From Deltaproteobacteria bacterium (GTDB lineage Bacteria; Desulfobacterota; Syntrophobacteria; BM002): a stretch of DNA of 32,813 nucleotides. Positions 1-32,813 of the stretch are shown in pieces. The position numbers were made by a program, and so were the translations under genes. Under the pieces are notes generated by a model. That model saw nothing but the letters and a program-made list of their open reading frames with translations. It did not search any database and was not told the origin of the DNA. The number at the start of each line of letters is the position of its first letter. Position 1 is the stretch's first letter. The stretch is from assembly GCA_019309045.1 (NCBI GenBank), contig JAFDGZ010000034.1, positions 1 to 32,813 on the forward strand. The letters are read 5' to 3'.

Positions 1-2696
1 TCAGTTTTTCTGAGGTGGCTGTCGGCTTCGACCAGGAGCAGGCTCACCAGGAGAGCCAGCGCTGCCTCAACTGCGGCGTCTGCTCCGAGTGCATGGAGTG
101 CGTCCGCGTCTGCGCTGCCAATGCCGTGGATCACCATCAGAAACCGGAGAAAAAATCCATTGCAGTGGGTGCGGTGATCGTTGCCAGCGGCTTCGAACCT
201 TTTGAGGCTGCAGCCAAGGCAGAATACGGCCATGGCAGATACGCCAATGTGATTACCAGCCTGGAGTTCGAACGCATGCTCTCCGCCTCCGGACCATTCG
301 CAGGCCACATTCAACGTCTTTCCGATGGCAAGACTCCCAGCCGTATCGCCTGGATTCAGTGCGTCGGCTCCAGAGATGCAAGCCTCGGCAGAGAATACTG
401 CTCGTCGGTCTGCTGTATGTATGCCAGCAAACAGGCCATAATCGCCCAGGAACACGAACCTACCATCGAGCCCACTATTTTTTTCATCGATGTGCGTGCC
501 ATGGGCAAGGGATTCGAGCGTTATTACAACCGCGCCAGACAAGATTCTCTTTGTGCCCCCCATGGTGTCCGTTACCTGCGGAGCATGATTTCTCGCGTAG
601 TGGAGGATCCGCGTAGCAAAGATCTGGAAATTACCTACTTCGATGAACACGGCACTGCCCAGGAGGAAATATTCGATTTGGTTGTGCTCTCAGTGGGCCT
701 GCAGCCGAGTGCTGCTTCGCGCCAGCTGGCACAGGCCCTAGCTCTTCCTACGGATCGTTTCGGTTTTCTCGAAAACGAGCCCTTCAACCAGGTAGCCACC
801 CTGAAGCCGGGAATATTCTGTGCCGGGGTCGTCCAGGAACCCAAGGATATACCTGAAAGTGTGGCACAGGCAAGCAGTGCCGCGGCAGAAGCAATGAAAC
901 TTCTCGCCCCAGCTCGAAAGGAGCTAGTGGAAGAAGCCACGCTCCCCCTGGAGCGGCAGGTGGCAAGGGAGATCCCGCGTATCGGCGTCTTTGTCTGTCA
1001 CTGTGGCGTCAACATTGCCGGGGTGGTGGATGTGGAGGCAGTTGCTCGATATGCCAGCACTCTGCCCAACGTGGTCTACACCGACCACCTACTATTCAGC
1101 TGTGCTACGGATTCAACCGAGAAGATAAAGGACATCATTGGCACCCACCACCTGAACAGGGTGGTGGTGGCCTCCTGCTCAGTAAGAACCCATGAGCCTC
1201 TTTTCCAGCAAACCATACGGGAAGCAGGCCTGAACAAGTATCTCTTTGAGATGGCCAATATCAGAGACCAGTGCTCCTGGGTACACGGCAATACACCCGA
1301 GATTGCCACAGAAAAGGCCAAGGATCTGGTACGGATGGCCGTGGCTCGTGCCCTTTTCCTCGACCCGCTCCAGGAAGGGACTGTGCCCATTATTCAGCGA
1401 GCTCTAGTGGTGGGCGGCGGCGCAGCCGGCATGGTGGCAGCTCTCAACCTGGCTGAGCAAGGCTATGAGGCCGTGCTGGTAGAAAAAGAAGCTGCCCTGG
1501 GCGGCAGGGCTCGAAGTTCAATGCATTTTACCCCAGACGGAAAATCCGTGCAGCCCTTCCTGGACGACCTCATTCACAGCGTAGAACAGCACCAGCGCAT
1601 TCAGATTTTCACCAGCGCCAGAGTGGAAAACGTCTCTGGGCACCTGGGAAGTTTCAAGAGCACCATTGCGGTGAACGGCAACCGCACGGAGGTCTCCTAC
1701 GGTGCTGCCATCATCTCCTCAGGAGCCAGTGAATATCAACCACAAGAGTACCTCTATGGGAGCGAGGAGCGGGTACTTACCCAGAGTCAGTTTCACCAGA
1801 TGCTCGCTCAGGAGGATCCTGTTCTGTCCAGGGTAAAGCGGCTGGTTATGATCCAGTGCGTGGGCTCTAGAGACGAAGAACGGCCTTACTGCAGTCGCGT
1901 TTGTTGCACTGCAGCCATCGGCAACGCCTTGCGTCTGCACGAGTTGCACCCAGCAGCCCAGATTTGCATCCTTTATCGAGATATTCGCACCTTTGGTCTC
2001 CGAGAACTCCTCTACAAGAGGGCGCGGGAATCAGGAATCCGCTTCATCCGCTATGCAGCGGAGGAAAAACCGAAGGTCTGCAGCAATCACCAGGGGCTCT
2101 CGGTGAGTGTTCTGGATCAAAACCTCGGGCGTCATATCGTTTTGCAGGCGGATCTGCTGGTGCTGAGCGCTGCAATAGTGCCCAGCCGCACAAATGCGGA
2201 ACTGGCGGAGGTATTCAAGCTCAACAGGGACCCTGATGGGTTCTTTATGGAAGCACATGTGAAATTGAGACCTCTTGATTTTGCCAATAACGGTATTTTC
2301 CTCTGCGGGCTGGCACACGGCCCCAAATTCCTGGAGGAGTGTCTAGCGCAGGCTCGGGGGGCGGCAGCAAGAGTGGCCCAGATCTTCAGCCAGGAAACAA
2401 TGCTTGTCAGCGGCAGGATTGCCATAGTGGATCCGGGCAAGTGCGCAGCCTGTTGCACCTGCGTTCGCACCTGTCCATACGAGGTGCCCCGTATCGGCAG
2501 CAGGGGAGTTGCGGTCATAGAAGCTGCCGCTTGCCATGGTTGTGGTGCCTGCGCAGCTGAGTGTCCCGGCAAGGCCATACAACTCCAGCACGTTACTGAC
2601 GTGCAGGTTTTGGCCAAGTGCGACGGCCTGCTGGTTTTTCCAACAGCAGGACAGATTGTGGATGGGAGGAGAAAACAGAGTGGCTTTCGAACCTAA
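1..2696 (+). CDS. Tandem HdrA-like flavin/Fe-S protein, 5'-truncated by the window edge
   Basis: Electron-transfer flavoprotein of the heterodisulfide reductase subunit A family, probably cytoplasmic. The reading frame is open to base 1, so the GTG at 15 is not a trustworthy start and the N-terminus lies outside the window. Counting from that GTG, the visible order is: a Cys cluster at residues 17-33 (C17, C20, C23, C26, C29, C33); the second half of an HdrA-type module with CVGSRD and a YCSSVCC motif; a canonical HdrA N-terminal domain from about residue 320; a second FAD site (VGGGAAG) near 463 with another CVGSRD/YCSRVCC pair; and a C-terminal two-[4Fe-4S] ferredoxin domain (CAACCTCVRTCP, CHGCGACAAECPG) near 808-855. 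Fused double-HdrA proteins, some with a GltD/NfnB-like front part (called HdrL), are known from sulfate reducers; whether this is HdrL depends on the missing end. It overlaps mvhD by 17 bases, so the two are translated together. A paralogue lies at 5482-8256. Confidence 0.9.
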   Translation, partial: SFSEVAVGFDQEQAHQESQRCLNCGVCSECMECVRVCAANAVDHHQKPEKKSIAVGAVIVASGFEPFEAAAKAEYGHGRYANVITSLEFERMLSASGPFAGHIQRLSDGKTPSRIAWIQCVGSRDASLGREYCSSVCCMYASKQAIIAQEHEPTIEPTIFFIDVRAMGKGFERYYNRARQDSLCAPHGVRYLRSMISRVVEDPRSKDLEITYFDEHGTAQEEIFDLVVLSVGLQPSAASRQLAQALALPTDRFGFLENEPFNQVATLKPGIFCAGVVQEPKDIPESVAQASSAAAEAMKLLAPARKELVEEATLPLERQVAREIPRIGVFVCHCGVNIAGVVDVEAVARYASTLPNVVYTDHLLFSCATDSTEKIKDIIGTHHLNRVVVASCSVRTHEPLFQQTIREAGLNKYLFEMANIRDQCSWVHGNTPEIATEKAKDLVRMAVARALFLDPLQEGTVPIIQRALVVGGGAAGMVAALNLAEQGYEAVLVEKEAALGGRARSSMHFTPDGKSVQPFLDDLIHSVEQHQRIQIFTSARVENVSGHLGSFKSTIAVNGNRTEVSYGAAIISSGASEYQPQEYLYGSEERVLTQSQFHQMLAQEDPVLSRVKRLVMIQCVGSRDEERPYCSRVCCTAAIGNALRLHELHPAAQICILYRDIRTFGLRELLYKRARESGIRFIRYAAEEKPKVCSNHQGLSVSVLDQNLGRHIVLQADLLVLSAAIVPSRTNAELAEVFKLNRDPDGFFMEAHVKLRPLDFANNGIFLCGLAHGPKFLEECLAQARGAAARVAQIFSQETMLVSGRIAIVDPGKCAACCTCVRTCPYEVPRIGSRGVAVIEAAACHGCGACAAECPGKAIQLQHVTDVQVLAKCDGLLVFPTAGQIVDGRRKQSGFRT

Positions 2697-3096
2697 CATA
2701 GTAGCCTTCTGCTGCATGTACTGAGCGTATACCGCTGCGGACCTGGCAGGTTCAATGAGGCTCAACTACCCCAGCAACGTCAAGATCATCATGGTGCCCT
2801 GTACAGGCAGGGTAGACGTGATCCACCTACTGCGTGCCGTTGAAAATGGAGCTGATGGGGTATATGTAGCCGGTTGTCTCGAGGGGGGGTGTCACTTCCT
2901 CAACGGCAATATCAAGGCTAGAAAAAGAGTACAATATGTAAAAAGGCTGCTGACCGAGATCGGCATGGAACCTGAACGAGTTGAGATGTACAATCTGGAA
3001 GCCTCAGATGGACCGCGTTTTGCCCAGATTGCTGCAGAAATGACGGACAAGATAAGAAAATTGGGCCCGAGTCCTTTACACCCCTCCCCTGATTAG
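2680..3096 (+). CDS. mvhD: MvhD/FrhD-type iron-sulfur subunit, predicted selenoprotein (Sec at codon 15)
   Basis: Small [2Fe-2S] protein that passes electrons between HdrA and a partner. The gene starts at GTG 2680, 17 bases inside the hdrA end, with GGAGGAG upstream. The reading frame has one in-frame TGA at 2722-2724. Translating it as selenocysteine gives an N-terminus AFEPNIVAFCCMYU, then ADLAG, joined without frameshift to the rest of the family (VPCTGRVD, GADGVYVAGC, LGPSPL), 138 residues in all. The Cys paralogue at 4978-5385 has FEPQIVAFTCSNC, so U15 falls on the second Cys of its CxxC and makes a CxxU motif. Plain gene callers would begin at ATG 2755 and lose the N-terminal motif. 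MvhD/VhuD selenoproteins are established in methanogens and in some anaerobic bacteria. A nonsense mutation is the alternative, less likely because the motif is intact on both sides of the TGA. Confidence 0.86.
2725..2763 (+). promoter_or_regulatory. Candidate bacterial SECIS hairpin after the Sec codon
   Basis: Directly after the TGA, GGACCT (2739-2744) can pair with AGGTTC (2748-2753), with one G-U pair, leaving GGC as apical loop about 20 bases beyond the TGA. A competing fold pairs CTGC (2735-2738) with GCAG (2746-2749) around loop GGACCTG. Bacterial SECIS elements lie in this position and usually have a G early in the apical loop. The fold was judged by eye only. Confidence 0.5.
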
Positions 3097-3183
3097 CAAT
3101 GACCATCGAACCCATGGCAGTGGGGTAGCAGTGTCCAGTGCTGTTCACCAGCAGCTCTCTCCATCTCTCAGCTTGAGATGAAA

Positions 3184-3217
3184 CGGGCCCGGATCTGTTT
3201 ATTCAGATCCGGGCCCG
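3184..3217. terminator. Strong hairpin between convergent mvhD and metF
   Basis: A perfect 14-bp GC-rich inverted repeat (3184-3197 with 3204-3217) encloses a 6-base loop TTTATT. It sits between two converging units, mvhD ending at 3096 and metF ending at 3311. There is no clear T run on either side, so it may act as a bidirectional Rho-independent terminator of weak type or as an mRNA 3'-end stabiliser. Confidence 0.6.
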
Positions 3218-3310
3218 CATGGCTCTAGGCCGGCACAATCAACTGCAGGGCAGCGGCAGGGGAAAACATGCAAAAGCCGTTGGTGCTGCCATGCTGAAAA
3301 AAATGGTTCT

Positions 3311-4234
3311 CTACACAGAAGGCCTGGGTAGCAGACCCGCCCCCGAGACAATCTCCTCCACTCTTTCCTCCCATTCGATCGCCATGACATGCACGCCTGC
3401 AATACCTTGCATCTCTTTCATTTCCTGGATCTGTTCAATGGCAATCTGAATGCCTTCGGCAGCCTGTTTTTTCTTTTCCACGCCTTTGAGGCGGGTGATA
3501 TATTCCTCCGGCACATCGAGGCCTGGAACAAACTTCTGCATGTAGCGGGCCATACCCACTGACTTGAGTGGCGTGATTCCTGCCATGAGGTAGCACTTCT
3601 CTGTGAGCCCCTGATCATTGGCCTGCTTAACCCAGGTGCGGAATTTGTCCATGTTGTAGATGCACTGGGTCTGAATGAAATCCACACCAGCATCAATCTT
3701 TTTGGCAAGCCGAGTGACGCGAAACTCAAAGGGATCGCCAAAAGGATTGGCTGCCGCGCCAATAAAAAATTTAGGCACTCCCTCCAGTTCGTGATCGTTG
3801 ATGAGTTTTCCCTCGTCACGCATCTTCTTTACCGTGGCGATAAGTTGCATAGAATCGATATCAAAGACGTTCTTGGCCTGGGGATGATCGCCGAACTTCT
3901 GGTGATCACCCGACAGACAGAGAACATTCTTGATGCCCAGAGCAGAGGCGCCCAGTAGATCGCTCTGAATGGCAATGCGGTTGCGGTCCCGGCAGACCAT
4001 TTGTAAGTTCGGCTCCAGCCCTATGTCCAAAAGGAGGCGACAGACAGCAGTACTGCACATCCGTACCACCGCTGTCTGGTTGTCGGTGACGTTGACAGAA
4101 TCCACTATGCCTTTGAGGTACTCAGCTTTCTTACGAATAATCTCCGCATCTGCGCCGCGAGGAGGGCCGAGTTCCCCGGTGACAGCAAACTCACCAGCAG
4201 CAAACACCTTTTCCAAATTGCTTCCAGCTTTCAT
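3311..4234 (-). CDS. metF: Methylenetetrahydrofolate reductase (MetF)
   Basis: Flavoprotein that interconverts methylene- and methyl-tetrahydrofolate in the Wood-Ljungdahl methyl branch. The 307-residue product has the family motif GELGPPRGAD near the N-terminus, a central LCLSGDHQKFGDHPQAKNVFD stretch typical of the folate/FAD site, and an FIGAAANPF motif. The ATG start overlaps the metV stop by four bases (ATGA), so translation is coupled to the zinc/Fe-S partner. It is the last gene of the hdrA-mvhD-metV-metF unit and ends at the convergent hairpin. In acetogens MetF works with MetV and, in Moorella, with Hdr/MvhD subunits; a similar complex here is inferred from gene order. Confidence 0.95.
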   Translation of the reverse strand: MKAGSNLEKVFAAGEFAVTGELGPPRGADAEIIRKKAEYLKGIVDSVNVTDNQTAVVRMCSTAVCRLLLDIGLEPNLQMVCRDRNRIAIQSDLLGASALGIKNVLCLSGDHQKFGDHPQAKNVFDIDSMQLIATVKKMRDEGKLINDHELEGVPKFFIGAAANPFGDPFEFRVTRLAKKIDAGVDFIQTQCIYNMDKFRTWVKQANDQGLTEKCYLMAGITPLKSVGMARYMQKFVPGLDVPEEYITRLKGVEKKKQAAEGIQIAIEQIQEMKEMQGIAGVHVMAIEWEERVEEIVSGAGLLPRPSV

Positions 4235-4905
4235 TGTTTCAAATCCTCCCTGACAATCTTGCGAGGCCCACCGTCGCGACTGGTGGTCCAGTCCTTGTAC
4301 ATGAAAACCGACCTCATCTTGTCGAGCTGCCCCAGTTGGACCAGCCGCTCGTAAATAAGATGCCAGGCGCAGTCCGTCTCAGGGTTGATCTCGCACTTGC
4401 CGCCGGCCGAGCCCCCGCACGGTCCGTTCATCAGGCTCTTGGCACAACGCGCAATCGGGCAAATACCGCCAAAATTATGAATGATGCAAGTTCCGCAGCC
4501 TTGACAGAATTCTGCCCAGACGCCGTGTTCGAGAGCGCCACCCATAAAACAGGTGTTGAGCGCAGGCATGACGATTTGATCGCCATAGGCCCTGGCGATA
4601 AACTGCGGGCCCACACTGCACGCCATGGACAGGATGGCATCATAGTTGTTGGATTTGATAGGTTCCTCCAGTTGGGCAATGTACTCTGGATCACACTGAC
4701 GCTCCAGTGTCATCTCATCAATCTGTATCTCCCGTTTCTCCTTTTTTCTGGCGATTCGCAGACCGGAGGCCAGAATTCCTACCTCTTTCTGACCGCCAGC
4801 ATTGCACACCGTGACGCAACCTTTGCAGCCCACCAGGAGAATCTTGCCAAAAGGATCCGTCATTTGGAGGAGCTCCTCCATGGGCTTTCTCTCCGCAACG
4901 ATCAT
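4231..4905 (-). CDS. metV: MetV: cysteine-rich partner of methylenetetrahydrofolate reductase
   Basis: A 224-residue protein of the family annotated as methylenetetrahydrofolate reductase C-terminal domain-containing protein. It has CKGCVTVCNAGGQKE near residue 29 and a dense C-terminal Cys set (CQGCGTC, GGICPIARC, GPCGG). In acetogens MetV is required with MetF and carries metal or Fe-S sites linking the flavin to the electron donor. The start is set by AAGGAGG just before ATG 4905. The gene overlaps metF by four bases and follows mvhD by 72 bases, which fits a MetVF unit fed by HdrA/MvhD. Confidence 0.92.
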   Translation of the reverse strand: MIVAERKPMEELLQMTDPFGKILLVGCKGCVTVCNAGGQKEVGILASGLRIARKKEKREIQIDEMTLERQCDPEYIAQLEEPIKSNNYDAILSMACSVGPQFIARAYGDQIVMPALNTCFMGGALEHGVWAEFCQGCGTCIIHNFGGICPIARCAKSLMNGPCGGSAGGKCEINPETDCAWHLIYERLVQLGQLDKMRSVFMYKDWTTSRDGGPRKIVREDLKQ

Positions 4906-4977
4906 GAACTCTTACCTCCTTTGCAGTGGTTTCCCTTCCCAGTGCGTCCTGTTGCGGTGGAATTACTCAACCACGTG

Positions 4978-5385
4978 CTATCGCAGAGGGCTGGGGCCAA
5001 GCTCCTTGATCTTTTCTGTCATTTGTCGAGCCACTTCGACAAATGCTTGACCTTTTCCGGCTGACAATTGAAAAATCTCTACTCTTTCAGGTTCGACCCC
5101 CAGTTGTTCCAACATTTCTTTGACGAGATTCACCTTTTTGCGCGCCTTCTCAATGCCTTGGCGATATTGACAACTGTCTTCCTGGCAGCCTGCCACGTAG
5201 ACGCCATCAGCCCCATGCTCAATTGCTTTGAGCATGTGCAGGGTGTCCAGTCGACCCGTACACGGTATCTGAACAGCCCTGATGTTGGCAGGAAGTTGCA
5301 GGCCCATGTCGTCTGCCACCTGGGCTGCCGCAGAAGCGCAGTTGCTGCAAGTAAAGGCTACAATCTGAGGCTCAAAAGTAGTCAT
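4978..5385 (-). CDS. mvhD: MvhD-type iron-sulfur subunit (cysteine form)
   Basis: 135-residue electron-transfer subunit of the MvhD/FrhD family, a paralogue of the Sec form at 2680-3096. It carries CSNC at residues 13-16, IPCTGRLD, GADGVYVAGCQEDSC and the C-terminal LGPSPL shared with the paralogue. The start ATG has a GAAGGAG ribosome site. It lies between hdrA (97-base gap) and metV (72-base gap) on the same strand, so its likely job is to link the double HdrA to MetVF. HdrB and HdrC are not in the window, so heterodisulfide reduction proper is not implied. Confidence 0.92.
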   Translation of the reverse strand: MTTFEPQIVAFTCSNCASAAAQVADDMGLQLPANIRAVQIPCTGRLDTLHMLKAIEHGADGVYVAGCQEDSCQYRQGIEKARKKVNLVKEMLEQLGVEPERVEIFQLSAGKGQAFVEVARQMTEKIKELGPSPLR

Positions 5386-5481
5386 ATGAACTCTCCTTCG
5401 CTCCCTGTGTAATGGTCAACCTGTCGGCGACCTTTGTGCCTGGAGCCAGAACTCAAAGGCCCTGTCTTCGAGAAAACAAGC

Positions 5482-8256
5482 CTAACTGCTGAAGGTGGCG
5501 CTGATCTTGCCTATGATTTGTTCGTCTGTATAGGCAGCCATATTGATGGCCTTGCCCGGACACTCAGAGACACACATGCCGCATCCTTGGCAGAGAACGG
5601 GATCAATGGAGGCGGCACCTTCATCACTGTCAATAAAGGGCACTTGAAATGGGCAGGTGCGTACGCAAGTACAGCAAACCGCACACTTTTCGGGATCTAC
5701 CTGGGCAAATATGCCAGCTATTCGGATGCGGTCCTTGGCAAGAAGGCCCATGGCGCGCCCAGCAGCGGCCCAGGCCTCAGCAATGCTTTCTGTGGAAAAC
5801 TTCGGGCCCACGGCCAGACCAGCAAAGAACACCCCTTCGGTTTCAGAGTCCACTGGTCTCATCTTGGCCGGTGATTCAACAAGAAAGCCGTCTGTTCCTT
5901 GAGAGACCTTGAACAGGGTTGTCATTTTCTCGGAGACCCTGCTTTCAATGGCTGTTTGCAATGAGATGAAATCAGGGAAAATCTTGACCGATCTCTGCAA
6001 AACATGATCGACAACTGTGACCTCTAGCCCTCCCGCAGAGGTTTGTTGAACTTCAGGTTTCTGCTCGAGCGTGTAACGGATAAAGACTACACCCTTCTGC
6101 CGCGCCTCCTTGTAAAGTTCCTCGATAAAACCATAGGTGCGCATCTCCCTGTACAGCACATATATCTTCATGTCTGGATTTTTTTCTTTGAGATCAACAG
6201 CAGTGCGCACTGCATAGGAACAGCAAATCTTACTGCAGTACGGCCGTTGAGGCTCCCTCGAGCCAACGCATTGAATAAATACGGCACAGCCGGCCTGGTG
6301 GATCTCGGCTGGATCTTTCTGCAACTTCTCATTGAGATCGACCCAGCGAAACACCCGCGGGTGACTACCGCAAAGATATTCTGCAGTTTCAATGCTCGCG
6401 CCGCCCACTGCGAGAATGGTTGCACCATGCTCGACCTCTTTCCTGGTGCCGTCCTGCTGAACCGTACTCACAAAGTGGCCAGCAACTCCCTTGGTGGCCA
6501 CTACCTCTGCGTTCTTCATCACCGTGATGCTGTCGGTGGCCTCCACACGGCGGATCAGCTCTTCCAGATAATCCTGCAGCGCCTGACCTTGCCAGGTGGA
6601 CCGTACTTTTCTGGCATGGCCGCCCAATTGGCCGCTTTGCTCCACCAGGGTCACCGGAAAACCGTGGCTCGCCAAAGCAATGGCACTTTCCATGCCCGCT
6701 ATACCGCCGCCCACCACGAGCGCACTTTTCGATACCGCTATTTCTTTTAAAGGCTGCGGCTCTAGCAGGGCGGCCCGCACTACACTCATCTTCACAAGAT
6801 CAATGAGCATGCCTCTTTGAGAATCACCGCCACCCAGGGTGCGCAGATCCACCAGGTCGTAGAGGCACCTGTCGAGCCCAGCTCTGGCAAGAGCCTCCTC
6901 AACCAGCGGTTTATGGACGGCAGGAGTACAGCTGGCGAACACCAGCCTGTTGAAATTCTTCTCTTGGATCAATTGACTGAGGGCCGCTAACACGTCGCCA
7001 TTGCCTGCAGCAAGACTTTCTACGCCTACCACTGCCTCTATGTTTGCTGCCGCGGCAGCCGCCTCATCTAGTAATGAGCCGAGCCGTTGACTGGAGGCAG
7101 GACAGCTATAGAACACCACTCCTACTCGGGGTGCTTCTCCCTCGGTGGTTCGCATGGCCGGATAGTCTACTTTTACCTGGTAGGTCGGGGGCTTCAGGGA
7201 AGAAGTCACAGCCGCAGCAGCCGCACTTGCCTGCACCAATGACAAATTTATCTCTTGAGGTGCTGTCAGGGCACCACATACGAAGATTCCAGGCACCGAG
7301 GTGCTCACAGGTCGGAACACCTCGGTCTGCACAAAGCGTTCATTTGTCAAGGATATACCGAGTTTTTTTGCCAGCGACTCACTGTCTGCCGAGGGCTGGA
7401 GGCCCACTGACAGAACAACCATATCATAGATCTCGCTTTGTGCCCCGCCCTTCTCGTCAACGTAACTGATCACCAGGTCATCAGTTCCCGCAAGGCTGTC
7501 GACTGTATGCACTCTGGAACGTATCAGCCGGACAGCCAATTCTTTTGCCCTGTTGAGGTATTCTTCGAATCCCTTGCCGTGAGCCCGAAGATCCATAAAA
7601 AAAATGCTGGTCTCTGTGTCGGGCAGATTCTCTTTGACATTCACCGCTTCCTTGAGGGCATACATACAGCACACCGAGGAGCAGTAAGGAGCATCGCAGG
7701 CATTGATCTCACGCGAGCCTACACACTGTAGCCAGGCTATTTTGGCAGGCACCTTGCCATCAGATGGTCTCTTCACTATACCCTGAGTGGGACCGCCAGG
7801 TTTTTGCATCCCTTCGAATTCCATACTAGTTACCACATTCGGTAAAACACTATAGGAATAAGTGTCATAAACAGTTGGATCGAAGGGTTCGATACCGACA
7901 GCAAGAATGACGCCGCCCACCTTCAGGTTTATGCTCTCCCTATCGCTCTTCACTGTTGCCTCGAAGTTTCCCTGTTCACCCGAGAAACTCTCGAGTTCAG
8001 CATTGGTGATTATCTCAATGTTAGGGTGCTGGCTGGCTGCCGCTATCTGATCTTTCTGTTTACAGCAACTACACAACGGATAGATCCGGTACAATTGCGG
8101 CATTAGACCACCAAGTTGAGGCGATTTCTCCACCAGGTAGACGCCGTATCCTGCTTCTGCCAGATCCAGGGAAGCCTGAATACCGGCAACACCGCCACCC
8201 AGCACTAACACACGATCCACGGGGCTAGTTCCTGGCCAGACCTTTCCAGTGCTCAT
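5482..8256 (-). CDS. Tandem HdrA-like flavin/Fe-S electron-transfer protein
   Basis: Complete 924-residue fusion of two HdrA-type modules. Module one: FAD dinucleotide motif GGGVAG at residues 20-25, LCSCC, CVGSRE with YCSSVCC, and FFMDLRAHGKGFEEY. Module two: a partial HdrA N-terminal domain, a second FAD site VVGGGIAG near 515, another CVGSRE/YCSKICC pair, and a C-terminal two-[4Fe-4S] ferredoxin (CAVCCTCVRTCP, CQGCGMCVSECPG) about 853-900. HdrA flavins are the bifurcation site in known Hdr complexes. A single HdrA is normally about 650 residues, so this is a real fusion. AGAGGAG precedes ATG 8256. With MvhD and MetVF downstream it probably supplies or accepts electrons for methylene-THF reduction; that coupling is inference from gene order. 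It is a paralogue of the protein at 1-2696. Confidence 0.92.
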   Translation of the reverse strand: MSTGKVWPGTSPVDRVLVLGGGVAGIQASLDLAEAGYGVYLVEKSPQLGGLMPQLYRIYPLCSCCKQKDQIAAASQHPNIEIITNAELESFSGEQGNFEATVKSDRESINLKVGGVILAVGIEPFDPTVYDTYSYSVLPNVVTSMEFEGMQKPGGPTQGIVKRPSDGKVPAKIAWLQCVGSREINACDAPYCSSVCCMYALKEAVNVKENLPDTETSIFFMDLRAHGKGFEEYLNRAKELAVRLIRSRVHTVDSLAGTDDLVISYVDEKGGAQSEIYDMVVLSVGLQPSADSESLAKKLGISLTNERFVQTEVFRPVSTSVPGIFVCGALTAPQEINLSLVQASAAAAAVTSSLKPPTYQVKVDYPAMRTTEGEAPRVGVVFYSCPASSQRLGSLLDEAAAAAANIEAVVGVESLAAGNGDVLAALSQLIQEKNFNRLVFASCTPAVHKPLVEEALARAGLDRCLYDLVDLRTLGGGDSQRGMLIDLVKMSVVRAALLEPQPLKEIAVSKSALVVGGGIAGMESAIALASHGFPVTLVEQSGQLGGHARKVRSTWQGQALQDYLEELIRRVEATDSITVMKNAEVVATKGVAGHFVSTVQQDGTRKEVEHGATILAVGGASIETAEYLCGSHPRVFRWVDLNEKLQKDPAEIHQAGCAVFIQCVGSREPQRPYCSKICCSYAVRTAVDLKEKNPDMKIYVLYREMRTYGFIEELYKEARQKGVVFIRYTLEQKPEVQQTSAGGLEVTVVDHVLQRSVKIFPDFISLQTAIESRVSEKMTTLFKVSQGTDGFLVESPAKMRPVDSETEGVFFAGLAVGPKFSTESIAEAWAAAGRAMGLLAKDRIRIAGIFAQVDPEKCAVCCTCVRTCPFQVPFIDSDEGAASIDPVLCQGCGMCVSECPGKAINMAAYTDEQIIGKISATFSS

Positions 8257-8436
8257 AGGCCATACTCCTCTCTGGGCAGTACTAGGAAATACCTGCCTTT
8301 ACTACATCATCACTAGCTGGAGTTATAAAGTGTGGGGGAATGCATTGTCCCGACTTTGAAGTATGAAATACTTCTTGAAGATAGAAAAAAAGACCTATTT
8401 GCGATGTTTTTCTCATTATAATGGCAGCGTTACATA

Positions 8437-8465
8437 CCTATAAATAATTCACTGCTGGCTGTCAA
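8437..8465 (-). promoter_or_regulatory. Sigma70-type promoter for hdrA-mvhD-metV-metF
   Basis: On the minus strand a perfect -35 TTGACA (plus 8460-8465) is followed after exactly 17 bases by TATAGG (plus 8437-8442). The predicted transcript would start near 8430 and have a leader of about 170 bases before hdrA. This suggests that the hdrA unit is transcribed separately from fhs-folD. Confidence 0.6.
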
Positions 8466-8506
8466 GGGCAAAGCCTGAGCGAACACTTACCCTCCCGTTG
8501 GCCACA

Positions 8507-8539
8507 GGGCGAGCCATGAAAGCTTCATGGCTGTCGCCC
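8507..8539 (-). terminator. Hairpin after folD
   Basis: A 9-bp perfect stem, AGCCATGAA (8512-8520) with TTCATGGCT (8524-8532), is extended by GGGCG/CGCCC (8507-8511, 8535-8539) across a two-base bulge. There is no T run on the minus strand, so termination is possible but not certain. It lies between the folD stop and the hdrA promoter. Confidence 0.4.
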
Positions 8540-8573
8540 ATGGTCAGTGGAAGAGACTGCTTTTCACCCACTA

Positions 8574-9458
8574 CTAGAGGTTGTGGTGCACTCGAGCCGC
8601 CTGCACAGTGTTCTTCATAAGCATGGTAATGGTCATAGGACCAACGCCACCAGGAACAGGTGTGATTGCCGAGGCAACCTCCACCGCTTCATCAAAGGCA
8701 ACGTCTCCTTTGAGGATGCGTTTGCCTTCAGGAGTTCTTCCCACCTCATTGACGCCCACATCGATTACCACTGCCCCCGGCTTGATCATATCTCCTTTGA
8801 CGTACTCGGTCACCCCAGCTGCCACAATGAGAATGTCGGCTCGCTTTGTGTGGAAGGCCACATCTTTTGTACGAGTATGGACCACAGTAACGGTAGCATT
8901 AGCACCTGGACCTTTCTGCATAAGCATGGCAGCGATGGGCTTGCCAACGATGTTGGAACGCCCCACCACCACCACCTCGGCACCTTCAACCTGGGTCCCT
9001 GAGCGGATGAGCAACTCTTGTATGCCAAAGGGTGTACAGGGTCGATAATAGGGATTGCCAATGAGCAGTTTTCCCACGTTGGTTGGATGAAATCCGTCCA
9101 CATCCTTGTCTGGATCAATTGCCAGCAGGACTTTCTGATCGTCTATAGCCTTCGGCAGGGGAAGCTGCACCAGTATACCGTGAATCTTGGGGTCTTTGTT
9201 ATACTTGTCAATGAGACCGAGAAGGTCAGCTTCGCTGATATCTTCAGGCTGATTGTCCTGCACCGAATAGAAGCCGAGTTCATGCGCCGCTTTTTGCTTG
9301 GCACGGACATAGCTCTGCGAAGCGGGATTCTCGCCCACGAGTATAGTTACCAATCCGGGCTCCACACCGTGCTTTTCCTTCATTTCAGCCACTTCCTGCT
9401 TCAGCTCAGCACGGATCTCTTTGGCCACCTCCGCTCCTTTGATTAGTTTTGCTGCCAT
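8574..9458 (-). CDS. folD: Bifunctional methylenetetrahydrofolate dehydrogenase/cyclohydrolase (FolD)
   Basis: Cytoplasmic enzyme that interconverts formyl-, methenyl- and methylene-tetrahydrofolate, the middle steps of the methyl branch. At 294 residues it is of normal length. Motifs seen: VGENPASQSYVRAKQKAA with the catalytic Lys region, a VQLPLP segment, the Rossmann loop VVGRSNIVGKP, and the C-terminal signature PVPGGVGPMT. AAAGGAGG precedes ATG 9458 and follows a terminator-like hairpin within about 15 bases. It is downstream of fhs on the same strand with a 150-base gap. Confidence 0.96.
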   Translation of the reverse strand: MAAKLIKGAEVAKEIRAELKQEVAEMKEKHGVEPGLVTILVGENPASQSYVRAKQKAAHELGFYSVQDNQPEDISEADLLGLIDKYNKDPKIHGILVQLPLPKAIDDQKVLLAIDPDKDVDGFHPTNVGKLLIGNPYYRPCTPFGIQELLIRSGTQVEGAEVVVVGRSNIVGKPIAAMLMQKGPGANATVTVVHTRTKDVAFHTKRADILIVAAGVTEYVKGDMIKPGAVVIDVGVNEVGRTPEGKRILKGDVAFDEAVEVASAITPVPGGVGPMTITMLMKNTVQAARVHHNL

Positions 9459-9473
9459 AGTTCTCCTCCTTTA

Positions 9474-9509
9474 GAAAAAGGCTAGGCAGGGCCCCGCGCC
9501 CTGCCTAGC
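9474..9509 (-). terminator. Terminator-like hairpin between fhs and folD
   Basis: A perfect 11-bp stem (9481-9491 with 9499-9509, loop CCCCGCG) is followed on the minus strand by a CTTTTTC run. This is the form of a Rho-independent terminator. The folD ribosome site begins only a few bases later, so it would reduce readthrough from fhs into folD. A second, T-less hairpin (9559-9566 with 9584-9591) lies just after fhs. Confidence 0.65.
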
Positions 9510-9608
9510 TCGCATCAAATTCACCTGAACTTCTTTATGCTCTCCGGGTCCAGCCGTTTCTGTCCCTTAGAATCCAATCACCTGGGACAGACAGTGAAGT
9601 GCTCTTAG

Positions 9609-11372
9609 CTAGAAAAGCCCCGTCACCTTGCCAGTTTTCACATCCACATCCACCCTGCGGAAGGCTGGGTCGGAGCAGGTTCCCGGCATCAGGCTGATGG
9701 TACCGCAGCAGGGGCAGAGGAACTTGGCCCCCGAGAAGATCAGCACATCACGAACGGGGAGAGTCCACCCTTTGGGCACACCCTTCACTGCCGGATCATG
9801 CGTCAGTGAGAGGTGCGTCTTCACCATCATGGTGGTGTAGTCGTCATACTTGGGATCGGACTCGAGCATCTTGGCCTTGGCCTCGGCCTCAGGTGTCCAG
9901 GTCACCCCATCAGCGCCGTAAACGTTCTTGGCAATAGTTTCGACACGATCCCGCAGTTTCATTTCGATAGGGTAGAGGAATTTGAATTCGGATTCTTCGT
10001 CACAGGCATCCATCACCGCATCAGCAAACTCGAGGGCACCATCGCCGCCATCAGCCCAGTGAGTAGAAACGGCGCAGCGCGCTCCTGCTTCCTCGGCATA
10101 CTTTCTCACCAGAGCAATTTCATCCTTGGTATCTGTGTGAAAGCAATTGATACACACCACCGGATTGATCCCCGACATCCTGATGGTGTTGATGTGATGC
10201 ACCATGTTGGCAACACCCTTTTCCAGCAATTCCAGGTCCTCATGCTGGTACTCTTCGGGCAGGGGCAGACCAGCCACCACCTTGGGACCGCCGCCGTGCA
10301 TTTTCAGAGCACGAATGGTGGTGGTGAGCACGGACACATGAGGTTTCAAGCCACTGTAACGGCATTTGACGTTCCAGAATTTTTCGAAGCCGATATCTGC
10401 GCCAAAGCCGGATTCTGTCACATGGTAATCGAAAATCTTGAGACCTACGCGGTCGCCAATAATGGAAGATTGCCCCACGGCAATATTGGCAAAGGGCCCA
10501 GCATGAACCATGCATGGCTGGTATTCCGCGGTGCACATCAAGGTAGGATTAATAGTATTTCGCATCCAGGCGGTCATGGCATTGCCCACTTCCAAATCGC
10601 GGGTGGTTACCACATCGCCCTTTTTATCGAAGGCTACCGTGATGTTGTTCAACCGCTCGCGCAGGTCTGCCAGGTCACGGACAATTGACAAGATAGCCAT
10701 AAGTTCCGAACTCACCGCGATGCCGAATTTGGACTGCATCATGAAACCGTCATACCGGCCGCCGATGCCAATGATGATGTTTCGCAGGGACTGAGCACAG
10801 AAATCCATAATCCAGCCCATCTCAACACGGGTGGGATCAACCTCCAGTCTGCGCATGCGAGTAAGACGCTGCAGTTGTTCGTCATTGTAGTTGCGTTCAT
10901 GCTGCATCCTCGCTGTGAGGGCAGTCATGGCCAAGTTGTGGGCATTCATGATGTCATTGATATCGCCGGTAAGACCCATGGAAAATTCGGTCATGGGAAT
11001 GAGCAGAGAATTGCCGCCGCCGGCCGCAGTCCCCTTTATATTCATAGTGGGACCGCCCGAGGGCTGTCGCAGACAGCCACCCACATTGACGCCTCGCTTG
11101 CCCAATCCCTCCATGAGGCCGCAAGAGGTGGTGCTTTTGCCCTCGCCAAGTGGTGTTGGCGTAATAGCAGTTACCTCGATGTACTTGCCGTCTGGCTTGT
11201 CCTTCAATCTCTCAATGATCTTCAGAAAATCCAGTTTGCACAATCTTCCCATGGGGAGGATCTCGTCTTTTTCCAAACCAAGCTTCTCTCGCCACTCATC
11301 AGGAGTGGGCATGTTTTTCTCAGCTGCCTCCGAAATTTGCCAGTCTGCCATTTTTACTGCGTCATAAGCCAT
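9609..11372 (-). CDS. fhs: Formate-tetrahydrofolate ligase (Fhs)
   Basis: ATP-dependent enzyme that joins formate to tetrahydrofolate, or makes ATP in the reverse direction. The 587-residue product has the P-loop-like TPLGEGKST near residue 72, the GLRQ-type segment as [56 protein letters not shown], and the C-terminal [10 protein letters not shown]. The length agrees with the family. AAGGAGGGA precedes ATG 11372. It is the first gene of the minus-strand C1 cluster and lies beside the putative replication origin. In a sulfate reducer or syntroph the reaction may run in either direction. Confidence 0.97.
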
Positions 11373-12040
11373 AGGAATCTCCCTCCTTATCCTTGTGGGA
11401 ATCTCTAAGGTATCCTCCTTTTTTTCTTTTCCTGCCCGAGGTTTAAAACTCTGCCAAAATCACCTCCTTTTTTTTGCTATAGTAGAGCCGTGCTCACAGC
11501 TGAGCTTTTGAAAAACCCTCTTTTTTCTGCCTCAATCCAAAAGACACTATACTCCCCAGTCATGACAAAAGAGCCATATCAACTTCGACTAGGGATCACC
11601 ATATTTTCATATCGTGCAGGGTGCGTATTAGGTGAAACAGCAACAATGACTACCTTCATGTCCCTGAAATCAAGGTTGGCAACTACCAGTCTATGGGCAT
11701 GATCGGTGTTTCTCCCAAAAGAGAGATACCTCAACGCAGAGTATTCGGTAGCTAGGACTAGGCAGTTCTGCTACTTCAAGAAAATAATCCTTTTCACATA
11801 GTTTACCACAGATTTATGTCAGGATGACGGCTTTTGTCAAGACAAAAATAAATTCCTATTTCATTCGTGGACTATGATGAAGGAAAAAAATTCATTGCTA
11901 TTTTTTGGCTTTTTATCTATAGTAGCAGCCAGATTATTACAGGGATATCAACAAGTTTAGCAAACTTTCAACTATGGATTTTGCCCGTGGTGAGTATTGT
12001 CTTTTTCAGCACGACCTAGGAATAACAAAGAGATCTAACC
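11373..12040. other. AT-rich intergenic region, candidate part of oriC
   Basis: A 668-base gap between divergent fhs and dnaA. It is rich in A and T, especially 11838-11925. No consensus DnaA box TTATCCACA was seen on either strand. Two near matches in the same orientation, CTTTTCACA (11790-11798) and TTTACCACA (11802-11810), each differ at one position from TTWTNCACA and are 12 bases apart. CTATAGTAG occurs twice (11477-11485 and 11917-11925). The assignment rests mainly on the neighbouring dnaA-dnaN-gyrB-gyrA order. Confidence 0.5.
11895..11923 (+). promoter_or_regulatory. Candidate dnaA promoter
   Basis: TTGCTA (11895-11900) and TATAGT (11918-11923) are separated by 17 bases and match the sigma70 consensus at 4/6 and 5/6 positions. 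The start would lie near 11930, giving a leader of about 110 bases before dnaA. Confidence 0.4.
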
Positions 12041-13357
12041 ATGCCTTCTCCCTGGTCTCATATTTGTGACTTTCTACAGAAGACAATCGACTCCGTGGAT
12101 TTTTCCCGCTGGATCAAACCAGTGCAGGCTGAATTCTTGGACAGAGGCATACTCGTGCTGCGTCCACCGAGTAGATATCACTGTGAATGGTTCCGTGAGC
12201 ATTACCTGGATCTTATCCTATCCTACTGCCGGCAAATCGACCACAACCTCCACATCAAGATCGAGACACCCGCATGTCGCAACAGGTCAAAAGACCACTC
12301 CATCTCTTTGACCAAAACTCTCTCTAGAGTTCCAGATCTAGATAGTTCCAAGAGCTTTGACACTCTCCTAGTTGGCTCCTTTAATCGATTCGCCTTCAAT
12401 GCTGCCAAGAGTTTCTCAGAAAAGCCTGTCATGAGTTTTAATCCCCTGCTTATTGAAGGAGCCCAAGGGAGCGGCAAGACTCACTTTCTTCAGGCCATTG
12501 CCAACAGGTATTCGAGTAGGAACCAACAAATCCCCCTCCTTTTAGACTGCCGTCACTTTGGTGCACAAGATGTTGCCTTGCTTAGATTCCTCCACGAAAA
12601 CAGCAATTACTGCAGCAAAACTGTTTCTATTCTGCTGATTGATAATATGCACTTGTTGCCGAAGCGAGACAAATTGCAGCAGCACTTGTGCCATCTGTTC
12701 GACTATTTCTATGATTTACCCAAACCAATGGTATTTACCTCAGATGGTTTGCCTGGACTGCTTCCCTCTCTGGAGCCTGCTCTACGGTCTCGACTCAACT
12801 GGGGTTTAGTTGCCCGAATAAACGAACTTACCTTTGAAGACTCAATGCGAATTCTTGCTAAACTTTGCAATGGCCTTAACGCCTCTCAGAGCAAGTCAAT
12901 TAGAGCATTTGTTCAGTTATACAGGCCAAAATGTTTTGCTGACATCCTTGGATGTGTTGAAAAACTTAAACTTTTTATACAAAACGGGGGCATCAGTATC
13001 AACAGGCAGCTGTTGGACCAGACAAGAGGAGAGGAAGAAGCTATTCTGCTAATTCAAGGGCTCATATGTAAAGTATATCATCTGCAACCCCAAGATCTGT
13101 GCGGTACCAGCAGGCAGGTGGCCGTGAGCAACGCTCGTCATATGTGCATGTATTTTTGCAAAAATATGACATCTCTAAGCTACGCTAAAATCGGCAGTTA
13201 TTTTGGCAGTAGGAATCATTCCACCATTATTCATGCCTGCCGTAAAGTTCGAGCAGAGATAAAAAGAAACCCGGAATTTGCTCAAGAAGTTGTAAAGCTT
13301 GAAAGGGATATCTATAAACTTTTAAAGAGAAAAAATTTAATAAAAAAAGAAGGTTAA
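12041..13357 (+). CDS. dnaA: Divergent DnaA replication initiator
   Basis: 438-residue DnaA-family AAA+ protein at the expected place, directly before dnaN. Domain I (WSHICDFLQ...WIKPVQAEF) and a short linker precede an AAA+ core with Walker A GAQGSGKTH (G140-H148) and an arginine-finger region LRSRLNWGL (R251). Several usually fixed positions differ. Walker B reads LLIDN (D201, N202) where DnaA normally has DD. The sensor II segment normally NVREL reads CFADI (A300 in place of Arg). The DNA-binding signature normally GGRDHTT reads GSRNHST (N392, S394). The start codon has only a weak ribosome site. It may be the only initiator, with altered ATP use and box recognition, or a degenerate copy with a normal dnaA elsewhere. 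Base composition is lower in G+C than in the flanking metabolic genes. Confidence 0.85.
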   Translation: MPSPWSHICDFLQKTIDSVDFSRWIKPVQAEFLDRGILVLRPPSRYHCEWFREHYLDLILSYCRQIDHNLHIKIETPACRNRSKDHSISLTKTLSRVPDLDSSKSFDTLLVGSFNRFAFNAAKSFSEKPVMSFNPLLIEGAQGSGKTHFLQAIANRYSSRNQQIPLLLDCRHFGAQDVALLRFLHENSNYCSKTVSILLIDNMHLLPKRDKLQQHLCHLFDYFYDLPKPMVFTSDGLPGLLPSLEPALRSRLNWGLVARINELTFEDSMRILAKLCNGLNASQSKSIRAFVQLYRPKCFADILGCVEKLKLFIQNGGISINRQLLDQTRGEEEAILLIQGLICKVYHLQPQDLCGTSRQVAVSNARHMCMYFCKNMTSLSYAKIGSYFGSRNHSTIIHACRKVRAEIKRNPEFAQEVVKLERDIYKLLKRKNLIKKEG

Positions 13358-13382
13358 CTCCTCTTTTAACATCTCTACAGGG

Positions 13383-13407
13383 TGATATAATTAAGTAGTA
13401 ATTACTA
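13383..13407 (+). promoter_or_regulatory. Candidate dnaN promoter with palindromic operator
   Basis: An extended -10, TGATATAAT (13383-13391), holds a perfect TATAAT; no good -35 was seen. Immediately after it is a perfect 12-bp palindrome, TAGTAATTACTA (13396-13407), spanning the likely start site, where a repressor could bind. Confidence 0.45.
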
Positions 13408-13438
13408 GATTATATTTATTCTATTTAAAGGGGAAACA

Positions 13439-14560
13439 ATGGAATTTACCATTCAAAAAGAAGACTTTCTCAAAGGCTTACAAAAGGCTCAGAGTGTTGC
13501 TGAAAAAAGGAGTTCAATGCCAATCCTCTCCAACGTGCTCATTGAAGCAAAAGAAGACGCCATTCAACTAACAGCAACCGATCTCGAAGTAAGCTTCACA
13601 GGCAAATACCCTGCGCAAATATTTGCCCAGGGAGCCATTACTGTCCAGGCTCGCAAATTTTACGAAATTGTAAAAGAACTCCCTGCTGCAGAAATAAAGG
13701 TGACTGAAAAAGAAAACCAATGGCTTCACATCTCGAGTGCTAATTCAGAGTTCAATCTGGTTGGCCTGCCGCCCGATCAATTTCCCCAAGTGGCAAGACA
13801 CGACGAATTGCCATGGATTTCAATGGATTCTCCACTGCTCAAAGACATGATAGATAGAACCATCTTTGCGGTCTCTACTGAAGAAACCCGCTACAATCTT
13901 GCCGGCATTTATTTTGAAAAGATATTTGCAGAAGAAAAAGCAACAGGTTTGAGACTGGTAGCAACCGACGGCCACCGCCTTTCCATGATGGAAAGACCTC
14001 TGGAAAATATAGAACAATTTCCTTTTCAGAAAGGTGCAATCGTGCCGAGGAAGGGGATGTATGAAGTCAGTCGACTTTTAGAGGAAGCGGCAGAGGTAAA
14101 AGTAGCATTTGATGACAATAATGCCGTGTTTCAGTTAGCAGAAACCTCTCTTGTTGTCAGACTTATCGATGGAGATTTTCCGGATTATTCTACGGTAATA
14201 CCAAGAGAATTCAAAATAACTCTGGAAATAGAACGAGAAAAATTTATGGAGATGCTCAAGCGGATGATTATTATTTCTACTGACCGCTACAGAGGAATTC
14301 GCTGCAATATCACTGAAGGTTCTATAGAAATTATATCCAATAACCCGGAAATCGGCGACGCAAGAGAGCAAATGCCGATCGCTTATTACGGAGATGATAT
14401 GACAATAGCTTTCAATCCCAGGTACTTCTTAGATGCTCTTTCAGTTATGAGTAGTGAGAAAATAACAATAAATATGGTAGACCAATCTAGTGCCTGTATC
14501 ATCTCTGGCAACGATGATGAGGGATATTGCGCTATTGTTATGCCAATGCGTTTAGAATAA
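13439..14560 (+). CDS. dnaN: DNA polymerase III sliding clamp (beta subunit)
   Basis: Ring-shaped clamp that tethers the replicative polymerase to DNA. The 373-residue product has the normal family length and typical stretches: MEFTIQKEDFLKGLQKAQ, RSSMPILSNVLIEA, TDLEVSF, VATDGHRLSMM, and the C-terminal VMPMRLE. AAGGGG precedes the ATG. It follows dnaA by 81 bases. Base composition is clearly AT-rich: positions 13441-13500 hold 23 G/C of 60, against 36 of 60 in the gyrA stretch 17521-17580. Confidence 0.97.
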   Translation: MEFTIQKEDFLKGLQKAQSVAEKRSSMPILSNVLIEAKEDAIQLTATDLEVSFTGKYPAQIFAQGAITVQARKFYEIVKELPAAEIKVTEKENQWLHISSANSEFNLVGLPPDQFPQVARHDELPWISMDSPLLKDMIDRTIFAVSTEETRYNLAGIYFEKIFAEEKATGLRLVATDGHRLSMMERPLENIEQFPFQKGAIVPRKGMYEVSRLLEEAAEVKVAFDDNNAVFQLAETSLVVRLIDGDFPDYSTVIPREFKITLEIEREKFMEMLKRMIIISTDRYRGIRCNITEGSIEIISNNPEIGDAREQMPIAYYGDDMTIAFNPRYFLDALSVMSSEKITINMVDQSSACIISGNDDEGYCAIVMPMRLE

Positions 14561-14689
14561 TCATATAAACAGTATCAGCAGCATTTATCACTTGTCACTA
14601 CCTATGCCGCATGCTCACTTCTTTCAGGAATAATCTCTTGGGTTTTTTCCAGAAAAGATGTAAAATTATCATGAGTGTTAAACCATTAA

Positions 14690-17110
<2,421 letters not shown>

Positions 17111-17116
17111 GGAAGT

Positions 17117-17177
17117 ATACAGGGTGTTGCTGCCAGGACGATGAGCAATATTTTGGCCGGCACATCCTGTATTTTTT
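17117..17177 (+). terminator. Branched terminator-like structure between gyrB and gyrA
   Basis: ATACAGG (17117-17123) pairs with CCTGTAT (17166-17172), extended by GTG/CAC (17124-17126, 17161-17163), and a T run (17172-17177) follows. Inside, TTGCT (17127-17131) pairs with AGCAA (17144-17148). The structure could reduce readthrough from gyrB into gyrA. It was judged by eye only. Confidence 0.4.
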
Positions 17178-17213
17178 GGGCAATCGATAACAAGCGAAGG
17201 AAGTTATTGAGTC

Positions 17214-19655
17214 ATGGGGGAGCAACTCTCTAGTATCAGAATAGAAGATGAGATAAAGCAATCGTATCTCGACTATGCTATGAGCGTCATCATAGGCAGG
17301 GCCCTGCCAGATGTTCGAGATGGACTAAAACCGGTCCACCGCCGGATTCTCTATGCCATGCGCGAGTTGGGCAATGATTACAACAAACCTTACAAGAAGG
17401 CAGCCAGAATAGTCGGTGATGTCATCGGTAAGTTTCATCCCCATGGTGATGCAGCAGTCTACGAGGCCTTGGTTCGAATGGCGCAGGATTTTTCCATGCG
17501 CTATCCCCTGGTAGACGGTCAGGGTAACTTTGGCTCAGTTGATGGCGATCCCCCCGCGGCGATGCGGTACACGGAAGTACGACTCAGCAAGCTGTCACAG
17601 GAGTTTCTCAAGGATCTGGACAAGGAAACTGTAGATTTCGTCAGCAACTATGACGGCTCCCTGTTCGAGCCCTCTGTGCTTCCCACGGTTGTGCCCAATC
17701 TCTTGGTAAACGGCTCAGCTGGCATTGCCGTGGGTATGGCCGCCAATATACCACCGCACAATCTCTCTGAGGTGATTGACGCACTGCTGGCAATGATAGA
17801 CGAACCGGATATAGAGCTGGATGCTCTCATGGAGTATATACCAGGGCCGGATTTCCCTACTGCTGCTACCATTTACGGCATGCGAGGCATCCGGGAGGCA
17901 TACAGGACTGGCAAGGGGCTGATCAAAGTACGGGCCCAGACAGAGGTAGAAGAGACCAGGGTGGGACGGCAAAGAATTGTCGTAACCGAGCTGCCTTTTC
18001 AGGTGAACAAGGCAAAGCTGCTCGAACGAATAGCTGACCTGCTGAAACAGAAAAAGATCGAAGGCATAAGAGACATCCGCGATGAATCGGATCGTCGAGG
18101 AATGCGGGTGGTTATCGAGCTCAAGAGAGACGAGCAACCTGAGGTGATTCTCAACAACCTGTACCGCCATACCCAGATGGAAGCCACCTTTGGCATCAAT
18201 ATGCTGGCCATTGTGCACAATAGACCGGAATTGCTTTCTCTGCGCGACATCCTCGCGCATTTTCTGGAACATCGCCGTGGTGTGGTGCTGCGACGAACCG
18301 CTTTTGAACTTAGGAAAGCAGAGGAGCGCGCCCACATCCTGGAAGGTTTGAAAATAGCCCTGGAGAACATCGACGCTATCATTGAGCTCATCAAGAGGGC
18401 GGAAAACCCAAAGGCTGCCAAAGGACAGTTGCAGGAGCGCTACGGCTTCAGCGATGCTCAGGCCCAGGCGATTTTGGATATGCGCTTGCAGCGGCTCACC
18501 GGCCTGGAGCGAGAACGTATCATTGAGGAACACAAGAATCTGCTGCAGGAAATTGCCAGGCTGCGCGGTATACTGGACAATCAGGAGGTGCTCAATGCCG
18601 AAATCCGCCAGGAGCTGCACCAATTGAAAGAGCAGTACGGAGACAGCCGCCGCACCAGGATAGTGCAGCAGACGCAGGAACTGGAACTAATAGACTATAT
18701 TGCCGAGGAGGATGTGATTGTTACGGTTTCTCATGCAGGCTACATCAAGCGGACTCCGGCGAGTACCTATAGAAGTCAGCGTCGAGGAGGAAAGGGCCGC
18801 ACAGGAACCCGGCCGCGCCAGGAAGACTTTGTTGAGACGCTTTTTGTCGCTTCCACTCACGATCATCTGCTGTTTTTTACCAGCCTGGGTCGTTTGCACT
18901 GGTTGCGGGTATATCAGATTCCTCCGGCCAGTCCTCTGGCGCGTGGCAAAGCCGTGGTCAATTTGCTGCAGCTTCGACCTGATGAACGGGTGGCTACCAT
19001 CCTGCCAGTGCGGGAATTTGCAGCCAGCACCTATGTGGTCATGGCCACTCGCAGGGGTGTGGTGAAAAAGACAGATCTGATGGCCTTTCGCAATCCCCGA
19101 GTTGGTGGAATCATTGCAGTCAAGATCAGTGAGGATGATGAACTGATAAGTGCCAGATTGACGCACGGCAACGAACAACTCTTCTTGATGACCCAGGCAG
19201 GCAAAGCCTTGCGATTTCCTGAAAATGAAATCAGACCCATGGGACGAGCAGCTCGGGGTGTCAGAGGCATGGATGTGAATGGCAGTGCTCTGGTGGGCAT
19301 GGAGGTTGTCAATAATGAAGCCACGATTCTGACGGTAACTGAGAATGGTTTTGGCAAGAGAACGCCCACCACGGCATATCCTCTGCGCCGGCGGGCAGGC
19401 AAAGGGGTACTCACCATCCGAACCAGCAAAAGAAATGGCATGGTTGTCGGCTTCCGGCAGGTAAATGATCTCGATGAAATCATGCTGATCACTGATCGCG
19501 GCAGGATTATTCGCATGAGGGTGAATGAAATTTCGGTGATCGGCAGGATTACCCAGGGCGTACGACTGATAGATATCGAAGCGGGTGAAAAAGTGGTAGA
19601 CCTTACCTGTCTTGCCGAGGTGGAGGACGGACAGCAAGGAGCAGAAAGAAATTGA
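17214..19655 (+). CDS. gyrA: DNA gyrase subunit A
   Basis: Breakage-reunion subunit of DNA gyrase, 813 residues. The catalytic tyrosine is Y119 in AAMRYTE. The GyrA box QRRGGKG in the first blade of the C-terminal beta-pinwheel marks it as gyrase, not ParC. It is shorter than the E. coli protein and lacks a long acidic tail. At the quinolone-determining loop it has [10 protein letters not shown], that is Ala80 and Glu84 at the positions of E. coli Ser83 and Asp87; these are natural variants in several bacteria. AAGGAAG precedes ATG 17214. Its TGA overlaps the gpsA ATG by one base. Confidence 0.97.
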
Positions 19656-20701
19656 TGCCTGTCGACAACAGCAAAGAAACAGCAACTGAGGCTGTGGGGG
19701 TAGTGGGAGCTGGCAGTTGGGGAACGGCGCTGGCCAATTTACTTGCGAGCAAAAAGATGCCAGTCTATTTGTGGGTCTACGAAAAAGATCTCTGTCGACA
19801 TATGCAGGAAAAGAGAGAGAACAGCCTCTACTTGCCAGGTGTGCGCCTTGCTTCTCTGGTGATGCCGGAAAGTAATCTCGAGAGGGTAGTCCTTGGTAGG
19901 AGGTTCCTGCTCATGGTGGTGCCGTCACATGTTTACCGCCGGGTGGCGTCTCAGATGGTTGATCTTATTGGGGAGTCGACTGTAATTGTCAGCGCCACCA
20001 AAGGAATCGAGAACGATACCCTCAAGACCATGTGGGGGATTTGGCAGGAGATCATTCCTGCTGGATTGCAGTGGTACTATGCAGTGCTCTCTGGTCCGAG
20101 CTTTGCTCGAGAAGTAGTCCAGTCTGTACCTACTGCGGTGACGGTGGCCTCGCCTGACAAAGAAGTGGCTCTAGAGGTGCAGCGTCTTTTTTCCACTGCC
20201 TATTTCAGGGTCTATAGCAGCACGGACGTGACCGGCGTGGAGCTCGGCGGCGCCCTGAAGAACGTGATTGCCCTGGCAGCAGGAATTGTTGACGGACTCG
20301 GGTTGGGCCACAATACCAGGGCGGCCTTGATTACCCGGGGCTTGGCGGAAATGAGCCGCCTGGGAACCAGCATGGGAGCTCATCCTTTGACATTTCTAGG
20401 CCTCGCTGGTGTTGGTGACCTGATGCTCACCTGCACGGGAGACCTCAGTCGAAATCGCACCGTGGGATACCAGTTGGGTCAGGGAAAGAAGCTTACTGAC
20501 ATTCTAGCTGAAATGCAAATGGTGGCAGAGGGAGTCAAGACCACTCGTTCCGCCTATTATCTGGCTAAAAGACAGGGGGTGGAGATGCCTATCTGTAAGC
20601 AGATGTATCGCATCCTGTACGAAGATCTTCCTCCAAAGGCTGCCATCTCAGAATTGATGACCAGAGGTCTGAAACACGAACTGGAAACCTTTTTCGCCTG
20701 A
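19655..20701 (+). CDS. gpsA: NAD(P)-dependent glycerol-3-phosphate dehydrogenase
   Basis: Makes sn-glycerol 3-phosphate for phospholipid synthesis in the cytoplasm. The N-terminal Rossmann motif is GVVGAGSWGTALA. Other family motifs are SATKGIEN, LSGPSFAREV, the catalytic-Lys segment GGALKNVIALAAGI, and RAALITRGLAEM. The best start is ATG 19655, which overlaps the gyrA stop as TGATG and has AGGAGC upstream, giving 348 residues; a TTG three bases earlier is less likely. Coupling to gyrA suggests one transcript. Confidence 0.96.
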   Translation: MPVDNSKETATEAVGVVGAGSWGTALANLLASKKMPVYLWVYEKDLCRHMQEKRENSLYLPGVRLASLVMPESNLERVVLGRRFLLMVVPSHVYRRVASQMVDLIGESTVIVSATKGIENDTLKTMWGIWQEIIPAGLQWYYAVLSGPSFAREVVQSVPTAVTVASPDKEVALEVQRLFSTAYFRVYSSTDVTGVELGGALKNVIALAAGIVDGLGLGHNTRAALITRGLAEMSRLGTSMGAHPLTFLGLAGVGDLMLTCTGDLSRNRTVGYQLGQGKKLTDILAEMQMVAEGVKTTRSAYYLAKRQGVEMPICKQMYRILYEDLPPKAAISELMTRGLKHELETFFA

Positions 20702-20731
20702 TTTGTCCCATTATGTTCGTTTACTAAGTAA

Positions 20732-20758
20732 GGGCCAAACCGCCTATTGGTTGGGCCC
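20732..20758. terminator. Hairpin between convergent gpsA and MBL hydrolase
   Basis: GGGCCAAACC (20732-20741) pairs with GGTTGGGCCC (20749-20758) with one A-G mismatch and a 7-base loop. The two flanking genes converge here, so it probably ends both transcripts, though no T run follows. Confidence 0.5.
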
Positions 20759-20777
20759 ATTCCCCATTTAGAGAGCC

Positions 20778-21428
20778 TCAGCCGTCCAAGATGAAGTCCG
20801 TGATGTAAGGGTTGGTTTTCATTTCATGGGCTATGGTAGACCGAGGTTGTTCACCGTAGTCGTGGCCAGGCCAGATCACCGTCTCCGGCGGGAGAGGCAG
20901 GATCTTTTCCTCGATTGACTTTAGCAGCCTCTCCAGGGACCCCCCCGGCAGGTCAGTGCGACCCACGGCCCCTACGAACAGGGTGTCTCCGGTGAAGAGG
21001 TTGTTTTCAACTTTGATGCACACTGCTCCAGGGGTATGGCCGGGTGTGTGGATGAACTCCAGGGTGAGGTTTCCCAGAGGCAGTTGTTCGCCGTCTGCCA
21101 CGCGAATATCCACCGGCGAGGCGGCACAAAGTCCGAGTTCTGTGGCCCAGCCCTTTGCTTCTTCGGTGGTGAAAAAATCGTCATCCAGGGCGTGCATTAC
21201 GGTTTTGGCTCCGGTAATCTTGGCCAGAGCCTGATTGCCGCAGGTATGGTCTGCGTGGCCGTGGGTATTGATGATGTATTTGAGTTGTAAACTCTTCTCT
21301 TGCAAAATCTGCAGAATCTTTTCAGTGTCGCCGGCAGGATCAATGGCTGCTGCATCGCGACTCTCAGGGCAAGCCACCAGGTAGCAGAATACTGCCATCT
21401 CTCCCACTGTGAGCTGGTCAATGATCAT
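20778..21428 (-). CDS. MBL-fold metallo-hydrolase (glyoxalase II-like)
   Basis: 216-residue metallo-beta-lactamase-fold hydrolase, cytoplasmic by lack of a signal peptide. The metal-binding motif THGHADH gives H56, H58, D60 and H61; HTPGHTPG and GDTLFVGAVGRTDLPGG follow, and PGHDYGEQ supplies the last metal ligand. The size and the GDTLF/GRTDLPGG signature fit the short glyoxalase II-like/YcbL group that acts on thioesters such as S-lactoylglutathione or an analogue. The true substrate cannot be read from sequence. It stands alone on the minus strand. Confidence 0.9.
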   Translation of the reverse strand: MIIDQLTVGEMAVFCYLVACPESRDAAAIDPAGDTEKILQILQEKSLQLKYIINTHGHADHTCGNQALAKITGAKTVMHALDDDFFTTEEAKGWATELGLCAASPVDIRVADGEQLPLGNLTLEFIHTPGHTPGAVCIKVENNLFTGDTLFVGAVGRTDLPGGSLERLLKSIEEKILPLPPETVIWPGHDYGEQPRSTIAHEMKTNPYITDFILDG

Positions 21429-21724
21429 GAGAGCCTCCCTTCTTGACGTGGTATGGCTGAATTTGGGGCAAGCCGTCCTGGAAGCCTTCAGCTAATGGTT
21501 TCAGTTGCTTTTCCAGTAGTAAGAGGGATAACCTGGTAGAATCGAAGCGAGTCTTCCCCCTTTTGTAAAGGAGGATCAAGGGGACTTCCCTTGACACTCA
21601 CCTTGTGATATACTCGTAGCGCTTTGAACTCTGGAAAAAAGCAGCAACTCCTCTGATTTTTAACCTTGACATTCTAGCCAATTTTATAGTAACAACAAAC
21701 ATTATTTCGATTAAGGTATTCCAG
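21429..21724. other. Upstream region of the trp leader
   Basis: About 300 bases with no convincing gene, divergently placed between the MBL hydrolase and trpL. Candidate plus-strand promoters are an extended -10 TGATATACT (21606-21614) and TTGACA at 21666-21671 followed by TATAGT (21685-21690) at a short 13-base spacing. Neither is a perfect promoter, so the start of the trp transcript is uncertain. Confidence 0.35.
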
Positions 21725-21778
21725 ATGATAGGTAACAAGGTACAGAAGTTTTTGTGGTGGTGGCGGGCTTTCTTATGA
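21725..21778 (+). CDS. trpL: trp attenuator leader peptide
   Basis: A 17-residue reading frame, MIGNKVQKFLWWWRAFL, with three consecutive Trp codons (21755-21763) and a TGA at 21776-21778. TAAGG lies eight bases before the ATG. It is upstream of trpB2 and directly before a chain of alternative hairpins ending in a terminator. This is the arrangement of a classical ribosome-mediated trp attenuator: charged tRNA-Trp lets the ribosome finish the peptide, and shortage stalls it on the Trp codons. Confidence 0.85.
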   Translation: MIGNKVQKFLWWWRAFL

Positions 21779-21886
21779 GCCTGCCCACAGAGGCTCTGTT
21801 TGTACGCTAAGGGCCGTGGGGTAGGAGGAATTCCCATGGCTCTTTTTATTTCTTTAAAAGCCATGGAGTTTCTCCATGGCTTTTTT
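21760..21886 (+). promoter_or_regulatory. trp attenuator: cascade of alternative hairpins
   Basis: Six segments can pair in turn. A (21760-21769) pairs with B (21778-21788), 10 bp with one bulge. B (21781-21788) pairs with C (21816-21824), 8 bp with one bulge. C (21812-21820) pairs with D (21833-21841), 9 bp with two G-U. D (21834-21841) pairs with E (21859-21866), 8 bp perfect. E (21856-21868) pairs with F (21872-21884), the terminator. A ribosome stalled at the Trp codons covers A and frees B, so B-C and D-E form and the terminator does not. A ribosome reaching the stop codon covers A and much of B, so C-D and E-F form and transcription ends. Pairings are by eye. Confidence 0.75.
21856..21886 (+). 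terminator. Rho-independent terminator of the trp attenuator
   Basis: A 13-bp stem (21856-21868 with 21872-21884, loop TTT) built on AGCCATGGAG/CTCCATGGCT ends in a run of six T (21881-21886). It lies 22 bases before the trpB ATG, too close to be the end of an upstream gene, and its left arm is shared with the antiterminator helix. Confidence 0.85.
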
Positions 21887-21908
21887 CATTTTCATAAGGA
21901 GGATCATT

Positions 21909-23270
21909 ATGGAGCAGGTAAAAGTATTTCTGGAGGAAAGCGAGATTCCACAGCAATGGTACAATGTTCTGGCGGACATGCCGACGCCCATGAGTCCGCC
22001 GCTGCACCCAGGAACGGGGAAGCCAGTAGGTCCAGAGGACTTAGCTCCGGTTTTCCCTATGAACCTTATTGAGCAGGAGGTGAGTACCGAGCGCTGGATC
22101 GATATTCCGGAAGACGTACTGGAAAAATATCTCATCTGGCGTCCTACTCCACTCTACAGGGCTCGTAATTTCGAAAAACTGTTGGATGCACCGGTGGAGA
22201 TCTACTACAAGCATGAAGGAGTAAGTCCTCCCGGCTCCCACAAACCGAATACTGCTGTAGCTCAGGCTTACTATAACAAGGCCTTTGGCGTAAAACGGAT
22301 AGCCACGGAAACCGGTGCAGGCCAGTGGGGCAGCGCCTTGAGTATGGCGTGCCAGATGTTCGGCCTGGAGTGCAGGGTGTACATGGTGAGGGTGAGTTAT
22401 GAACAGAAACCATATCGTCGACTGATGATGGCGACCTGGGGGGCGGAATGCATTCCGAGTCCCAGCGACAGAACTGCAGCCGGCAAAAAAATTCTTGCCG
22501 AGCACCCTGATTCGCCTGGAAGTCTCGGCATTGCTATCAGTGAGGCCATAGAGGATGCTGTTGCTGACGACAGGGCCAGGTACTCCTTGGGAAGCGTCCT
22601 CAACCACGTACTCCTGCACCAGACCATAGTCGGTCAGGAAGCACAGAGACAGTTGGCAAAAATCGGCGTTTATCCTGACGTGGTCATGGGGTGTGCCGGC
22701 GGCGGCAGTAATTTTGCCGGTCTGTGTCTTCCTTACGTGCGCGACAAGATTCACGGCAAAAAAATTGCCGTGGTTGCAGCAGAACCCACCTCCTGTCCTA
22801 CCATGACCAAGGGACCTTTCGCTTACGACTTCGGAGATACTGCCCAGACCACGCCACTGCTGGCCATGCATACGCTGGGACATGATTTTGTACCAGCGCC
22901 TATTCACGCAGGCGGCCTCAGGTATCATGGCATGGCACCGATAATCAGCCATCTTGTCAGAGAGAAGATCATCGAGCCGAGAGCCTTTGATCAAATCGAG
23001 ACATTTTCAGCGGGTATCAAGTGGGCGCGGGCTGAAGGGTTCATATCAGCGCCGGAAACCAATCATGTGATCGCTGCGGTGGTGCAGGAGGCTGAGCGGG
23101 CCAAAGAGGAAGGCAAGAAAAAGGTCATTCTTTTCAACTGGAGCGGCCATGGTCTGGTAGACCTTGCCGCCTATGACGCTTTTCTTTCTGGCGAGCTGAC
23201 AAGATATGAACTTCCGGACGAGGAGATCGAGCGGGCTCTAAAAGCTCTGGAAGGGTTTCCCAAGCCATAA
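21909..23270 (+). CDS. trpB: Tryptophan synthase beta chain, TrpB2 type
   Basis: PLP enzyme that joins indole and serine to make tryptophan. The 453-residue product is of the long TrpB2 class, marked by [26 protein letters not shown] with the PLP lysine, [11 protein letters not shown], and GCAGGGSNF for phosphate binding. ATG 21909 is chosen because AAGGAGG lies six bases before it; an upstream in-frame TTG at 21876 falls inside the terminator. No trpA is beside it, as is usual for TrpB2, which can work as a free indole salvage enzyme or with a distant TrpA. Expression is probably set by the leader attenuator. Confidence 0.95.
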
Positions 23271-23327
23271 GTACGTATATTGGTACAGGTTTACTCGCAA
23301 AGCTTGTGAAAGATAGAAAAGATAGAT

Positions 23328-23588
23328 ATGTACGACCACCTCGAAATTAGATGCCCCAAACTCGGCCACCAGGTCAACTTTGGCTACTGCCGCCAAGAAA
23401 ACAATACTCTACCCTGCGCCCGGGCCATTCTCTGCTGGCAGCCATATTTCCCTGTGGCGCTATACTTGCGGGAGAAACTTACTAGGGCCGAATGGGACCG
23501 CTGTTTTAATCAACAGCCCAAAGAGAAAATCGTCTCCCTGCTGGAGCTTATTGAGGCGGCCAAGAAACGGCGCGAACCATCCGATTGA
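23328..23588 (+). CDS. Small Cys-containing conserved-type protein
   Basis: 86-residue soluble protein that I cannot name with certainty. It has CPKLG, YCRQEN, LPCARAILCW, with Cys at residues 9, 21, 30 and 36, an arrangement that could bind zinc or an Fe-S cluster. The C-terminal half is charged and helical (LREKLTRAEWDRCF, ELIEAAKKRRE). It begins 57 bases after trpB in the same direction, so it may share the transcript. The ribosome site is weak. Cys spacing and codon pattern support a real gene; the function is unknown. Confidence 0.7.
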   Translation: MYDHLEIRCPKLGHQVNFGYCRQENNTLPCARAILCWQPYFPVALYLREKLTRAEWDRCFNQQPKEKIVSLLELIEAAKKRREPSD

Positions 23589-23710
23589 GCTCTCTTGTAA
23601 GGCATTTTTTGTACGGCAGGGGCCAGCGCTTGGTTTGCTTGAAGATATGCCCTAATTATGGGGGTGAGCAATAAGATAGATAGCATAAAAAAGGAGAAAG
23701 GAGAGTTACG

Positions 23711-24694
23711 ATGAGACGACTTACCTCGGGAAGCTTTTCCTTCTTGCTGTTGATTTCTCTCTTGGTCGGATTTACCAGCGGGCTTTTCTGGACGGGTCCT
23801 GTCCAGGCCTATCACCTGCCCGCCCTGAATCTCGGCTTTACTACGTTCCTTGACGGCGGGCCGCCTGCTGGTCCTGGCTTCTATTTCCAACAATACCTGC
23901 AATATTACAATTCCGACAAATTCAAAGACAAAAATGGTGACAGACTGCTTCCGCCCATAGCCAATGAAGATTTGAAAGTATGGATCAGCCTATCGCAGCT
24001 CATTTATCAGTCGGATTACCCTTTGCTCTTTGGCGGCAAATGGGGCCTGGATCTGATCGTGCCTGTGGTCTCGATTGATGTGAATTACGATCAGGATTTT
24101 GGCTTTCCTCAGGACAATGGCTCCGGACTCGGGGACATTCTTGTGGGACCCTTTCTGCAATGGGATCCGATCATGGGCAAGAATGGACCCATTTTCATGC
24201 AGCGGATAGAATTGCAGCTCATCTTCCCCACAGGCAAATATGACGACGACAAAGAGCTCAATCCGGGGAGCAATTTTTTCTCCTTCAATCCCTACTGGGC
24301 TGGGACTCTGTTCATTACGCCCAAGTGGACAGCTTCTGTGCGGTTTCATTATCTCTGGAATGCCAAAAATAATGATCCAAACAGGAACTTCGGAGACGCC
24401 GGTGACACCCAGTCAGGGCAGGCAATTCATCTGAACTATGCAACTGCCTATGAGGTGCTGCCCCATAAGCTCCGTCTAGGATTCAATGGCTACTATCTCA
24501 AACAGCTCACCAATGACGAGATGGACGGGAACAGTATTTCCGGCACCAAGGAACAGGTATTTGCCTTTGGCCCTGGTATGGTCTGGCATTTTTCCCGGGA
24601 CGATCATCTTTTCTTCAACGCCTATTTCGAGACGGCAGCCGAGAACCGGCCGCAAGGCTACAGGTTGAATCTCCGCTGGACGCATCATTTCTAG
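23711..24694 (+). CDS. Outer-membrane beta-barrel protein (phenol-degradation MetA-like/transporter family)
   Basis: 327-residue exported protein. The first 33 residues form a signal peptide (MRRLTSGSF, then a long hydrophobic stretch, PVQA before YHLPAL). The remainder has alternating aromatic strands and ends in phenylalanine (RWTHHF), as outer-membrane barrels do. [28 protein letters not shown] resembles the opening of the family named after the meta-pathway of phenol degradation (SphA/MetA-like); members are thought to be porins for hydrophobic substrates. AAGGAG sites precede the ATG. The substrate is unknown, and the name does not prove phenol use. Confidence 0.8.
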
Positions 24695-24853
24695 GAGAAA
24701 GGGGATGCGGCGGGGCGAGGCCTGCTCTGGCTCATCCTTATCTCTGTGGCAGCGATGCTCAAACTGCGACCTAAATATTGCAGCGGGGCGCTACTTCCAT
24801 GGATCTAATTAAGAAAGAATTGTTTTGGGGCGAATCTTGAATAGTAAAAAGGG

Positions 24854-24910
24854 TAGTGGGAGCGGTCACGCCCACGGCGTGGCCGCGACAAAGCATCGCG
24901 GCCACGATTG
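24854..24910. repeat. REP-like composite palindrome
   Basis: Begins with GTGGGAGCGG, has an internal GTCACGCCcacGGCGTGGC palindrome, then GCATCGCGGCCACG. It belongs to the same repeat set as the copies around the RAYT gene at 29326 and lies in the 223-base gap between the outer-membrane protein and the methyltransferase. Confidence 0.65.
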
Positions 24911-24917
24911 AACCGGG

Positions 24918-25679
24918 CTATATAGATTTCCTGGTGAAGTGCACCACTTTTTTCTCTCGCTGATAATATTTTGGCATAGCTGAGATGCGGCGCACAGACC
25001 ACCGCGGAGCCAAAAAATCTTCAATGAACGAGAGCACCTCGATGTATTCGTCCTGTATGTAGCGGGGTGGATAGAGTTTTGCGAGTTCTGCTGGTTCCGA
25101 CCTGAGTTCATTGCGGATATGGTAGACGGGCCGAACTATGAAGAGGAGTTCCGTGCGGGCCAGAGACTCGAGGACGCCAAGTATGAGGGGAATCTTTCCC
25201 TTCCTGATACTAAACCTTCCCAGATAGTCTATGAGCATAACAATGTCAAAGGTGTCGGCTACCTGCTGGAGGTTTTCTATGTTGTCCACCATGAATTCAG
25301 TAGCGTGGGACTCGTAAAGCGCGGCTAGAATACGACATCCTTCGATGATGTCCGGATGGTTGTCTACCCCGAGCACTTTTCTTGCCCCCAACTTTTCGGC
25401 AAGAAAAGAAAAGTAGCCGAAATTACAACCAAAATCTACCACTGACTTGTCGCGGAAATCCACCTTTGAAAAATCTTGGACCAGTTCATCCCGGGCAGGA
25501 TGATAGCCTGCCACCAGGAGGTTTCCCCTGTGGTCATAGATGGAGCGGTAGACATCCTTGGGTCCGAGATTATCTATGATGTTGCGCAACCGTTCCCACA
25601 GCAGTTGCCGGGAATGATCGTCCTCGTTGTTCAGCCCGGGAGCAGGGCTAGTCTTGTGAGAAGCTCCGTCATTTGTCAC
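24918..25679 (-). CDS. Class I SAM-dependent methyltransferase
   Basis: 253-residue soluble protein. The SAM-binding motif I is VVDFGCNFGYFSFLAEKLGA, about residues 79-98, followed by VLGVDNHPDIIEG as the acidic strand-2 end. A Ser/Thr/Asp-rich first 25 residues precede a helical segment. A GTG start at 25679 with AAGGTAG upstream is the best available. It follows purH by 74 bases on the same strand, perhaps in one transcript. The methyl acceptor cannot be inferred. Confidence 0.8.
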   Translation of the reverse strand: MTNDGASHKTSPAPGLNNEDDHSRQLLWERLRNIIDNLGPKDVYRSIYDHRGNLLVAGYHPARDELVQDFSKVDFRDKSVVDFGCNFGYFSFLAEKLGARKVLGVDNHPDIIEGCRILAALYESHATEFMVDNIENLQQVADTFDIVMLIDYLGRFSIRKGKIPLILGVLESLARTELLFIVRPVYHIRNELRSEPAELAKLYPPRYIQDEYIEVLSFIEDFLAPRWSVRRISAMPKYYQREKKVVHFTRKSI

Positions 25680-25753
25680 GGTGAACTACCTTTCTAGTTT
25701 TGGCATTTTCAGCCGGAGTTATCGAACAGCGCACTACTAGAGCTGGTATTTCT

Positions 25754-27040
25754 CTAATGTTTGAACGCTCTCTGTCCGGTGAATACCATGGTGGCCCCAG
25801 CTTCGTTGCAGGCCTCGATCACCTCAAAATCCCGCATAGATCCTCCAGGCTGAACCACGGCTGTTACTCCTTCTCTGAGACCCACATCCACGCCGTCACG
25901 GAAAGGAAAAAAGGCGTCAGATACCATTGCCGACCCCGGCAAACCCCCTCTGGCCTCCCTGGTTGCTGCGTCTATTTCATCTTTGAGAGAAGCTTCCTTT
26001 TCGCCTCTGGCAACAGCGAGCTCCAGGTCCTTGCAGGAAATGGAATGTTTCTGGAAGCAGAGTCGGTCAGCATACTTGGTGTAGGCTTTGTAGACCGCGA
26101 TCTCGGCCACTCCCACGCGGTCCTGTTCTCCGGTGCCAATTCCCACGGTACATTCGTCCTTGACGTAGAGCACCGAGTTTGAGGTCACACCCTGTTCGAT
26201 GCTCCAGCCAAAGAGAAGATCCCTGAGTTCATCTGGAGTGGGTTGACGGTTGATGCGATACGTTTTCCCCTGATATTCGGCTTCAGCCGGCTTGAAGTCA
26301 TCGACACTCAGAATTGCATTGAGAGGGGACTGCTGCACGATAAGGCCGCCGTCCATGAGAGACTTGAACTCGACAAATCTCTTTGTCCGAAATTCTTTCA
26401 ACTGGTCGATGCGAGAGATTCGAATGATCCTGAGATTGGGCCGTTGTCTGAGGATGTCAATCGTACCCTCTTCATAGTCCGGAGCTGCCACCACTTCAAG
26501 GTAATTGGCGCTCACCAGTTCCGCGGTCGCTCTGTCTACCGGCTTGTTGAAGACCACGCACCCTCCGAAGGCAGCAATTCGGTCCGCCATGTTGGCCCGG
26601 TCATAAGCTTCGGCCAGAGTGCTGCCATGGGCTGCGCCACAGGGGTTGTTGTGTTTGAGAATAACTGCTGCTGGACGCTCTGCAAGATATTTTATTATGT
26701 TGAGCCCGTTGTCAAGGTCAGTGAGGTTGGTCTTGCCGGGATGCTTACCGGCCTGCAGCATGTCTGCTTCTGTAATGCTGCTCACCAGGCCGAGGCCAGG
26801 CTCGATGAACTGGCATTCCCCCAGAGTCAGGTTGCCGCTGACGAGTTCGTACAGAGCTGCTTCCTGGCCTGGATTTTCCCCGTAACGCAGACCTTTTTCG
26901 ATGAGCATTCCACTCTTGTCGTCTGGCAGTTTCCAGGTGCGCTTGCGGTAGGTGAGAGTCTGTTCACCAAAAGTAATGCTCATTTGCTCAGGGAAATGGT
27001 CGTCCATAATCTTCTTGTACATCTCTTTCAATTCTGGCAT
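25754..27040 (-). CDS. purH: AICAR transformylase, single-domain PurH
   Basis: Adds the formyl group from 10-formyl-THF to AICAR in purine synthesis. The 428-residue product has LRYGENPGQEAALYE, ILKHNNPCGAAHG with the catalytic segment, AFGGCVVFNKPVDRATAEL and the C-terminal AFFPFRDGVD. Usual PurH is about 520 residues with an N-terminal IMP cyclohydrolase domain; that domain is absent, so closure to IMP needs another gene. CAGGAGG precedes ATG 27040. It draws on the same formyl-folate made by fhs/folD in this window. Confidence 0.92.
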   Translation of the reverse strand: MPELKEMYKKIMDDHFPEQMSITFGEQTLTYRKRTWKLPDDKSGMLIEKGLRYGENPGQEAALYELVSGNLTLGECQFIEPGLGLVSSITEADMLQAGKHPGKTNLTDLDNGLNIIKYLAERPAAVILKHNNPCGAAHGSTLAEAYDRANMADRIAAFGGCVVFNKPVDRATAELVSANYLEVVAAPDYEEGTIDILRQRPNLRIIRISRIDQLKEFRTKRFVEFKSLMDGGLIVQQSPLNAILSVDDFKPAEAEYQGKTYRINRQPTPDELRDLLFGWSIEQGVTSNSVLYVKDECTVGIGTGEQDRVGVAEIAVYKAYTKYADRLCFQKHSISCKDLELAVARGEKEASLKDEIDAATREARGGLPGSAMVSDAFFPFRDGVDVGLREGVTAVVQPGGSMRDFEVIEACNEAGATMVFTGQRAFKH

Positions 27041-27264
27041 GGCGGCCTCCTAAAGCTGAATGACTATGAGAGACATTTGATGAAGAATCGATAATTCAGA
27101 ACATTGTGCAGCGTCTGGTCCTGTCCACCGGTAATTTTCTCGGAACCCCTGTCCTTGACCGGAAGATTCCATCCATGGTAGATAGCGCAGACATCAAGTC
27201 GACTTCAACTAAATTTGCCTTTGCGAAAGCAACCCTAATATACAAAGGAATTGGAATAAAGGAA

Positions 27265-28974
27265 ATGATTCATTATAAGAAGATCGCCATAATCTTTATC
27301 GGCGCCATCTGGATGGTGCTGGCGTTTTTCACCCCGGGCCCTGCAGCGGTCAAGAAGGTGGCGGTGCTCCCTTTTCAGATCAATGCAGCCGAAGACTTGA
27401 GCTACTTGCGCGAAGGCATCATGGACATGCTCGCCAGCCGCCTCTCCTGGGAGGGCAAAGTAGAAGTCATCGAAAAACCGCTGGTGAAAAAGGCGATGGC
27501 CGCAAGCCCTAGGCCGCTCGACGAGGCCAAGGCACGACAGGTTGGCGGCAAACTGGGTGCGGATTATGTGCTGTTCGGCAGCCTGACGGTAGTTGGCAAC
27601 AGCGTGAGCATTGATGCCAAGATGATCCCTCTCACCGGAGAGGGCTCTCCTGTGACCGTCTACGAACAGGCCAAAAGCATGGGGGAGGTGATCCCGAAGA
27701 TAAACGACTTTGCTGAAGCCATAAACGGCAAGCTCTTTGGTCGGCAGATGGCGGCGGCTGCTCCCCCGCCCAAGCCAAAGTTTTCCCAGGAGCACCCTGA
27801 AAGATTGCTGAGCCGTCAGGGCTCAGAAGCGATTTCGCCTGTGCCCGGAGGCAGCTTCGAGATCATGCAGCAGGCTCCTGGAGCTGGGGGTACACGCTCG
27901 GATCTCTGGCGCAGCCAGCGGCTCGAGTTCCCGGTAAACGGCATGGACGTGGGAGATATAGATGGCGACGGCCGCCCAGAAATAGTTGTACTGTCCAGAT
28001 TCAGGGAGGTTCTGGTATATCGCTGGGCTCAGGGCAGTCTCATCAAACTGGCATCATTTGAGACTTCCCGGTTGGACAGACTGGTGTGGGTCTGTGTTCT
28101 GGATGGCAACGGGGACGGCAGGGCTGAGATTTATGTGAACAACATCCGCAATGATATCCTTTCATCATTTGTGCTGGAGTGGCAGGGGGGCAGACTGGCC
28201 AAGACAGCTGGCGAAGTGCCCTGGTATTTCAATCGAGTTTTCCTGCCGGAGAAAGGCATGGTGCTCATTGGGCAGAAAAAGACGCCAGATGATATTTTTA
28301 TGCCCGGCATCTATCTGCTGCAATCCGCAGGGGGCAAATATTCGCCCCTGGATGCCCTGCGGCTTCCCAAAGAGGCGAACGTGTTCAACTTCCTGCAGGC
28401 TGATCTCAACGGCGACGGTAGGGTTGAAACAGTACTCATCGGCTTTGAAGACAAGCTCTATCTGTTCGATGATACGGGCAAGCGGCTGTGGCGAAGCCGA
28501 GATTACTACGGGGCCACTGCCAACAAGATCCCGCCAAGAAAAAGCATTCAGGAGGAGTACATGAAAGACCGGAGCGGTGTAGTGCTGCCTGAGCCCTATT
28601 ACATCCCCTCGCCGCTTATTCTTTCAGACCTCAACAGCGACGGCAAACCAGAGGTGCTGGTCAATCAGAACACTTCCTTCCTCTCCCGCCTGTTGATGAA
28701 ACAGCGTAATTTTTCCAATGGTCAGATCATGTCCCTGGTGTGGGACGGCTACGAACTGCTGCCCCAGTGGAAGACGCGGCCCATAGACGGCATGGTGGTG
28801 AGCTACCGCCTGGCGGACGTGGATGGCGATGGTGCTGACGAACTGGTGGCCATGGTTCTGAAGGACAAGGAGTTCCTGAAGGCAAGCAAGAGTGTACTTT
28901 TCGTGTATGAACTCGGCCAGGTTCGGCAGCAGCCTGCGGCAGTTCCACCCGTTGGACAGCAAGGAGGGTCGTAA
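27265..28974 (+). CDS. Secreted FG-GAP/VCBS repeat protein with TolB/CsgG-like N-terminal domain
   Basis: The start is ATG 27265, giving 569 residues, because it begins a signal peptide (MIHYKKIAIIFIGAIWM, then PAAVKK); an open frame extends upstream but lacks signal-like sequence. Residues about 30-150 (VAVLPFQINA, LREGIMDMLASRL, ADYVLFGSLT) resemble the small alpha/beta domain of TolB N-terminal/CsgG/FlgO-type periplasmic proteins. From about 230, five calcium-binding DxDxDG-type repeats (DIDGDGRPE, DGNGDGRAE, DLNGDGRVE, DLNSDGKPE, DVDGDGADE) point to a beta-propeller. It probably acts in the periplasm or on the outer surface. The ligand is unknown. It is divergent from purH. Confidence 0.8.
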   Translation: MIHYKKIAIIFIGAIWMVLAFFTPGPAAVKKVAVLPFQINAAEDLSYLREGIMDMLASRLSWEGKVEVIEKPLVKKAMAASPRPLDEAKARQVGGKLGADYVLFGSLTVVGNSVSIDAKMIPLTGEGSPVTVYEQAKSMGEVIPKINDFAEAINGKLFGRQMAAAAPPPKPKFSQEHPERLLSRQGSEAISPVPGGSFEIMQQAPGAGGTRSDLWRSQRLEFPVNGMDVGDIDGDGRPEIVVLSRFREVLVYRWAQGSLIKLASFETSRLDRLVWVCVLDGNGDGRAEIYVNNIRNDILSSFVLEWQGGRLAKTAGEVPWYFNRVFLPEKGMVLIGQKKTPDDIFMPGIYLLQSAGGKYSPLDALRLPKEANVFNFLQADLNGDGRVETVLIGFEDKLYLFDDTGKRLWRSRDYYGATANKIPPRKSIQEEYMKDRSGVVLPEPYYIPSPLILSDLNSDGKPEVLVNQNTSFLSRLLMKQRNFSNGQIMSLVWDGYELLPQWKTRPIDGMVVSYRLADVDGDGADELVAMVLKDKEFLKASKSVLFVYELGQVRQQPAAVPPVGQQGGS

Positions 28975-28980
28975 TTTCCG

Positions 28981-29013
28981 TGTGGCAGTCACGCCAATGA
29001 CGTGACTGCCACA
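28981..29013. repeat. REP-like palindrome after the FG-GAP gene
   Basis: A perfect 13-bp inverted repeat (28981-28993 with 29001-29013, loop CCAATGA) starts seven bases after the stop codon. The GTCACG/CGTGAC core matches one body of the REP set. It may also act as a transcript end. Confidence 0.65.
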
Positions 29014-29038
29014 GAAGGAATGAGACCACAATAATACC

Positions 29039-29116
29039 TGTGGGAGCGGCATCTTGCCGCGATAGAGTGTTTCAGTCACACGAATGGCGTGATCGCAGCG
29101 GGACGCTGCTCTCACA
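29039..29116. repeat. REP pair in inverted orientation (BIME-like)
   Basis: Starts with TGTGGGAGC followed by the palindrome GCGGCatcttGCCGC, and ends with the inverted form CGCAGCGGGACGCTGCTCTC-ACA. A GTCACacgaatgGCGTGAT element lies between. Head-to-head paired REPs of this kind are typical partners of RAYT transposases. Confidence 0.75.
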
Positions 29117-29234
29117 AGAGGAATACAGGCGCATAAGATTCATTGGGGAAATACTCACTAACCGCCAAAAAGCATCACGATCACATCCTTGGTGTGCCTG
29201 CACTTACAGGTCAAGATCAGTGGATAAGGATTTC

Positions 29235-29299
29235 TGTGGGAGCGGCATCTTGCCGCGAAAAAGCATCGCAGTTTCGCAAAAGGCGTGATTGCTCCAACA
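29235..29299. repeat. REP copy upstream of the RAYT gene
   Basis: TGTGGGAGC, GCGGCatcttGCCGCG, then a degenerate inverted partner ending GATTGCTCCAACA. It ends 26 bases before the transposase ATG. Confidence 0.75.
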
Positions 29300-29325
29300 A
29301 AAAGACCTTTTTCTTACACTAAGTT

Positions 29326-29787
29326 ATGTTACCTACAAAGGGCTCTCGATATCTGAGAAAAGGCCGAGCATCAACTACTGGAAATTATTATCTAATCACT
29401 ACTTCAACCCACAACAGGCGGAAGATCTTTTCAGAGCCAATAGCAGCCCAAATAGTTCTCGACAGCTTGTTATGGCTTGATGAAAAAAAAGTGATCGATC
29501 TTGAGGCGGCGGTGGTGATGCCAGATCATCTTCATTTCATTGCAAGGCTCATTTCAGACTCGCTTTCCAATTTGATGCATAGTCTAAAAAGCTACAGTTC
29601 GAAGAAGATAAAATCGATTTTGAAATTGGAGGGCAGAATCTGGCAGGTACAATATCACGACCATGCAATCAGGAAAGATGAAGTGTTGAGGGATGTCATT
29701 CTGTATTGTTTGAATAATCCCGTCAGGGCCAAGCTGGTTCAAGATTTCCACGACTATCCCTTCTGGTATTGTCGTTACCAGGTTTGA
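29326..29787 (+). CDS. REP-associated tyrosine transposase (RAYT, Y1/HUH family)
   Basis: 153-residue single-strand-specific transposase of the IS200/IS605-related TnpA_REP family. N-terminal YYLITTSTHNRR is the usual RAYT opening. VVMPDHLHF contains the HUH metal-binding motif. SLKSYSSKKI precedes the expected catalytic tyrosine region, and VILYCLNNPVRAKLV is the family C-terminal helix. It is flanked on both sides by REP palindromes (28981-30065), as known RAYTs are, and they mobilise or maintain these. It appears intact, with no frameshift. The ATG lacks a strong ribosome site. Confidence 0.88.
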   Translation: MLPTKGSRYLRKGRASTTGNYYLITTSTHNRRKIFSEPIAAQIVLDSLLWLDEKKVIDLEAAVVMPDHLHFIARLISDSLSNLMHSLKSYSSKKIKSILKLEGRIWQVQYHDHAIRKDEVLRDVILYCLNNPVRAKLVQDFHDYPFWYCRYQV

Positions 29788-29859
29788 ATTGGAGGGAGAA
29801 TTCGAAGGATTACCGCTGTATCCGGTAATCTAAGATATCTTCGTCTTGCCGGAGCTAGT

Positions 29860-29883
29860 CGCAGCGAGACGCTGCTCCCACAG
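29860..29883. repeat. REP copy, inverted orientation
   Basis: CGCAGCGAGACGCTGCTCCC followed by ACAG: the reverse-complement head CTCCCACA with a palindromic body AGCGagacGCT. Confidence 0.7.
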
Positions 29884-29911
29884 AAGGATACTAGCTTACA
29901 CCAACAATTCT

Positions 29912-29935
29912 TGTGGGAGCGGCATCTTGCCGCGA
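29912..29935. repeat. REP copy, direct orientation
   Basis: TGTGGGAGC head joined to GCGGCatcttGCCGCGA, identical in its first 24 bases to the copy at 29039. The gap 29788-30085 holds only repeats and no gene. Confidence 0.75.
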
Positions 29936-30003
29936 TGATGTCTTGAATAAGAAACCGAATTGGAGGGGTATCGTGTCTGGCATGATAGGGAATTTCATCA
30001 TCC

Positions 30004-30065
30004 TGTGGGAGTCACGCCCCAGGCGTGACTGCGATACGCTACCGCGGCAAGATGCCGCTCCCACA
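30004..30065. repeat. REP pair in inverted orientation (BIME-like)
   Basis: TGTGGGAGTCACGCC with a GTCACGCCccaGGCGTGAC palindrome, then the inverted copy CGCGGCAAGATGCCGCTCCC and ACA. The two ends are inverted repeats of each other, so the whole unit can fold. It lies just after the lipoprotein stop. Confidence 0.75.
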
Positions 30066-30085
30066 AAAGAAAGAATTTTTTAATC

Positions 30086-30652
30086 TTACCAGAAAAGCAC
30101 CCTGTCCCCATGGTCCCCCTGGGTGTTGTAACGCTCAGAGCTTATGATATCTACAAGGATGGTTCCCAAACGAGTGTCAGCCACATCGTTCCATTCAGCA
30201 GACACCTTTTCAGGGTTGGTGTAGTTCCGATAATTGAAGGTGAGCGGCAGGGTCACGGGTTTGCTGCCATTTCCCTCCCGGTCGCGGACCAGAAGAGTGA
30301 TCTGGAACTGATCCCAGACCAGGTCAGGGTCTGGCGGCGTGGGCAGGAAGAGATAGCCAGCAAGCTCTCCCCTGTTGTTTGGCTCGAGTCTGGTGCGCAC
30401 TGCCGGATAGAAGCCGACGCCGTCTTGGCGAATGGTGGTAGCAATGTAGGCCATATCCCCGTCGGGATCGTTGGCCCGCAAGTAAACCCGCCAGGTGTCA
30501 CCGGGACGGATAATATGGGCTCCGTAATAGGCGGTGATCTGGGGCGGCTCCCCCTGGGGTGTGCCGCTGGGCTTCCAGTAGGGAGGCTGCGGCGCACAGG
30601 AAAGGAGCAGGATGATGGTTGCCATTATAAGTAAGATATTCTTGGTTGTCAC
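30086..30652 (-). CDS. Putative lipoprotein
   Basis: 188-residue exported lipoprotein of unknown function. The signal peptide MTTKNILLIMATIILLLSC ends in a lipobox with Cys19. The mature part begins with a Pro-rich stretch (APQPPYWKPSGTPQGEPP) and contains beta-rich sequence with DPDGDMAYIA and RDREGNGSKP, a pattern seen in Ig-like or cadherin-like extracellular domains. The start is GTG 30652 with GAGGG upstream. It stands alone between two REP clusters. The family is not recognised with confidence. Confidence 0.75.
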   Translation of the reverse strand: MTTKNILLIMATIILLLSCAPQPPYWKPSGTPQGEPPQITAYYGAHIIRPGDTWRVYLRANDPDGDMAYIATTIRQDGVGFYPAVRTRLEPNNRGELAGYLFLPTPPDPDLVWDQFQITLLVRDREGNGSKPVTLPLTFNYRNYTNPEKVSAEWNDVADTRLGTILVDIISSERYNTQGDHGDRVLFW

Positions 30653-30682
30653 TTCAATTACCCTCTCTAGCCGAGATAATTT

Positions 30683-30753
30683 ATCGCAGCCACACCAAAG
30701 GTGTGACTGCTTCTATAGGGAGAAGCTCATTGCAGCGGGACGCTGCTCCCACA
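30683..30753. repeat. REP-like composite, inverted orientation
   Basis: ATCGCAGCCACACCaaaGGTGTGACTGC palindrome elements followed by TGCAGCGGGACGCTGCTCCC and ACA, the inverted head with the AGCGggaCGCT body also found at 29094-29116. Confidence 0.65.
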
Positions 30754-30779
30754 GAGGGAATAGTTACGATAATAATTCC

Positions 30780-30805
30780 TGTAGGAGCGGCTCCCTAGCC
30801 GCGAT
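30780..30805. repeat. REP copy with variant body
   Basis: TGTAGGAGCGGCTCCCTAGC followed by CGCGAT: the same head with G-to-A change and a GCGGCTccctAGCCGC palindrome, distinct from the ATCTT body. It stands 27 bases after the previous unit. Confidence 0.65.
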
Positions 30806-30978
30806 AAAGCAAGCGGCACACTCTGTTGGTAAATACGATAAGCCGCACGGCCATACTCTACGTTTGCATATTCCAATTTAGAGTAACCATCAATCAGGGA
30901 TGAAGCAAGCGGCTGCTCAGGAGAGGGGAGTTATAATGGCCATTTTGGGGCGGATTTAGAAATCATCTGCAAAAAGAA

Positions 30979-31009
30979 AAAACCCCGGGGCTGGAAACCC
31001 CGGGGTTTT
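30979..31009 (-). terminator. Rho-independent terminator of the porin-like gene
   Basis: A 12-bp stem AAAACCCCGGGG with CCCCGGGGTTTT (30979-30990, 30998-31009), loop CTGGAAA, is followed on the minus strand by TTTTTTCTTTTT. It lies 35 bases beyond the stop codon of the porin-like gene. Confidence 0.9.
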
Positions 31010-31043
31010 TCATGTTGTGATCGTCTTTCAAATGTAAACGAAA

Positions 31044-32435
31044 CTACCAGTTGTACTGCACCCTGGCACCGAGCTCGTAGACGTCATCATCGCTCTTAGA
31101 GGTGCTGAAGCCGTCGTCTGCAAAGAGGTAGGCCCCCACGAGACGCAGCTTCAAGCCTTCCCAGATGCCCTGATCCAGGTAGAAGTCGAACTCGTGACCA
31201 ATGGCGTCGTCAGTGCTGTCAAGGTCGTTGGCATCGTCGAACACGTCCTCGGCATGCATGTTGAACCAGTAGTTGAGGGTGAGCTTGGTGCTCTCTGTGG
31301 CCATCATGCTGGCGCCCAGTTTGAAGGCAAGGGCGTTGCTGGGATGATCGTTGCCCACGCCCGTGGTGAAATTGCCGAATGGGGCAAAGTCTCCGCCGGC
31401 TGTACCGTTGCGGTCCAGAGTTCCCAGGCCGAGAATTTCCGACCAGTAATGGGAAGCGCCGGAGAATGGCACCCAGTTATCGAAGTCGTCCAGGTCGCCG
31501 TCGGTGATGTCGTCGTCGCCGCTCAGGTAGAGGAACTCGGCGGAAAGGGTGAAGGGATCCAGCAGGTAGTTTGCTCCCACATCCACCATCCATCCCTTGA
31601 AATCTTGATCTGATGCACCGTCCAGATCCAGGCTACCGAAGTTCTTGCCGGCAATCAGGAAGGCGGAGAGGTTTTCCCACTTCATGTTGAACTCACCCAT
31701 CAGGATGAAGAGGTCCACACCGTCGTCATCTGCTTCTATAGCATTTATTTCAGCAATGTCCCCTGGGCTGAGTCCGGGCAACCCTGTTAGGCCATTTTTC
31801 AAGTCATCCACAAATCCCTGGGCAGCTTCACGGCCAGAGTGCTGTGCACCAAAGCTGAGGCGAGCGTTCCAGGTTTCAGCCTTGTAGCCGACGCTGGCGC
31901 CCGTGTTCCAGATGTCGTCCGAGGTCTTGGTATTATCGTCGTTGGTGTGCCAGGCAAAATAACCGATCACGTCCACAGGGTCAAAGTTCAAGGCGACTTT
32001 GGCAGCGGAGAAGTCGTCATCCAGATACCAGCCCTTGTGCAGGGCCACACCCTGGATGCCGAGCTGGGTCCTGATGGGGTAGCCGGGGATGGTGAAATCC
32101 ATGTAGGCATTCTTGGTCTCCACGTTCACCGCGTCAGCACCCTTTGCGCCGCCCTGGCCTTTGCCTGAACCCGGTTGACCCCAGGTAATGTCGCCGATCT
32201 CAGCGCGCCACACAAAGCGGAGATTCTCGCTGGCCACGGCAAAGAAGTACCATCTCAAGCGCTGGTCCACAAAGTTGTTGTTGTCATCAACGTCATCGTC
32301 GCCGCTTGAAATATTGTCATTGGAGATGGCTCTCACCCGGAAGACGCCGCCGAACTTGGCCTCCGCCGCAAAAGAAGGTGCAACCATCGCCGCCACCGCA
32401 ATGACTACTACGAGACAAAACAGTACGCGTTTCAT
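31044..32435 (-). CDS. Porin-like outer-membrane protein with Asp-rich loops
   Basis: 463-residue exported protein. The signal peptide MKRVLFCLVVVIAVAAMVAP ends at SFA before AEAKFGGVFRVRA. The mature chain has alternating hydrophobic strands and a C-terminal aromatic residue (ARVQYNW), both typical of a beta-barrel. Loops carry clusters of Asp (SSGDDDVDDNNN, LSGDDDITDGDLDDFDN, DDANDLDSTDD, KSDDDVYE), which may bind cations. AAGGAGG precedes ATG 32435, and a strong terminator follows, so it is a single-gene unit. Its substrate is unknown. Similar large barrels are common in Desulfobacterota. Confidence 0.82.
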   Translation of the reverse strand: MKRVLFCLVVVIAVAAMVAPSFAAEAKFGGVFRVRAISNDNISSGDDDVDDNNNFVDQRLRWYFFAVASENLRFVWRAEIGDITWGQPGSGKGQGGAKGADAVNVETKNAYMDFTIPGYPIRTQLGIQGVALHKGWYLDDDFSAAKVALNFDPVDVIGYFAWHTNDDNTKTSDDIWNTGASVGYKAETWNARLSFGAQHSGREAAQGFVDDLKNGLTGLPGLSPGDIAEINAIEADDDGVDLFILMGEFNMKWENLSAFLIAGKNFGSLDLDGASDQDFKGWMVDVGANYLLDPFTLSAEFLYLSGDDDITDGDLDDFDNWVPFSGASHYWSEILGLGTLDRNGTAGGDFAPFGNFTTGVGNDHPSNALAFKLGASMMATESTKLTLNYWFNMHAEDVFDDANDLDSTDDAIGHEFDFYLDQGIWEGLKLRLVGAYLFADDGFSTSKSDDDVYELGARVQYNW

Positions 32436-32767
32436 ACAACCTCCTTGTCTTTAACTCTTCTCTCCTTGTGTTGTTTCCTATGGCCCTTAGTACAACAAAC
32501 AATACCCCTCCCGCATCACCTCCTTCCAGTTGAAAGGGACGGCTACTACCATTTCTCCACATCGAACGGCCGCAGAATTACTACGAAGTCCACAAGTTGT
32601 CAAGAAAAAAGTGCATTCATCTAAAACAATGCCGCGCTTTTTTCCCATCTCTGGCAATTTCAAAGCCGATATCTTGATAGCAAGAAGTAGGCCAGAGTCT
32701 TGTTGGGATATGTGACGAAAGATCGACCGTGTCTCTTCGAGTTGTTCTGTGTCTCTGGGACACTACT
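32436..32767. other. Upstream region of the porin-like gene
   Basis: About 330 bases with the ribosome site (AAGGAGG on the minus strand) but no gene recognised. The window ends in a REP copy. Confidence 0.5.
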
Positions 32768-32801
32768 TGTGGGAGCGGCCATACCGCGGCCGTGGCCGCA
32801 A
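32768..32801. repeat. REP-like copy near the window end
   Basis: TGTGGGAGCGGCCATACCGC followed by GGCCGTGGCCGCAAC. It shares the TGTGGGAGCGGC head with the copies near 29,000-30,000, but its body GCGGCCGTGGCCGC differs. Confidence 0.6.
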
Positions 32802-32813
32802 CGTGATATCGCT

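Follow-up and report, generated by a model that had tools for sequence, protein, structure and literature searches.

In Escherichia coli and Caulobacter, the initiator protein DnaA is switched off through its sensor II Arg after initiation. In E. coli, where this residue is Arg334, ATPase activity, RIDA and DDAH depend on it, but functional initiation complexes form without it (PMC5742627). Its replacement by Ala (R334A in E. coli, R357A in Caulobacter) blocks ATP hydrolysis or inactivation (PMC5742627, PMC3193534), and the Caulobacter R357A protein over-initiates and cannot replace DnaA as the only copy (PMC3193534). Another residue of the E. coli protein, Arg285, is required for ATP-dependent activation (PMC5742627). 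Two dnaA genes in one genome have been described in Acidaminococcus fermentans, in a dnaA-dnaA-dnaN arrangement (PMC4403523).

We analysed a 32,813-nucleotide stretch of DNA (hereafter the window) from a deltaproteobacterial genome, G000. It contains a dnaA gene next to dnaN, and the same genome codes for another DnaA elsewhere. As in A. fermentans, there are two dnaA genes per genome; however, the A. fermentans genes are in one cluster, whereas those described here are unlinked and highly diverged, with differences at the residues of the ATP switch. We called DnaA-II the copy encoded in the dnaA-dnaN-gyrB-gyrA locus, and DnaA-I the unlinked copy that has kept the sensor II Arg. No description of such a pair was found in the literature searched.

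A divergent DnaA encoded next to dnaN

The dnaA-II gene (positions 12041..13357; forward strand, as are all features below unless stated) is an ORF with an ATG start that codes for a protein of 438 residues. A Pfam search identified the domains DnaA_N (domain I, residues 4-64, 12050..12232; PF11638, E 1.4e-11), Bac_DnaA (PF00308) and Bac_DnaA_C (domain IV, residues 337-403, 13049..13249; PF08299, E 7.1e-24), in that order. DnaA-II resembles the DnaA proteins of TIGR00362, including those of Bacillus subtilis (8btg) and Aquifex aeolicus (1l8q), in its domain order (I, III, IV) and in having the Walker A Lys, the arginine finger, a helix-turn-helix domain IV and dnaN as a neighbour. The AlphaFold2 model of the window protein has a pLDDT of 85, and its best PDB matches are DnaA structures. 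In contrast with those DnaAs, the window DnaA-II scores only 269.7 bits with TIGR00362, below the equivalog cut-off of 343.9, no cluster of DnaA boxes lies beside its gene, and four characteristic residues are replaced, namely the Arg residues of sensor II and box VII, the second Asp of Walker B and the one in the DnaA-box signature. The DnaA-related inactivator Hda also has a DnaA-like AAA+ core, but it is devoid of domain IV, whereas the window protein has both domains I and IV.

The gene order of the locus is dnaA-II, dnaN (13439..14560; TIGR00663, 333.9 bits), which starts 81 bp 3' of dnaA-II, gyrB (14708..17110; TIGR01059), gyrA (17214..19655; TIGR01063) and then gpsA. Divergently from dnaA-II, the reverse strand (3311-11372) carries genes for methylene-THF reductase, an HdrA-like flavoprotein, FolD and formate-THF ligase. 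Relatives keep part of this cluster, so that the methyl branch of the Wood-Ljungdahl pathway adjoins the dnaA-dnaN locus. The window has no Rfam match and no tRNA gene.

The first-pass annotation had pointed out the motifs LLIDN and GSRNHST and an Ala at the sensor II position. Alignment with B. subtilis DnaA (8btg) using HMMER showed that these residues are present and were placed correctly, which rules out a shifted alignment of the three segments: N202, at the second acidic position of Walker B (codon AAT, 12644..12646), corresponds to D215, A300 (12938..12940) to the sensor II residue R313, and N392 (13214..13216) to D413 of the DnaA-box signature. The canonical residues D202, R300 and D392 belong to the 73 columns in which identity among 32 canonical DnaAs reaches 97% or more. 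Also as annotated, the Walker A segment GAQGSGKTH (residues 140-148, 12458..12484) and the arginine-finger segment LRSRL (12782..12796) are retained, and their residues Lys146 and Arg251 do not vary across the 32 rows of an alignment of which the window sequence is one. A further substitution had been missed, A247 (12779..12781) in the box VII Arg column, which we assigned to E. coli R281. Conversely, S394, previously listed as a departure from the signature, is ordinary, since all canonical relatives sampled have Ser there: the motif in the phylum's canonical dnaN-linked DnaAs is (G/R)(K/R)DHST.

Only some of these changes are shared by the other DnaA-II proteins. The sensor II Arg is gone from every one of them, replaced by Ala in the window protein, Ser in L013 and His in the rest, and the box VII Arg column is altered in all (Ala, Gly or Ser). 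In contrast, only the window protein has D202N and D392N: all other DnaA-II proteins have Asp at the former position and read RDHST at the latter, in agreement with the DnaA-box signature (R/K)DH(T/S)T from which the RNHST of the window protein departs, and the domain IV signature is otherwise conserved in the group. The window DnaA-II does not have two acidic residues in Walker B, and the variants LEK, LER and IDG are found in other natural DnaAs. Equivalents of D202N and D392N are known from genomes with a single DnaA. L110 and L120, DnaA-I-type proteins from sister orders that are the sole copy in their genomes, read RNHST in domain IV. The Dehalococcoidia sequences L045 and L051 read GGRNHAT. 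Because similar changes are found in DnaA-I-type proteins of sister orders that are mostly alone in their genomes, neither D202N nor D392N is a clear lesion. The additional substitutions of the window protein add little.

A second DnaA and the distribution of the pair

A search of genome G000 with PF00308 revealed a second full-length DnaA, DnaA-I, on contig C90 (L001:1171-2526). It scores 421.5 bits with TIGR00362 and is not encoded near dnaN. The first-pass annotation had called for such a search, and would have taken a canonical dnaA elsewhere with clear DnaA-box arrays as refuting its interpretation. This applies by half: a second dnaA exists, but the copy found is itself unusual, with LILEE as Walker B and NRTHATV in the DNA-binding domain, and a DnaA-box array was found at neither gene of G000.

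The family compared comprises 13 genomes, which represent the whole of this uncultured Desulfobacterota order among the genomes examined. Most of those complete enough to tell have both DnaA-I and DnaA-II. The sister orders of the class have DnaA-I-type proteins only, mostly as single copies and with no dnaN beside them, and DnaA-I alone can therefore suffice. In these sister orders, the DnaA-I-type proteins L107-L120, which are mostly the sole DnaA, have LLLEK or LLLER in place of the DD pair of Walker B, and the Asp is missing from their DnaA-box signature as well; they are examples of natural DnaAs whose Walker B is not canonical. One sister-order genome, G017, harbours near-identical DnaA-I copies (L114 and L115) on different contigs, reflecting a recent duplication or an assembly mixture.

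The sensor II Arg is kept by every DnaA-I and every canonical copy examined, including the 28 canonical dnaN-linked DnaAs of the phylum (28/28; L162-L189). The unlinked DnaAs, i.e. DnaA-I and the sister-order copies, form a separate clade (support 100/100), and some genomes of other families carry both kinds. Both have kept the sensor II Arg in family f18 and in genome G205. In contrast, the dnaN-linked copies of families f36 and f51 (L198, L200, L226, L230 and L231) have Lys instead, and four of the five genomes concerned were found to code for DnaA-I as well. They are similar to DnaA-II in being linked to dnaN, in having lost the sensor II Arg and, for L226, in the Asn that occupies the second acidic position of Walker B as in the window protein, but they differ from it by the nature of the replacement and by forming a separate clade. 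The fifth genome, G119 (family f51, 97% complete), showed L226 only, a protein with the sensor II Lys and FDN in Walker B. It may be that a DnaA without the sensor II Arg suffices alone in this organism, or that DnaA-I is missing from the assembly. Family f21 has yet another two-DnaA arrangement (L215/L237 and L217/L236), with an unlinked copy that is canonical-like but reads GGRNHTS in domain IV.

Phylogenetic analysis sets the Lys clade (100/100) apart from DnaA-II, but a common origin was not rejected (AU p 0.43), and hence the sensor II Arg was lost independently once or twice. In the free tree, DnaA-II is on the side of the canonical dnaN-linked DnaAs; a clade that groups it with DnaA-I was not rejected, however (AU p 0.097 and 0.515). 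Gene order favours descent of DnaA-II from a canonical dnaN-linked DnaA over descent from DnaA-I.

Upstream region and position of the origin

A sigma-70-like promoter, TTGCTA-17-TATAGT (11895..11923), lies upstream of dnaA-II. It is preceded by an inverted repeat, TTTTGTC-AA-GACAAAA (TTTTGTCAAGACAAAA; 11832..11847). Both elements align with relatives, and their conservation extends from the window to other genera. In G000 and G002, another genome, a perfect copy of the repeat is present only upstream of dnaA-II, and the other copies are inexact. The inverted repeat may be an operator for some regulator or part of an origin.

The locus had been described as the origin locus in the first-pass annotation. 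Its gene order is in agreement with this description, but the GC-skew evidence is weak. Clusters of at least two TTWTNCACA motifs, upstream or downstream, were found at none of the nine DnaA-II loci, whereas at least two such motifs are present upstream at 8 and downstream at 6 of the 28 canonical dnaN-linked loci; these canonical loci are about 20-fold enriched in the motif. Similarly, there is no origin-like cluster among the 36 exact TTATCCACA sites of G000. The GC skew of genomes for which 8.5-12% of the sequence was sampled was uninformative on origin position. For G002 (37% sampled), the skew peaks near 1.3 Mb and lies flat at its minimum between 2.5 Mb and the contig end, a stretch that takes in DnaA-II (2.89 Mb) and leaves out DnaA-I (2.06 Mb); three of 20 permutations did equally well. 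The skew of G002 thus weakly, and not significantly, favours an origin near DnaA-II over one near DnaA-I. With no box cluster and no significant skew, the term origin locus rests on gene order.

Possible roles of the two DnaA proteins

An altered ATP cycle, as proposed in the first-pass annotation, is the best reading of the substitutions because the sensor II Arg is absent across DnaA-II. An altered box specificity, which it proposed together with the former, is possible but unproven, as RDH is retained by the other DnaA-II proteins and Asn is found at the same position in the sole DnaAs L110 and L120. In the window protein, the sensor II residue is replaced by Ala as in E. coli R334A and Caulobacter R357A, and DnaA-II is similarly predicted to stay ATP-bound. 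However, those are laboratory mutants, whereas the loss in DnaA-II is natural, fixed across an order and found beside a sensor-II-bearing DnaA.

Our preferred reading, to which sequence comparisons lead us to give roughly even chances, is a two-DnaA lineage in which DnaA-I would be the main, switchable initiator and DnaA-II a maintained, hydrolysis-impaired accessory protein outside the ATP/ADP cycle. We assign the former role to DnaA-I because the sister orders live with DnaA-I alone. DnaA-II would bind ATP and join DnaA filaments via its retained arginine finger, and with poor or no ATP hydrolysis it would stay on, independently of the ATP/ADP cycle. Most likely it would not be the sole initiator but an accessory protein at the origin-proximal locus, through co-assembly or competition with DnaA-I, and/or an autoregulator of dnaA-II-dnaN. 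For the window species, N202 would lower hydrolysis still more, and N392 may change which boxes are preferred.

The roles might also be reversed, with DnaA-II itself initiating replication at a dnaA-dnaN origin under the regulation of DnaA-I, e.g. as an Hda-like partner or a transcription factor, so that control would operate by amount or through DnaA-I rather than by hydrolysis by DnaA-II itself. Linkage to dnaN-gyrB-gyrA is the usual origin arrangement, the skew-minimum plateau of G002 contains DnaA-II and not DnaA-I, no Hda was found in G000 by the PF00308 search, and Arg334 is dispensable for initiation complexes in E. coli (PMC5742627). We nevertheless hold this reversal to be unlikely, given that the sister orders of the class have DnaA-I only, that DnaA-I evolves more slowly and scores far higher with TIGR00362 (421.5 versus 269.7 bits), that no box cluster is present at the DnaA-II locus and that R357A is no substitute for DnaA in Caulobacter (PMC3193534). 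The missing box cluster would also fit with DnaA-II being out of initiation altogether and regulating transcription locally, in the dnaA-II-dnaN-gyr cluster, perhaps through the inverted repeat. The conservation of this repeat and of the promoter, the presence of the perfect copy at this place only in G000 and G002, and the otherwise conserved domain IV signature are consistent with such a function. However, the repeat is unlike a DnaA box, and a simple repressor does not need domain I and an AAA+ core with the Walker A Lys and the arginine finger, all of which are retained; we regard this function as quite improbable.

The first-pass annotation had also considered a decayed copy. DnaA-II evolves much faster than DnaA-I, the identities between G000 and the sister genus g2 being 33-37% for the former, the lowest within the DnaA-II group, and 61-64% for the latter. 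Nine near-invariant positions, including those of D202N and D392N, are changed in the window DnaA-II only, which keeps 36 of the 73 canonical positions. However, its relatives keep 36-44 of these, and its branch, at 1.56 as summed from the tree, is not clearly faster than those of other members (roughly 1.1-1.5). In addition, the 438-residue ORF, Walker A and the arginine finger are intact, the promoter and inverted repeat are conserved, the model (pLDDT 85) best matches DnaA, and the dN/dS of DnaA-II in genus g2, 0.06-0.13, indicates purifying selection. A decaying, non-working gene is thus very unlikely. That the odd residues come from an assembly error or from a foreign contig in the bin is hardly credible: G000 is fragmented (211 contigs) with an estimated contamination of 3.46%, but about ten independent assemblies have the same gene order and the sensor II loss, and the neighbouring fhs gene is about 90% identical to those of relatives. 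DnaA-II is, by all appearances, a real, maintained divergent DnaA and one partner of a two-DnaA arrangement that is found in this order and also in other parts of the phylum.

We tentatively suggest that two DnaAs might split initiation in parts of Desulfobacterota, an idea that we consider possible but somewhat doubtful. The unlinked DnaA-I would keep the ATP switch, and the dnaN-linked copy would have become, once or twice, a natural ATP-locked partner through loss of the sensor II Arg. An order with the sensor II loss fixed at the usual origin locus, beside an Arg-bearing DnaA, amounts to a natural experiment: it allows one to ask whether a second protein can take over the ATP switch. As the phylum includes genomes of all three types (only DnaA-I, only a canonical dnaN-linked DnaA, or the two together), this pattern can be tested across it.
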